Shown piece after piece: positions 1 to 64,000 of a stretch of DNA of 64,000 nucleotides. Position 1 is the stretch's first letter. Each line of letters begins with the position of its first letter. This DNA is from Pontimonas sp. (GTDB lineage Bacteria; Actinomycetota; Actinomycetes; Actinomycetales; Microbacteriaceae). The position numbers and the translations under genes are program-made. The stretch lies in NCBI GenBank assembly GCA_018402295.1, contig JAGYJI010000006.1, positions 1 to 64,000 on the forward strand, read 5' to 3'. The notes below the pieces were generated by a model. The model did no database searches. It was not told where the DNA came from and saw nothing but the letters and a program-made list of their open reading frames with translations.

Positions 1-2
1 CC

Positions 3-347
3 GAGGTCGGCGAGCTAGCTCTTCGCAACATCATGTTGATCATCAATAACGCGGGGGACGCCAACCTCGTGATGACCGTGGTGAACACCGGTGGTGAAGA
101 TGTAAGCCTGAGAGTCCAATACACCGATGGCAGCAGACAAACCAATGAAACCCTCGATATTCCGGGAATCCCTGCCCTGACCCGAATCGGTGATGATCCC
201 GCCGAGGGCATTATTCTCTCAGGGTCTGAGGTCGTCCCCGGCGGTCTTGCCCCGGTCTACTTCCAATACGCCGACAACCCCGGTGAACTCGTGATGGTGC
301 CGGTGCTGGATGGAACTCTGGCCGAATACGAGCTTCTCGTTCCCTAA
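3..347 (+). CDS. C-terminal part of a hypothetical exported or lipid-anchored protein
   Basis: The frame is open to the left edge of the window, so only the last 114 or so residues are present and the true start lies outside. The visible part has no obvious enzyme motif. It is a beta-rich stretch (for example VVNTGGEDVSLRVQY) of the kind found in small actinobacterial lipoproteins that sit beside regX3; that family resemblance is from memory. It ends 7 bp before the convergent regX3 stop. Function unknown; being a real gene is likely because codon use and the convergent packing look normal. The signal peptide cannot be checked. Confidence 0.6.
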   Translation, partial: EVGELALRNIMLIINNAGDANLVMTVVNTGGEDVSLRVQYTDGSRQTNETLDIPGIPALTRIGDDPAEGIILSGSEVVPGGLAPVYFQYADNPGELVMVPVLDGTLAEYELLVP

Positions 348-354
348 CCGGGCT

Positions 355-1035
355 TTAGCCCTCGAAGCGATATCCCAGACCGCGGACGGTCACGATGATG
401 GTGGGCTCTGAGGGATGGACTTCGATCTTTGATCGAAGACGCTTGATGTGAACATCAAGGGTCTTGGTGTCACCAAAATAATCTGACCCCCACACCCGAT
501 CGATGATTTGCCCTCTGGTCAGCACCCGTCCGGCGTTCACCATCAGAAGCTCCAGGAGCTCAAACTCTTTGAGCGGCAGAGACACCGGCTCTCCCCTGAC
601 GTGGAGTTGGTGGCGGTCTGAATCCAAGACGATGCCGTGATACTCGAGAATCCCATCTGCAGGGTCTGGATCGGTGGATCGGCGTCGCAGCACCGCCTTA
701 ATCCTGGCGAGCAGCTCCCTGGATGAGTAGGGCTTGGTGACATAGTCATCAGCGCCCAGTTCCAGACCGACCACGATGTCCACCTCGGAATCTTTGGCGG
801 TCAGCATGATGATGGGCAGGGACGAGCGGTTCCTGACCTCCCGGCACACCTCGGTTCCCGCAAGACCCGGCAACATCAAATCCAGGAGCATCAAATCTGG
901 TGGGGACTGATCCACTGCCTCCACAGCAGACAGGCCATTGTCGACGACGGAGACCTCGTAACCCTCTCGCCTCAGGAGATATGCCAGAGGTTCGCTGAGG
1001 GACTTCTCGTCCTCCACCACCAAGATTTTTGTCAT
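355..1035 (-). CDS. regX3: Phosphate-responsive response regulator RegX3
   Basis: An OmpR/PhoB-type response regulator of 226 residues, the expected length. The receiver domain (about residues 3-115) has the acidic pair VVEDE near the N-terminus, the phospho-acceptor Asp at about residue 52 in LLDLMLPG and the conserved KP at the end of the domain (YVTKPYSSREL). The C-terminal winged helix (about 130-226) ends in the typical TVRGLGYRF. It follows senX3 on the same strand with an ATGA overlap (its ATG shares bases with the senX3 stop) and lies beside divergent phoU. That arrangement identifies it as the regulator of the phosphate-starvation response (known for the family). It likely binds the phoU-senX3 intergenic region, where a TGTTAA direct repeat is visible. 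Confidence 0.93.
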   Translation of the reverse strand: MTKILVVEDEKSLSEPLAYLLRREGYEVSVVDNGLSAVEAVDQSPPDLMLLDLMLPGLAGTEVCREVRNRSSLPIIMLTAKDSEVDIVVGLELGADDYVTKPYSSRELLARIKAVLRRRSTDPDPADGILEYHGIVLDSDRHQLHVRGEPVSLPLKEFELLELLMVNAGRVLTRGQIIDRVWGSDYFGDTKTLDVHIKRLRSKIEVHPSEPTIIVTVRGLGYRFEG

Positions 1036-2306
1036 GCGCTCCCTCTCAGGGTTTCGTGCTCGTTGTCATCCTCTAGCTCGACCAGGGGAATCTCGGAGGT
1101 GGCGCTGTATTGGGCCGGTCGAGCCGGCTTCCTACTGGTGTTCAGGGACACTACGTCGGACCCCTCGTCCTGAGCCAGGGCTTCTGCCGGCGCTTGACGC
1201 AAACGAATAGTGAAGGTGGAGCCTTTGCCCAACTGTGACCAGACCCGAACTTCGCCTTTGTGGTTGTTGACCACGTGTTTGACAATGGCCAGTCCCAGAC
1301 CGGTCCCACCGGTGTCTCGTGAGCGAGCAGGGTCGGAGCGATAGAAACGCTCAAAGATGCGCTCCAAATCAGCCTCCGCAATTCCTTGACCCTGGTCGGT
1401 GATGGAGATTTCGACGAGATTGTTCTTCGCCGTGACCCCCACTCCCACGCGACCGGGACCCCTGGAGTAGGTGACTGCGTTTCGCACCAGATTGTGAACA
1501 GCGCTCACCAAGGAGGAGAAATCTCCCATCACATAGGCGTCAGATTTGGCTGAGGAGACCAAGGTGATGTCGGATTTCTCGGCAAGCACCTTATTCGTGG
1601 AGAGGGCTTGTTCGACGACACGGTCGATCGGGATTGGGTCCGGGTCCTCAATGGTCCCCAAGGACTGCAAACGAGTGAGCTCGATGATGTCGTTTGTCAT
1701 ATCGGCCAGGCGATGGCCCTCTTGCTCGAGCGTTGCCGCGAAGGATCTCACTTGCTCCGGGTCATCGGCCGAATAGTGCAGAGCCTCCGCCAGCAGGGAC
1801 ACAGCCCCGATAGGGGTCTTCAGTTCGTGAGAGATGTTGGCCACAAAGTCTCGTCTGACCGCATCCAGTCGATACATTTCCGAACGGTCATCAGCGACCA
1901 AGAGCATCAGGCGGAGGCCAAGCGGTGCCACTCTGACCAGAAGGTGGGTGGAGGGCGCCTGGCGGGAATCCCCTTTGAGTTCAAACTCCCGGGAGAGCGG
2001 AACCCCTTCCACTCGCGCTTCTTTGACCAACTCAAGAATCGGGCCGTACGTCAGGTCTCGATCCTTCACCAGACCCAATTCCATCGCCGACTTTGCGGCC
2101 CTGAGCACCCTGTTATCGGCATCGAGGACGATGCCTGTGGCACCAATGACTTCGAGGGCTGTGTCCACACCGTCTGGCACCGGCTGCTCCAGAACTGTTT
2201 CCGCGCGGCGCTGCCAGCGCAGAGCAAGCACCACCATGCTCGCGAGGGCGATGCCCAACGCGATGCCAATGCCGAGGCTCCAGCCAGCGGACCAGAACAG
2301 CTCCAT
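1032..2306 (-). CDS. senX3: Sensor histidine kinase SenX3
   Basis: A 424-residue membrane sensor kinase. One hydrophobic segment spans about residues 7-29. A divergent PAS-like region follows (about 45-145). The HisKA domain carries the phospho-acceptor His160 in NISHELKTPIG, and the HATPase domain has the N box (VHNLVRNAVTYS), G1 (DQGQGI) and G2 (GGTGLGLAIV) motifs. The tail after residue 390 is low in conservation. An AAGGAG site lies upstream of the ATG at 2306. It phosphorylates RegX3; activity is classically restrained by PhoU and the Pst transporter, although no pst genes are in this window. Frame intact. Confidence 0.93.
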   Translation of the reverse strand: MELFWSAGWSLGIGIALGIALASMVVLALRWQRRAETVLEQPVPDGVDTALEVIGATGIVLDADNRVLRAAKSAMELGLVKDRDLTYGPILELVKEARVEGVPLSREFELKGDSRQAPSTHLLVRVAPLGLRLMLLVADDRSEMYRLDAVRRDFVANISHELKTPIGAVSLLAEALHYSADDPEQVRSFAATLEQEGHRLADMTNDIIELTRLQSLGTIEDPDPIPIDRVVEQALSTNKVLAEKSDITLVSSAKSDAYVMGDFSSLVSAVHNLVRNAVTYSRGPGRVGVGVTAKNNLVEISITDQGQGIAEADLERIFERFYRSDPARSRDTGGTGLGLAIVKHVVNNHKGEVRVWSQLGKGSTFTIRLRQAPAEALAQDEGSDVVSLNTSRKPARPAQYSATSEIPLVELEDDNEHETLRGSA

Positions 2307-2379
2307 AACTCCTTAGCCTACGGCGTGAGGATGAGCTTGCCGAGGGTGTGGAGCGCTAAACTGGCTCCCACAGAGCGAG

Positions 2380-2408
2380 TGTTAAGCAAAGCCTCACCGT
2401 TTGTTAAC
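2380..2408. promoter_or_regulatory. TGTTAA direct repeat in the senX3-phoU intergenic region
   Basis: Two copies of TGTTAA (2380-2385 and 2402-2407) lie 22 bp apart, two helical turns, between the divergent senX3 and phoU genes. Repeated half-sites in 11-bp register are how PhoP/RegX3-class regulators bind. RegX3 autoregulation through this repeat is an inference. Confidence 0.35.
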
Positions 2409-2460
2409 CCAACTGTGGGGGACTTGAGTACACACCGACAACGCTCGACCAAGGAGCATA

Positions 2461-3126
2461 ATGCGCGACCTATTCCAACAAGAATTGCGGGAAGTCCAAG
2501 ACCAACTCGTCTCCATCGCCGAACTCGTGGCGTCCTCCATCACGGACGCCGTGGAAGCCTTCAACAAGTCCGACGTGACACTCGCCGAGTCCGTCATCGC
2601 CCGCGACAACCAGATTGATGACGCCGTTGTTCAGCTCGATGAGCAGGCCATCACCATCCTTGCCCGCCAGTCACCCGTGGCGAAGGACCTCCGCATCGTC
2701 GTGAGTGCGCTTCGCATCAGCTCGTCGCTGGAGCGCATGGGCGACATGGCCGAGCACCTCGCCCAGCTCGCTCGCTACCGTTTCCCGGAGAAAGTTGTTC
2801 CGAAAACCATCCGCCCCACCTTCAAAGAGATGGGCTCACTCGACATTGGCATGGCCAACATGCTGGTGGAGCTCCTTCGCAATGGTGACACCGACCTTGC
2901 TCAGAAGATCCGCGATGAGGACGACAAGGTCGATGCCTTGCACCTCTCGGTCTTCGAGACCGTTCTCAGTGACACCTGGTCACAGGAGACCGAGACCACC
3001 GTGGACGCAACACTCGCGTCCCGGTATCTCGAGCGCTTCGCCGATCACGCGGTGTCGATTGCGAAGAAGATGGTCTATCTCGCCACCGGTGAGTGGAACC
3101 CCCAAACCGGGGCCATTCAGCTCTAG
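2461..3126 (+). CDS. phoU: Phosphate transport regulator PhoU
   Basis: A 221-residue all-helical protein of normal length with two PhoU repeats (about 10-95 and 115-205). Typical features are the acidic metal-site motifs such as RDNQIDDAV and [10 protein letters not shown], and the [18 protein letters not shown] helix. AAGGAG lies upstream of the ATG. PhoU couples the Pst transporter to the SenX3 kinase and damps the phosphate regulon when phosphate is plentiful. It is divergent from senX3-regX3, the standard actinobacterial arrangement, and its stop codon overlaps the convergent gpmA stop. Confidence 0.93.
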
Positions 3127-3871
3127 CGCTTCTTTTTCCCCTGGCTTGCAACAGCCGCTGATCCGGCTTGTGCTGCCTCAGGGTCGAGGTAACGCCCGGG
3201 TCCCTTCGGCTTCATGTCCTTGCTGAGCTCATAGACCAGCGGGATCCCTGTCGGGATATTGAGCTCAGCGATGTCCTCATCGCTGATTCCCTCGAGGTGT
3301 TTCACGAGACCGCGCAGGCTGTTGCCGTGGGCAACAACCAGGGTCACTTTGCCCACCGCCACATCGGTGGCGATATCGGAGGACCAGTAGGGCAGCATCC
3401 GGTCGATCACGATCTTGAGGGACTCGGTCTTGGGAACAAAAGCCTCGATATCGGCATAGCGGGGTCGCCCTGCTGCGCCCAGGTGTCGGTGGGGTCAATC
3501 GGCGGTGGTGGCACATCGAAACTTCTGCGCCACAACTGGAACTGTTCCTCACCGTATTCAGCGAGTGTTTGTGCTTTGTCTTTGCCCTGCAGAGCACCGT
3601 AGTGGCGCTCGTTGAGGCGCCAGGAACGCTTCACCGGAATCCACGAGCGATCAGCAGTATCCAGAGCAAAGTTTGCGGTCTGAATTGCGCGAGACAGCAT
3701 CGAGGTGTGGAGGACATCAGGGAGCAGGTTGTGCTCTTTCAGTAACTCACCGGCCCTCTTGGCCTCCTTGATGCCTTTCTCCGTGAGTCGAACATCCACC
3801 CATCCGGTGAAGAGGTTCTTGTGATTCCATTCAGACTGGCCATGGCGCAACAGGATGAGAGTGTGAGGCAT
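3123..3871 (-). CDS. gpmA: 2,3-bisphosphoglycerate-dependent phosphoglycerate mutase (frame broken once)
   Basis: Glycolytic enzyme interconverting 3- and 2-phosphoglycerate. The N-terminal part has the catalytic LRHGQSEWN motif and [11 protein letters not shown]; the C-terminal part, in another frame, has the second catalytic His in [17 protein letters not shown]. The two parts join at a run of four G on the + strand (3461-3464); one more base restores [11 protein letters not shown] and gives about 249 residues, the family's usual length. I therefore treat the break as a one-base deletion error. The start codon lies exactly 6 nt after a TAGGCT element, which suggests a leaderless transcript. 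Confidence 0.9.
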
Positions 3872-3877
3872 GGTTTA

Positions 3878-3883
3878 AGCCTA
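3878..3883 (-). promoter_or_regulatory. -10 element of gpmA, leaderless
   Basis: TAGGCT followed by 6 nt and the gpmA ATG at 3871, with no Shine-Dalgarno sequence. This is the spacing at which transcription would begin at the start codon itself. Confidence 0.55.
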
Positions 3884-3927
3884 GTGAGCAATCAGCCCTC
3901 ACACTCTCGAATGGCGGAGCTGCGCCG

Positions 3928-4953
3928 CTATCTGAGTCGGCCGAGCCTCGGAATATCTCTGGTCGCCCCAGCATCCACGGGAACGAGGACTTCCTGGTTG
4001 GCGATGACCGTTCTCCCACCCGTGATCACACTCAGCACCTCATCGACAGGTGTCATTCTCTTCAGCACTGCCAGGGCGATGGGCCCCAGTTCGTAGTGCC
4101 ACGCTGCTCGAGTGATGCGACCCACGGTCTTCTCACCGAGCATGACGTCATCACCCGCGGAGGGCAACAGCGACTCTGACCCATCCAGGTGCAGCAGGGT
4201 GATTCGTCTGGGCGGATGGCCGAGGTTGTGGACTTTCGCCACCGCCTCCTGGCCTCGATAGCATCCCTTATTCAGGTGCACGGCGGTCCGCAACCAATCA
4301 AGCTCATGGGGAAGGGTCTTGTCATCGACATCAGCCATCGTCGGCCGTGCTGAGGCAATAAAGAGGGCCTCCAGGTGATCGGGTGTAACGGCCGGAACAC
4401 TGATCTGGGTCAACTCCTCCTGCGCGATGACCACTGAATACATTTCCCACTCGTGCCCCGGGTGAACGTCCTCGGCATAGCCCACTGACCCGACACCCAC
4501 GCGCGGCCAGGGATCAGAGAACACGACTCGTGGTGAGAGCCCCTCCAGGAGGGACTCCTGAGTGCTGGCAATAACCACGAGGTTCTCTGGTCGATCGAGC
4601 GTCACCTCCATCCGGAACACCATGGAGCGCAACCAGGCTTCGAGTGCGTCAGCTCGCTCGGCTGAGGTGAGAAGCCACGTTGTGGTGCCATCATCGGTCA
4701 GGAAGAACGAGTGCTCGACGCGGCCCTGGGGATTGAGCACCAAAGACTCCACCGTGTGACCGGGGGTGAGACCGAGAACTTCCTGGGTGATCAGACTGTT
4801 CAGCCAGATCAGACGGTCAGGTCCACTGACCGTGACGACCGCGCTGTTCTGGTCGTGCACGACAGCATTGCCCAGGGCAACATCACGCTGAGTCCGGAGA
4901 AAATCACCGGCTGCCCTCGAAGGGCCAGAGTGCTCTGGGTGAGCGGGACTCAC
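3928..4953 (-). CDS. ygfZ: YgfZ/GcvT-like folate-binding protein
   Basis: About 341 residues from the GTG at 4953. The diagnostic motif KGCYRGQE (K-G-C-x-x-G-Q-E) of the YgfZ family is present in LNKGCYRGQEAVAKV. These proteins bind tetrahydrofolate and help assemble or repair Fe-S clusters in enzymes such as MiaB (known for the family). The frame is open further upstream to 5040, but that region overlaps a convincing small membrane protein, so I prefer the GTG 4 bp after its stop. It forms an operon with the two membrane genes before it. Confidence 0.85.
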   Translation of the reverse strand: MSPAHPEHSGPSRAAGDFLRTQRDVALGNAVVHDQNSAVVTVSGPDRLIWLNSLITQEVLGLTPGHTVESLVLNPQGRVEHSFFLTDDGTTTWLLTSAERADALEAWLRSMVFRMEVTLDRPENLVVIASTQESLLEGLSPRVVFSDPWPRVGVGSVGYAEDVHPGHEWEMYSVVIAQEELTQISVPAVTPDHLEALFIASARPTMADVDDKTLPHELDWLRTAVHLNKGCYRGQEAVAKVHNLGHPPRRITLLHLDGSESLLPSAGDDVMLGEKTVGRITRAAWHYELGPIALAVLKRMTPVDEVLSVITGGRTVIANQEVLVPVDAGATRDIPRLGRLR

Positions 4954-4957
4954 GCGA

Positions 4958-5068
4958 CTAGCGCTGGCCCTTATAGAGGTTCTTGAGGACGATGAACGAC
5001 ACCCATCCGATGGCAATCGATGCCAGGACCAACAGCCCAATAAAGAAGATTTCGATGGCGAGGAGCAT
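4958..5068 (-). CDS. 36-residue single-pass membrane microprotein
   Basis: A short gene beginning MLLAIEIFFIGLLVLA and ending in a basic tail NLYKGQR. About 25 consecutive hydrophobic residues form one transmembrane helix followed by positive charges, which suggests N-out/C-in topology. It starts 4 bp after the stop of the upstream membrane gene and ends 4 bp before the ygfZ start, so it fills the gap perfectly, which argues that it is translated. No ribosome-binding site is obvious, so translation is probably coupled. Function unknown; co-transcription with ygfZ might hint at a role near membrane respiratory or Fe-S proteins, but that is speculative. Confidence 0.65.
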   Translation of the reverse strand: MLLAIEIFFIGLLVLASIAIGWVSFIVLKNLYKGQR

Positions 5069-5072
5069 GCTC

Positions 5073-5381
5073 TTAGTCTACGACGCTCAACACCTGAAAG
5101 ACCACGGCAGCGCCTGCGGTTAACAGGACACTCCCGGTGAGAGCCAGGGAGAGCCGGCTCACCAACCCTTCCCGGTGGTACGCGACCACCTGAAGAATGA
5201 ACGCCATCAAGAGCGATGCTGCGAGCACTGCCACCATGCTGGCCACCCGAGAGTCCACGTCAACGACAAAGCCGACAACCACAACTCCCACGGCCGTCAC
5301 AATCCAGACCGGAATCACGTTGCTCATCACATGCGCCACCCCACAATCGTAGAGCGCCCTTAGACTGGTGGGGTAAGTCAT
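5073..5381 (-). CDS. Small integral membrane protein, unknown function
   Basis: Up to 102 residues with three or four hydrophobic segments (about 22-40, 48-66, 80-98). It could also start at the internal Met codon at 5327, giving 84 residues that begin at the first membrane segment. No family recognised. It is the first gene of a likely three-gene operon with the microprotein and ygfZ, and is divergent from the GlnR-type regulator. The two promoters must share only about 25-80 bp. Confidence 0.6.
5360..5365 (+). promoter_or_regulatory. Probable -10 element of the GlnR-type regulator gene
   Basis: TAGACT, about 33 nt before the strong GGAGGTGA ribosome-binding site (5391-5398) that fixes the start at 5405. 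The same element class precedes several genes in this window. Confidence 0.4.
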
Positions 5382-5404
5382 GTCAGAGCTGGGAGGTGAG
5401 CCCC

Positions 5405-6118
5405 ATGGCCAGCATCCTCGTGTTGAGCTCTGACGAAGGCTCCAGCGTCCTTCCCGCCCTCAGCCTGCTCTCGCACCGAGTTCGCACAATTCCCGCCCAG
5501 CCTGCGGCTCTGGTGAACGCCCCCACGGCCGATGTTGTCATTGTGGATGCCCGCAACGATTTGGCGGGAGCCAAAGCGCTCTGTCGGATTTTGACCACCA
5601 CAGGCCTCTCCGCAGCGCTGTTGGTTGCGGTGAACGAGGGAGGCATGCCCGCGCTGAATAGCGAGTGGGGTTTTGACGATGTTGTGCTCGCTGGTGCTGG
5701 CCCTGGCGAGGTGGACGCAAGAATTCGCCTACTCACCACTCGGGCGAGCAAAGAGTCTGAAGATCAGATGATTTCTGCCTCCGGAGTCACCATCGACGAG
5801 GTCAGCTATCAGGCCAAAGTCAATGGTCGAGCCCTTGACCTGACCTTCAAAGAGTTTGAACTCCTGCGATTCCTCGCCGGACACCCGCAACGGGTGTTCA
5901 CCAGAGAGCAACTCCTGAGTGAAGTGTGGGGGTATGACTACTTCGGAGGAACCAGGACCGTGGATGTCCACGTTCGGCGCCTTCGCGCCAAACTGGGCGA
6001 CATGGAGTCCCTCATTGGGACTGTGCGGAACGTCGGATACCGCTTCACCGTTGCCGACACCTCTGATGAGGTCAAAGAAAAAGAAGAATCTGAGGCTCGC
6101 AGGTCCTCTGAGGCCTAA
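5405..6118 (+). CDS. glnR: GlnR-type orphan winged-helix response regulator
   Basis: 237 residues from the ATG at 5405, which has GGAGGTGA 6 nt upstream; the upstream open frame is not coding. The N-terminal half is an atypical receiver domain of the GlnR kind ([19 protein letters not shown], then [18 protein letters not shown]) that lacks the usual acidic pocket and conserved Lys. The C-terminal winged helix is nearly canonical ([37 protein letters not shown]). GlnR is the global nitrogen regulator in actinobacteria and acts without a partner kinase (family knowledge); no kinase is adjacent here. It lies upstream of ppk. The last 20 residues are acidic and charged and unlike the family core. 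Confidence 0.8.
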
Positions 6119-6174
6119 GCGCTTTACCCACCGTTTACCTTCTCACTCCCCGCCCACCGAGCATCGGTGACACA

Positions 6175-8371
6175 ATGTCACCCATGAATGAGACGAATCA
6201 CCCGGAATACGACGTCAGTGCTGGCGTCAGTGGTGATTTTGCCGACGATTTCGAGGACGTTCTCGCACCGGAAACCGATGACCTCCCCGCGGACCGCTAT
6301 CTGGATCGAGAACTGAGCTGGCTTGCCTTCAATAATCGGGTGTTGGAGCTCGCCGAAGACCCCGATGTTCCGCTCCTGGAGCGGGTGAACTTCCTCGCCA
6401 TTTTTGCCAGCAACCTCGATGAGTTCTTCATGGTTCGTGTTGCCGGCCTGAAGCGCCGCATCATGACGGGTATCGCGGTGCCCACCAACACCGGGCGATC
6501 ACCCCAACAAGTACTGGATGACATCTCCGCGATGGCTCACGAACTGCAGGAGCGCCATGCCCGAGCGTTTCATGACCTCATCAAGCCTGCACTCGATGCC
6601 GAGGACATCCACATCGAGTCCTGGAGTGATCTGGGCGAGACTGACCGCGAGCGCCTCGATGATTTCTTCAGCGAGCAAATCTTCCCGGTTCTGATGCCCC
6701 TGGCCGTGGACCCAGCTCACCCTTTCCCCTACATCTCTGGTTTGTCCCTGAACCTGTCGGTTCGCATTCGAAACCCGAAGACTGACACCGTCGAGTTCGC
6801 ACGCCTCAAGGTTCCCTCGATTCTCTCCCGATTCATTCAGCTCCCCGACGATGAATCGGGTCGACTGCGCTATATCGCCATCGAAGACCTCATCTCGAAT
6901 CACGTCCAGGAGCTCTTCCCCGGAATGGAGGTGCTCGAACACCACGAATTCCGGGTGACCAGGAACGAGGACGTCGAGATTGATGAGGACGAAAGCGAGA
7001 ACCTCATTCAGGCGCTGGAGCGGGAGCTCCTGCGCCGGCGCTTCGGTCCTCCCATCCGCTTGGAAATTACCGATGACATGGATTCAGTCACCCTGGATTT
7101 GTTGATTGGTGAGCTGGGGATTACCGAGAACGAGGTCTATCGACTTCCCGCACCGCTGGGACTCAACGGCCTCTTCGAAATCTCCAGCCTTGACCGCCCC
7201 CACCTCAAGTACTCACCCCATCTCCCGATTACCTCCACCCAGCTACTGCCCTCAGAGCCCACGGATGAGCCGGACATTTTCCGCTCGATTCGCGCGGGCG
7301 ACGTCCTCGTCCATCACCCGTATGAATCTTTTGCGACCAGTGTTCAGGCGTTCTTGGAACAAGCTGCAGCCGACCCCCATGTGTTGGCCATCAAGCAGAC
7401 TCTCTATCGCACCAGTGGTGACAGCCCGATTATCGAAGCCCTGATTCGGGCTGCCGAATCAGGGAAATCGGTTCTTGCCCTGGTGGAAATCAAAGCCAGA
7501 TTTGATGAACAAGCCAACATTTCGTGGGCCAAGAAGCTCGAAAAGTCCGGCGTTCACGTGGTCTATGGTCTGGTGGGCTTGAAAACCCACTGCAAGTTGG
7601 CGCTTGGTCATCCGACAAGAATCTGATGGGACCCTGGGTCACTACTCGCATGTGGGAACAGGGAACTACAACCCGAAGACCAGTCGCATCTATGAAGACT
7701 ATGGATACTTCACCGCAGACAAGCAGGTGGGGAAAGAACTCACCCGGTTGTTCAATGAGCTCTCCGGTTACGCCATCGAGAAGAAGTACAAGCGGATGTT
7801 GGTGGCACCCCGCTATCTGCGAAACGGGCTCCTCAAACACATCGCGGATGAAATCAAAAACCATGAGGCAGGCAAGCCTGCCCGCATTCGGTTGAAGTTG
7901 AACTCGCTGGTGGACGAGGTCATCATTGATGCGCTCTATCGAGCGAGTATTGCCGGAGTGCCTGTCGAGATCTGGGTGCGAGGAATCTGCGCTCTTGTCC
8001 CTGGGAAGCCTGGGCTGAGTGAGACCATCACCGTGGAGAGTGTGCTCGGTCGATACCTCGAACACTCCCGAATTTTCTGGTTTGAGAACGCCGGCAAACC
8101 CACCGTCTATATCGGCAGTGCCGACATGATGCACCGGAACCTGGATCGCCGCATCGAAGCTCTTCTGCAGATCACAGACCCCGCACATATTGACCAACTG
8201 GATCGCCAGATGACTCGAGGAATGAGTGAACAGATGCAATCGTGGTCGCTCAATTCCGACGGAGCATGGACCCGCAACTCACACGCCGAGGACGGAACAA
8301 AACTGGGCGATGTTCAAAACGAGACCATGATGGAGATTATGGGAAGGAAACGCGGAGCACCCGTCGCATGA
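6175..8371 (+). CDS. ppk: Polyphosphate kinase (frame broken once)
   Basis: Type 1 polyphosphate kinase, synthesising polyphosphate from ATP. The first part has the N-terminal domain ([31 protein letters not shown]) and the first catalytic domain with the phospho-His motif LKTHCK. The second part continues with [16 protein letters not shown] and [17 protein letters not shown]. The two meet around 7600-7606, where an extra T in CTTGG (or a similar slip) changes frame; together they give about 731 residues, the normal length. ATG at 6175 or 6184 may be the start. It overlaps the Nudix gene by ATGA. Its regulator is probably RegX3 or GlnR by proximity (inference). Confidence 0.9.
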
Positions 8372-9314
8372 GTCGCTCCCCCGACACAGTCGTCGCCGGC
8401 GGAGCAGTCTGTTGGAAAATTGTCGACGGCGAAGTCCGGATTCTTCTGGTGCACAGAAAACAGCACAAAGACATCTCGCTGCCCAAAGGCAAATGCGATC
8501 CGGGCGAGACAGTCCCCGAGACAGCACAGCGCGAAATCCTCGAAGAGACCGGACTCCACATCACCCTCGGCGCTTACCTCGGCCGAGTCGATTACCTCCT
8601 CCCCAGCAAGAAGCCCAAAGAGGTTCACTACTGGGCAGCGGAAGTGGATCCCGGAGAAGCCGAGCGGGCTCCTTTTGAATCCAACGACGAGATCTACGCG
8701 CTGGAGTGGGTCTCACTCAAAAAGGCACCCAAGCGCCTGACCTATGAACACGATGCGGATATCGTCGAGAATTTCCAGTCGCTCTTTGACAGCGGGCGCG
8801 CACGAACATTCCCCCTCATTCTGCTTCGTCACGCCAAAGCTATGCCCGCAGAAAACTGGGATGGCCCCGATCACACTCGACCGCTGCTGCACAGAGGACT
8901 CACCCAGGCGCAGAACATTGCCGGCGGCGTGATGTCGTTTGCCCCGGAGCTCGTCGTCTCAAGCCCCGCAGCCCGCTGTCAAGCGACCATCCAGCCACTT
9001 CTCGCACTGGCAGAGCTCACCGTCAAAACCTCGAAAAGCATCAGTCAAGACGACTATCACTCCAACGGGAAGAAAGCGTCCGCAGCAGTAGAAAAGCGGG
9101 TCACCACACGAACCCCCACCGTCCTGTGCTCCCACGGGCCAGTCCTCCCGCAACTGGTGATGGCAGCCGCCGAGATTGGTCACGGTGGGTCGAGCAAAGC
9201 TCTCCAGAAAGCAGCCAGTTTGTCCGTGGGAAGTTTCAGCGTGATCCACTTCTCGAAAGACACCGACAGCCCCCAGATCGTGGCGGTCGAAACTCACGAG
9301 CCCCCACAACGTAG
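8368..9314 (+). CDS. Nudix hydrolase fused to a histidine phosphatase (MutT1-like; frame slip near the end)
   Basis: The N-terminal Nudix domain (residues 8-145) has a complete Nudix box beginning GKCDPGETVPE and ending REILEETGL. The C-terminal domain has the RHAKAMP signature of histidine phosphatases and the second His in SHGPVLPQL. Mycobacterial MutT1 has the same two-domain build and clears oxidised nucleotides and diadenosine polyphosphates (family knowledge). As read the frame runs on to 9564 through antisense sequence. One missing C in the run at 9301-9305 would instead end the protein at 9314 after HEPPTT, which I prefer. The start overlaps the ppk stop (ATGA), so the two are co-translated. 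Confidence 0.8.
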
Positions 9315-9399
9315 AGAGCCGGACCGCAGAACGCCTCTCGGCGCGAGGCCGCTCGAAGCGGCTAGTGATGGAGCCCGGGGTTACTGCGGTCCGGCACTC
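9314..9399. other. Nested inverted-repeat element between convergent genes
   Basis: A perfect 12-bp inverted repeat (9318-9329 with 9384-9395, extended by GAG/CTC at both ends) encloses about 54 nt that themselves hold two more hairpins: GCCTC/GAGGC (9333-9349) and CCGC/GCGG with a TCGAA loop (9349-9361). It starts right at the predicted stop of the Nudix gene. There is no T-run on either strand, so it is not a textbook terminator. The branched fold suggests either a bidirectional terminator or a structured RNA. Confidence 0.5.
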
Positions 9400-9441
9400 A
9401 CCAGTCTACCGAGCATCGCTCTGCTCACCCCGAGTGTTGGC

Positions 9442-10074
9442 TTAGGACAGAGTGCCCTTCCTGGCGCGAGAAGCACACCCCTCGAGCTCCTGGGCAATAA
9501 CACTCCACTTCAAGGAACGCGACGTCAGGTAGGAAGCCTCCCGATCATCGGAGAGGGCCAGTGAAATAGCACCGGCGGAGACCGCCGTCGCAACAGCTGC
9601 GGCTCGCTCGAGCGCGTGAGCAAGCTCACCGTCAAACGCCCCCATGAGAATGTCATCGAGAACATCGGAGAAGCCTTCTGCGCTCAGCGGATCAGGAGCA
9701 CCCGCAACGAGGGCGTCGATGGTGTGAAGTCCGTCGACTCCCTTCTGAAACAGCTGTGCAGTGTCGTGAGGGTTGTGGTGAACAACGGCTCGCACCAAGT
9801 ACAAGCGCCAGAGTGCCCCGGGAAGGCTCAGCGGATGAGCCCTCGACCACAGGTCTGCCAACGTGTCGAGGCCGTGCTCATCAGCGAATCGAACCAGAGC
9901 TTCTCGGACCTGAACATCCTCCGAGGTTTGGCCGCGTGAGAGAAGAGCAGTCGCGGTGGCGTGAGCGATAGCGGAGACGTCGGCGGGGTCCATGACAAGT
10001 TCTGCAGGGTCCGTGATGGCAGCTTCCATCCGACTCGTGCTCATCCGAACTGGTTTGGAGTATTCACCACTCAT
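9442..10074 (-). CDS. Conserved actinobacterial hypothetical protein
   Basis: A 210-residue helical, soluble protein with no signal peptide. Recognisable stretches are YSKPVRMSTSRMEAAI near the start and LPGALWRLYLVRAVVHHNP in the middle. I recall a conserved actinobacterial family with this pattern but no established function, and some database labels for it are unreliable. GGAGG lies 7 nt before the ATG. It is convergent with the Nudix gene and divergent from the DUF2834 gene. Confidence 0.65.
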   Translation of the reverse strand: MSGEYSKPVRMSTSRMEAAITDPAELVMDPADVSAIAHATATALLSRGQTSEDVQVREALVRFADEHGLDTLADLWSRAHPLSLPGALWRLYLVRAVVHHNPHDTAQLFQKGVDGLHTIDALVAGAPDPLSAEGFSDVLDDILMGAFDGELAHALERAAAVATAVSAGAISLALSDDREASYLTSRSLKWSVIAQELEGCASRARKGTLS

Positions 10075-10127
10075 GATTCCTCCACGCTAAACCACTCGCC
10101 CTGCGTCGATGCCTGGGAGTCAGGTTC

Positions 10128-10133
10128 TACTCT
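10128..10133 (+). promoter_or_regulatory. -10 element of the DUF2834 gene, leaderless
   Basis: TACTCT, then 6 nt, then the ATG at 10140. This spacing decides the start at 10140 over the GTG at 10134. Confidence 0.55.
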
Positions 10134-10139
10134 GTGAAC

Positions 10140-10493
10140 ATGACACCGGTTAATCATCACGCGAGATTTGTGTTCTTCCTCATTCTGTCCATCGTGGGCC
10201 TGGTCACTGCCTGGGTATTCAACGGCATTGCCAGCGTCACCGGACAGAACTACCTGGATGCCTGGTTTGGCTCCGCCGTCGACTGGGTGCTCTCCCTCGA
10301 CATCCTGATTGTGGCGATTGCGGGATCCGCCTTCATGATTTTCGAGGCCCGGAAGCTCGGGATGAAGCGGGTGTGGCTCTATATCGTGCTCTCCGGCGTC
10401 ACAGCCTTCGCTTTCACGTTCCCGCTGTTTCTTGCCATGAGAGAGCGCAAGCTGATGCACAGAGAAACCGTCGGTGCTAACCCTGGTGACTAG
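10140..10493 (+). CDS. DUF2834-like small membrane protein
   Basis: 117 residues with three transmembrane helices (about 10-28, 42-65, 78-98) and a basic C-terminal tail (AMRERKLMHRE). The pattern matches the DUF2834 membrane family, whose role is unknown. I chose the ATG at 10140 because it sits 6 nt downstream of a TACTCT element. The 3' end overlaps the convergent DUF3048 gene by 4 bp. Confidence 0.65.
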   Translation: MTPVNHHARFVFFLILSIVGLVTAWVFNGIASVTGQNYLDAWFGSAVDWVLSLDILIVAIAGSAFMIFEARKLGMKRVWLYIVLSGVTAFAFTFPLFLAMRERKLMHRETVGANPGD

Positions 10494-11584
10494 AAATTCC
10501 GGGTGATGGTCTCACCGTTTGACACATAGGTCACAAACCCGGGTTGAACTCCGGACGCAGTCGAACCAGCTCCAGGGGCGAGAAGAATGAAGGTCTTTCC
10601 CGGGCTCAAGTAGAGGGGGTTGCCCTCGCCGTCGTGAAGTGTGATGGGTTCACCGAGGGCAGTAGCATCGAAAACTCCCTCGACCATTTTCCCACCGGTC
10701 GCAATCAGAACGGTCTCCACGATTCCGCTGATTTTTGCCGACGGCAAAGCCTCAACGTCAAAGTAGTTGGGCGTAAAAATCAGGACATTTGTTGCCGAGA
10801 TTTGGGTTCCATCGGCATCGAGGTCGGGGCTCCCGTTGGAAAGGAACTTGAGATACAAGCCCGAAGCCTGATCCCACTCCCAGACCGACTCAATTGCCTT
10901 ACTGAAGGTGACACGGAGTGATTCAACATCATCACCGAGAAGAACCGCTGACGATTCAGCTGGATCAGTCTTGAACTCAAACTGCTGAGCAGGTGCTGCC
11001 AGGTTGGAATAACTGCTCAGAAGATCAGCTGCTTCAATGTGCAGATTCAGAGGAGCTGGCTTCCGGCTGCTGCGGAAGAAGAACTGGCCATCAGGCGTTC
11101 CCCCTGAGGTGTCGTGTTCAACGAGCTGAAGTCCTGCGCCACGAATAATCTCTCGAACGTTACTGTTCCCCACTCCGGAGAACACAAACACTCCACCGAG
11201 AGAGCGCACCAAATCAGCATCCTGTGGGCGTCCCGAGCGAACCGGCCCTACCTCATCAGGCACTGCCGTGTGGTACACCGCGAGGTAACGAGTGACCCCG
11301 CCCTCGACGAGTTCCTCAAAAACTATGTCCGCTGCCGCGATGCCTACCTGGGGCCTTCCGGCTGCGGTGTTGTCAATTTTGATGGCAATGCTTGGACCGG
11401 CGACAACGTTGCTCCCCAGTTCCACCCCGGTGAGCGGATGGCGAGGTGATTCAGGCCCTTCGACTACTTCTTCTTCAATGATCTCGATGACTGCTTCCTC
11501 GACGGGCTGCTCTACAGCGCACCCCGCGAGCGTGAGAAGGGTCACGGAAACAAGCGCGAGGGATGTGCGAAGGGAGAGGCCCAT
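10490..11584 (-). CDS. DUF3048-domain lipoprotein (YerB-like)
   Basis: 364 residues from the ATG at 11584. A lipoprotein signal peptide ends in a lipobox (TLLTLAGC, Cys about residue 22). An acidic linker (about 30-45) follows, then the DUF3048 domain with the hallmark VGPVRSGRPQDADLVRSLGG. The family includes Bacillus YerB, a membrane-anchored protein of uncertain function with a proposed cell-envelope role. The frame is open for 24 more residues upstream, but those would precede the signal peptide and overlap the tRNA-Lys promoter region, so they are rejected. Confidence 0.8.
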   Translation of the reverse strand: MGLSLRTSLALVSVTLLTLAGCAVEQPVEEAVIEIIEEEVVEGPESPRHPLTGVELGSNVVAGPSIAIKIDNTAAGRPQVGIAAADIVFEELVEGGVTRYLAVYHTAVPDEVGPVRSGRPQDADLVRSLGGVFVFSGVGNSNVREIIRGAGLQLVEHDTSGGTPDGQFFFRSSRKPAPLNLHIEAADLLSSYSNLAAPAQQFEFKTDPAESSAVLLGDDVESLRVTFSKAIESVWEWDQASGLYLKFLSNGSPDLDADGTQISATNVLIFTPNYFDVEALPSAKISGIVETVLIATGGKMVEGVFDATALGEPITLHDGEGNPLYLSPGKTFILLAPGAGSTASGVQPGFVTYVSNGETITRNF

Positions 11585-11697
11585 GAGATTCCTTGTGGTT
11601 GTGGAAGAAAACAACAAACACCACACTCTATTACACCTTTGAGGACTGCTCTGCACCGTTTTCGCGCCAACGGGCCACAGGTAAGTACACTGTTCGT

Positions 11698-11773
11698 GGG
11701 CCTCTAGCTCAGTTGGCAGAGCAACGGACTTTTAATCCGTGGGTCGTCGGTTCGAGCCCGACGGGGCCCACCA
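11698..11773 (+). tRNA. tRNA-Lys (anticodon UUU), CCA encoded
   Basis: A complete cloverleaf: acceptor GGGCCTC pairs with GGGGCCC (one G-U), the anticodon stem ACGGA/TCCGT presents TTT at 11731-11733, and the T-arm is GTCGG-TTCGAGC-CCGAC. The CCA end is encoded at 11771-11773. Confidence 0.95.
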
Positions 11774-11799
11774 GCCGCACCGAAAAGACAGATCGGCTC

Positions 11800-12769
11800 A
11801 TGACTCCAGTAGACAGCAGTGGCACAGTCTTCTTCATCCACCGGGGCCCACTGCAGCCCTACGTTCGAGCATCCATCCTTCAGGCCCACCAAGCGGATCC
11901 TGATTCCTCGATTGTCGTCCTCGGCGATCAGCCGAGAGAGGATCTCCCACCCGAGATCCGCTCTGTGGTGGGCTATGAGCTTCTCGATGACTACTCAGAT
12001 CGTGCCGATGCCTTCGCACAGATATTCCGGTTCGAGGGGAACAACGGTTTTGACTACGAGCTGTTAAATTTCCAACGGTGGTTCTATGTTCTATCCTTCT
12101 GCGAAGCACACTCGCTGAGCTGGACCCTTCCTGGTTCTTGACTCAGACGCATACCTCTACCAGGCCATGGGTGCGGTAACGCCGCATCTGTCGACTCCCA
12201 TGACGGTGGTCGACTCCGTGGGCCCACAGTTCACGTTTTTCCTCACGACCAAAGCGCTCGCTGACTTCACGGACTTTCTGACAGAAAGCTTCCGCACCGA
12301 GAGTGGGTTTGAACGCCTGAAAGACTTCGTGCGCGAATCCAACGATGCCGGTGTTCCGCATGTCAGCGATATGGCGGCATTTGGTGTGTATGCCCGCTCC
12401 CGCAGCCTGGAGGACCTAGGCGCCGCTGAGCGAGACGACGTCATCTTCTGCGAAAACATCGGATCACCCCAAGGCTTGGTGATGAGCACACTGGGGAAGA
12501 AGGTCACGACCCGACAGGGTCGTCGCTACTTCACAACACAGGATGGACGACACGTCCTCGCCGGTGGAGTTCACCTGCAAGGTGGGAACAAAGATCTGTG
12601 GCCCTATTTTGTTGACACCAGTGTGAAGCGCACCCTGGCTCAGCATTCCCCCCGCGACTATGCCGACGCACGTCGCAAAGCACGCCAAAAAGCATTCAGA
12701 ATAGGCTTGCTAAAGACTTCAGCTCGAGTGAGGACACTGCTCACCCGCGGGTCGACCAAGAATCGATAG
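11800..12769 (+). CDS. Putative glycosyltransferase-like protein (frame broken once)
   Basis: A roughly 322-residue protein in two frames. The first part begins MTPVDSSGTVFFIHRG and reads like a nucleotide-sugar fold start (SIVVLGDQP). The second part contains LVLDSDAYLYQAMGA, where DSD resembles the DXD metal site of GT-A glycosyltransferases. The frames join around 12125-12133 (a C-rich stretch), and joining them places the D-x-D-like motif at residue 115 or so, where it is expected. No precise family recognised. It opens a surface-sugar cluster just downstream of tRNA-Lys. Confidence 0.55.
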
Positions 12770-12780
12770 AGGACAACCCC

Positions 12781-13229
12781 ATGGCAACCCCCGAACCCCT
12801 AGAGCGGGTCACTGACGACGCCACGGGAGCTGAGCTTGCCCTGGTCATCCGAGCAGGATTTGGGCAGCCGGGAATCAACTTCGTGACTGATGACGAGAGT
12901 GTTCACCAGCTGGGCGTTCTGAAGTGGCCACAAGGCCACCTCATTGACGCCCACGTTCATAACCCCATGGCTCGAACCATCGATTCCACCCAAGAGGTCT
13001 TGTTTATTCGCTCCGGCAGGGTTCGCGTTGACCTCTATGGTGACGACCAGATGGTATCGCTCATCACTGGAGCTCGGAGCCTGGAGACGTCATCTTCTTA
13101 GCCTCCGGGGGTCACGGGTTTGAAATCCTGGAAGATGCCGACATTGTCGAAGTGAAACAGGGCCCCTACCGAGGAGAGGGCGAGAAAACCCGTTTCCGCC
13201 CGACAGACAATCCCCATTGGAGTTCCTGA
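12781..13229 (+). CDS. Cupin-fold protein of the sugar cluster (frame broken once)
   Basis: About 149 residues. The first frame has the cupin-type segment HLIDAHVHNPMAR and QEVLFIRSGRVRVDLYGDD; the second has PGDVIFLASGGHGFEIL, the second cupin motif, and ends KTRFRPTDNPHWSS. The frames meet around 13070-13080. Small cupins in polysaccharide clusters are often sugar-modifying or regulatory; no reaction can be assigned. The stop is 1 bp before the methyltransferase ATG. Confidence 0.65.
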
Positions 13230-13230
13230 C

Positions 13231-13989
13231 ATGAACACATCACCCCAGGTATTCCAGGAATCTGCCGCGGTGTATGACCTGCTCTATGGCGAAAAGGACA
13301 CTCTCGCGGAAGCGGAGTGGATTGCCACAACCCTGGAGAGCCATGGGTGCCCTCCAGCTGGCCGCCTTCTCGAGTTTGGTTCGGGCACTGGGCGACATGC
13401 TCGGATACTGGCGGATCGGGGCTACCTAGTCACCGGTGTGGAACCAAGCTCCGACATGCTCGAGCGAGCTGAACCCCACCCGCGGGTGACCTACCTCCAC
13501 GGTGACACAGCATCCACGAGTCTTGAGGAGAAATGTGACGCCGTTCTGGCCCTGTTTCATGTGATGAGCTATCACACGTCCCTTCCCGAGCTTCATGCGT
13601 TTTATGAGACCGCATCCCGTCACCTTGACTCAGGCGGTCTCTTTGCTTTTGATGTGTGGTTCACTCCGGCAGTTCACTCCTTTGTTCCAGAAGCCCGGGT
13701 CCTCGAGAAAGCAAACTCCCACATCTCTGTCACGCGAACCGCGACACCTACTGAAGACATCGCCCAATCACTGGTCACGGTGACGTATGACTACACAGTG
13801 GAGGACCTGACTTCGGGCACGAGCTCCACCTTCACCGAATCCCACGCGATGCGGCACTTCACCCAGACCGAGATTGAGCTCTTGGCTAAGCAGCACGGCT
13901 TCGAACTCGTGGAGTCACGCGAATTCATGTCCAGTGCGAAGCCCAGTCGGAACACCTGGGGCGTCTGGTTCACCTTGAGAAAGATCTGA
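13231..13989 (+). CDS. Class I SAM-dependent methyltransferase
   Basis: An intact 252-residue protein. Motif I (LLEFGSGTGRHARIL) binds S-adenosylmethionine, the acidic end of strand beta2 is VTGVEPSSDML, and DAVLALFHVMSYH is motif IV. By position between a cupin gene and a DegT aminotransferase it probably methylates a sugar or amino-sugar intermediate of a surface glycan; the substrate cannot be read from sequence. Confidence 0.8.
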   Translation: MNTSPQVFQESAAVYDLLYGEKDTLAEAEWIATTLESHGCPPAGRLLEFGSGTGRHARILADRGYLVTGVEPSSDMLERAEPHPRVTYLHGDTASTSLEEKCDAVLALFHVMSYHTSLPELHAFYETASRHLDSGGLFAFDVWFTPAVHSFVPEARVLEKANSHISVTRTATPTEDIAQSLVTVTYDYTVEDLTSGTSSTFTESHAMRHFTQTEIELLAKQHGFELVESREFMSSAKPSRNTWGVWFTLRKI

Positions 13990-13990
13990 G

Positions 13991-15110
13991 ATGGACTTCA
14001 TCCCGGTTTCCACCCCCTCCCTCTCCAGCGAGGACGCTCACGCAGTTGCTCGGGCCATTGAGGATGGGTGGATTTCGTCGGAGGGGCCCCAAGTTCGCGA
14101 ATTCGAGGAGAAGTTCTCTTCCGCCATCGGCGTCAAGCACGGTGTTGCGGTGGCCAACGGGACAGCTGCCCTCGACATCGCCTACGAAGCCCTGGGCATT
14201 GGACCCGGCGATGAGGTGATTCTCCCCAGCTTCACCATCGTGTCGTGCCTGAACCAAATTCTCCGCAGTGGCGCAACTCCCGTCTTCGTTGACTCTCTCC
14301 CTGACACCTGGAATCTGAACCCTGAGGACGTCAAGAACGCGATCACCGATCGCACAAAAGCCATTGTGGTGGTCCACATCTATGGCCTACCGGCGGACGT
14401 CGACCAGATCTCACACCTGGCGAAAGACCGAGGAATTGCCCTCATTGAGGATTCTGCGGAAGCTCACGGTCAACACCTCGACGGATCACCGCTCGGGTCC
14501 TTCGGAACACTGTCCACCTTCAGTTTTTATTCGAACAAGCTCATCACGACGGGCGAGGGAGGCATGATCCTCACCGATGATGACCACCTTGCAGCGCGGG
14601 CGAGAGAGTTGCGGAACCTTTCTTTCAACCCGGAGAAGCGTTTCGTGCACACAACCATTGGGTGGAACTACCGTTTGACCGCGATGCAAGCAGCACTGGG
14701 ACTCTCCCAACTGAGCCGGATGGATGAACTACTTGCACACAAGAAAGAAATCGGCCACCACTACCAGGAGCTCCTGCAGGGAGTCGAGGAGCTAACTCTC
14801 CCGCTGCCCGAATATCGCGGGTCAGACAACGTGTATTGGGTTTTTGGAGTTGTTCTGGGAGCCGAGTCACGCTTGAGTGCGCAGGACGCCATGGAGGCGT
14901 TGCACCAACGGGGAATTGGCACACGACCCTTCTTTTTCCCACTCCACCAGCAACCGGTGCTGGAAAACTTCGGAATCACACACCAAGGGTCACTCCCTGT
15001 GTCGGAGTGGTTGGGCAAGCAGGGCTTCTACCTGCCTAACGGCGCCGACTCCACTCCGGAAAAGAGAGTACGTTGCCCAGCAGCTCCGAGAGGTTCTGGC
15101 ATCATCGTGA
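13991..15110 (+). CDS. DegT/DnrJ/EryC1-family sugar aminotransferase (frame slip near the end)
   Basis: A PLP enzyme that transaminates keto-sugars bound to a nucleotide. Visible signatures are GVAVANGTAALDIAYEALGIG, VVHIYGLPADVD and LIEDSAEAHG, with the PLP lysine in FYSNKLITTGEGGM. Near 15055-15066 the frame slips (extra or missing base in GGAAAAGAGAG). The correct continuation EYVAQQLREVLASS ends at 15110 and gives about 373 residues, the family norm. Without that correction the frame fuses falsely with the next glycosyltransferase, whose GTG overlaps this stop (GTGA). Confidence 0.85.
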
Positions 15111-16347
15111 CTTCTCCTCGCCCGTTCACTGTGACAGTTGTGCTGTCTGGTCGCGCGCAGACCGGTGGCGGCTACCACCAAGCGCTCACCAGTCTCAGAA
15201 TGCTGGTGGAGCGCTTCCCCCCACATTGTCGTCTCCGCGTCCTCGACGAAAAAAACACTTTTGGGGAAGCACTGAAACCCCTGATCGCAGAAGGTCTGCT
15301 CGGCCCTGGTGATATCGACACCGTGCCTCGCCGCATGCCCACATTTCGGGATCGGGTGGTGGTGGAGGATGGCCTTTTCTATCGCTTCGCCAGATGGATC
15401 CTTTCCCTCCGCGGAGTATCAATCGGCTCGAGCCCACTGGCCCGCTATCTCGATAACTCCGATACAGACTTGGTGTACTTCGTAACCCCCACGACTGCAG
15501 CGCACGAACTTCAAATCAAGCCTTTTGTCTGGACCCTGTGGGATTTATGCCATCTGGATTCCCCCGAATTTCCCGAGGTGAGAACCTCGGGAAAATTTGA
15601 GGCCAGAGAAGCCACGATCTCGCAGAACCTCCGCAAGGCTGCGCTGGTCATTGTCGATTCCGCAGAGCTCGAGGAGAACGCACGGCGGAGTTATGGAATC
15701 ACGTCGGACAAATTTGTGACGATTCCATTCGCTCCTCCGGTGGGCATCCTCGAAAGCCACACCAAGGCCGTATCGCTCCCCCTGAAGTAAAGGACATCGC
15801 CGGAAGATATGTCTTTTATCCAGCGCAACTCTGGACTCACAAGAATCACCGACGGATAGCGGAAGCCATCGCGATACTGAAGGGCCGTGGGCACGACATC
15901 CACGCGGTGTTTGTGGGCAAGGACCACGGCGCTGGGGCCAGCCTCCGCCGAAGTATCGAGGCGCTCGGAGTAGCGGACAACATCCATTTCCTGGGATACG
16001 TCGATGACGAGATGGTCCCGGAGCTCTACCGAGCATCCATGGGTCTTGTCATGGCAAGCTACTTTGGCCCGACCAACATTCCCCCACTGGAGGCGCTCCT
16101 GCTGGGTGTGCCGGTGATTGCCTCGAAGCAACACACAGAGCAGCTCGGTGACGCTGCCGTGCTCTTTGACCCGGACGACGCCGACGAATTAGCCAGTGCT
16201 ATCGAGTCACTCTCGTCACCCGCAACACGCAAGAAAGTCGCGGCGCGGGGAAAGACCCTCTTGGCCACAATGGACCGCCAGAGGTCAGAGGGCTATGACG
16301 AACTCTCTCACCGCATCGAGCTCTTGGCCAAGCGGCTCCTGCTTTAG
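15107..16347 (+). CDS. Glycosyltransferase family 4-like (GT-B), frame broken once
   Basis: Starts at the GTG overlapping the aminotransferase stop. The N-terminal domain begins TVTVVLSGRAQTGGGYHQAL. After a frame change at the C-run near 15779-15783, the C-terminal domain shows the motif YPAQLWTHKNHRRIAEA and the donor-site segment FGPTNIPPLEALLLGVPVIA, typical of GT4 enzymes, with the catalytic Glu in PPLEA. About 413 residues after correction. It transfers a sugar in the surface-glycan pathway encoded by this cluster. The stop overlaps the convergent bcp stop. Confidence 0.8.
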
Positions 16348-16814
16348 AGCTCCAGGCGCTTTCGCAACATCTCCACGTGACCTGTTGCTTTGACGTTATA
16401 GAGCGCGTGCTCAAGCACGCCGTTCTCGTCCACAACAAATGTGGAGCGAATAACACCCATGACGGTCTTCCCATACATGGATTTCTCGCCAAACGCTCCA
16501 TAGGCGTGGTGAACGCTCAAGTCTTCATCGCTCAGCAGGGGAAAGCCCAGGTTTTCATTCTCCGCAAACTTGTGGAGAGCCGGAAGTTTGTCCTTGGAGA
16601 CACCCAGCACCACATAGCCAGCTCCCTGCAGTGACGCCATGTTGTCGCGGAAGTCACAGGCCTGGGTGGTGCACCCGGGGGTGCTTGCGGCGGGGTAGAA
16701 ATACACGATCACTTTCTGGCCGCGATAGTCAGACAGCGAGTGTGCCTTGCCATCCTTGTCGGGAAGGGAAAAATCTGGTGCTGGTGAACCGGCTTCGAGT
16801 GACACGGCAGCCAT
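16344..16814 (-). CDS. bcp: Thiol peroxidase Bcp (peroxiredoxin Q)
   Basis: An intact 156-residue peroxiredoxin. The peroxidatic Cys is in PAASTPGCTTQACDF, with the resolving Cys five residues later in the same helix, the layout of Bcp/PrxQ enzymes that reduce hydroperoxides with thioredoxin. GGAG lies before the ATG. It is convergent with the glycosyltransferase and divergent from metF. Confidence 0.92.
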   Translation of the reverse strand: MAAVSLEAGSPAPDFSLPDKDGKAHSLSDYRGQKVIVYFYPAASTPGCTTQACDFRDNMASLQGAGYVVLGVSKDKLPALHKFAENENLGFPLLSDEDLSVHHAYGAFGEKSMYGKTVMGVIRSTFVVDENGVLEHALYNVKATGHVEMLRKRLEL

Positions 16815-16988
16815 GGGAACTCCTTGAGGTATCTGGAACAGGTGTGCTCATCATGGTAGAGCGTGAGCCTGACATGTTGCACTCTGTGACAATCCTCACC
16901 GTTCCACAACCCCTGGCGCAGTACACTAAAAACTTCGTGGAAGCCTCCACCACCGGCAGAATCTCACACAGACCGAGGAGGCGACACG

Positions 16989-17838
16989 ATGACTGTGCAG
17001 ACGGCCGTCTCCTTCGAGGTCTACCCTCCACGCTCGCCTGACAAGCTTCCGGGGCTCCACGAGTCGATCAGGGCGCTGGACTCGGTCTCACCGGAGTTCA
17101 TTTCGGTGACCTTTGGTGCGGGAGGCTCCTCCACCAGGGATTCCTTGGACGTGTTGTGCTTCATCAAGGACAACACCCACGCAAAGCCCCTCGCCCACCT
17201 CACCTGTGTGGGAACAACGCGGGAGGAAGCTGAAGGGCTCATCACGAGCTTTGTGGAGAGCGGCATCACCGAGTTCCTCGCTTTGCGAGGAGATCTTCCT
17301 GAGGGAGAAACAGAACACCGAGGTGAGCTTCACCACGCTGTTGACCTTGTGGACCTGATGAACAACGGCATTTCGCACTCTGACTCAATCGACCGCATTG
17401 CGGTCGCTGCATTCCCCAATGGCCACCCCGAATCCGCCTCGATCGACGAAGACATTGAGACCCTGCTGACGAAGCAGAGTGCTGGCGCAACCCTGGCCAT
17501 CACCCAACTGTTCTTTTATGTTGAGGACTACCTGCGCTTTGTGGAGAAAGCAACGCACGCAGGCGTGACCATCCCCATACTCCCGGGGCTTATGCCGATT
17601 ACGTCCCCCACTCGCCTCGCTCGAGTTGTGGAACTCACTGGCGAGCGAAACCCTCACGAACTAGACCACAGACTCCAGGCCACAGAGGACCCCCAGCAAG
17701 CGAGCCGACATCGGTATTTCGTGGTGCGCGGACATGATTCGTGAGCTTGTCGATGCCGACGCCCCCGGTATCCACCTCTATGCGTTCAACCAGCACGAAA
17801 CGGTACTCTCAGCCCTAGAACAGGCAGGGGTCAGATAG
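16989..17838 (+). CDS. metF: Methylenetetrahydrofolate reductase (frame broken once)
   Basis: Makes 5-methyl-THF, the methyl donor for MetH. The N-terminal SFEVYPPRSPDK motif, VTFGAGGSSTRD and LALRGDLPEGE are typical of MetF, as is the FAD/folate region AAFPNGHPES. Near 17685-17700 (a run of five C) the frame changes; the continuation ends GIHLYAFNQHETVLSALEQAGVR at 17838, giving about 283 residues. GAGGAGG precedes the ATG. The stop is 2 bp before the metH ATG, so both form one operon for the methyl-folate/methionine cycle. Confidence 0.88.
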
Positions 17839-17840
17839 TC

Positions 17841-20800
17841 ATGAAGGACACGTCGACACTTTCGATGCCGGCGCGCTCTGAGCAGCTCATGAAGGAGCTC
17901 ACCGAGCGCGTCATCATCGCCGATGGGGCGATGGGAACGATGCTGCAGGATGCAGCACCGTCGATGGATGACTTCCAAGGCCTTGAGGGATGCAACGAAA
18001 TTCTGAACGTCACCCGACCCGACATCATCGAGGGCATTCACGATGCCTACTTCGACACCGGGGTGGACTCCATTGAGACCAACACGTTTGGGGCTAACTG
18101 GTCAAACCTCTCCGATTACGAGATCGATGACCGCATCGAGGAACTCGCGGAAGCAGGCGCGGCTATCGGTCGAAAGTCCGCGGAGAAGCATGAAGCCCAG
18201 GATGGCCGGATGCGCTGGGTCCTGGGATCCATGGGTCCTGGCACCAAACTCCCCTCCCTCGGTCACACCACCTACCAACACCTGAAAGACACCTTCGCTC
18301 TGCAGGCACTCGGGCTCATCAAGGGTGGCGCTGATGCCTTCATGATTGAGACCTCGCAAGACCTCCTCCAAACCAAGGCAGCCATCAATGGCTGCAAGGC
18401 AGCCATGCTGGAGGCGGGAACCCGCCTCCCCCTGTTTGTTGAAGTGACCGTGGAAACCACGGGAACAATGCTGATGGGCTCCGAAATCAACGCGGCCCTG
18501 ACCGCACTCGAGCCTCTCGGGATCGACATGATCGGGTTGAACTGCGCGACGGGTCCGCAAGAAATGAGTGAGCACCTGCGCCAGCTCTCCCAGCACTCAC
18601 GCATTCCCGTGATGGTGATGCCAAACGCCGGTCTCCCCGTCCTCACAGCAAATGGTGCGAGCTATCCCCTCGGGCCAGAGGAGCTCGCCACCGCTCACGA
18701 GCAGTTCGTCAAAGAGTTTGGTCTCTCCATGGTCGGTGGATGCTGTGGAACAACTCCCGAGCACCTGAGCGCTGTGGTGAAGAGACTGGGTGGTGGAAAA
18801 CCAGCCGCCCGCGTTCCTCAACCCGAGCCCGGTGTTGCAAGCCTCTACCAGCACGTGCCACTCACCCAGGACAACACCTACCTAGCCATTGGCGAGCGCA
18901 CCAACGCGAATGGGTCCAAAGCCTTCAGGGATGCGCTCCTCGAGGGACGCATTGAGGATTGTGTCGACATCGCCAAGAAGCAGGTCCGCGATGGTGCCCA
19001 CCTGCTCGATGTCTGCATCGACTATGTGGGGCGAGACGGTGTTGCCGACATCCAAGAAGTCGTGACCAGACTCGCCCAAGCCTCCACCTTGCCTCTGGTG
19101 ATTGACTCCACAGAACCCGCCGTCATCAAAGCCGGTATGGAGCTAATTGGTGGTCGACCGGTCGTCAACTCGGTCAACTTTGAAGACGGCGAGGGCCCCG
19201 GTTCACGCTTTGACACCATCATGCCCCTGGTCAGGGAACACGGCGCAGCCGTGATTGCCCTGACCATCGATGAAGAGGGCCAGGCCCGAACTCACGCAGA
19301 CAAGGTCCGCATCGCAAGCCGCCTGATTGACACCCTGGTGGATAAGTGGGGCTTGCGCATTGAAGACATCATTGTGGATTGTTTGACCTTCCCCATTGCC
19401 ACAGGCCAGGAAGAAACCAGGCGCGACGCGATTGAAACAATCGAGGCCATCCGCGAAATCATGGCCAAATATCCAGGCGTCCACACCACCTTGGGTGTGT
19501 CCAACATCTCCTTTGGTCTGAACCCAGCCTCCAGGGCCGTGTTGAACTCTGTGTTCCTCCACGAAGCCACCGAAGCAGGTCTCGACACGGCCATCATCGA
19601 TGCGGCCAAGATCATGCCGCTGGCAACCATCCCCGAAGAGCAGAAAAAGGTTGCTCTGGACATGATTTGGGACAAGCGGGAGTATGACGCAGAGGGCAAC
19701 CTGACCTATGACCCGCTCTCCACCATGCTCGACATGTTTGATGGTGTGGATTCCGCAGCACTCAAAGACCAGCGCCAAGCCGAGCTTGCAGCACTCAGCG
19801 TGACAGAGCGCCTCGAGCGCCGCATCATCGATGGCGAAGCCAAAGGCCTCGAAGCAGATCTCGACCTCGCCAGAAGCGAGGGTGCGGCGCCATTGGACAT
19901 CATCAACGACCACTTGCTCGCCGGAATGCAGGTCGTGGGTCAACGCTTCGCCAGCGGTGAGATGCAACTGCCGTTCGTGTTGCAATCAGCCGAGGTCATG
20001 AAGGCTGCGGTAGCACTTCTCGAGCCACACATGGAGAAATCTAGTGAGGCCGGCAAAGGCACCATGGTCTTGGCCACCGTCCGAGGTGACGTTCACGACA
20101 TTGGAAAGAACCTGGTCGACATCATCCTGACGAACAACGGCTACAAGGTCGTCAACATCGGAATCAAACAAAACATCAACGACATCCTGGCTGCCGCTGA
20201 AGAGCACAACGCTGATGTGATCGGCATGAGCGGGCTTCTGGTGAAGTCCACCGTGGTGATGAAAGAAAACCTGGAAGAGATTTCCACCCGGGGACTAGCC
20301 AAGAAATGGCCCATCGTTCTCGGAGGAGCAGCCCTCACCAGGGCTTTCGTGGAGGAGGACCTCGCTGGCGCCTTCGACGGCGTTGTTCGCTATGCGAAAG
20401 ACGCGTTTGAGGGTCTTGACCTGATGGAACCACTGGTTGCGGTCTCCCGCGGTGCTGAACCCGACAGTGTGGGGCTTCCACCGCTCAAGAAGCGCATTTA
20501 CCCCAAGAGCACCTTGGTTGTCACAGAGCCCGAGAACATGCCAGAGCGCTCAGAGGTGGCCAGAGACAACGTCATTCCTGCCCCACCCTTCTGGGGAACC
20601 CGCATTGTCAAGGGTTTCCCACTGTCCGACTACGCCGCCTTCTTGGATGAGCGAGCGACCTTCATGGGCCAGTGGGGACTGAAGCCTGGCCGAGGCAAAG
20701 ACGGCGCGAGCTATGAAGAACTTGTCACCACTGAGGGCAAACCGCGCCTGCGCTACTGGATTGACCGGCTTCTCTCGGAGAAGATCATGGACCCAGCCGT

Positions 20801-21434
20801 GGTCTATGGCTATTTCCCGGTTGTGTCCGAGGGTCACGACGTCATTGTCTTGCACCACGGCACGGACGATGGAGGAGCTCTCGGGACCCCAGGAATCCTC
20901 GCGCCTGATGGTGGATCTGGTGGAGAAATCGGCTCGGAGCGACTCCGGTTCACGTTCCCTCGTCAACGACGAGACCGTCACCTGTGTCTTGCCGACTTTG
21001 TGAAACCCCAAGAGTCTGGGCAGGTGGACGTGATGGCATTCCAGTTGGTCACCGCGGGTGCAAGCATCGACACTTTTGCCCAAACGCTGTTTGCCGGTGA
21101 CTCCTACCGGGACTATCTCGAGCTGAATGGCCTCGCGATGCAACTCACCGAGGCATTGGCCGAATACTGGCACTCACAAATCCGAGCCGAGTGGGGTTTC
21201 GGTCATGAGGACCCGAGTGACCTCGCAGACATTCTCGGTGTGAAATACCGCGGAGCGCGGTTCTCCCTGGGATATCCGGCCTGCCCCGACATGGAGGATC
21301 GCACCAAAGTGGTGGAGCTTCTGAAGCCCGAGCGGATTGGGGTTGAGCTCTCCGAGGAACTCCAGCTCCACCCCGAGCAATCAACAGACGCTTTCGTCTT
21401 CCACCACCCCGAGGCAAAGTACTTCTCGGTCTAG
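17841..21434 (+). CDS. metH: Cobalamin-dependent methionine synthase
   Basis: An intact 1197-residue enzyme, close to the family's usual 1200. Domains in order: homocysteine/zinc domain (about 20-330; zinc Cys in GLNCATGP and GGCCGTTPEH), methyl-THF domain (350-610; AIGERTNANGSKAF), cap and B12 domain (650-890; DVHDIGKNLV holds the lower-ligand His), and the activation domain (900-1197; RFSLGYPACPDMEDR binds SAM for reactivation). It transfers the methyl group from 5-methyl-THF to homocysteine. It requires cobalamin, which makes the adjoining ECF transporter significant. The stop codon abuts the convergent ECF S-component gene. Confidence 0.96.
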   Translation: MKDTSTLSMPARSEQLMKELTERVIIADGAMGTMLQDAAPSMDDFQGLEGCNEILNVTRPDIIEGIHDAYFDTGVDSIETNTFGANWSNLSDYEIDDRIEELAEAGAAIGRKSAEKHEAQDGRMRWVLGSMGPGTKLPSLGHTTYQHLKDTFALQALGLIKGGADAFMIETSQDLLQTKAAINGCKAAMLEAGTRLPLFVEVTVETTGTMLMGSEINAALTALEPLGIDMIGLNCATGPQEMSEHLRQLSQHSRIPVMVMPNAGLPVLTANGASYPLGPEELATAHEQFVKEFGLSMVGGCCGTTPEHLSAVVKRLGGGKPAARVPQPEPGVASLYQHVPLTQDNTYLAIGERTNANGSKAFRDALLEGRIEDCVDIAKKQVRDGAHLLDVCIDYVGRDGVADIQEVVTRLAQASTLPLVIDSTEPAVIKAGMELIGGRPVVNSVNFEDGEGPGSRFDTIMPLVREHGAAVIALTIDEEGQARTHADKVRIASRLIDTLVDKWGLRIEDIIVDCLTFPIATGQEETRRDAIETIEAIREIMAKYPGVHTTLGVSNISFGLNPASRAVLNSVFLHEATEAGLDTAIIDAAKIMPLATIPEEQKKVALDMIWDKREYDAEGNLTYDPLSTMLDMFDGVDSAALKDQRQAELAALSVTERLERRIIDGEAKGLEADLDLARSEGAAPLDIINDHLLAGMQVVGQRFASGEMQLPFVLQSAEVMKAAVALLEPHMEKSSEAGKGTMVLATVRGDVHDIGKNLVDIILTNNGYKVVNIGIKQNINDILAAAEEHNADVIGMSGLLVKSTVVMKENLEEISTRGLAKKWPIVLGGAALTRAFVEEDLAGAFDGVVRYAKDAFEGLDLMEPLVAVSRGAEPDSVGLPPLKKRIYPKSTLVVTEPENMPERSEVARDNVIPAPPFWGTRIVKGFPLSDYAAFLDERATFMGQWGLKPGRGKDGASYEELVTTEGKPRLRYWIDRLLSEKIMDPAVVYGYFPVVSEGHDVIVLHHGTDDGGALGTPGILAPDGGSGGEIGSERLRFTFPRQRRDRHLCLADFVKPQESGQVDVMAFQLVTAGASIDTFAQTLFAGDSYRDYLELNGLAMQLTEALAEYWHSQIRAEWGFGHEDPSDLADILGVKYRGARFSLGYPACPDMEDRTKVVELLKPERIGVELSEELQLHPEQSTDAFVFHHPEAKYFSV

Positions 21435-22214
21435 CTAGTCCCTCGAATACACACGTCGAAGCGCTCGCAGAGCGGGTCCTCCGACGAGGAACAACGTGAC
21501 CACCGTGGTGATGGCCCGAACGGTGTCCCAGGTGAGGGTGGAGGTCGCGAGGCTATAGAGAACAAAGCTCGCGACGTTCTCACCCAATGACGCACCGCTA
21601 TCCAGCGAGATAGACGTCTCAGGACCCACAGCCAAAGGCCAGAACCATAGGTTCATGAGGATCCCAAACAGGTAGGAAGCAACTACTCCATAGGCCGCCA
21701 AGAGCACCACCTCTGCGCGCCCTTTTGTGCCATTCTTTCGCCCCCACGATGTTGGCAGGAGGCCAGCTCCCAGCCCCACCCACCCGAGAGCCACCATTTG
21801 GTAGGCAGTCCAGGGGCCAAACCCTCCCCACACCAGGGATGACAGGGCGATGGCCAGCACTCCGACAACAAACCCCTGTCGAGCGCCCAATGCCCGGCCC
21901 GCAAGAATCACCACCACAAACACCAACTCAAAGCCACCAAAGCCGGTGGAAAGCACCCGGGCGAGTGCCGCAACCCCCGCCAGCACACCCACCAGAGCGA
22001 GCGTGTTCACCGAACGCAGGCTCGAATCCGCGGCCAAGGAAAGCACAACCGCCACCACGGGAAGGGCCACGAGCGACAGGGTGAGTGCAAAACCGACCTC
22101 GAGCAACCCTGAGCCAGCAACGAGTGGCCAAGCAAAGACTCCCAGTGCCAAGAAGGAGAACACACCAAAGAGCTGCCGGGAGTAATCAGTGGAGCGCACA
22201 AGGGTCTCAGGCAT
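21435..22214 (-). CDS. ECF transporter substrate-binding (S) component
   Basis: About 259 residues from the ATG at 22214, which lies inside the end of the upstream ATPase gene. The frame is open to 22778 but the extra part is antisense-like, low-complexity sequence over the ATPase gene. The real protein has six hydrophobic helices, including VFVVVILAGRALGARQGFVVG and LVWGGFGPWTAYQMVALG, which fits the S-component family for vitamins. It ends beside metH. I infer cobalamin as the substrate from the metH neighbour and the lipoprotein; the sequence alone does not prove this. Confidence 0.7.
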   Translation of the reverse strand: MPETLVRSTDYSRQLFGVFSFLALGVFAWPLVAGSGLLEVGFALTLSLVALPVVAVVLSLAADSSLRSVNTLALVGVLAGVAALARVLSTGFGGFELVFVVVILAGRALGARQGFVVGVLAIALSSLVWGGFGPWTAYQMVALGWVGLGAGLLPTSWGRKNGTKGRAEVVLLAAYGVVASYLFGILMNLWFWPLAVGPETSISLDSGASLGENVASFVLYSLATSTLTWDTVRAITTVVTLFLVGGPALRALRRVYSRD

Positions 22215-24069
22215 GGAGAACTCCCCCCTCGAGGGGGACCAGCGTCCCACCGACCAGGCGAAGAAGGTGGTCATGCCCACCGGCGACAAAGTCGTCATCA
22301 TGGGACGCACTAATGATGGCTGTCCCTGTTTCTTGAACACACGCCAACACCTCCGCAAGCGCAGCTTTCGCTCCCGAATCAAGACCTCGCGTGGGCTCAT
22401 CGAGAGCCAGAACCGCAGGCTTGTGTGACAGTTGCAGCGCGATGGCCACTGCTGTCTGCTGGCCCCGGGAGAGATCCCTGGGGTGGGTGAGGTGTGAGCG
22501 CTCCAACACCTCAGTCCTCCACTGCCCGGGGAGGAGTGATTCGAGGGTGGCGCTCGTGAAACCCTCGGGAAGACCCAGTTCACGATCGGTGAAGGCGAGC
22601 TCCTCGGCGAGAGTTTCCCTGACAAACATGTCCGCTGGGTTGGTGGGGACATAGGCGATGCGTGACGGGTTTGAGTCCGAGCGCGCAAACAACTCTTCCA
22701 GCAGGGTTGTTTTGCCAACCCCGTTGTCACCCACCACCACCACTGATTCACCACGTCGAATCTCCAGGTCAAGACCACTCAGGATGACTCTCTGACCCTT
22801 TGACACCTGGAGATTCTCGACCTGGAACACCACGTCAGCCTCTGGTCGAGACACAGCACTCCGCGCCGGCAAGTCTGCCGTCGGTGCCACAAACGCTCCG
22901 GAGGTAATCCCCTTCGAACCCAACTGAACAATGCTTCCAGGCCACTGGGCAGAGGAAACATGCCCGTGATCCGTCATCAGCACTGTTGCGCCCGACACCC
23001 TGGAGTATTCAGCAAGAGCATCAACAACCTGCTCACGCCTGGACCTATCCAAGACCGCGAGGGGCTCATCGAGGAGCACGAGCGTCGGGGATAACACCAG
23101 CACGGAGAGAATCCCCACCAGAACAGCTTCACCCTCGGAGATTTCGCTTGGATGACGCTCGCTCAGGTGAGTCAATCCCCACTGAGCAAGCTCCTGCTCC
23201 GCCCGATGACGTGCCTCACGACGAGCAACACCCTGCATCACCAGACCCAGCGCGACCTCGTCCACAACGCTTCCGGCAAGAAACAGGCTGCGGGGGTCGT
23301 GGGGAACATAGCCAACTGTCGAGGGGCCACCTGTTCCGGTGACCCTTCCGGTGGTGGGAACAGGGTGGGGGTAATCAAGAACTCCAGCGAGTGCCTCCAT
23401 AACCGAGGTCTTGCCAGCTCCTGTTTCCCCCGTCAGGAGAATCAACGAGTGATGGGGCACAGTCCACGAAATCTCTGAGACACCACGGGACGGGATGGAG
23501 AACCCTTCGAACCGGACAACGGTCTCTGGCTCAGCAACGGCATCTGGCGACCGGTGAACAACCACTCCCCGGGCGTGGAGGGCTTTCGCTATCCCCACGG
23601 CTCGCTCGAGTGTTTTCTCGAGGAAGGGAACAAAGAGCACTCTTCGCTTCGAGATTCCTCGAACCTTGGCGAAGTACTGGGTCTTCTTCGCGGATTCCAC
23701 CAGGGTGGGAAGGGTCGACAGAGCAATAACGAAAGCAACAAACGTTGCCCTCCCCCACGTGATGCGAGGAATCAGAAATACCAGGGACCGCAGGTCCACC
23801 ATCGCCACGACAATTCCCGTGGCAAGAATCAGGGCCGCAAACGGTAGTGCTGACCAGGCAGCAGCGAGGAGTCCCTCCGCTGTCACGGGCCCGAACAGCA
23901 CGATGTGACTAAAGGGGCCTGATAGGCGAATCCTGGGAAGAACCCACAGCAGCGTCTCCCCTGTTGTGGCACCACCAAACACTGCCCGATAGACCACCCG
24001 CAGCAGGATGAACCCCAGGGCAGCCACGCCCGCGAGGGCAATCAGGGACGAGGGTCTGGGGCGTGTCAT
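22207..24069 (-). CDS. ECF transporter T-A-A' fusion: transmembrane plus two ATPase domains
   Basis: A 620-residue fusion. Residues 1-185 form an EcfT-like membrane region with the two Ala-Arg-Gly-type coupling motifs (FAKVRGISKRR and ALHARGVVV). The first ABC ATPase follows (Walker A GETGAGKTS, signature SEISEGEAV, Walker B LVLLDEPLAVLD). The second has Walker A GDNGVGKTT, signature LSRGQQTAV, Walker B AVLALDEPTRGLD and switch His in SASHDDD. In most genomes EcfT, EcfA and EcfA' are separate or A-A' fused; here all three are one chain. It overlaps the S-component start by 8 bp and follows the lipoprotein gene by 3 bp. Confidence 0.82.
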   Translation of the reverse strand: MTRPRPSSLIALAGVAALGFILLRVVYRAVFGGATTGETLLWVLPRIRLSGPFSHIVLFGPVTAEGLLAAAWSALPFAALILATGIVVAMVDLRSLVFLIPRITWGRATFVAFVIALSTLPTLVESAKKTQYFAKVRGISKRRVLFVPFLEKTLERAVGIAKALHARGVVVHRSPDAVAEPETVVRFEGFSIPSRGVSEISWTVPHHSLILLTGETGAGKTSVMEALAGVLDYPHPVPTTGRVTGTGGPSTVGYVPHDPRSLFLAGSVVDEVALGLVMQGVARREARHRAEQELAQWGLTHLSERHPSEISEGEAVLVGILSVLVLSPTLVLLDEPLAVLDRSRREQVVDALAEYSRVSGATVLMTDHGHVSSAQWPGSIVQLGSKGITSGAFVAPTADLPARSAVSRPEADVVFQVENLQVSKGQRVILSGLDLEIRRGESVVVVGDNGVGKTTLLEELFARSDSNPSRIAYVPTNPADMFVRETLAEELAFTDRELGLPEGFTSATLESLLPGQWRTEVLERSHLTHPRDLSRGQQTAVAIALQLSHKPAVLALDEPTRGLDSGAKAALAEVLACVQETGTAIISASHDDDFVAGGHDHLLRLVGGTLVPLEGGVLHA

Positions 24070-24072
24070 GAG

Positions 24073-24579
24073 TTAGGGGTCAGAGGGGACCGGGGTGTCT
24101 CCACCGGTGGAGAAAACCAGCCCGATGGTCATCCCTGGCTCTAGGGGCAAGGTCGCGACACCCTCCTCGGCGTAGGCCCACTCGGCGTCGGCATCACTTT
24201 TCACCCAGAGAGCCCAATACGCGAAAGCGGGAGGCATGTCAGCGCAGCTCTCCAGATGAGGGTCCTCGCCCTCGACGACAAACGGTTCACTCTCGGAGGG
24301 CAACCCGTTCACCCGGCACACAACCTGATCACCGTAGGTGTCGGTCCCCGCAGTGGTGACTCCGGCAAAGCCCAACACATCACTGGCCACCGCGTCAGAG
24401 TCTGAGAACTCCACACAGCTCAGGTCGCGCTCAGAGGAGAGGAGGCCGTAGTTCACCACGACGGTCACCCCATCACACTGCTCAGGATCACCGAGCGTAA
24501 AGGCCTCCGCAGGAGACGCAGAACAGCCCGCAAGCACCAGAAGTGAAGCAGCTGACAGAGCTAGGGCAGAAGCGCGCAT
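24073..24579 (-). CDS. Lipoprotein linked to the ECF transporter
   Basis: A 168-residue lipoprotein: signal peptide with lipobox LLVLAGC (Cys19), then a domain with the pattern GVTVVVNYG, DQVVCRVNG and FAYWALWV. This resembles DUF4430-type domains related to the C-terminal part of transcobalamin (family resemblance recalled, not searched). It is the first gene of the operon with the T-A-A' fusion and the S component, so it may capture the substrate at the cell surface and pass it to the importer. GGAGG lies upstream of the ATG, inside a stem-loop. Confidence 0.65.
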   Translation of the reverse strand: MRASALALSAASLLVLAGCSASPAEAFTLGDPEQCDGVTVVVNYGLLSSERDLSCVEFSDSDAVASDVLGFAGVTTAGTDTYGDQVVCRVNGLPSESEPFVVEGEDPHLESCADMPPAFAYWALWVKSDADAEWAYAEEGVATLPLEPGMTIGLVFSTGGDTPVPSDP

Positions 24580-24589
24580 TTCGTATCCT

Positions 24590-24633
24590 CCGGAGATGAC
24601 AGTCTCATCCGGGGCTCCGGTCCCCCTAGCCTA
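24590..24633 (-). promoter_or_regulatory. Promoter and 5'-leader stem-loop of the ECF operon
   Basis: On the minus strand TAGGCT (24628-24633) serves as a likely -10; transcription would start near 24621, right at the foot of a hairpin. CCGGA + GATGA on one arm pair with TCATCTCCGG on the other around a GACTG loop, with a 6-nt bulge. The right arm runs into the GGAGG ribosome-binding site, so the fold could mask it. The element is far too short for a cobalamin riboswitch. Confidence 0.4.
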
Positions 24634-24639
24634 ACTGTC

Positions 24640-24652
24640 GGCCCTGAGGGCC
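24640..24652 (-). terminator. Short hairpin after the CPBP gene
   Basis: GGCCCT-x-AGGGCC lies just downstream of the CPBP stop on the minus strand. There is no clear T-run, so termination is only a possibility. Confidence 0.3.
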
Positions 24653-24655
24653 GTG

Positions 24656-25567
24656 TCAGAAAACGTCATCTTCGGCAGCCTTGGGCCGGCCGGCTCGAGT
24701 GAAGAGGATAAAGAGGGGAACGACCAGCAGCCCCACAATGTTGTTGGTGCCCCACTCGATAGGCCCTGCCACAAACAGAGCATCTGCGGGAAGAGCTCCG
24801 CCCTCATATCCCACGACCAATGCCGCGAAGAGGTTGTTGGACAGGTGAGCACCGATGGCGATCTCGAGTGAGCGATCCCGAACGGTCACCCATGCCAGGG
24901 CAAAGCCAACACTGAAGTAGCCAAGGAAAGCACCCAGAAAATCACCGGCCACTTCGGGGTTGAGCAGGTGAGGCAGCGAGAATGCCACGCCGCTGATGAC
25001 GGAGAGCACCAGAATGTTTCCGATACGCCGGCCCGCCCACTGGAGAACCCAGCCGCGGAAGAAAAGCTCCTCCGCGGTTGTCTGAATGGGAAGAAGGAGG
25101 AGACCGACGATGGCGAAGGGGATAAATGTCTCGGGCTGGTAGTTGAAGCGGTATTGGTCGGGCGCAAGAACCAAGCTGACCACGACCGGACCGCCGATCA
25201 AGATCAACCAGACCCAAAACCCGAGGCCCACCCGCCACCAGCGAAAGTCTTGGACTGTGGAGAACAAATAGCGAAGCTTCACTCCCAGAATCCACCGGTA
25301 GGCGAGGAGAACCCCGAGAAACAGGGGGACAAAGGTGATCAGGGCGAAAAACAAGAACCCCCAGCCGGGCATGGCCCCGAGAATGTCACCGCCATCGACC
25401 AAGACGGAAGGGCTCACTCCTGTGTAGGGGAGAAACACCAATCCCAGCAGGGATCCACCCACCAGCCACAGCAGAAGAATGACGATAGTTCCCACGAACC
25501 ACCGCCACCCGCGAACAGGGACCGGTGTCGTGTAGCGGGGAAGCGTGGAGCCCTGTCGCTTTCTCAT
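24656..25567 (-). CDS. CPBP-family intramembrane glutamic protease
   Basis: A 303-residue membrane protein with about eight hydrophobic helices. The family's catalytic motifs are in place: EELFFRG (EExxxR), FSLPHL (FxxxH) and HLSNN (HxxxN). CPBP proteins (relatives of Rce1) cut prenylated or membrane peptides, or act in bacteriocin self-immunity; the substrate here is unknown. A long antisense frame over it is a shadow. GAGG precedes the ATG. Confidence 0.85.
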   Translation of the reverse strand: MRKRQGSTLPRYTTPVPVRGWRWFVGTIVILLLWLVGGSLLGLVFLPYTGVSPSVLVDGGDILGAMPGWGFLFFALITFVPLFLGVLLAYRWILGVKLRYLFSTVQDFRWWRVGLGFWVWLILIGGPVVVSLVLAPDQYRFNYQPETFIPFAIVGLLLLPIQTTAEELFFRGWVLQWAGRRIGNILVLSVISGVAFSLPHLLNPEVAGDFLGAFLGYFSVGFALAWVTVRDRSLEIAIGAHLSNNLFAALVVGYEGGALPADALFVAGPIEWGTNNIVGLLVVPLFILFTRAGRPKAAEDDVF

Positions 25568-25681
25568 GTCCTCATTGTCGCAACAAACCCTGAGTACCCA
25601 GCTCGGTCAGAGGGCTTCAGCAATCTAAGCCAGAATGGAGACTTCCTGATTCCCACAATCCTGATGAGGCACAGTGGTTCC

Positions 25682-26834
25682 ATGAGCGATATTCGCGATG
25701 ACACCCTCTCTGGTTTTCAGCAGATTTTTGGTTATGACGCTCACGGGCTCTGGTCAGCTCCTGGCGAGCTGAGTCTCCTCGGTGACGATTCCGACTACGC
25801 CGATGGGTATGTCCTCTCCATTGCCATCAACCGTCGAACAGCAGTCGCTGCGGGGGTTCGAAAAGATCGCAAGCTCCGGGTTGCGAGCACTGAGGCCGAC
25901 GAGATCGCCGAGATTTCCCTGGATTCTTTGGAACCCGATGCCGTTCACGGCTGGGCCGCATATCCACTGGGTGTGGCCTGGGCACTGGGTCAATTCGGTG
26001 CAGACATTGCCGGAGTCCCCGGTCTTGACCTTTTTGTGGACTCCGACGTGCCTGTTGGGGTCGGGCTTGGCTCCTCAGCAGCACTGGAAACAGCAATAGC
26101 TGTGGCACTGAATGACGCATGGCAGTTGTCTCTTGACACCACCACCCTCGCCCGGGTCACGCAGCGTGCCGAGAAGTCCGTGGTGGGCAGGACAACTGGC
26201 CTGGGAGATCACATCCCGTCTTTCGTCGCCGAAGACGACAGCGCCATCCTGTTTGATAGTCGCTCGCTGGATTACGACCCGGTGAAACTCCACATGCAGG
26301 ACGCTGAATTAGCCATCCTCGTCATTGACACCGGGATTGAGCGGGCAGAGCCCCTTGACCCTGTTCGATTTAGCGAGCGGGAGCAGGCAGTCGACGCCAT
26401 GGGAATTCCTTCGCTGCGCGACCTTTCCCCGAAGACCCTGCCGGAGCACCGAGACAAGCTGTCTGAGACCGTCTATCGACGGGCTCAGCACATTGTGAAC
26501 GAGAATCACCGAGTCCTCGATGCCGTGAAGGCACTCCGCAACGACGGGGTTCACGCGCTGGGAGACATCATCCAAGCCTCGCAAAGCTCACTGCGTGACG
26601 ACTACGACGCCTCGTGCGCTGAAATTGATCTTGCCATCGAGACTGCTCTGACCAACGGGGCTCTTGGTGCTCGCATGATTGGTCTCGGTAATTCAGGAAC
26701 CGTCTATGCACTCCTCGACGAGAGCACTGTCTCTCGCGTGCTCAGTGGGACTCGATGGAGCTTTCGCAGAACACGGTTTCCAGGTCCCCGCCACGTATGT
26801 GGTGGGACCCTCGAGAGGCGCTCTTCGGCACTAA
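25682..26834 (+). CDS. Divergent galactokinase-like GHMP kinase (frame slip near the end)
   Basis: A GHMP-fold kinase of about 384 residues. Motif 2, the ATP loop, is normal (VPVGVGLGSSAALETA). Motif 1, which in galactokinase reads PGRVNLIGEHTDY, is here PGELSLLGDDSDY: the catalytic Arg, the Glu and the His are replaced. The catalytic-Asp region is GLGDH where DQ is usual, and motif 3 reads MIGLGNSG, not TGGGFGG. It may therefore act on a different substrate or be impaired. A frame slip around 26740-26750 is corrected by the ending QVPATYVVGPSRGALRH at 26834. CACAGT lies 6 nt upstream of the ATG, possibly a leaderless promoter. No other gal genes are near. Confidence 0.75.
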
Positions 26835-26838
26835 GTCT

Positions 26839-28309
26839 TTAGACGCTGAGGCCGAGTTTTGCGGCAGTCGCCGCCAACGACTTCTGAGCCTTCTCTGGGT
26901 TCTCGGAGAGGGCAGTTCCATAGCTGGGGACCATTTTCTTGAGGGTCGATCGCCACTCACCCATCTTGTCGGGAAAGCAGGTCTCCAACACGTCAATCAT
27001 GATCGGAGCCGCAGTTGACGCTCCCGGTGATGCTCCCAGAAGCCCCGCGATGCTGCCATCCGCGCTGGCCACCAGCTCGGTGCCAAATTGAAGGACCCCG
27101 CCCTTCTGGGGGTCAGGCTTGATGACCTGAACTCTCTGGCCAGCAGTGAGTTCATACCAATCGTCAGGGTCAGCGGTCGGGTAGAAGTCCCAGAGAGCCT
27201 GCAGTCGCTGAGATCGGGTGGCCAGCACCTCCTTCACGAGATAGGTCACCAGAGAAAAGTTCCCGATGGCAACACCGAGCAGGGGGATGATGTTGTGCCA
27301 GCGGATTGACTGGAAGAAGTCCAGCCAGGAACCCTGTTTGAGAAATTTCGGTGTGAAGCCGGCATAGGGTCCAAAGAGCAGGCTCGTCTCGCCATCGACC
27401 ACCCGGTTATCCAGGTGCGGAACAGACATGGGTGGGGCTCCCACACTCGCTTTTCCATAGACCTTCGCTTTGTGGAGGGAAACGACCTCGGGATTGTCAC
27501 ACCGCAGCCACACTCCACTGACGGGGAACCCGCCATAGCCTCGAATCTCGGGGATTCCAGACGCTTGCAACAGGTTCAGGGACATTCCCCCGGCACCCAC
27601 AAACACAAACGAGGCATCCACCCAGGAGGGTGTGCCGCCAATCTCGGACTGAACCTTGAGAGTCCACCCCTCAGAATTCTTTTTGAGCCCCACCACTTTG
27701 TGCTCGGTGAGGGACCCAAGCCCCTTCGATTCCAAGCGCTCCACCAGCACGCGGGTGAGAGAACCAAAATCAACATCGCTCCCGGAGAGGAACCGGGTGG
27801 CAGCGAGTGGCTCACCCTTCTTGCGACCATCAATCAGACAGTGGTGCCCAGCGGGCGATGGTGAGTGGGTCTTCCGTGTATTCCATGTTGGGGAACAGGG
27901 GATGGTCTTTGAGCGCTTCGTAGCGCTTTTTCAAGTACTCGACGTTGTCAGCTCCCCACACGAAACTCATGTGGGGTGAGGGGTGAATGAAGGACTTGGG
28001 GTCGGGAATCACCTTGCTCGACACAAGCCACGACCAGAACTGCCTCGACACCTGGAACTGTTCATTGACCTTGATGGCGCCCTCGGTTGCGAGTGACCCA
28101 TCAGCTTGCTCCGGGGTGTAGTTGAGTTCACACAGCGCCGAGTGCCCAGTTCCTGCGTTATTCCACGCGTTAGAGCTCTCGGCACCCATCTCCGGAAGTT
28201 TTTCAATCAGGAGAATTTTCCAGTCCGGTTCAAGCTCAGCCAGCAGAGTGCCAAGCGTTGCACTCATGATGCCGCCGCCCACCAAAACAGCATCAAATCG
28301 TTCGTTCAC
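26839..28309 (-). CDS. mqo: Malate:quinone oxidoreductase (frame broken once)
   Basis: A membrane-associated FAD enzyme oxidising malate to oxaloacetate and reducing quinone. The first part has the FAD-binding motif [21 protein letters not shown] and [16 protein letters not shown]. The second part has [33 protein letters not shown] and ends [23 protein letters not shown]. The parts meet around 27830-27845; together they make about 490 residues, the normal length. The GTG start lies 6 nt after TAGACT, suggesting a leaderless mRNA. Divergent from the TSUP exporter gene. Confidence 0.92.
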
Positions 28310-28315
28310 ACCCCC

Positions 28316-28321
28316 AGTCTA
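28316..28321 (-). promoter_or_regulatory. -10 element of mqo, leaderless
   Basis: TAGACT on the minus strand, then 6 nt, then GTG at 28309. No Shine-Dalgarno sequence. Confidence 0.6.
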
Positions 28322-28340
28322 GGACAGCACTCTTGGCGCT

Positions 28341-28346
28341 TAGACT
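28341..28346 (+). promoter_or_regulatory. -10 element of the TSUP gene, leaderless
   Basis: TAGACT, then 6 nt, then GTG at 28353. It is 20 bp from the divergent mqo element, so the two promoters interlock and any regulator bound here would affect both. Confidence 0.6.
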
Positions 28347-28352
28347 GAGCCA

Positions 28353-31441
<3,089 letters not shown>

Positions 31442-31460
31442 GGTTTACTCCAAGCCCCAG

Positions 31461-31479
31461 AAAGACCGCGAGAGCGGTC
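31461..31479 (-). terminator. Intrinsic terminator after recR
   Basis: On the minus strand GACCGC-TCTC-GCGGTC is followed by TTTCT. It lies between the end of recR and the start of lysC, so it probably ends the dnaX-recR transcript. Confidence 0.5.
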
Positions 31480-31529
31480 ATGCACCACAGGATTCTATCG
31501 CCCTCACTGAAGCGCCAGTCTTAGAGGGT

Positions 31530-32126
31530 CTAGGAAAACGATCGACGACCCTCAAATGCCCGACCCAGAGTGACCTCATCGGCATACTCGAGGTCTCCAC
31601 CGACCGGAAGCCCGCTGGCAAGTCGAGTCACAGAAAGCCCTGGCTGCACCAGAAGACGACTGAGGTATGTCGCTGTCGCCTCACCCTCCAAATTGGGGTC
31701 CGTTGCGATGATGACCTCGGTGACCGACGAATCAGCCAGACGAGCAAGAAGCTCTGAGATTCTCAAATCGTCCGGGCCGATGCCATCGATGGGGCTGATG
31801 GCGCCGCCCAGCACGTGATACAAACCACGGAATTCTCTGGTGCGCTCGATGGCCAACACATCCTTGGCCTCCTCCACCACGCAAATGAGTGCTGGGTTCC
31901 GTTTCGCATCAGAACAAAAACCACAGGTATCGCTGTCGGAGATCATTCCGCAGATGTGACAGAACCTGACCTTCTCCCGGACTGTCTCCAGCAGCTCAGA
32001 GAGCTTCGTCGGGTCATAGCCCTGGTTCTGAATGATGAAAAACGCGATCCGCTGCGCGGACTTCGGGCCCACGCCCGGAAGTTTCCCGAACTCATCGATG
32101 AGGTCTTGAACAATCCCCTCATACAT
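31530..32126 (-). CDS. recR: Recombination mediator RecR
   Basis: An intact 198-residue protein, the exact family length. Order: helix-hairpin-helix ([14 protein letters not shown]), C4 zinc finger ([16 protein letters not shown]), Toprim domain ([14 protein letters not shown]) and C-terminal Walker-B-like segment. RecR loads RecA at gaps with RecO/RecF. It directly follows dnaX, the widely conserved order. Confidence 0.95.
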
Positions 32127-32128
32127 CT

Positions 32129-33921
32129 CTAGCGACCACCCTCATCAGACACGGGGTGCTCCTCCACGAGCTCACCACCGAGAACTTCACGGATGACAGC
32201 CTCCCCAATCTGGCCCTGGGACGACGTCGTGACGGGCACCTCAGGGGCTTCTTCTTCCGCTTCGGGTTCCGTCGACCTCAGGCTCAGTCGCATTGGGCGG
32301 GGTGACCGTCGGCCATGAGGCGGGCTCCGGCGTTGACTCAGGCTCCGGGGTGGACTCAGGCTCTGGTGCGCTGGCTTCGCCAGCAACTTCTGGTTCGGCA
32401 CCAACAATCTCTTGGACTTTGAATCTCACACGGTGACCCGTCACCGCAAGAATCGCTTCTCGAACAAGCTCAGCGTTCACCGGGAGACCAGGTCCTTGTG
32501 GCTTCTTCAAGACTTCTGCTGCCTGAAGAGAGGGGAAGCCGATAGTCACAACGTCCTCGACCAACGCAAGGGCTTCAGTCTCCAGAAGTGCCGTCCACAC
32601 CGCTCGCTTCTTCTCGGCAACAGACTCAATGACGGCAGGCCACGAGGCTGTGAGCAACTCAAGACTCAACGGTGTGGTCGGAGCAGGGGCGGGCGCCGAA
32701 TCTTCAACCGGCGCCGCCTGCGGGGTCGTGGGGGCTCAGCCTTCTCTGGCTGTGAGGCCTCTGCCGCGGGAGCAGGAGGTGATTCTGCGGTCGCTACAGG
32801 CTGCGGTGAGGACTGAGCGGGCGTGCTATCCAGCAACAGGCGCGCCATCAGAAGCTCCAGGTGGAGCCTGGGGGACGTTGCTCCGGTCATGGACTGGAGA
32901 GCCTCGCTCACCACATCCGCCATCGCAGACAGCCGGTGGGGTCCAAGGGTGGTGGCCAAGGTGCGCATCTGGTCAATCACGGGTCCGCTGATGCCGGGGA
33001 GCAGGGCGCCGGCCTCCTGACCAGCGGCCAACACAACAATCAAGTCGCGGATGTATTCCAGGAGGTCCTCACCGAAGCGACGAGGGTCCTGGCCGGTGTG
33101 CATGACCTTGTCAAGAGCCACAAAAGACTGTGGTCCGCTTCCCTGCGCCACCGCAGACACCACTTCAGCGAGCAACTCACCGTGGGTGTAGCCGAGTAAT
33201 CCCACAGCGCGGTCATAGGACACCGACGAATCAGTCGACCCGGCAATCAACTGGTCCAAAACAGACAGGGTGTCTCTGACAGAACCGCCTCCAGCTCGCA
33301 CCACCAAGGGCAGGACGCCTTCCTCAACCGCGACACCCTCGGAGGAACAGACCGACTCGATGTAGGCAAGAAGATCCGCGGGGGCACGAGACGGAAGGGG
33401 TAGTGATGAGTCCTCGAGCGGATGGTGCCAATGACTTTGTCAGGCTCGGTGGTAGCGAAAATGAACTTCACGTGCTCCGGTGGCTCTTCCACAATTTTCA
33501 GGAGCGCATTGAACCCTTGCTGCGTGACCATGTGGGCCTCATCGAGGATGAAAATCTTGTAGCGATCGCGCGCGGGTGCATACACGGCACGCTCGCGAAG
33601 GTCTCTCGCGTCATCCACGCCGTTGTGGCTGGCGGCATCAATCTCCACAACGTCGAGCGATCCACCACCATCCCTGGATAACTCAACGCAGCTGGGACAC
33701 GTTCCACACGGAGTATCTGTCGGGCCTTGATGGCAGTTCAAGCAGCGGGCCAAAATCCTGGCGGACGTTGTCTTTCCGCATCCCCTGGGTCCGCTGAAAA
33801 GATACGCGTGGTTGACGCGGTCTGCCGTGAGTGCCTGCATGAGTGGTTCAGTGACCTGAGATTGGCCAATGAGCTCAGCAAAAGCCTCAGGTCGGTATCG
33901 ACGATAAAGAGCAGCAACCAC
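32129..33921 (-). CDS. dnaX: DNA polymerase III subunit gamma/tau (frame broken three times)
   Basis: Clamp-loader ATPase. Walker A is [13 protein letters not shown], the zinc module [19 protein letters not shown], Walker B with [13 protein letters not shown], and arginine-finger region [14 protein letters not shown]. Domain III and an Ala/Pro/Glu-rich linker follow in other frames, ending [12 protein letters not shown]. Breaks are at a five-G run at 33380-33384, a five-G run at 32730-32734, and near 32270-32280; one extra base at each run restores continuity. These are not at a slippery heptamer, so they are not the programmed E. coli-type frameshift. The linker carries the repeated PEPEST unit. 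Start GTG at 33921, 6 nt after TAGGCT. Confidence 0.9.
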
Positions 33922-33927
33922 GCTGTG

Positions 33928-33933
33928 AGCCTA
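33928..33933 (-). promoter_or_regulatory. -10 element of dnaX, leaderless
   Basis: TAGGCT, then 6 nt, then GTG at 33921 on the minus strand. It separates dnaX from the upstream SRP RNA gene. Confidence 0.55.
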
Positions 33934-33971
33934 CCGGGCTCTCCTGACCGCGGGAGGGCGCCTCGAGACAC

Positions 33972-34061
33972 AAAAGACTCCCCGCGCACCCACCAGAGCC
34001 CAGTTACCCTTGCTACGTTTCCGTCCTAGGGGAGTTAGCCAAGTTAGTGCCACGCGAGGAG
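33972..34061 (-). ncRNA. ffs: Signal recognition particle RNA (small bacterial 4.5S type)
   Basis: The apical SRP motif is complete on the minus strand at about 34005-34033: AGG, then the tetraloop hairpin ACG-GAAA-CGT, then AGCA on the return strand, the same arrangement as the AGG/GGAA/AGCA core of E. coli 4.5S RNA that binds Ffh. The ends pair over 9 bp (34053-34061 with 33978-33986, one G-U). A TCTTTT run at 33972-33977 can serve as terminator. Its location between tRNA-Ser and dnaX is the usual one in actinobacteria. Exact ends are uncertain by several bases. Confidence 0.88.
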
Positions 34062-34123
34062 CCGTCTGAAGTTTATCGTTAGGATGGTGTTCGCGTTGGT
34101 CGAGTAAATCCCTCCATCGCAAC

Positions 34124-34211
34124 GGAGGATTCGCCTAGTGGCCTATGGCGCACGCTTGGAAAGCGTGTTGGGTGAAAGCCCTCGGGGGTTCGAATCCCCC
34201 ATCCTCCGCCA
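34124..34211 (+). tRNA. tRNA-Ser (anticodon GGA), CCA encoded
   Basis: Acceptor GGAGGAT pairs with ATCCTCC; the anticodon arm CACGCTT-GGA-AAGCGTG places GGA at 34158-34160; a long variable arm (TTGGGTGAAAGCCCTC) marks a class II tRNA. T-arm GGGGG-TTCGAAT-CCCCC. CCA at 34209-34211. Confidence 0.95.
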
Positions 34212-34425
34212 CTTGAGACAGTTAGGTCCGAACAGGTTCTCATTCCCGGCGGAGGCGCTTTTGCAGCAAATTCGAGAAAAAGCCTTCGGAGCTGCCGCCA
34301 GCAACCGCGCGGGCTCCAGGAATATTGGACAATAATTTCTATGGGAGCTGGAATTTCCCCTCTCCTCGTGACTAAAATTAGAGTCCAAGCTCTAATCCAC
34401 GATGCTGGCACCCGCGAACTTGCCT
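34212..34425. other. Intergenic stretch without a recognisable gene
   Basis: About 210 bp between tRNA-Ser and the first gene of the second sugar cluster. It is more AT-rich than its surroundings (for example GGACAATAATTTCTATGGG) and shows no gene or clear hairpin with a T-run. Confidence 0.4.
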
Positions 34426-35224
34426 CTAATCAAGTGCTACCGGCCCAAGAATTTCTGTGCCACACGCGTTGACCAAATTGTGTGAGTAACCCAATAATCT
34501 AAGAAAGTCCCTCCTAGGCCTAAATGGAGTGGCAGAATTTCCCGCTGTGAAAGTGTCGTTGGACAAACCGACCAAACAGAGGTTTGTCAGCGTCGGGTGA
34601 TCTTGTCTCCCCATCCATTGCCGCCGGTGTATGACTTTCATCCACATCGGGTGCGGCGTCCAGATAACCTTCAGAGATTCTTCCAAATTCAGCCTCCACC
34701 CTGGTGTGAATGCCGAGCCTGTACACATTCGTGCCGCCAAGTCCTCTGTGAAACAAGAACGGTGTTACTTATGTGCGGCCACAACCCACCAATCTCTTCC
34801 TCGACATCGTAAGCAATCCCCGACACGAAGCTAAATACATCATTGATTCAGGTCGAAGTTGAGCTTAGCTTTTTCAACAAACGTCGAGTGAAGAACGTCA
34901 TCTGAATCAAACCTGACTGTTAGGTAGTGTCCGAGAACTGTGAAGATACCTGCCAAAAGTCTCAGCTGAGTGCTCGTCCCCTTGCTGAAGTATGAGTTTT
35001 CCTCTCGGGCCTATAGCCCTCCAGAATTCGCTTGCGTCGGTTAGCCGACAGCTTTTCCGAAATCGAGACAAGCCACTGAAAATCTCGATCTGTTTGTTGA
35101 GCAAGGCTCGGAGCAGAATAGCGCTCGACAAATTGACACTGGTTTTCGATCCAGTCATCGTCTCTCAGGTTTCCCTTTTTCCTGGAAGATGCTCGGCCAA
35201 GCGAGTCAGGACAAAGAGGCTCAC
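34426..35224 (-). CDS. Putative rhamnosyltransferase-like glycosyltransferase (several frame breaks)
   Basis: Pieced together from at least four frame segments: SLFVLTRLAEHLPGKRET, then DDDWIENQCQFVERYSAPSL and QQTDRDFQWLVSISEK, then LILQQGDEHSAETFGRYLH, then LTVRFDSDDVLHSTFVEKAK and FSFVSGIAYDVEEEIGGLW, with an end at 34426. The order FVLTR, ERY-PS, QT-DF-WL and R-D-DDV-H is the pattern of the putative rhamnosyltransferase family (about 270 residues). The GTG at 35224 overlaps the stop of the gene upstream (GTGA). Breaks are probably sequencing errors, but real decay cannot be excluded. Confidence 0.55.
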
Positions 35225-35535
35225 AGGTTGGCTTTCCTCTGTGCTTGCAAGTTTGCCCCCGTGTTGCACAAGGCCAGCTTAGAGGAGTACAGGTCCATGC
35301 ATCTTCCTTCGTCAGAAAAGAATGAACCAACGTTTCCTCAACATCAGGGCTCTTCAGGCCAACAGAACGAGGGTACTTCAAAGCTACATTGATGCCTCTC
35401 GAATGAATTTCAATTTGAGCCGTGCAGAATTCGTTGTCAGCTGGCTGGTGAGCCGGTAGGAGTGACGACGGTTGCCGGATGCAGGATCATCTCCAAAATT
35501 CAAACTGCTGCTCAGCGCATAATCGAATCGATCGG
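35221..35535 (-). CDS. Unresolved coding remnant between methyltransferase and glycosyltransferase
   Basis: Segments in different frames look coding: DRFDYALSSSLNFGDDPAS, then GINVALKYPRSVGLKSPDVE and ETLVHSFLTKEDA, then MDLYSSKLALCNTGANLQA ending at the TGA 35221-35223. No family recognised. It may be one small gene of about 100 residues or a C-terminal extension of the methyltransferase next to it. The tight GTGA overlap with the next gene supports coding. Exact start unknown. Confidence 0.35.
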
Positions 35536-36203
35536 CTAACTGAGTTTCCGCGCATCCTCAACGGATACCACTGCCTGACCACATGGGCCATATCCGTATA
35601 CCGCCAGATTAAGCTCTCCGCCAAAAGCCATGTTGATCGCCACCGGAAGTTTCCAAACATCTCCAAACCACTCTCCATCCAGTCCGCCCAGTTTCCAAGA
35701 GCTGTCTGTTTAGCGACTCTTCTCGGTCAGGAAGGGCTTTAGCCTCGGAGGTAGGAACCACATCATCAATTACAATGACGCCCCCGGTCTGAGATGCTTC
35801 AGCGCGTTGAGAAAGTCACGGGCCGTCTGCTCAAAGTATGGAGCCCGTCCAAAAATTAAGTCGTATTGAATTTCCTGAGGTAACTCAGAAAAGAATCCAT
35901 CGGAAGTAGTTCTGTGCAACTTCACACCGGGTGCAAGTTTGGGATTAAACATGAGGTTCGGATCCACACCAGTCTTGTTTTTGACGTCGACACTGGCGAG
36001 AGTGAAACCATATTGAACGCCGACTTCTAAATAGTCCTCACAACGAGACATCTTCTCCGCCAGGGAGTTTATGCGTGCGGCCCGGCAGCCAACAGGGTGA
36101 CCAGACGGAAGGCCACGAAAACTAACCTCTAACCTTTGGCGGAGCAATCCCGCAGGGAGTTTGCGCGAAAGGACAGCAACCGATCGAGAATATGCTTTCT
36201 CAT
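35536..36203 (-). CDS. Class I SAM methyltransferase of the Methyltransf_24 type (several frame breaks)
   Basis: Best start is the ATG at 36203 (MRKHILDRLLSFR). The core reads CEDYLEVGVQYGFTLASVDV (SAM site) and KTGVDPNLMF, then RDFLNALKHLRPGG and VIVIDDVVPTSEAKALPD after a frame change near 35783-35790, and finally WFGDVWKLPVAI and ELNLAVYGYGPCGQAVV. This succession is typical of sugar-modifying methyltransferases in polysaccharide clusters. About 222 residues. At least three frame changes are needed. Confidence 0.6.
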
Positions 36204-36328
36204 GAAGTGGTGTCCCCGCACATTCCGAGCATAGGTGAGAAGAATGGTTCCAGCGAGTCCAATCTCGGCACCCGAAGTGTCTTCGAGAGGGCTTGGAAGC
36301 GCCCCCAAGGCCAGCAGTCATTAGGTCT

Positions 36329-37121
36329 ATGCGGTGAAACTTCACCTTTCCATCCACAGGACTCGCACGCTCTCTGGATGTCTGCCTACCAACTGTCAGA
36401 GCGAAACATATCCCGGTGGTTGAGAGTCGCCCCGGGCTTTGATGTCTCACAGTCTCTGACTCTTTCTTATTCAGCAACACCTCTGGATAACGAGAGAACA
36501 GGAGAGGACCAAGCTGCCACACCCAACCCGGACATCCTTCGATCTCAGGTGGCCACACTTTTCCCACTAGAGGAAATCCGCGAAGAATCCAGCGCACTTT
36601 TCTCTCGAGCTCTGAGAGAGGGCGAATGGCTTGAGGGGTCGGGGCGCAACCTGCGGAACTATCTCGAATTCCTGACTTTGCTCAAGGAAGCGGGAAATTC
36701 GATTGCTGAGGAGGACGTCGACGTCGTCGTTTTTATTAGACCAGACCTTCTCGTTCTCGACAGATTCATCCCTCTCCGAGGAATAACTCTCAGCAAGAAC
36801 GCGATTATTACTCCCCGGTGGGGAAAATTTCTTGGGTTGAACGATCGCATGGCGATCATTCCCCGGCGGTTCATCCCCGAGTACTTTTCCCGAATCGACA
36901 CCGTCGAAGAATTCATTCGCGAACAAGGACCCTTGGACCCCGAGAGACATCTAGCATGGGCGCTCAGAGGAATTCCGTCCAGGCCATCGCTCACTACAGA
37001 GCTCGTTCGGGTGAGGGCGGGTGGAGTGATAGCGGAAAAAGACCTCGAACGACTGGAAACATCGGGGCCGATCAGGCGCGCTCAAGCAAAGAAGCTTCGT
37101 CGCACCTACCCAACGCGGTGA
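36329..37121 (+). CDS. Hypothetical surface-sugar cluster protein (frame broken near the start)
   Basis: The coherent part is residues from about 36530 on: FPLEEIREESSALFSRALRE, NLRNYLEFLTLLKEAGN, DVDVVVFIRPDLLVLDRFIP, RWGKFLGLNDRMAIIPRRF, EQGPLDPERHLAWAL. This looks like proteins of glycan clusters whose N-terminus resembles GLARSLDVCLPTVRANI, and that N-terminus is found in another frame at about 36366-36420. I therefore place the start near ATG 36329, but it is uncertain. Function unknown; a glycosyltransferase-like role is an inference from context. It is convergent with the next gene. Confidence 0.45.
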
Positions 37122-37130
37122 GGTGATCCC

Positions 37131-38024
37131 TCAATCTAGTGAGGAAAGTAGTCGGGGATAGACCTGCGAAGCCAGAAAGATAGTGCTCTTCAACTTTCCA
37201 CGCCACGACATCAACTGTGTTGACTGGGGATACCGAAGACTGTGCTCAACAATTCGACGCAATTCCTCGGGGGTTGAATACTCGAGATAATCAAGGCCTG
37301 GCTCAAGCCCCCAGCGCGGCGATAACACCCCTGAAATCAGGGTCTGTCCTGCCACAACGGCCATTGCCGCCTCGTAAGGAAAAGACTGAGTGAGGGTCTC
37401 CTGCGGCACTACCCAGTGGGTGGGCGCTTTGGGTGACTCGGTTTCGCTTAGTAAGACTCCCTCACCCATAACGACCTGGGGTGGCAATTCCTCCAGAAAC
37501 TTTCGCAAATACTCCGTTGAATCCCCTTGGGTCCATACCGAAATGACTGTCTGCTCGGCAGAAGGAAACTCAGCTACCTCATCAGAAACGGGGGCGGGCT
37601 CAGCAAAACCTGATTCCCCTGGCGCGAACAATACTCAAACGACTCTTCATCAGACACAACAATTGCTGACGAATCTCCCAACACCACTCTTGCCAGGAAG
37701 TTCCGTCTTGTGGCCAGCGCTTCGTCTGCAATTCTCGCGAGGTTGAGGCGCCACTGAAGAGCTTGATGAACTCTCATGAACGATAGGTCTGAGAAACCAC
37801 AACCAGACAAGCCCTGGCAACCGATTGAATGCCTCAGTTTCGTAGTCGTCGGGATCCACAACAACAGTAAGGGAATCATCGTCAGGAAGCTCCTAAACAC
37901 CGCTCCCGCATTAGCCGGCTCAACCAAGAGAAATTCTGAAGACCTAAAAGGCTTCCCTCGGTGGGAGGAAGAATCGGAAAATACTGCGCGAGCCAATAAC
38001 CCTCAGGTGTTGGGGAATTGACAT
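37131..38024 (-). CDS. Hypothetical glycosyltransferase-like protein (several frame breaks)
   Basis: Starts at ATG 38024 (MSIPQHLRVIGSRSIFRFF). Segments then follow in other frames: SSEFLLVEPANAGAVFRSF, DSLTVVVDPDDYETEAFNRL, HQALQWRLNLARIADEALAT and RVVLGDSSAIVVSDEESFEY, VSDEVAEFPSAEQTVISVWT, WVVPQETLTQSFPYEAAMAV and YLEYSTPEELRRIVEHSLRY. The last segments look like a GT-B C-terminal domain, where EAAMAV corresponds to the donor-site glutamate region. About 298 residues. Family unassigned. Confidence 0.45.
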
Positions 38025-38074
38025 TGCGCACCTTTTCCGTTGGCTACCCGATACACACGTGAGAAACTGGCGAT

Positions 38075-39283
38075 ATGAAGATTGCCTTCGTTCTCAACGA
38101 CCTCAGACTATCCGGAGGCGTGAACGTGGTCCTTCAACATGCCTCTCGCATGGCGGCAACAGGAAACGATGATGTTTTCCTCCTCATTCGAGAAGAGATT
38201 GACGACACCTGGTTCGAACCACTGATCGGCAAAAGCGTTATCGTCCTGCCAGAGGCGTGGCAGGACGATTCATACGACATCGCCATCGCCACATATTGGG
38301 AGACACTCCTGGTTCTCGGCGAAGTGAAAGCGGAGTCCTACGTATGGTTTTGCCAACTCTACGAGGATCGCTTCTTTCCCGACCGCAATCCCAGTATTTC
38401 CAGCATGCAGATTGCGGGATCAATTCCGCTGCCAGTGGTTACCGAAGCTCAGTGGTTGCGAGACCTCCTTCTGTCGGAGAACCCAGACAGGTCAGTGGAG
38501 GTGGTCCTCAACGGCGTAGATAAGGAAATCTTTACCGAGAAACACCATCCCCACACCCCCGACAGGGGTTTCACGGTGCTCGTTGAGGGCTCACTTGATG
38601 CTGTTGCGAAGAACACTGCTTTTGCGATCGAAGGCAGTCTCCGATCCACACAGGCAACCACAATCACCCATGTGGGCAACCGGCCTTTCGACACCGAGGA
38701 TTCGAGGTATCACTTCATCCAGAGCGGCGTGAGCTTCCAGGAGATGGCTGAGCTGTACCGCTCTCATCACGTTCAGGTGAAGACACCGCTCGCGGAGGGG
38801 ATGTTTGGTCCCCCGTTAGAGGGATTTCACTGCGGTCTCCCGGCTATCGTCACCCCGGTAACGGGTGCAGAGGAATACATCGAGGACGGAGTGAATTCGA
38901 TTGTCGTCCTCTGGGATGACACCGCCGGTGTTGGTCGAGCCATTGATTCACTCGCGGTGGACCATGACCTGTGGAAGAAACTCCAAAAGGGAGCCCGAAA
39001 AACAGCACAGTCGTGGCCTAACTGGGACACTCAAGCTTCTCTGTTTCGGGAATCACTGCTTCGCGTAGCGAAGACCTCTAAGTTGACGCAGTCCGACCTG
39101 GGAAACCTGGGCCGAACTATTCAGTTCGCCGACATGATGCATTGGCTCGCCATGAGGCGCCTGTCAGACAAATCCGCTGGACCGCGTGTCATGGAAGAGC
39201 TCATGTTTGGTGCGAGCACACCACAAGAGTCTCTGCTCACACGAGTTGTGCGCAAACTAAAGCAATCAAGGTCGCACATATGA
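38075..39283 (+). CDS. Glycosyltransferase family 4-like protein
   Basis: An intact 402-residue GT-B enzyme. N-terminal MKIAFVLNDLRLSGGVNVVLQHA is the typical acceptor-domain start; NGVDKEIF and the C-terminal FGPPLEGFHCGLPAIVTPVTGAEEY mark the donor site with its catalytic Glu in PLEGF. It adds a sugar to a lipid- or protein-linked glycan at the inner membrane face. Its stop overlaps the ATG of the LacI gene (ATGA), which is unusual because regulators are rarely translated from the same mRNA as glycan enzymes. Confidence 0.85.
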   Translation: MKIAFVLNDLRLSGGVNVVLQHASRMAATGNDDVFLLIREEIDDTWFEPLIGKSVIVLPEAWQDDSYDIAIATYWETLLVLGEVKAESYVWFCQLYEDRFFPDRNPSISSMQIAGSIPLPVVTEAQWLRDLLLSENPDRSVEVVLNGVDKEIFTEKHHPHTPDRGFTVLVEGSLDAVAKNTAFAIEGSLRSTQATTITHVGNRPFDTEDSRYHFIQSGVSFQEMAELYRSHHVQVKTPLAEGMFGPPLEGFHCGLPAIVTPVTGAEEYIEDGVNSIVVLWDDTAGVGRAIDSLAVDHDLWKKLQKGARKTAQSWPNWDTQASLFRESLLRVAKTSKLTQSDLGNLGRTIQFADMMHWLAMRRLSDKSAGPRVMEELMFGASTPQESLLTRVVRKLKQSRSHI

Positions 39284-40292
39284 GCACCCTGGCCGACGTT
39301 GCGAAACTCGCCGGAGTGTCCAAGTCGACGGCGTCCAGAGCCCTCTCCGGTCGCGGCTCGGTGTCGCTGAAAACCCAGGAGAAAGTCTCTGCTGCAGCCG
39401 ACGAGCTCGGCTTTGTCCCTTCGAGCGCCGCTGAGAGCCTGGCGACCGGGAGATCACGCAATATCGCCGTCGTCACGCCCTTCATCAACCGTTGGTTCTA
39501 TGCGGAGGTGATTGATGGAGTCGAATCAGCGCTCATTGGTGCGGGTTATGACCTCACCCTGTATCGGCTGACTGACGATAAAGACCAGCGCAAGGCGCTC
39601 TTCGATTACTTCCTGGTGCGAAAAGGGGTCGACGCAGTCATCGCCCTCACCCTCTTTGTCAGCGACGATGAAGTCCAACGTTTACGCAACCTGGGAAAGC
39701 CCATCGTTGGTATTGGAGGCCAGATTCCCGGTATCCCCACCTTCTCCATCGATGACGTGAGGACCGCGAGGCGGGCAACCGAGCACCTCATCGAGTTAGG
39801 GCACACCCACCTAGTCCACATCGGAGGTGACCAGGAGAAGCAACTCGACTTCGAGGTGCACTCAAACCGACTGAAGGGCTTCCGGGAAGCCCTCCAGCAC
39901 GCTGGCTTGTCCCATGACCAAGACTTCTATGCCGATGATTTTGATATTGCCGGTGGATACCGAAGCGCACTGCAGGCTCTCGCCAGCAGCTCAAGACGCC
40001 CCACGGGAATTGTGGCAGGGTCCGACGAGATTGCGATCGGTGTGATGACTGCCGCGCGAGAGCTGGGTATTCGAATTCCGGAGGAGCTCTCCATCATCGG
40101 GATCGACGGACACCCCTCGGAGAGACCTTCGGTCTCACGACCATGAACCAACACCCTGCGCGCCAGGGAAGCATGTCTGTTTCCCAAGCCCTAGCTCAAC
40201 TGGGTGGAGCGTGGGATGAGTCTGATGACTCCCACCTGGAACTCCAAGTCGACTTGAAGCTTCGCAAGAGCACAGCTCCACCACCTGCTTAA
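39280..40292 (+). CDS. LacI-family transcriptional regulator (frame slip near the end)
   Basis: About 338 residues from the ATG at 39280. The LacI helix-turn-helix is perfect (LADVAKLAGVSKSTASRALS) with hinge helix SSAAESLATGRSR, followed by the periplasmic-binding-protein-like sensor domain (NIAVVTPFINRWFYAEVIDG, GIVAGSDEIAIGVM). One C is missing in CCCC at 40113-40116; restoring it gives IGIDGHPLGETFGLTTMNQH and a stop at 40292. Such regulators bind sugars. The target is unknown; translational overlap with the glycosyltransferase suggests control of the sugar cluster, but a nearby glucosidase could also be a target. Confidence 0.88.
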
Positions 40293-40295
40293 CGC

Positions 40296-40327
40296 CTGTG
40301 GGCGCCCACCGAAATGGACGCCCACAG
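40296..40327. terminator. Bidirectional hairpin between lacI-type gene and rplL
   Basis: CTGTGGGCG (40296-40304) pairs with CGCCCACAG (40319-40327), a perfect 9-bp stem between two convergent genes. There is no long T-run, so efficiency is uncertain. Confidence 0.5.
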
Positions 40328-40341
40328 AACACGAGATGTGA

Positions 40342-40731
40342 CTACTTGAGGGTGACGGTTCCGCCAGCCTCTTCGAGAGCAGCCTTGGCCTTCTCGGCAG
40401 TCTCCTTGTTGGCTCCTTCGAGCACAACGCCGGGAGCGCCGTCAACGAGTGCCTTTGCCTCACCGAGACCGAGGTTGGTGAGTGCGCGCACCTCCTTGAT
40501 GACCTGGATCTTCTTGTCGCCAGCTGCTTCGAGAACGACGTCAAAAGCGTCCTTCTCTTCAGCGGCTGCGCCAGCGTCGCCGCCACCAGCAGGGGCTGCG
40601 ACAGCAGCAGCGACAGGAGCCGCTGCGGTTACTTCGAATACCTCTTCGAACTTCTTCACGAACTCGCTGAGTTCGATGAGTGAAAGCTCCTTGAAGCCTT
40701 CAATCAGCTGATCAGTTGACAGCTTGGCCAT
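40342..40731 (-). CDS. rplL: 50S ribosomal protein L7/L12
   Basis: An intact 129-residue stalk protein. N-terminal dimerisation helix ([18 protein letters not shown]), Ala/Gly-rich hinge ([18 protein letters not shown]) and the C-terminal factor-binding domain ([20 protein letters not shown]). Recruits translation GTPases. Follows rplJ in the usual operon, under the L10 leader. Confidence 0.97.
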
Positions 40732-40774
40732 GATTTCTCCTTAGTTTTTCTTGGTCGAGTGATTACCGCTGGGA

Positions 40775-41290
40775 CTAACCAGCGGACTCTTGCTTCTGGC
40801 GGAGGGCGTCGACGGTGCGAACGGCCTGCGCCAAGGGGGCGTTGAACATGTACGCAGCGCCAAACAGCGAAGCCTTGAAGGCGCCTGCGAGCTTTGCGTG
40901 CAGGACCTCTCGGGTTTCGAGGTTTGCCAGTTGCATAACTTCTGCTGGCGAGATGGGGGCGCCATCGAAATAGCCACCCTTGATCACCAGCTCGGGGTTG
41001 TCCTTGGCAAAGTCACGCAAGCTCTTCGCAACAGTGACGGCATCGCCGTGCACAAATGCGAGAGCAGAAGGGCCAATGAGCATGCCATCGAACGCGTCGA
41101 TGCCTGCCTCTTTGGCCGCAATCTTGGTCAGCGTGTTCTTCACCACGGCATAGGTAGCGTCAGACTGAATGCCTCGACGCAGCTCTTTCAGCTGCGCGAC
41201 ACTCAGTCCGCGATACTCAGTCAGCACAATGGCCGATGAGGTACGGAAGTGTTCCGTAAGCTCGGCGACCGTTGCTTCCTTGTTCGCCAT
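40775..41290 (-). CDS. rplJ: 50S ribosomal protein L10
   Basis: 171 residues from the ATG at 41290 (AGGAG just upstream); a longer open frame reaches 41368 but would include the attenuator hairpin, so it is rejected. MANKEATVAELTEHFRTS and the RNA-binding LTEYRGLSVAQLKELR are typical. L10 anchors L7/L12 dimers and, with them, represses its own mRNA. Confidence 0.96.
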   Translation of the reverse strand: MANKEATVAELTEHFRTSSAIVLTEYRGLSVAQLKELRRGIQSDATYAVVKNTLTKIAAKEAGIDAFDGMLIGPSALAFVHGDAVTVAKSLRDFAKDNPELVIKGGYFDGAPISPAEVMQLANLETREVLHAKLAGAFKASLFGAAYMFNAPLAQAVRTVDALRQKQESAG

Positions 41291-41337
41291 GGTGCTCCTT
41301 AGTACGAATGATGTGGATGCCTCGCCCACCGGACATG

Positions 41338-41366
41338 AAAAAAGCTCCGGCGCTGGCGCACGGAGC
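41338..41366 (-). terminator. Attenuator hairpin in the rplJ leader
   Basis: On the minus strand GCTCCG...CGGAGC is followed by six T, 50 bp before rplJ. An intrinsic terminator in this place is characteristic of the L10-leader type of control, in which L10-(L7/L12) binding favours termination (family knowledge). Confidence 0.7.
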
Positions 41367-41488
41367 AAGAAACCTTGGAGGATTTTCTACTGTCATACAC
41401 CTGCGCGGGCCCTCAAGATTGCTCTTGATGCTTCGGTAGCAGAAGTTTTCACTCCCACCACGACCGGCGGTCTTTGGCTAAGAGAAGG

Positions 41489-42967
41489 CTAAGGGGTTGC
41501 CGGGTTATTCGCAACCCCGGACACCGGAAGAGTGACCGTGAATACGGTTTTTCCAGGCTTTGAGGTGAGGCCCACAGAACCACCGTGGGCTCTCACAATG
41601 GTGTCGACGATGGATAACCCCAGACCGGTGCTCCCCGATGACCGAGCTCTCGAGGAATCCCCCTGGCAAAACGCTCAAACAGCTTCTTTCTGGCGTCCCT
41701 GGGGATACCAGGGCCAGAATCCTCCACCTGCAGAACTGTCTTGTCTGAGCTCTGCTTGACCCGCACCTCAACTGAGGTTCCGGGAGGAGTGTGAACTCGA
41801 GCATTGGCGAGCAGGTTCACCACCACTTGGTGGATGGCTGAGCCATCCCCGGTGATCAGAACAGGCTCTTCCACTCCCTCAGCGCCCCACTCGTGCTCTG
41901 GGCTTGTCACATAGGCGTCAGAGAGGGCATCCCGGACAATCTGGGCGAGGTCGACAGATTCCATCTGGAGCGCGTGGCCTTCGTCGAAGCGAGCCAAGAG
42001 CAAGAGGTCTTCGACGAGCGAGGTCATCCGAATCGATTCGGACTCAATGCGATCAACCGCCTGTTTCATGTCTTTCGAGAGCTTCTCGCCACCACGTTTC
42101 GTCAACTCCGCATAGCCACGGATGCTGGCTAACGGGGTTCTCAGTTCGTGGGAGGCATCCGCAACGAACTGGCGCATCTTCTCCTCGCTCTCGAAGCGAG
42201 ACTGGAAAGCCTCATCGACGTGATCCAGCATGAGGTTGAGAGCTGCCCCCACTTGCCCCACTTCGCTCTCCGTGTTGGCGTATTGGGGAGGGACTCGAAG
42301 GGCAAGACGAACGTCCCCTCGATCGAGTGGTTGCTTGGTCACCGCGGACGCCGTTTCTGTGATGCGATCCAGCGGTTTGAGGGCATATCGGACAAGGAGA
42401 GCTCCAATACTGGCCGCCACGAGCACCACAATCACCACGACAGCGATGATGACGATGTTCAACCGGGCGATCGTGGATCGAATTTCCTGCAGAGGAAGCC
42501 CGACAACGATCTGGGTTCCCTCGATGGAGGCAACCAGGAGTGTCCGGTATTCACCGCGACTATCCAGTAGTCGAACAATCTCTGGTTCACCAGGGACCCA
42601 TTCAACGGACGAAAGATTTCCCACTTGATCTGATGTCCAATGCCTGAAGGTTTCCATCCGCATCAATGAACGCTCCAGAAACCTCTGTCGGAGAGATGAG
42701 GGCGACCACTGTCCCCACATCGAACCCAGGCCGATTGAGCTGCCCAGGGCCTGGCCCCTCCAAACTGACGGCCAGCCTTCGAGCGGTGTCGGCAAGTTCC
42801 TCATCGAGGCTATCCAGCAGGGCCCTTCCCACCGCGAATGATGCGGCAATCCCAATCACAATGCTGGCAAGCGTCACCAGAGCGACACCGCCGGCAACAA
42901 ATTGCCGGCGAAGTGTCGTCGGCTTTGCTCGAAGGAGTCCCGGAAGCGGGATGGAGGAGGTGGGCAC
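41489..42967 (-). CDS. Sensor histidine kinase of an OmpR-type pair (frame broken twice)
   Basis: About 492 residues from GTG 42967, directly after the response-regulator stop. TM1 (about 25-47), an extracytoplasmic region, TM2 (LNIVIIAVVVIVVLVAASIG), HAMP, HisKA with phospho-His in DASHELRTPLASIRGYAEL, and HATPase with VVNLLANARVHTPPGT and VEDSGPGIP. Frame breaks lie near 42615-42640 and at the five-C run 41659-41663; correcting the latter restores SGSTGLGLSIVDTIVRAHGG. The stimulus is unknown. The pair sits between ribosomal protein genes. Confidence 0.85.
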
Positions 42968-43713
42968 TTAGTCGCCAGGTTTGATGATGTATCCCACACC
43001 GCGAACGGTGTGAATCAGAGGCGTCCCGATGGTGTCGATTTTTTCCGCAGGTAGGAGATATAAATCTCCACAATGCTTGCTTTGCCACCAAAGTCGTAAT
43101 CCCACACACGGTCCAAGATATTGGCTTTGGAGAGAACTCGCTTGGGGTTTCTCATCAAATACCGCAGCAGCTCGAACTCTGTGCTGGTCAGGTCGATGGG
43201 AACACCAGCCCTGGTGACCTCATAACTGTCTTCGTTCAAGACAAGGTCACCCACTCGCAATTCAGCGTGCTCGTCGTCGGTGACTCCAGCGCCAACGCGA
43301 CGCAGGATTCCGCGAAGCCTGGCAACCAGCTCTTCGAGGCTGAAGGGCTTGGTGACATAGTCATCTCCGCCAGCAGTCAAACCAGCAACACGATCATCAA
43401 CGGCGTCTTTTGCGGTGAGAAACAGAACCGGAAGCCCCGCGTGAACACCGCGGAGGCTTTTCATGAGAGATAGACCATCCCCATCGGGGAGCATGATGTC
43501 CAACACGGCGATGTCGGGAACAAAAGTCTTGGCGTGGCTCATGGCCTCCGCCACCGAGTGCGCGGTCTTGACGTCCCAGCCTTCATAGCGCAGAGACATC
43601 CCCACCAAATCAGCAAGGCTTTCTTCGTCGTCCACCACGAGAGCCCGCATAGGAGATCCATCGGAGTGCGAAAGCTTCTGAGAGGTCTGCTCAATACCCG
43701 TGTAATCGTTCAT
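42968..43713 (-). CDS. OmpR/PhoB-type response regulator (frame slip near the end)
   Basis: About 248 residues from ATG 43713; an internal ATG at 43650 (MRALVVDDEE) is an alternative start that would remove a poorly conserved leader. Receiver domain with phospho-Asp in IAVLDIMLPDGDG and YVTKPFSLEELVARL; winged helix with LTSTEFELLRYLMRNPKRVL. A run of six T at 43039-43044 lacks one base; correction restores RKKIDTIGTPLIHTVRGVG and a stop at 42968. Its kinase follows directly on the same strand. Similar to TcrA/PrrA-like regulators, no closer assignment. Confidence 0.88.
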
Positions 43714-43771
43714 GTCTACAACGCTCCCACCAAAGCCTTGGCGTTGCCTATGAGAAACCTATGTGTGGGCT

Positions 43772-44305
43772 CTAGAGAACCATTTCCCGGACAAAATCCT
43801 CTTCGAGACTGTCGCCAACCTGGAAACTCCGCTCGCCAACTACGAGGAATCCGCGTCGTTCATAGAACGAGTTAGCGCGTGTGTTGTGCTGATTGACCCC
43901 GAGCCACACAGACTGAGCACCGTGGGCTTTCGCCTCCTCCACCGCAACATCCATCAGTTGCTGAGCTATCCCAGAGCCGTGAGAGCTCTGAGATAGATAG
44001 ATCTTGGAGATCTCCACCGTCGGCCGTCTCGACACAGCCGAGGCAATGACCGGGTCTTCTGGCTCCCCACTCACGGTCATGACATAGCCGACTAGCTCGT
44101 CGCCCTCTCCAGCGCACCAAATACTCACCTGAGGGTTAGCAAGGTAAGCCTCAAACGCCTCGGGTGACAACTTGGTGGCGCAAAACAGGTCGATGTTTTC
44201 TCTCGTTGTGCCCGGTGGGCAGGCAAGAGGAAACGTCTCGATCGCGAGAGCAGAAACACGGTGAGCATCAGCGGGCACTGCCCGACTGATGCTCACCGGT
44301 GACAC
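43772..44305 (-). CDS. GNAT-family N-acetyltransferase
   Basis: An intact 177-residue acetyltransferase. The acetyl-CoA motif A is in IYLSQSSHGSGIAQQLMDVAV and motif B in NTRANSFYERRGFLVVGER. Substrate unknown. It follows rplA by 4 bp, so it is probably read through from the ribosomal operon; an N-terminal protein acetyltransferase role is possible but not shown. Confidence 0.82.
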   Translation of the reverse strand: MSPVSISRAVPADAHRVSALAIETFPLACPPGTTRENIDLFCATKLSPEAFEAYLANPQVSIWCAGEGDELVGYVMTVSGEPEDPVIASAVSRRPTVEISKIYLSQSSHGSGIAQQLMDVAVEEAKAHGAQSVWLGVNQHNTRANSFYERRGFLVVGERSFQVGDSLEEDFVREMVL

Positions 44306-44309
44306 TGAT

Positions 44310-44999
44310 TTAGAGTGCGTTGACGTCCAGAGGGATGCCCGGACCGAAAGTGGTCGAGACAGCAGCCTTCTGGATGTAGCGACCCTTAGAGGATGAGGGC
44401 TTCAAGCGCTGGATCTCTTCGAACGCGGCGGTGAAGTTCTCCAGAAGCTGGTCTTCGCTGAAGCTTGCCTTACCAATCACGAAGTGCATGTTGGCGTGCT
44501 TGTCCAGCTTGAACTCGATCTTTCCACCCTTGATGTCGGCAACTGCCTTGCCCACATCAGGGGTGACGGTTCCGGTCTTGGGGTTCGGCATCAGGCCACG
44601 AGGACCGAGGACCTTACCGAGCGTTCCGACCTTACCCATGAGCTCAGGTGTCGAGACGGCTGCGTCAAAGTTGGTGTAACCGCCGGCAACCTTCTCAATC
44701 AGCTCGTCGCCACCGACCTCGTCAGCACCGGCTGCGAGAGCAGCCTCGGCGGCAGGGCCGGTTGCGAACACGAGGACGCGAGCGGTCTTGCCCGTTCCGT
44801 GGGGGAGGCTGACCGTTCCGCGAACGGTCTGGTCAGCTTTACGCTGGTCAACACCGAGCTTGATGGCCACCTCGACGGTGGAATCAAACTTCTGTGACGT
44901 GGTCTTCTTCGCGAGCGATACTGCTTCGCTGGGTGCATAGAAGTGGTCTTCTTGCACCAGGGCCTTGGCGGCCCGGTATGCCTTGGATTTTTGTGCCAT
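44310..44999 (-). CDS. rplA: 50S ribosomal protein L1
   Basis: An intact 229-residue protein with the family signature around [19 protein letters not shown]1 forms the mobile stalk by binding 23S rRNA and can repress the rplK-rplA mRNA. Part of secE-nusG-rplK-rplA. Confidence 0.97.
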
Positions 45000-45069
45000 G
45001 GTGATGTCTCCTGTACTGAGGTCGCGGTATCTGAGCGTGGCTCGCTCTCCCGCTGAATGAAAAAGGGTC

Positions 45070-45492
45070 TTAGCCGACGGTGATGCCCATGCTGCGGGCA
45101 GTACCTTCGATGATCTTGGCGGCAGCCTCGATGTCGTTGGCGTTCAAGTCAGACTGCTTCTGTTCCGCAATCTGGCGAACCTGTGCGGGGGTGATGTTGG
45201 CCACCTTGTCGGTGTGAGGGGTTCCTGAACCCTTCTTGACACCGGCAGCTTTCTTGATGAGCTCCGCAGCGGGAGGGGTCTTCAGCACGAAGGTGAAGGA
45301 CCGGTCCTCATACACAGAGATTTCGACGGGGATAACGTTTCCGCGCTGATCCTGCGTTGCCTGGTTGTATGCGTTGCAGAACTCCATGATGTTCACACCG
45401 TGCTGACCAAGGGCCGGACCCACGGGGGGTGCCGGGTTGGCAGCGCCAGCCTGAATCTGGAGCTTAATGAGGCCCACAACTTTCTTTGCCAT
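45070..45492 (-). CDS. rplK: 50S ribosomal protein L11
   Basis: An intact 140-residue protein: N-terminal domain ([20 protein letters not shown]) binds the GTPase-associated centre and thiostrepton-type antibiotics; the C-terminal RNA-binding domain ends RSMGITVG. Standard position between nusG and rplA. Confidence 0.97.
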
Positions 45493-45574
45493 TGCTTTTC
45501 CTTTTCTTTATCGAGCACGACGCTCCGCCGTGCGCTCCCACGTTCGTGGCATATCCACGCCGTGGTACCTGTGT

Positions 45575-46522
45575 TTAGAGCTTGGTGACCTGGTCGAATC
45601 CGAGTTCGACAGGGGTCTCACGTTCGAACAACGAAACAAGCACCGTGAGCTTACCGCTTTCGGGCTTGATTTCGCTAATGGTTCCGGGCAGACCCGCGAA
45701 GGAGCCTTCCTTGATGGTGATGGTTTCTCCCACCTCAAAGTCGACCTCGGCGGGCAGCATGCGGGAGACTCCGCCGCCCACGCTGACGGCTTGACCCTTG
45801 ATAGGTGCAGCCTCAGCAACCTGGACGGTGGTCTTCAGCATGTCGAAGGCTTCTTCGAAACGCAGCGGGGTCGGGTTGTGGGCGTTGCCCACGAACCCCG
45901 TCACACCGGGGGTGTGACGAACTGTTGACCAGCTGTCCTCGTTCAAATCCATCCGCACCAATACGTAGCTGGGGATACGAACACGGGTGACCAGCTTGCG
46001 CTGACCGTTCTTGATTTCCACCACGTCTTCCATCGGGACCTGGACTTCAAAGAGGTACTCCTCCATAGCCAGTGAGGTCCTCCGGTTTTCGATGTTGGAC
46101 TTCACCCGCTTTTCAAAACCGGCATAGGAGTGCACGACATACCATTTGCCGGGCTTCCGTCGAAGCTCGCGGCGGAATTCCGCGTAGGGGTCTTCCTCTT
46201 CCACAGCTGCCTGATCGTGATCGGCGGTGTCGGCTTCGTCATCGGTTGCCTCCACGGCAGCGTCAGCTTCCTCCGGAGAATCAATGTCGAGAGCATCCTC
46301 GACGACAGCGTCAGCTTCCTCGTCAGAGGAACTCTCGAGAGCCTCGAGGGCCTCGTCCACGTTCACGCTCTCGTCATCGACGATGTGCATAGCCTCGTGC
46401 TCAGCAGAGTCGGAGGAGTGCTCCTGCTGCTCCAGGACCATACCCTCCTGCGCTTCATCCTCTTCGGAGGACTGCTCCGCGGCGGTTGCCACATCGATGT
46501 CGTAGCTCTTGTCTTCTGACAC
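45575..46522 (-). CDS. nusG: Transcription antitermination factor NusG with a long acidic N-terminus
   Basis: 315 residues against about 180 in E. coli. The first 115 or so are strongly acidic and rich in Glu, Asp and Ala; this kind of extension is common in actinobacterial NusG. The NGN domain follows ([39 protein letters not shown]), then the KOW domain ([17 protein letters not shown]). Couples RNA polymerase to ribosome and Rho. Frame intact. Confidence 0.95.
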
Positions 46523-46548
46523 TGTTTTCTCTCTTTTCTCTTGAAGGC

Positions 46549-46833
46549 TTAGCCGAAGAGGCTTCTGCCATCACCAAAAATCCAGGAGACACCCCACCCA
46601 AAGAAGATGTCCAAGACCGACACAAACGCCATCATGATGATGACGAATACCAAGACCACCAGCGTGTAGTTGATGAGCTCACTGCGGGTAGGTGTGACCA
46701 CCTTGCCGAGCTCATCAATGACCTGGCGGATGAACAAGACAAAGCGGGCCCAGGCACTCTTGCGCGATTCACGATCACGCTTCGCCTTGCCGACGAGGTC
46801 GTCGCCCGCTTCTTCTGATGACGTTGTCGCCAC
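46549..46833 (-). CDS. secE: Preprotein translocase subunit SecE
   Basis: 94 residues from a GTG with AAGGA upstream. One transmembrane helix (about 58-80, [20 protein letters not shown]) after the conserved amphipathic helix [20 protein letters not shown]. Part of SecYEG. Lies between tRNA-Trp and nusG, as in most bacteria. Confidence 0.95.
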
Positions 46834-46886
46834 GATGTTCCTTACGTTGTTGTGTGGTCACTCCCCGTTACGGCGTAACGAGTTCG

Positions 46887-46959
46887 CAGGGCGGACAGGA
46901 CTCGAACCTGCAACCTGCGGTTTTGGAGACCGCTGCTCTACCAATTGAGCCACCGCCCT
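46887..46959 (-). tRNA. tRNA-Trp (anticodon CCA), CCA tail not encoded
   Basis: Acceptor AGGGCGG pairs with CCGCCCT; anticodon arm GCGGTCT-CCA-AAACCGC; T-arm GCAGG-TTCGAGT-CCTGT; discriminator G. Position upstream of secE is typical. Confidence 0.95.
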
Positions 46960-46965
46960 AAGGCG

Positions 46966-47008
46966 TGAAATCCAAGCTTGTAGGCACAGCAAAGCTTGGC
47001 AGATTTCA
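46966..47008. repeat. Inverted repeat upstream of tRNA-Trp
   Basis: TGAAATC-CAAGCTT (46966-46979) pairs with AAGCTTG-GCA-GATTTCA (46992-47008), 14 bp of complement with a 3-nt bulge, just upstream of tRNA-Trp. It overlaps where that promoter should be, so it may be an operator or a terminator of transcription from the aspC side. Confidence 0.4.
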
Positions 47009-47080
47009 ACTACCGCACCCCAGTGTAGGTGGCGTTTCCTGGTTTAGCAAAGGCGCTACCCGCTGGTCAGCTGGGCTGTG

Positions 47081-47086
47081 TACCCT
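47081..47086 (+). promoter_or_regulatory. -10 element of aspC, leaderless
   Basis: TACCCT, then 6 nt, then GTG at 47093; this favours 47093 over the upstream GTG at 47078 as the start. Confidence 0.55.
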
Positions 47087-47092
47087 ACAAGT

Positions 47093-48303
47093 GTGAGCGA
47101 AGCATCCCGCGGTTTATCGAAGCGAATCACGTCCATAGCTGAGTCAGCCACCCTCAAAGTCGACGCCAAAGCCAAAGCACTCAAAGCAGAGGGCCGACCC
47201 GTCATCAGCTTTGCTGCCGGTGAACCCGACTTCCCCACACCCGCCCACGTCGTGGAGGCGGCTCTCGCGGCAGTGAAAGACCCCGCCAACCACCGCTACA
47301 CCCCCGCAGCCGGACTTCCTGCGCTGAGAGAAGCAATCGCCGAGAAGACACTGCGCGATAGCGGCTGGGCAGTCAAACCAAGCCAAGTTATCGTCACCAA
47401 CGGTGGCAAACAAGCCGTCTATCAAGCGTGTGCGACGCTTCTGGATCCAGGCGACGAAATGCTTCTGCCAGCCCCTACTGGACCACCTACCCCGAGGCCA
47501 TCACCCTTGCTGGTGGCACTCCGGTCGTGGTCTTTGCCGGAGCTGACCAGGACTACAAAGTCACGGTCGAGCAGCTGGAAGCCGCTCGCACACCGAAAAC
47601 CAAGGCACTGATGTTTGTCTCACCCTCCAACCCCACGGGCGCGGTGATGACACTGGAAGAGACCAGGGCAATCGGTGAGTGGGCAGCGGAGCATGGCATT
47701 TGGGTCATTGCCGATGAGATTTATCAGAACCTTGTGTATGAGGGCGGAGCTGATCACGCAGTCTCGATCGCTGAGGCGGTACCTGCCATTCAAGACCGCT
47801 GCATCCTGGTGAACGGGGTTGCCAAAACCTATGCCATGACCGGGTGGCGTCTCGGCTGGATGGTGGGACCACAAGACGCCATCACCGCTGCAGCAAACCT
47901 CCAATCCCACCTCTCCAGCAACGTCTCCAATATTTCCCAACTGGCCGGTCTTGCAGCCCTCACAGGAGACCAGGCTCCCGCCACAGCAATGCGGGACGCG
48001 TTCGACATCCGCCGGAAAGTCATTGTCGATGGCCTGAACGCCATCGACGGGGTCCTCTGCCCTGAACCCACCGGTGCTTTCTATGTCTACCCCGATGTGA
48101 CCGGTCTGCTGGGTCGCGAGTGGGCTGGGAAAACTCCGACCACCAGCCTCGAGCTTGCCGACATCATCTTGGAGGAGTGTGAGGTCGCAGCAGTCCCGGG
48201 CGAAGCCTTCGGTCCCAGTGGTTACCTGCGATTCAGCTATGCACTGGGTGACGCTGACCTGGCGGAGGGCATTGCCCGCCTGCAGAAGTTCTTTCAGGCC
48301 TAA
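47093..48303 (+). CDS. aspC: Aspartate/aromatic-type aminotransferase, class I (frame broken once)
   Basis: A PLP enzyme of about 403 residues that transfers the amino group between aspartate and 2-oxoglutarate. [17 protein letters not shown] and [20 protein letters not shown] are typical of the AAT-I subgroup; the PLP lysine is in [17 protein letters not shown]. One C is missing in the CCCC run 47472-47475; restoring it gives [13 protein letters not shown]. Its stop overlaps the convergent murB stop. The position next to tRNA-Trp/secE is common in actinobacteria. Confidence 0.9.
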
Positions 48304-49402
48304 AGCTCAAGGCCCACGAGTGTGGGCTCAGGGACGAGATAGATTCCTGTCTTGTTTCCCACCGTGGTGATGATGTACCGGGCAAGTTCTGCGATCTCGG
48401 AAGCACTTGCGCCTCCCCGATTCGTAATGGCCAAGGAATGCTTCCCAGAAATGGCCGCCTTGGAGCCCGGAAGGGCAAAACCTTTGTGAATCCCTGAGTG
48501 CTCAATCAGCCAGGCCGCACTCACCTTGACCATGCCGGGTTCAGCGAAGGCGGTGCTCGCCAGTTGGCGCAGTTCCCAGTGGGAACCACCACATCCTCTG
48601 GCTGTTCCCCCACGAACCACCGGGGTGCATCACTGGGGAGTGCCATCGAAATCTTCTCCGACACAATCGGGTTGACGAAAAATGACCCGGAACTTACGGA
48701 GTCCGGATCATTTTCATCCAGAAGCATTCCTTTAGACGAGCGGATGGCACGAACAGTCTCCCGCGTGCTCTCCAGAGAAGCGCGCTCCCCGGCGAAACGC
48801 CCAGAGCATCCGCCAACTGGTCGTAGAGAATCGGGATGCTCGTGCCATCATCAGCGGGTTCGAGTGAGAAGGTGACCCCCAACACAATCCCCTGAAGCTT
48901 GCCCGTCTTGAGAGAACTTGTCCGAAGACCCAACTCCAGCTCGTCGGCGGGAACAGTTCTCCGTGTCCCGGAAGGAAATTCGAGGAAATCGATGGAGACA
49001 AGGGTGTCGGAGATTTCCGCTCCATAGGCTCCAATGTTTTGAATCACCGAAGCCCCGATCGTGCCGGGAATTCCGCTCAGGGTCTCGAGCCCACGAACCC
49101 CTTGAGCGAGCGTGTGAGCAGACGAAGTCATCCCAGTCCTCACCGGCTTCCGCATGAATCTGAACGCGCTGACCCGTTGCTTTCTTGACGGTGACACCAC
49201 GGGTTTGGATGTGGAGAACGTGACCGTCAAACCCAGCATCACTCACGACCAGGTTGGATCCCGATCCGAGCGCCATCCACTCATCAGTCTCAGCCCAGAT
49301 CTTCTTGGCCCCAGCTATCAGGGACCTGGTTGAGGAGTAGGAGTGGTAGTGACCCATAGGTCCGCCCACTCGCATGGTGGTCAGGTCAGAAAAACTCGTC
49401 AC
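48300..49402 (-). CDS. murB: UDP-N-acetylenolpyruvoylglucosamine reductase MurB (several frame breaks)
   Basis: Peptidoglycan precursor enzyme, FAD-dependent. The first segment has [19 protein letters not shown] and [17 protein letters not shown] (FAD site); the next has [19 protein letters not shown] and [18 protein letters not shown]; the next [15 protein letters not shown] (catalytic Ser region); the last [19 protein letters not shown] and the C-terminal [12 protein letters not shown]. At least three frame changes (near 49120-49135, 48770-48790 and 48590-48620). Essential in peptidoglycan-making bacteria, so the breaks argue for sequence error. ATG overlaps the hadB stop. Confidence 0.9.
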
Positions 49403-49827
49403 CGAGGTGACACCACCACAAACGCTTTACCGAGGACAGTGGTGCCGTCCTCGGTGGTGACCGCAAGGGCTAAGGTCGCGGAACCCTCAGTGGGCTCATC
49501 AGTCTTCGCCAACGAAGCAGACACTGAGACCTTCACCGAACCCTCAGCGGGCACATAAACAGGCTTCGTGAATCGAACCTGGTAACTAGAGACAAAACCT
49601 CGGTCCCCCAGCCATGCGGTGACCGGTGCAACGGCGAGGCCCATCGTGAGCATTCCGTGAGCGAGAACACCGTCAAGCCCCACCGACTGCGCAACATCGT
49701 CGCGATAGTGAATGGGATTGAAGTCTCCAGACGCTCCGGCGTATCGAACCAAGGAGTCCCGGGTTATCTCGACAGAATCCTTGACGATGACATCTCCGAT
49801 GTCATGTCCCTCCCACAATGTCGCCAT
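49399..49827 (-). CDS. hadB: MaoC-like (3R)-hydroxyacyl dehydratase subunit B
   Basis: An intact 142-residue hotdog-fold protein with the hydratase motif: catalytic Asp and His in YAGASGDFNPIHYRDDVAQS, then LAHGMLTMGLAVAPV. In actinobacteria such a subunit pairs with HadA to form a dehydratase of fatty-acid elongation (known in mycobacteria). The hadA-hadB-murB order is conserved. Confidence 0.88.
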   Translation of the reverse strand: MATLWEGHDIGDVIVKDSVEITRDSLVRYAGASGDFNPIHYRDDVAQSVGLDGVLAHGMLTMGLAVAPVTAWLGDRGFVSSYQVRFTKPVYVPAEGSVKVSVSASLAKTDEPTEGSATLALAVTTEDGTTVLGKAFVVVSPR

Positions 49828-49829
49828 TG

Positions 49830-50279
49830 CTAACTCTCCTCTCCCCGAATAACGAGGGTGGAGGTTGCCACCACCACAGGCTCCCCTGCGGTGGTGGTGA
49901 TGGTGGACTCTGAGGTCACCATGGTGTGGCCGCCGAGAGATTGAATCTTGGTGACTCGAATCGTCGCGACGACCTCATCGCCTGCGACCAACGGTCTTTG
50001 GTAGTCAAACTTCTGGTCCCCGTGAACGACCCGGGAGAAATCGATGCCCGCACCCGGGTGTGAGAGAAGCTGGTGCAAAGTCTTTTCTTGAATCACGATG
50101 GGGAAGGTCGGAGGAGCGACCACATCGGAATAGCCCCCTGCAATCGCCGCATCGACATCATGGTGAATCGGGGCGGTGGCGAACACTGCCGAAGAGAACT
50201 CCCGCACCTTCTCTCGACCCACCACATAGGGCTCCGTGGGTTCGAAGACGGTATCGAGCAATTCGGGGTTGACGCTCAT
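49830..50279 (-). CDS. hadA: FAS1-like dehydratase subunit HadA
   Basis: An intact 149-residue hotdog-fold subunit (MaoC N-terminal type), with VVAPPTFPIVIQEKTLHQLL and RVVHGDQKFDYQRPLVAGDE. It lacks the full catalytic motif, as is usual for the HadA partner. It lies 2 bp upstream of hadB, forming an operon. Confidence 0.85.
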   Translation of the reverse strand: MSVNPELLDTVFEPTEPYVVGREKVREFSSAVFATAPIHHDVDAAIAGGYSDVVAPPTFPIVIQEKTLHQLLSHPGAGIDFSRVVHGDQKFDYQRPLVAGDEVVATIRVTKIQSLGGHTMVTSESTITTTAGEPVVVATSTLVIRGEES

Positions 50280-50301
50280 GAAACCCAGTCTATTCCGGGG
50301 A

Positions 50302-51187
50302 CTAAAACAGCGTTATGCCGAGCAGTGAGTCAAACATGTCTCTCGCCTTGAGCTTGTCGGCTTTGGTCGCCGAGGAGCCAGCAGTTGAGGCCAAGCTCCG
50401 CACCGCTGACACCGCATGGTGGGCTTTCAGCATGATGAGGTCGTCCTCCGTCATCTCACGGTCATAACCGCTGAGGAAAGCCACCCGAAGCTGAGGGTCG
50501 GTCCTCCAGTAGTCCTGTTCGAGAAGGAACACGTCGACAATCCAGGGGTCGTATTCCGCCATGGCGAAGTCGATGAGACGAACGTGTCCGCCCGGGTCCA
50601 CCATCCAGTTTCGGGGGTGGTTATCTCGATGGGTGGGAACTAAAGGAAGGGAAGAAAGGTCCATCGCGCGGGCGATGAGGAGTCTCGCCTCTGAGAGCAA
50701 GGAGGAGGACACAAGTCCCTCGAGTCCCCCGGCGGCCTCCTCAAAGCGTGCAGCACACTGCCTCGCAAACTGATCCGACACCACAGGCTGTGATGACTCA
50801 TGCAGGCGCCTAATCAGTGCACCCGCCTTGAAGTGAACGAGGGGGTCCCACTCGTTCGCAGTCCCTGCGGCAGGCTCACCCTGAAGTTCGCTGATCAGGA
50901 GCATCTTCAGGCCCTCATCGTTGTCGATGAGCCGGGGAGCGTCTGACCCGAGGGCCGGTGTGTAGTGCGTGAGAGCGTCCCACTCTCGTTGATAGTCGGT
51001 TTGGTCTCGGTACCACTTGACGAAGGACGAATCACCCGAGCGGGTGACGACCTTCAGAACCTTACCTACCGAGGGTCTGCAGAGATTCATCGTCCGCAAC
51101 ATCAACCGGACCCAACACGCGATTGACTCTGTCCAGAACTTCTGCATCGGAGGCAAGCCCGGCACGACCGAGAACTGTGTCACGCAT
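50302..51187 (-). CDS. Aminoglycoside-phosphotransferase-like kinase (frame broken once)
   Basis: About 295 residues from ATG 51187 (AGGAGG 6 nt upstream). The first 40 residues (MRDTVLGRAGLASDAEVLDR) are in one frame and the rest in another; the slip is near 51060-51072. The kinase fold has the catalytic loop HRDNHPRN (HxDxxxxN) and the metal Asp in VRLIDFAMAEYD. Family members phosphorylate small molecules such as choline, homoserine, sugars or antibiotics; no substrate is indicated. It follows an intrinsic terminator and a 25-residue peptide gene, which may be functionally linked. Confidence 0.75.
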
Positions 51188-51214
51188 GGTGCCTCCTGGA
51201 ACATAGTGGCAATG

Positions 51215-51254
51215 AAAAACCCCCGCCCACACTCATTGTGGTCAGGGGCTTTTA
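51215..51254 (-). terminator. Intrinsic terminator between the peptide gene and the kinase gene
   Basis: On the minus strand AAAAGCCCC-TGA-CCACA, a short loop, TGTGG-GC-GGGGG and TTTTT: a strong GC stem with an A-run before and a T-run after. It lies 14 nt after the peptide stop and 28 nt before the kinase start, so it could end a short peptide mRNA or act as an attenuator. Confidence 0.8.
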
Positions 51255-51267
51255 CAAGCTCATCGGA

Positions 51268-51345
51268 CTACTGGCAGCTGTCACACTGGAGCAGATCCAT
51301 GGGATCTACGGGTACTGCGTAGCCTCCAACGTTGTCTTCGTTCAT
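51268..51345 (-). CDS. 25-residue peptide with a CDSC motif at its C-terminus
   Basis: The peptide begins MNEDNVGGYAVPVDP and ends DLLQCDSCQ. AAGGAGG sits 5 nt before the ATG, one of the best ribosome-binding sites in the window, so translation is very likely. It is acidic, not hydrophobic, and has two Cys spaced C-x-x-C next to its end. It has its own promoter with a palindromic operator, and its own terminator. Possibilities are a precursor of a modified peptide, a metal- or redox-sensing leader peptide controlling the kinase gene, or a small regulator. No known family is recognised with certainty. Confidence 0.65.
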   Translation of the reverse strand: MNEDNVGGYAVPVDPMDLLQCDSCQ

Positions 51346-51386
51346 GGTGGCCTCCTTACATTGTCGGCTCTTTTGACCGGACCACC

Positions 51387-51418
51387 ACTATATACCCCTA
51401 ATGACAGACCTGTCATTA
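51387..51418 (-). promoter_or_regulatory. Promoter with a perfect 20-bp palindrome upstream of the peptide gene
   Basis: On the minus strand TAATGACAG-GT-CTGTCATTA (51399-51418) is a perfect inverted repeat with a 2-nt spacer. Its ATGACA can act as a -35; 18 bp later comes TATAGT (51387-51392), a good -10. A repressor dimer bound to the palindrome would cover the -35 and spacer. The responsible regulator is not adjacent. Confidence 0.7.
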
Positions 51419-51560
51419 CCCCATATCTTGTGGTTTCGGCGTGTTGTAGTGACCTCACTTCGCTGGACAAGACCCCATGGCACCTGGAACCCTCGCGGGG
51501 CTTGAGAAGCGACGTGGCGCAGCCCAAGCGGTGGGTTTCTTCACAGGTCGGAGAACTGGC

Positions 51561-52189
51561 TTAGGGATTTCCCAACCATGTCTTCAAAAAAGCAGACCCG
51601 CAGAACCACTCTTCTCCGGATGAAATTGGGTGGCAAATATCGAACCCGACCTCACGGCAACGGGGATTTCTGCGGACCCCACAGTCGTTGTGGCCACGAC
51701 CTCCTGATCGCCGGGATTGCTCAGGAAATAGGAGTGATTGAAATATGCCGCAGCGAGCCCGCTCCCACCCAAGTGCGATTCGGCTTCTTTCCAGGTGAGG
51801 GGAGACCATCCCGTGTGAGGAATCCTGAGACCCACCGTGCCATCGACACTCTTCCCCAGATGAACAATGTCGCCCTGAATCAAACCCAATCCCTCGGTCT
51901 CACCGTTCTCAAAGCCACGCTGAGCGAGCAGCTGCATTCCCAAACAGATACCCAGAATTGGGACGCCCGCGTGTGCGCGTTCCCGCAACGCGTCCGTGAG
52001 GTTGCGTTGCTCGAGGTTCTTCATCCCGTAATCAAAAGATCCAACTCCAGGCAACACAATATGGGTGTGCTGCCTGAGCGCTCCAGGTTCGGTGACAAGC
52101 TCTGTCCTCACGTCATGCTTCTCAAAAGCTCTCGCAACGTTGAGTATGTTGCCTGCTCCGTAGTCAATGATCGCTACCGAATTAGGCAT
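51561..52189 (-). CDS. hisH: HisH-type glutaminase subunit in a sugar-amidation set (frame slip near the end)
   Basis: A glutamine amidotransferase of about 209 residues, start ATG 52189. The nucleophile Cys is in LGICLGMQLLAQRGF and the His in ATQFHPEKSG. A run of six T on the coding strand (51586-51591) lacks a base; restoring it gives LLFLKTWLGNP and a stop at 51561. Its neighbours are a HisF2-type synthase and a WbpG/PseA-type amidotransferase; in Pseudomonas and Campylobacter this trio supplies ammonia to make acetamidino groups on surface sugars. I therefore assign it to the glycan pathway and not to histidine synthesis. Confidence 0.82.
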
Positions 52190-52957
52190 CGTGGGTCTCC
52201 AGCTCCCGAACAGCCAACCCTGCATGGTGACACCCTGCTCTGATGTCTCTCATCGTGAAGTTCCCCAGTGAAGCCCCGCGCCCATGGCAACACCGTCGCA
52301 CTGAGCCTCGGAGAATGCGTGGAGAACGTGCTGGAGGGTACCCGCACCACTGGAGGCCACAACCGGCACGCTCACAGCGTCACGAATTCCTCTGAGCAAC
52401 TCGGTATCCATCCCTTTTCTGGTGCCGTCCTTATCAACACTGGTCACCAGAAACTCCCCTGCACCGTGCCGCTCGGCGGTTGCCACCCAGTCCAGCACGG
52501 CGATACCGCTTGGTTGACGACCAGCCTCTGTGTAGCACTCCCAGCCCAACTCCCCAGAAGCTTTTGCCTCCACGTGAATCACCATCGCCTGAGCTCCATA
52601 TTTGGCGGAAATCTCAGTGATCAGTCCGGGGCGAGCCAGAGCCGCAGTGTTGAGCGCCACTTTGTCAGCACCAGCCCGAAAAAGGGCATCTGCGTCTTCG
52701 AGGGAGCGAATTCCTCCTCCCACCGTGACGGGCACAAAGCACTCCGCGGTGACGTTCTTGATCAGCTCGACCATCGACTCGCGCCCATACAAACTTGCGA
52801 CCGTGTCGATCATGACGATTTCATCTGCGCCTTGTTCGTAATAGCGCTTAGCGATCTCGGCTACCGGTCCCACCACACGAAGGCCATCCATTTGGATGCC
52901 CTTAATGACGTTCGGACCTTTGATGTCTAGTCGAGCGATCAGTCGCAGGAAGGACAT
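52182..52957 (-). CDS. hisF: HisF2-type synthase subunit partner of HisH (frame slip near the end)
   Basis: A TIM barrel of about 258 residues. It begins LRLIARLDIKGPNVIKG, where LDIKG in place of the histidine-pathway LDVKDG is typical of the HisF2 type found with WbpG/PseA. HVEAKASGELGWECYTEAGR and the phosphate site VPVTVGGGIRSLEDADALF are intact. The frame slips near 52255-52265; the proper end is FTMRDIRAGCHHAGLAVREL and a stop at 52182, overlapping the hisH ATG by 8 bp. It channels ammonia from HisH. Confidence 0.82.
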
Positions 52958-52963
52958 TGCGAT

Positions 52964-54176
52964 TTATTGCCAGACCGCGTGCTTGAGCTTCCAGCCGTCC
53001 TCGGTCTTGTCCCAGAGGTGCGGTGATCGGAAAGAATCGACTGTGGCATGGAAGGTTTCTTCGGTGTGGGAAATGTACTCGAGGAAGTCAGGGAAAAAAC
53101 GGCTAGGGAATTCCTCGTCAAATTTCTGCACCAAGGCAACGCCCTCTTCGCGGGTGATTTTCCCGTTGCGGATTTCTTGAGCCGCGTCATAGCTAGCCCG
53201 GCCCAGGCCGAACTTAGCCAGAGTTGTGTAGTAGTGAAACGGGTCAATCTTGTCGTCAATGCTGCTGTACTTCGAATATGAGCCCTGAGTTCTCTCACTA
53301 TTGGGAGAGAAACCGGTGTTCTCAGCGGCATAGTAGAAGCACTCTTGCGGGTCCCATTTGAGGTAGTAGCCCAGATAGTGAACTTCGATACCCGAAGCCT
53401 CCAACTCAGCCGAATCGGGGGCTATGTAGGGAGAGAAGTCATCGAGCGTAAAATCCGTGGTCGAGAGAATGTCTTCAATTGTTTCTCCACCCAATCGAAT
53501 GTCAGATATCGCCTGTTTCGTGAAAAAACTCTTGTCCATCGTCGGGATGAAGTTTTCGCTGGAATCATTTCCGTACTCTGCTTGATTTTCGCCATACATC
53601 ACCAGCGGAATCCCGAATCGCTTCGCGATGAGGGGACCAATAATCCGCTGGCCGACAATGAAGGGCTGGAATGGATGCAGGAGGTTATCAAAGGCCAGCT
53701 TTGTGAGGTGCCTGTGCAGCTTGCCGTTAGGCGTAAACAGGATGTTATCCAGCCCGCCCACATGCATCCAGTTTTGGAAGTTCTTCCACCCAATGTCGGT
53801 GTAGAGGTGAGGCGCCCAGGTCACAGTGAGGGGATTCATTCCGTACTTATACTTCAAGACGTGCGCGGTAAAGGCGCTGTCTTTCCCTCCAGAACCCGGC
53901 ACCACCACGTCGTAACCATGGGACTTCTTAGCTCGCTGCGCGAGTGTGACGAGTTGCTCCTCACGCTTATCCCACTCAATGTTGGAATTCTTGACATCGT
54001 TGTATCGGCAGGCATCACAGACACCCTCCTCATCAAACCCAATTGTGGACTTGAGGTCCTCCGGCGGATGCCAAGAACTCCCGGGTTGAACTCGGGCGTT
54101 GATTACTGATCACGCACGAAGCACAAAACTTGACGTCGAGAGGTAACCCGTAGCGTCCAAAATCTTCCGCACTCAC
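52964..54176 (-). CDS. N-acetyl sugar amidotransferase, WbpG/PseA family (frame broken once)
   Basis: About 404 residues from GTG 54176. The N-terminal part has a zinc-site CxxC (KFCASCVISNQRPSS) and a second one (GVCDACRYNDVK); the frame changes near 54050. The ATP-pyrophosphatase PP-loop is VVPGSGGKDSAFTAHVLK. Such enzymes activate and amidate an N-acetyl group to an acetamidino group on nonulosonic or mannuronic sugars, using ammonia from HisH/HisF. The GTG overlaps the neuC stop (GTGA), so it is translated with the neu genes. Confidence 0.82.
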
Positions 54177-55323
54177 TTTTTCTCTTTTCCATCTTGGGAG
54201 GGACGATCAACAAACTGCTTCTGAATATGAGCGGACCATCTCTCCGAGTTCTGCAAAATTTCTACAAATCGCTCGACGCTACGCCCATCCCCAAAATTCT
54301 TCTCGGGAACCCTCTCCACCCCTGCTGCTTTCTCAAGAGATTCAGAAATCGCGTCGCGCGAAATTTCTGTGTTGAGAACAAGCGGAGAACGAACCCGATT
54401 GTGTTGCCTGGTGCCCAAATTGATGGTGGGAACACCGTAGTGCGGGGCTTCCCTGATTCCAGCGCTGGAGTTTCCAATCATGAATTTTGCGTTACGCAAA
54501 ATAGCCAGAAAATACTCGAATCTCATGGAGGGAAAGAAATGGAACTTCGGGTTGGACTGGTAACTCGCGTAAGCCTGGCGAATCTTTTCTGAGCCCCAAT
54601 CGTTGTTGGACTCAATGACAATAATGTCTTGCCCGTGCGCGGCCAGCGCCTCCATGATGACGTGGGTGTTGGCCTCAATGGAGTCAAGCTCCGTCGTCAC
54701 GGGATGGTAAATCAGGATTCCGTAGTCCACCAGGTCAAGGTCGTAGTGGTCCATTGCCTCACGCACATCTGGCAAAGTCAGGTGAATCCATAACATCGAT
54801 GTCAGGCGAGCCAATCACAAAAACCGAGTCATCGGCTTCCCCCAGCTGCAGGAGTCGATTCTTGGATTCATCGTTCGAGACAAAGTGCCAGTGGGAGAGC
54901 TTCGAGACAGCGTGGCGAAGCACCTCGTCGACGGTGCCTGAGAGCTCCCCACCTTCAATGTGAGCAACCCTGAATGTTGTTGAGGGTGCCGACAATAGAA
55001 CCCGCCAACGCCTCAACTCGGTCACCGTGAACGACGATGAGATCGGGTGAGCTCTCCTTGACGAAGTCAGACAGCCCTGTCACAGTCTTTGCCAGAACAA
55101 CGTCCATGGAATCACCGGGCGCTTGATTTACGAACGGATACACCGAGGCGAGACCCGATTCGACAACCTCTTCCCAGGTTGAACCAAACCTCTCCAGCAT
55201 GTGCATGCCGGTGACAAAGATTTGAGGAAGAAAACCCTCGGTGTCCCTGAGGGCTCCAATGAGCGGTTTGAGTTTCCCAAAATCTGCTCGAGTTCCGGTC
55301 AGAAATAGCACCTTCTTACTCAT
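54173..55323 (-). CDS. neuC: UDP-N-acetylhexosamine 2-epimerase, hydrolysing (NeuC/LegG type; frame broken twice)
   Basis: About 383 residues. The first part begins [20 protein letters not shown], the hallmark of hydrolysing epimerases; the middle part has [20 protein letters not shown] and [20 protein letters not shown]; the last has [20 protein letters not shown], the substrate-binding motif. Frame changes lie near 54970 and 54775. It releases ManNAc (or a 2,4-diacetamido analogue) from a UDP-sugar for NeuB. Its ATG overlaps the neuB stop (ATGA). Confidence 0.88.
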
Positions 55324-56369
55324 GCGCTCTCTCCACCCAGTGACGCTTGCTTGAGTTGATATCCGGCCTTGAGAGGCTCCCGTACCGTCTTTCCATAGAG
55401 CCCGGCAAGTTCCGTCGGCCCGAAATCTCCGCCACCTGGACGTTTGACCCAGAGATTATCCGGCCCCAATACGTCCCCAGCCTTCGAGGTCCTGAGTCAC
55501 CACGACTGACGCAAAGGCAAAAGCGATGGTGACGGCTTCTTCATCCGCCGGTCCCTTACCTCCTCCGGACGCTTCAAAAACCTCGCTCGACGCGATTCTC
55601 AGGTCCCGAGCCTCTTCTGGAGTCATCGAGCAGGGGATGTCAGGCCCTGGACGATCAGACCTATCGGTGAAGTGACGCTCAAGAATTCGCGCCCCCAATG
55701 CCACCGACGCAATACACGCACTGTTGCTCGTCGAGTGGTCAGACAGACCCAGAACGGCATCAGGAAAAGCCTCCGCCAAAGCGCGTCAGGCCACCCAGAC
55801 GAATCAGGTGATTCGGCGTGGGATAGAGGTTTGTGGTGTGGAGCAACGCAAAAGGGACTCCCGCGTCCCGAAGAATGTCGACCGAGGGAGCGACTGACTC
55901 GATGGTGTTCATGCCGGTGCTCAAAATAACCGGTTTACCCATTGAGGCGATGTGCTGAACGAGGGGGTAGTTGTTGCACTCGCCCGAGCCAATCTTGACC
56001 AATGGCACATCCCAGTGTGCCAAGCGATCAGCGGCTCTCGAGAGAAAGGGGTGCTGAAAAAATCCCACCTCTGTCGTTCACGTGGTCCATGAGGATGCGT
56101 TCATCAGCTTCCGACAGGGTGCAACGATCGATCACCTCATAAATGGACACATCAGCGTTCCCCGGCTTGATGGATTTCGCTTCCTCCGACATCTCAGCAT
56201 CCGGGATGTGGGTTTGATGCTTGATGAAGGTCAGTCCGGCGTCAAGGGCCGCATCCGCCATCTCGATCGCGACCGCGAGGCTGCCTTCGTGGTTGATTCC
56301 TATTTCTGCGACAACGATGGGCGGATGATCTGTTCCAATCGGAATGCCTCGAACGCTAAATTCCGGCAT
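55320..56369 (-). CDS. neuB: Nonulosonic acid synthase (NeuB/LegI type; frame broken three times)
   Basis: About 350 residues. Begins with PIVVAEIGINHEGSLAVAIE, the typical NeuB start; LTFIKHQTHIPDAEM holds the active-site Lys-x-Gln; PLVKIGSGECNNYPLVQHIA, VILSTGMNTIESVAPSVDIL, LGLSDHSTSNSACIASVALG and ARILERHFTDR follow; the C-terminal SAF (antifreeze-like) domain reads NLWVKRPGGGDFGPTELAGL. Frame changes are near 56045, 55780 and 55480. It condenses phosphoenolpyruvate with a 2-acetamido sugar to give a nine-carbon acid. Overlaps neuA and neuC. Confidence 0.9.
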
Positions 56370-57047
56370 GACGTGCTACCCCCCTCGCGAGAATCAAGTC
56401 TTCAGCATCGTCAATATCTAGGCTTTCGACTTTACTCATCATGAAGGGAAACGCCCCCACAACCGGGATATCTCCCAGGCGCCTAAACTCACCAACGGAA
56501 AAGATGTAGATTGCCCCGTTCGGGTAGACGCTGTCAGGAAAATCCTGTCGATTCTTCCCCGGGTCCCGAGCGCCCGGTGCAAGTTCCAGAGCTCCCGACG
56601 AGGAGATTGTCAAGGACTTCTCGGGAGCTGATGGGATCGCACGACGCTCACCACCGATTCCCCTGCCCCTTTCTCATAGGCCGCAATAGCCTCGCCCACC
56701 CTCTCGGCGGTGCGAAAGGGAGACGTGGGCTGCAGGTACACAAGGGCAACGTCATCGGTGACCTCAGGGCGTTGTTCCAGAAAATCTTCCACCACCTCGT
56801 GAGCTCGCGCGGAGTTCGATGCCGCACTCGCCGCTCGACGGAGCGGTAGAGCGCCATTTTTCTCGGCCTCCTGCAGTATCTGGTCATCCTCACTGGACAC
56901 GAAGCAGGACGATATTTGTTCCACACCCAGGGCCGACTCAATCGCTCGTTCCAACAGGGAGCGCGCCCCGATCACTTCAAGGTTCTTACGAGGAACTCCC
57001 TGGGACCCGCCACGGGCAGGAATCAGGGCAACGTAGGCAGCAGGCAC
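56356..57047 (-). CDS. neuA: CMP-nonulosonate cytidylyltransferase (NeuA type; frame broken once)
   Basis: About 230 residues. ALIPARGGSQGVPRKNLEVI is the nucleotide-binding signature; LVYLQPTSPFRTAERV is typical for the family. After a frame change near 56610 it continues GAIYIFSVGEFRRLGDIPVV and KVESLDIDDAEDLILARGVA, where the last stretch is the common C-terminal motif. It activates the acid as CMP-sugar for transfer. First gene of the six-gene operon neuA-neuB-neuC-amidotransferase-hisF-hisH. Confidence 0.9.
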
Positions 57048-57150
57048 GACCAGAGTCTATCGATTGCTCAGAAACGCCCCACCTAGCGCGAGAGTCGTCG
57101 TGGGGTTGCGGCAGACGTTTGTCTCCCTCCCCGTTTACGATGAGAAGGAC

Positions 57151-58110
57151 ATGGTCACCCTTCGAACTCTGATCTCTCCGCTCGTTGAAGCGAGGGTGGC
57201 GTCTTCCCTGAGACGCAACCTCGCTCTGTCGAGAGCAGCCAGAGATTCGCGCGGGACCCTCTCGAGTGCTGAGCTTCGGGGATTCCCAGTCCTCAGTGAG
57301 ACAGATCTTTTGCCCCCCACGTCTCCCAACCGCACCTCAGAGCTTTTTATCCTCGGGTCAGGTCCCAGTGTTCTCGACCTCACCCCAGAGCATTTTTCCC
57401 GGATGCGACAGGGCACCACCATCGGTGTCAACTCCTGGGTTCTCCACGATTTCATCCCCGATGCCTACTCCTTCGAAGAGATGGAAAACGACGACTACAA
57501 TGCTGTTGCAGAGGGACTTTCCCAAGCGCTCAGGCATCGGAAGGTCCTTGCGGCAGAGCCATACATCCTCCATCTCAGGCCTCGGTTGAACACGCCTGCA
57601 AGTCGCCTCGTGGCGATTCCTGAGGAACTCAAACCCAAGACCCGCTACTACGGCCGCTTCCTTCCTGAAACCCGGAGAACCGCCAATCTGACGGGAGACC
57701 TCGTGGACCTCATCCAGGCCCAGGTGCAGGGACACATTCCACCCCACACTCTCCTCGATGGAGGTTTCAGCATCGCAAGAATGGTTTCTCTCGGGATTGC
57801 CAGGGGCTATTCATCCATCGTCCTCGGTGGGTGTTGATCTCAACACGAACCGGTACTTCTTCGAAGAAGACCCTTCACACCTCGCCCGCCACGGGCTCAC
57901 CGACTTCAATCCGTGGATATCCCGGACGCCAGCGCATGACACTGAACACACTGAAAATCGGAATTTTGGTGCCAGTGAGTTCCTTCCCGCTCTGGCTCGA
58001 GCGAGCGAAGCCATCGGGGGCCAAAGGTTTCCGTCATTTCATCCTCGTCAAACCGGGCTGAGTCCTTCCCCTTTACCAGCAGGCAAAAACTCGAGCGAAG
58101 TAGCTCCTGA
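57151..58110 (+). CDS. GT42-like transferase, possibly for CMP-nonulosonic acid (frame broken at least once)
   Basis: Starts at ATG 57151 with GAGAAGGA upstream. Characteristic segments: LFILGSGPSVLDLTPEHFSR (like the GNGPSL nucleotide site of CstII sialyltransferases), HTLLDGGFSIARMVSLGIAR and GYSSIVLGGVDLNTNRYFFE (like the GxxxCAVAIALGYKEIYLSGID region), then HDTEHTENRNFGASEFLPAL (like HSKNTDIKALEFL). The frame changes at 57830-57836. The order of motifs suggests family GT42 (recalled, not searched). It is divergent from neuA. The real end is uncertain; 58110 assumes another slip near 58068. Confidence 0.5.
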
Positions 58111-58198
58111 AGCACCCTCCACAACCGAGCGAAACCACACTGTCCAAAGCTTCACGATCCGTGGGTTAGGCGCTGGCGCTGTGGATGGTCTGGAGCGA

Positions 58199-59460
58199 TG
58201 CCATCTCGCACAGCTGAGAGAGTCCGTCCGCTGGCCGCGGTGGGGGAAAGCCTCTGTCTCTGCCGCCATCGGTGTCACCCGGTTCTTGTTTTGGCCGGTT
58301 CAAAACAGTTTGAACATTGTTCTGGTCCTCCTGTGTGTCACGCTTTTGTCTCTCGTGGGTCCCCCTACTTTCGGGCTTTGAGCACCAACTCATCCTCACA
58401 TCGTTCTCGGCATGGTGGGAGTCTTGGGAGCTCCCGGATCTCGTTACGAGCTTTTTCCTATGGAGGTTACCCCAGCCCTGCGGACGGCAGGGCTGGTGCT
58501 GGGCTCGTGATGGCGCTCGGCCTCGTAACTGGCGCCACCGTGAAGATTGACGACGTCCTCCGAGGTTTGCTACTTCGGTACCACGTTGACCGGCTCAAGG
58601 CTGGATCTTGCCATCGACGATGAGAATTTCCTTGAACCCAGTTTCTACGGTGGGGTAACAGGCTCCGAACCCTACGAATTCTTCTCTGTCTTAGTCGGAT
58701 TAGGTGCAGCTCTGGCTCTCCTGCGGTTGAGAGTTCGATCGGTCGTGATTCTTAGCCCTTTCTCTCGTTTTGTTTTATGCCACCGTTTTCTACCTAGACC
58801 TCATTGCGGCCAGTTTGTCGACTGTTGTAATGATGATGGCCTGGATTTCTCTCCTCATCCTGAATCATGCGAATTCTCGCAGCGTGCCAGCCGAATAGTC
58901 AGGTACGTGTTCTCGGGCCTTTTCGTGACAGCTGTTGCCCTCTTGTTGCTGCGACCCATCTCTCTCGAACTGGCGAAGTTACTCGGTGATCGTGGATCTC
59001 TCGAGGCCAGGTATCTCATTTGGGATGCGGTGTTGCAGAGGACTGTCTGCGATGGGCTTCATCTTCGGTTACGGAGCTTCTTATTGGGGAGGGCGATCTC
59101 TCGTTGGTAGCCGGGCCCAAAGAGCTGATGGTGGATTCCGGCATCGGAAGCCACATCCACGCCACAGTGCGTATCTAGATTTTCTTCATCAGTTTTGGGG
59201 CACTCGGGACACTTCTGGGAATACTGCTAACAATCACCTTCATCAGGAGAATCAGCACAGGCTGGAACGTTTGGGTGGCGTGGGAAGCGCGCTCCGCCTC
59301 GTGGATATTTCTTGCAGGACTCGCGACAATGGGCCTCGTCGATAGTGTGCATACGCCCAGGAGAATTCCGCGGGATGGCTGTTCATCGGAGTTCTCCTTG
59401 CGCTTATGCGCTCAAACAGCCAGATCGGAAACGCTCATTCCGGCGGAAGAAAGCGGCTGA
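58199..59460 (+). CDS. O-antigen polymerase/ligase-like membrane protein (many frame breaks)
   Basis: A polytopic membrane protein pieced together from several frames: VSAAIGVTRFLFWPVQNSLN and IVLVLLCVTLLSLVG, DLAIDDENFLEPSFYGGVTG, EFFSVLVGLGAALALLRLRV, ALSLVLFYATVFYLDLIAAS and VMMMAWISLLILNHANSRS, VFSGLFVTAVALLLLRPISL, then EARYLIWDAVLQRS, FIFGYGASYWG and an HIHATVRYLDFLHQFGALGT stretch. The Y-L-W-x-x-(loop)-x-H-N/A pattern with many helices is that of the O-antigen ligase/Wzy family. It polymerises or ligates glycan units. Both ends are uncertain; the coding tail could reach the tRNA-Lys gene. Confidence 0.5.
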
Positions 59461-59489
59461 CCAATGGCCCAGCAGTCTCGGATTTTCGG

Positions 59490-59561
<72 letters not shown>

Positions 59562-59590
59562 TTGGAGCTGTTAAGCGTATAACAGTTCCG

Positions 59591-59664
59591 TAGCGGGGGC
59601 GGGGCTCGAACCCGCGACCTCACGATTATGAGCCGTGCGCTCTGACCAGCTGAGCTACCCCGCC
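59591..59664 (-). tRNA. tRNA-Met (anticodon CAU), probably elongator
   Basis: GGCGGGG acceptor pairs with CCCCGCT (terminal G-U); anticodon arm ACGGCT-CAT-AATCGT; T-arm GCGGG-TTCGAGC-CCCGC. The regular first acceptor pair argues against the initiator; a tRNA-Ile2 read cannot be fully excluded. Confidence 0.85.
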
Positions 59665-59681
59665 GCGTGACTGGATGTTAG

Positions 59682-61543
<1,862 letters not shown>

Positions 61544-61547
<4 letters not shown>

Positions 61548-62406
61548 AAGGCGTTTTCTTTCAACCAGGCAAACGGGTCGACGTAGTCTCCTTCGATTCG
61601 CACCTCAAAATGGAGGTGCGGACCGGTGGAGATACCCGTATTGCCGACAAGCCCTATGAAGTCCCCGACGTCGACCACATCACCGACCCGGAGTGGACTG
61701 CTGCTGCGCTGCATGTGGGCATAGACCGTGAGAACACTGCGTCCATTGATGTCGTGCTCGAGGTAGACATACTGTCCGTATCCACCACCAAACTCTGCTG
61801 CGGTCACCACGCCATCCGCAATCGCAAAGATGGGCGCACCATTACCGGGAACAAAGTCCACCCCTCGGTGATCACTGGAGCAGTATCGACACGGAGCAAC
61901 ACGGTCACCAAATCCTGAGCTGATGGGAACAGCTGTGGGGAAGGGCCACCGAATCGATCCGGTGCCGGTCGTGGAGTAGGAGAAGCTTCTGCTTCCGTAC
62001 CGGGCCTTCAAGACCTCGGCAAAGGAGGTAACACTCCACGACTGGCGTTGAATCCCCACCTGAGTCGATTGAGAGCCAGCAACGGTGAAGGACTGGGCTG
62101 CTCGCCACATCACTCTCGGCGAGAGCGCCCGCAATGGCGGGCGTCATGTCGGCTTCGTCATAGAAGATGTTGACCGGCAGGGAGACCCCAATAAACAGCA
62201 ACGGGGTTGCAATCATCGTTCCCCAGCTAAGGATTCGCTTTCCGAGACTCGGCTTTGGCTCGACCGGAGCGCTGGGCAGCTGGTCTCTCCTCCACCGCCA
62301 CAGCAGCAGCAACGGGTGGAGTGGGAGTGAGGGCTCCGATCTTGTCCAGCTCTTTCCGCTGGCGCCTTGTCAAGGGTTGTTCTGGGGAGGAAGGTGTATT
62401 CACCAT
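61544..62406 (-). CDS. M23-family peptidoglycan endopeptidase, membrane-anchored (frame broken twice)
   Basis: About 287 residues from ATG 62406 (MVNTPSSPEQPLTRRQRKEL). A cytoplasmic basic region is followed, after a frame change near 62225, by one transmembrane segment (WGTMIATPLLFIGVSLPVNI), a linker, and after another change near 62115 the LytM domain: HRGVDFVPGNGAPIFAIADG, GQYVYLEHDINGRSVLTVYA and the zinc motif THLHFEV in STGPHLHFEVRI. It cuts peptide cross-links outside the membrane. Upstream lies a direct repeat that may bind a cell-wall regulator. Confidence 0.85.
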
Positions 62407-62564
62407 GCTCTACCCCCCACACGACACCTCACGACAATCAGACTCATTACCCTCTGCATAACGGATGACCAGAGATAAGTAACGGTTTGGTTAACCTATC
62501 CAACCTCACCCCTCACTCCAAACCCCACCCCGGAACGTCGTGGAGAAGTCTGTCACCCCCAACT
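62407..62564. promoter_or_regulatory. Intergenic region with a CCGTTA direct repeat upstream of the M23 gene
   Basis: On the minus strand CCGTTA occurs at 62480-62485 and 62459-62464, 21 bp apart, upstream of the cell-wall peptidase gene. Two half-sites in helical phase suggest a response-regulator site; MtrA is a candidate because it controls such peptidases in actinobacteria (inference). Confidence 0.3.
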
Positions 62565-63350
62565 TCAGAAATCCTTGCCTTCAGCTGAGTAACCAGTGTG
62601 GGGTGCCCGGCAAAAATACCCTCGCGCCCCTGGGGCAAATCCCTGAATACCGGCAATGACCCCTCCGGCTTCTGTGACCAACAACTCTCCTGCTGCGTGA
62701 TCCCAGGGGTTTAGGGTGCGCTCAAAATACACATCCACGCGCCCCGCTGCCACGGCAGCGAGATCCAGGGACGCTGTTCCCATGCGACGAATATCTCGAA
62801 CCTCACCAATGAGCTCGGCAAGAATTCGCACCTGCTCTCGTCGCATCGCCGTTGAATAGGCAAAACCCGTGGCCAGCAAGGCCAGGTTCATCGGCGGTGG
62901 CTTCGCAATCTGCAAGCGCCTCTCCCCCAGAAATGACCCCTGACCCAGGGAGGCATGGAAAAGCTCCCCGGTGACGGGATTGAACACAACCCCCGCCTCC
63001 ACTTGCCAGGATCCTGGTGTGGGGTCCCCGGTCACCGCGGCAATGCTCACCGCGTAGTGGGGCATGTTGTAGAGAAAGTTGACGGTGCCATCAATGGGGT
63101 CCACCACCCAGGTGACCCCGGTGGTGGATTGCTCGACCTGTCCTTCTTCACCTAAGAAGCCATCGCCTGGGCATAGTTCCTGCAGGCGCCTAAAGAGAAA
63201 CTCTTCGGTCTCTTTGTCGACCGCGGTGACCACGTCCACATCAGAGGATTTGGTGTTCGCAACTTCGATGTGTCCGGCCCTGCGACTCACAATGAGCTCG
63301 CCGGCTTCCCGGGCGAGCTTCACTGCGACGTCGTGCAAATCGTGGGCCAT
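62565..63350 (-). CDS. suhB: Inositol-monophosphatase-family phosphatase (SuhB-like)
   Basis: An intact 261-residue enzyme. Metal-site motifs: FLGEEG, WVVDPIDGTVNFLYNMPHY and WDHAAGELLVTEAGG. Hydrolyses inositol-1-phosphate or related sugar or nucleotide phosphates; in actinobacteria it feeds inositol lipids and mycothiol. Its start lies 5 bp after the 3' end of tRNA-Tyr on the same strand. Confidence 0.9.
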   Translation of the reverse strand: MAHDLHDVAVKLAREAGELIVSRRAGHIEVANTKSSDVDVVTAVDKETEEFLFRRLQELCPGDGFLGEEGQVEQSTTGVTWVVDPIDGTVNFLYNMPHYAVSIAAVTGDPTPGSWQVEAGVVFNPVTGELFHASLGQGSFLGERRLQIAKPPPMNLALLATGFAYSTAMRREQVRILAELIGEVRDIRRMGTASLDLAAVAAGRVDVYFERTLNPWDHAAGELLVTEAGGVIAGIQGFAPGARGYFCRAPHTGYSAEGKDF

Positions 63351-63354
63351 GCTG

Positions 63355-63436
63355 TGGCGAGTGAGGGATTCGAACCCCCGAAGGCTGAGCCAGCTGATTT
63401 ACAGTCAGATCCCTTTGGCCGCTTGGGTAACTCGCC
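63355..63436 (-). tRNA. tRNA-Tyr (anticodon GUA)
   Basis: Acceptor GGCGAGT pairs with ACTCGCC; anticodon arm CTGACT-GTA-AATCAG; long variable arm (class II); T-arm GGGGG-TTCGAAT-CCCTC with one G-U. No CCA encoded beyond the CA after the discriminator. Confidence 0.93.
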
Positions 63437-63508
63437 ATGCGCTCCCGACCAATGTATTCATCAATCGGGTGCGCGCATCCCAGGATAACGGTATTTCGAA
63501 GCCCCATT

Positions 63509-63538
63509 GTCACGGGTCAGGGGTTTGGGACCCGTGAC
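63509..63538. repeat. Perfect 10-bp inverted repeat upstream of yajQ
   Basis: GTCACGGGTC (63509-63518) pairs with GACCCGTGAC (63529-63538) around a 10-nt loop. It overlaps the expected -35 of yajQ (GTGACC at 63534-63539, 17 bp before TACCAT), so it may be an operator; no T-run follows, so a terminator is less likely. Confidence 0.45.
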
Positions 63539-63556
63539 CCGGATGGTCTTTCTGGC

Positions 63557-63562
63557 TACCAT
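63557..63562 (+). promoter_or_regulatory. -10 element of yajQ, leaderless or nearly so
   Basis: TACCAT, then 6 nt (GGAGAA), then ATG at 63569. The GGAG could also act as a close ribosome-binding site. Confidence 0.5.
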
Positions 63563-63568
63563 GGAGAA

Positions 63569-64000
63569 ATGGCTGATTCTTCGTTTGACATTGTGAGCAA
63601 AGTGGACCCGATGGAGCTGGAAAACGCTGTCAACCAGGCCCATAAGGAACTCACCCAGAGATATGACTTCAAAGGCGTCGACGCCAAGTTGGAGAAGAAC
63701 GCGACCGGCATCGTCATGGAAGCCAACACCGAGGAGCGCGTCAAGGCAGTCTTGGATGTCCTGCAGTCCAAACTGGTCAAGCGCGGAATCTCACTGAAGA
63801 GCCTCGAGATGGGTGAGCCGGTGCTGAGCGGAAAAATCTACCGTCTCGGTGCCACCATCAAGGATGGAATCTCGGGCGAGAACGCCAAGAAGGTCACAGC
63901 ACTCATTCGCCAGGATGGCCCCAAGACGGTGAAGGCTTCCATCCAGGGCGATGAGATTCGCGTGAGCTCAAAGAGTCGTGATGATTTGCAACAGACCATT
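63569..64000 (+). CDS. yajQ: YajQ-family nucleotide-binding protein (3' end beyond the window)
   Basis: 144 residues are present of about 162 expected. Begins MADSSFDIVSKVDPMELENA; the family core RYDFKGVDAKLEKN, SLEMGEPVLSGKIYRLGATI and GISGENAKKVTALIRQ is clear. YajQ proteins bind nucleotides, and some bind cyclic di-GMP or tRNA (family knowledge). The frame is open to the right edge. Confidence 0.93.
   Translation, partial: MADSSFDIVSKVDPMELENAVNQAHKELTQRYDFKGVDAKLEKNATGIVMEANTEERVKAVLDVLQSKLVKRGISLKSLEMGEPVLSGKIYRLGATIKDGISGENAKKVTALIRQDGPKTVKASIQGDEIRVSSKSRDDLQQTI

Follow-up and report, generated by a model that had tools for sequence, protein, structure and literature searches.

A 25-codon gene of Microbacteriaceae that very probably encodes a detached redox tail of class I ribonucleotide reductase

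What does a gene of only 25 codons do that has a promoter, a Shine-Dalgarno sequence, and a terminator to itself? Such a gene lies in the window, the stretch of 64,000 nucleotides from Pontimonas sp. that was analyzed here (contig JAGYJI010000006.1), where the minus strand carries a complete one-gene unit at positions 51433-51216: promoter, AAGGAGG, 25-codon open reading frame (ORF), and terminator. A sequence-only reading of this DNA had proposed that the product is either a secreted or modified peptide with a kinase as its partner or a leader peptide for the kinase gene that follows, under the control of a repressor encoded elsewhere.

Layout of the unit and its neighbors

The features of the unit and of the adjoining kinase are listed below with the evidence for each.

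51418..51433, minus strand: NrdR-like box 1 (ccacaagatatggggt), from box pairs at 33-bp spacing in homologous loci
51411..51416, minus strand: -35-like ATGACA, from the promoter pattern scan
51399..51418, minus strand: palindrome with 9-bp arms TAATGACAG/CTGTCATTA and a 2-nt center, between the two boxes; its left arm holds the -35
51385..51400, minus strand: NrdR-like box 2 (taggggtatatagtgg), overlapping the -10; weak left half, with G instead of C at box position 4
51387..51392, minus strand: -10 TATAGT, from the promoter pattern scan
51351..51357, minus strand: Shine-Dalgarno AAGGAGG, from the sequence
51268..51345, minus strand: gene of the 25-residue peptide, very probably the free C-terminal redox tail (CxxC) of class I ribonucleotide reductase (RNR), from the translation, the homologues, and a homologue fused to NrdA
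about 51216..51253, minus strand: intrinsic terminator hairpin closing the one-gene unit, from folding against shuffles
50302..51187, minus strand: APH-like kinase, frame-broken near 51062, a neighbor outside the unit, from Pfam APH; present in 9/78 homologous loci

The -35-like element, the -10, the Shine-Dalgarno sequence, the 25-codon ORF, and the terminator are all where the sequence-only reading had placed them. The “perfect 20-bp palindrome” TAATGACAGGTCTGTCATTA is not perfect; it consists of two 9-bp arms around a 2-nt center that is not palindromic. In the pattern scan, the -35/-10 pair scored 10/12 matches with a spacer of 18, and the promoter pattern alone is not beyond chance (2 sites vs 0.9 expected). 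The terminator at about 51253-51216 was absent from the pattern-scan listing; its hairpin folds at -25.9 kcal/mol (z -3.4), with 2 of 200 shuffles equally good. We compiled a set of 80 homologous loci from named genomes (the best 80 of 413), 78 of which have no nrdA or nrdB in the fetched flank and are denoted standalone; a terminator-like hairpin is found in 61 of these 78, a count made without shuffle control.

The kinase gene had been described as starting 28 nt after 51215. There is an ATG with an AGGAGG at 51187, but the frame opened there ends after 41 codons (read by hand), and the APH domain goes on in another frame (Pfam APH match of 6e-17 for the ORF 50302-51204). An indel is likely in the window kinase because the gene is intact in one frame in a congener locus (L037). 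The kinase (50302-51187), murB (48694-49402), an aminotransferase gene (47078-48303), and a neuB-like gene (55456-56369) each appear to be split over at least two frames, whereas the kinase, murB, and aminotransferase genes are each a single ORF in L037; thus, the window assembly probably carries indel errors.

Neighboring genes were searched with kinase, MaoC, MurB, aminotransferase, and Nrd protein queries. Among the 78 standalone loci (from the best 80 of 413), the kinase adjoins the peptide in 9, maoC lies downstream in 62 (within 300 bp in 44), and the order maoC-maoC-murB is present in 61. Because the kinase-bearing loci in this set are confined to the Pontimonas type plus three others, two of them from Microcella, we infer that the kinase joined the locus later; judged by gene order, it is not part of the unit.

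The peptide family and the C-terminus of NrdA

Peptides of this family end in VPxDPMDxLQC[DE]SCQ-stop. The 25-residue query matched 25 of 60 related genomes at E<=10, with the strongest matches near 3e-14 and the weakest compatible with chance; the peptide is beyond chance given its 96-100% identity in six congeners, with E down to 3e-14 per genome. Pairwise differences among 59 distinct 16-codon ends amount to 0.062, 0.028, and 0.334 at first, second, and third codon positions, respectively. Third positions vary far more than first and second ones, which argues that selection acts on the residues of the peptide, and the codon comparison identifies this as purifying selection. The conservation of the frame in relatives, which had been suggested as a check, thus speaks against refutation, and the earlier view of a very small, functional gene that has expression signals of its own agrees with residues conserved in congeners and selection at the amino acid level. 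A pattern for CxxC near the stop caught 177 rows, all of them with [DET]SCQ at the end; outside that pattern, CxxCQ is also kept, as CEGCQ (L060, L231), CEACQ (L236), or CESCQ (L062), and the CxxC pair lies at the extreme C-terminus of the peptide. No model from Pfam, NCBIfam, or PHROGs scored above cut-off for the peptide, one Pfam zinc-finger match being sub-threshold (E 0.28).

For RNR, the enzyme of DNA precursor synthesis, descriptions place the redox tail within the alpha chain. Microbacteriaceae encode the same peptide in a separate small gene between nrdA and nrdB, the genes for the large and small subunits of class I RNR (e.g., L014, L015, L022-L024, L031, and L034). The NrdA of this family is nearest to structure 5im3, the class Ia enzyme of Pseudomonas aeruginosa, and to other RNR large chains, and an NrdA sequence that was read contains the active-site stretches NLCTEI and SVCNLAS. 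The last 60 residues of NrdA include no cysteine in 44 of 44 rows (40 distinct), which cover NrdA from 38 of the 52 positive genomes described below and from two congeners; L048 (G027), where the NrdA reading frame extends beyond the peptide, out of frame with it, was set aside. The last part of the cysteine-free NrdA is a linker, for instance KKGFGFGGAPKAGE or RRGFGGL; the short ORF next to it is the peptide in all but three of the 44 rows. A C-terminal CVSCML of their own is present in six distant RNR large subunits from peptide-negative genomes, which served as controls and were taken for class Ib NrdE.

Beyond this family, the tail was found as part of NrdA itself. Outside Microbacteriaceae, a survey of 198 genomes of the order yielded 14 matches besides the Pontimonas sp. 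genome. In all 14, the matching stretch lies in frame at the C-terminus of NrdA, the alpha subunit; in L284, the fused tail comes after ARRGFGGL and a short linker, near the stop position of Microbacteriaceae NrdA. One further match, in a 909-residue open frame, was found among 396 genomes drawn from the phylum. Since the homologue of the peptide is the NrdA C-terminus in other families, the peptide is very probably the detached CxxC redox tail of RNR.

Co-occurrence was analyzed in 120 family genomes of 95% completeness or more, with the Pontimonas sp. source genome (60% complete) in the sample. The peptide profile matched 53 of the 120 genomes and a close NrdA (74% identity or more) matched 52; the two sets coincide (52/52) except for the Pontimonas sp. 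source genome, and the peptide is found in 0 of the 67 others, where NrdA matches reach only 26-32%. Neither nrdA nor nrdB was matched in the source assembly (60% complete), so that the NrdA partner of the window peptide is inferred from relatives. The genomes with both genes cluster by descent, with one within-genus contrast noticed (G102 has both, G157 neither).

The tail gene lies within 300 bp of the NrdA match in 49 of the 52 genomes, 48 of which have at least one further copy elsewhere; G015 has the adjacent copy only. Three genomes (G033, G089, and G149) encode a cysteine-free NrdA without an adjacent tail, and only unlinked tail genes were found in them; a search at E<=1e-20, with class III outside its scope, found no second RNR large subunit in these three. 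Thus, the free peptide should serve NrdA in trans, unless another reductant has replaced the tail.

Promoter boxes and phage copies

The promoter of the unit is covered by two boxes that we take to be of the NrdR type; the yardstick for scoring was the NrdR consensus, with the cut-off set after a first look at the box data. Two such boxes are exactly 33 bp apart, start to start (17-bp spacer), in 76 of the 78 standalone loci (from the best 80 of 413), many of which are close relatives, vs 3 of 780 mononucleotide shuffles; only L194 and L204 (Leifsonia aquatica) have no such pair. All 45 nrdA rows (41 distinct, the fused L047 and L048 included) have a comparable pair in front of the gene, at 32-33 bp (16-17-bp spacer), each scoring above the best of its 20 shuffles. 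Two boxes with a 15-17 bp spacer over the promoter, the arrangement expected of the NrdR regulon, are found at 76 of the 78 standalone loci, and the Pontimonas sp. genome encodes NrdR (TIGR00244 over cut-off, G000:C4); box 2 of the window departs from the consensus. The earlier expectation that the operator is served by a repressor encoded elsewhere fits these boxes, as scored by the NrdR consensus, together with the nrdR gene, and NrdR may well repress the tail gene.

Between the two boxes lies a conserved dyad, AATGACA-N4-TGTCATT (window 51399-51418), the left arm of which is the -35. The palindrome, searched as ATGACAN4TGT[CG]AT, occurs between the boxes in 60 of the 78 standalone loci (from the best 80 of 413) and in 0 of 80 viral loci (best 80 of 345), a count made without shuffle control. 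A full copy of the dyad was not seen among the nrdA box pairs, L226 carrying ATGACA-N3-TGTC, and no regulator was found for the inner dyad. Several nrdA promoters (e.g., L225-L228) read TGTC[AG]GTG-N8-TATAGT between the NrdR-like boxes, which resembles the RecA-independent DNA-damage (PafBC) promoter motif.

The peptide is also encoded by phages. A viral collection contained 345 matching stretches, the best 80 of which were fetched. Four annotated phages encode the peptide: Pontimonas phage phiPsal1, Clavibacter phages CN1A and CMP1, and Pseudanabaena phage Pan2, whose copy is a more distant match. The peptide gene has no annotated feature in three of the four phages inspected. Box pairs of the NrdR-like type were detected in 1 of 80 viral loci (best 80 of 345) vs 3 of 800 shuffles. 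The 4 annotated phages and 26 of the 80 viral contigs, for the most part longer contigs, were searched as whole records. Of these 30, 1 matched NrdA, 5 matched NrdB, and 25 matched neither; many viral records may be fragments, and two of the five NrdB records (L128 and L132) look like one virus. In L126, the peptide is encoded between the terminase and portal genes.

Some viral loci have features of their own. Contigs of 92-120 kb (G162, G169, and G175, with loci L075, L115, and L132) carry the tail and nrdB, with no nrdA match. In L107 (G167:C1:91398-94799), the viral nrdA matches come in two pieces with about 900 bp between them and a stop inside, adjoining the tail gene; an intein or intron is possible. 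The cyanobacterial phage Pan2 (L062, about 4993-5076) has a small annotated gene ending in CPNDPADLVSCESCQ, like the fused tails.

Competing explanations and known systems

With high confidence, we regard the peptide as the redox tail that belongs at the C-terminus of the class I RNR large subunit (NrdA), provided as a free microprotein that acts as a swinging arm in trans; so understood, the system is a split RNR with an unusually small second subunit. The support in hand comprises the homology to fused tails, the cysteine-less NrdA, the co-occurrence, the genomes with unlinked tails only, and the tandem boxes at both genes. Under the proposed mechanism, the NrdA of Microbacteriaceae, ending in its cysteine-free linker, would have its arm supplied by the separate peptide; the C-terminal CxxC pair of the free peptide would enter the NrdA active site and reduce the disulfide left by every turnover, after which the peptide would itself be re-reduced by a protein of the thioredoxin or glutaredoxin type. 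Binding to NrdA and electron transfer are predictions from sequence, and the window copy may be an extra or regulated tail supply. What weighs against a free tail is that a 25-mer would need a high concentration or a docking site.

Extra tail copies with their own operator could alternatively suggest that the free tail is a regulator or decoy, which competes for the NrdA active site or thioredoxin and damps RNR; tiny RNR inhibitors, such as yeast Sml1, exist. We consider this improbable because the inspected NrdA chains lack cysteines at the C-terminus, three genomes yielded unlinked tails only, and the peptide is homologous to a fused, presumably working tail. Translation of the nrd operon could also join the tail to NrdA, through a frameshift or read-through of the stop, with the standalone copy as a separate matter, and the nrdA stop indeed often overlaps the peptide start (TAATG/TGATG). 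There is very little chance of this: the peptide gene occurs in all three frames relative to nrdA (29, 4, and 3 of 36 distinct junctions, with the fused L047 left out), and the nrdA-linked peptide has its own start codon, on which grounds we reject a programmed frameshift that fuses the tail to NrdA; furthermore, three genomes have no adjacent copy, and the standalone genes have promoter boxes of their own.

The two functions suggested in the sequence-only reading depend on a kinase partnership, which we reject given the presence of the kinase in only 9 of the 78 standalone loci (from the best 80 of 413). A leader peptide whose translation sets read-through of the terminator into the kinase gene would be in line with peptide, terminator, and kinase in a row and with cysteine codons near the stop. 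Its probability is slighter still, given that no conserved gene lies directly downstream (in the same set, maoC is within 300 bp in 44 of 78), that the downstream gene changes, that selection acts on the residues, and that the same peptide is found in phages and in nrd contexts, between nrdA and nrdB or fused to NrdA. The other function, in which the gene product is modified and secreted and the kinase serves for modification or resistance, would be suited by the short peptide, its conserved cysteines, and the nearby kinase; we give it next to no credence, as the kinase, the one candidate modifying enzyme among the five protein types with which the neighborhood was searched, is not conserved, maoC-maoC-murB is the prevailing order in that set (61 of 78), and the peptide is homologous to the NrdA tail.

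The free-tail explanation can be carried further, to a proposal to which we give even chances: throughout one clade of Actinobacteria, class I RNR would have as its redox arm a diffusible subunit of ~25 residues, the dose of this arm from an nrdA-linked and a separate NrdR-controlled gene would tune dNTP synthesis, and phages would carry the arm without RNR genes to raise dNTP output of the host free of NrdR control. If so, the phage tail gene would be, to our knowledge, the smallest auxiliary metabolic gene. A tail in the form of a free peptide makes it possible to test if the arm must be tethered, by which route it reaches the active site, and if dNTP synthesis is limited by its dose. The free tail would also explain a large family of 25-codon genes, and NrdA in such genomes may look truncated when the tail is a separate gene.

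In the open-access literature, as far as the accessible text goes, we found no report of a detached class I RNR tail. The NrdR regulon (PMC9110341, PMC12051234) shares the arrangement of a pair of palindromic boxes over the promoter, separated by about three turns of the helix, with spacers of 15-16 bp as a rule and best binding of the S. coelicolor protein at 15-17 (PMC12051234); it is known for RNR operons, whereas here such boxes also stand at a single gene of 25 codons and enclose a further dyad. The C-terminal tail of class I NrdA/NrdE, as excerpts of PMC9669993 describe it, has the same CxxC at the extreme C-terminus and is homologous to the fused tails found here, but it normally lies within the alpha chain and is a separate gene product in the present case. 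Phage Aeh1 has a split nrdA, with a class I NrdA in two polypeptides that is reported to be functional (PMC2988022, PMC3653736); that split, known from a single phage, is ascribed to the insertion of a mobile element or an intein, and the accessible passages describe no free redox tail or unlinked copy. In its logic, the present system comes closest to NrdJa/NrdJb, the split class II RNR of Pseudomonas aeruginosa, which the authors of PMC4520616 call the only split RNR found in a non-viral organism. As in that enzyme, the catalytic chain has no C-terminal cysteine pair (44 of 44 NrdA rows are cysteine-free) and the second chain carries it. However, NrdJa/NrdJb is class II (B12), and NrdJb is a 229-residue subunit encoded in the same operon, whereas the present system is class I, with a second chain of ~25 residues in place of a large subunit. 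A genome usually has at least two copies of the peptide gene, there is an unlinked copy under boxes of the NrdR type, and phages carry the peptide too. Because its NrdA is nearest to 5im3, nrdB lies beside it, and the peptide has ~25 residues, the system is not a member of the NrdJa/NrdJb type and would only work like it.
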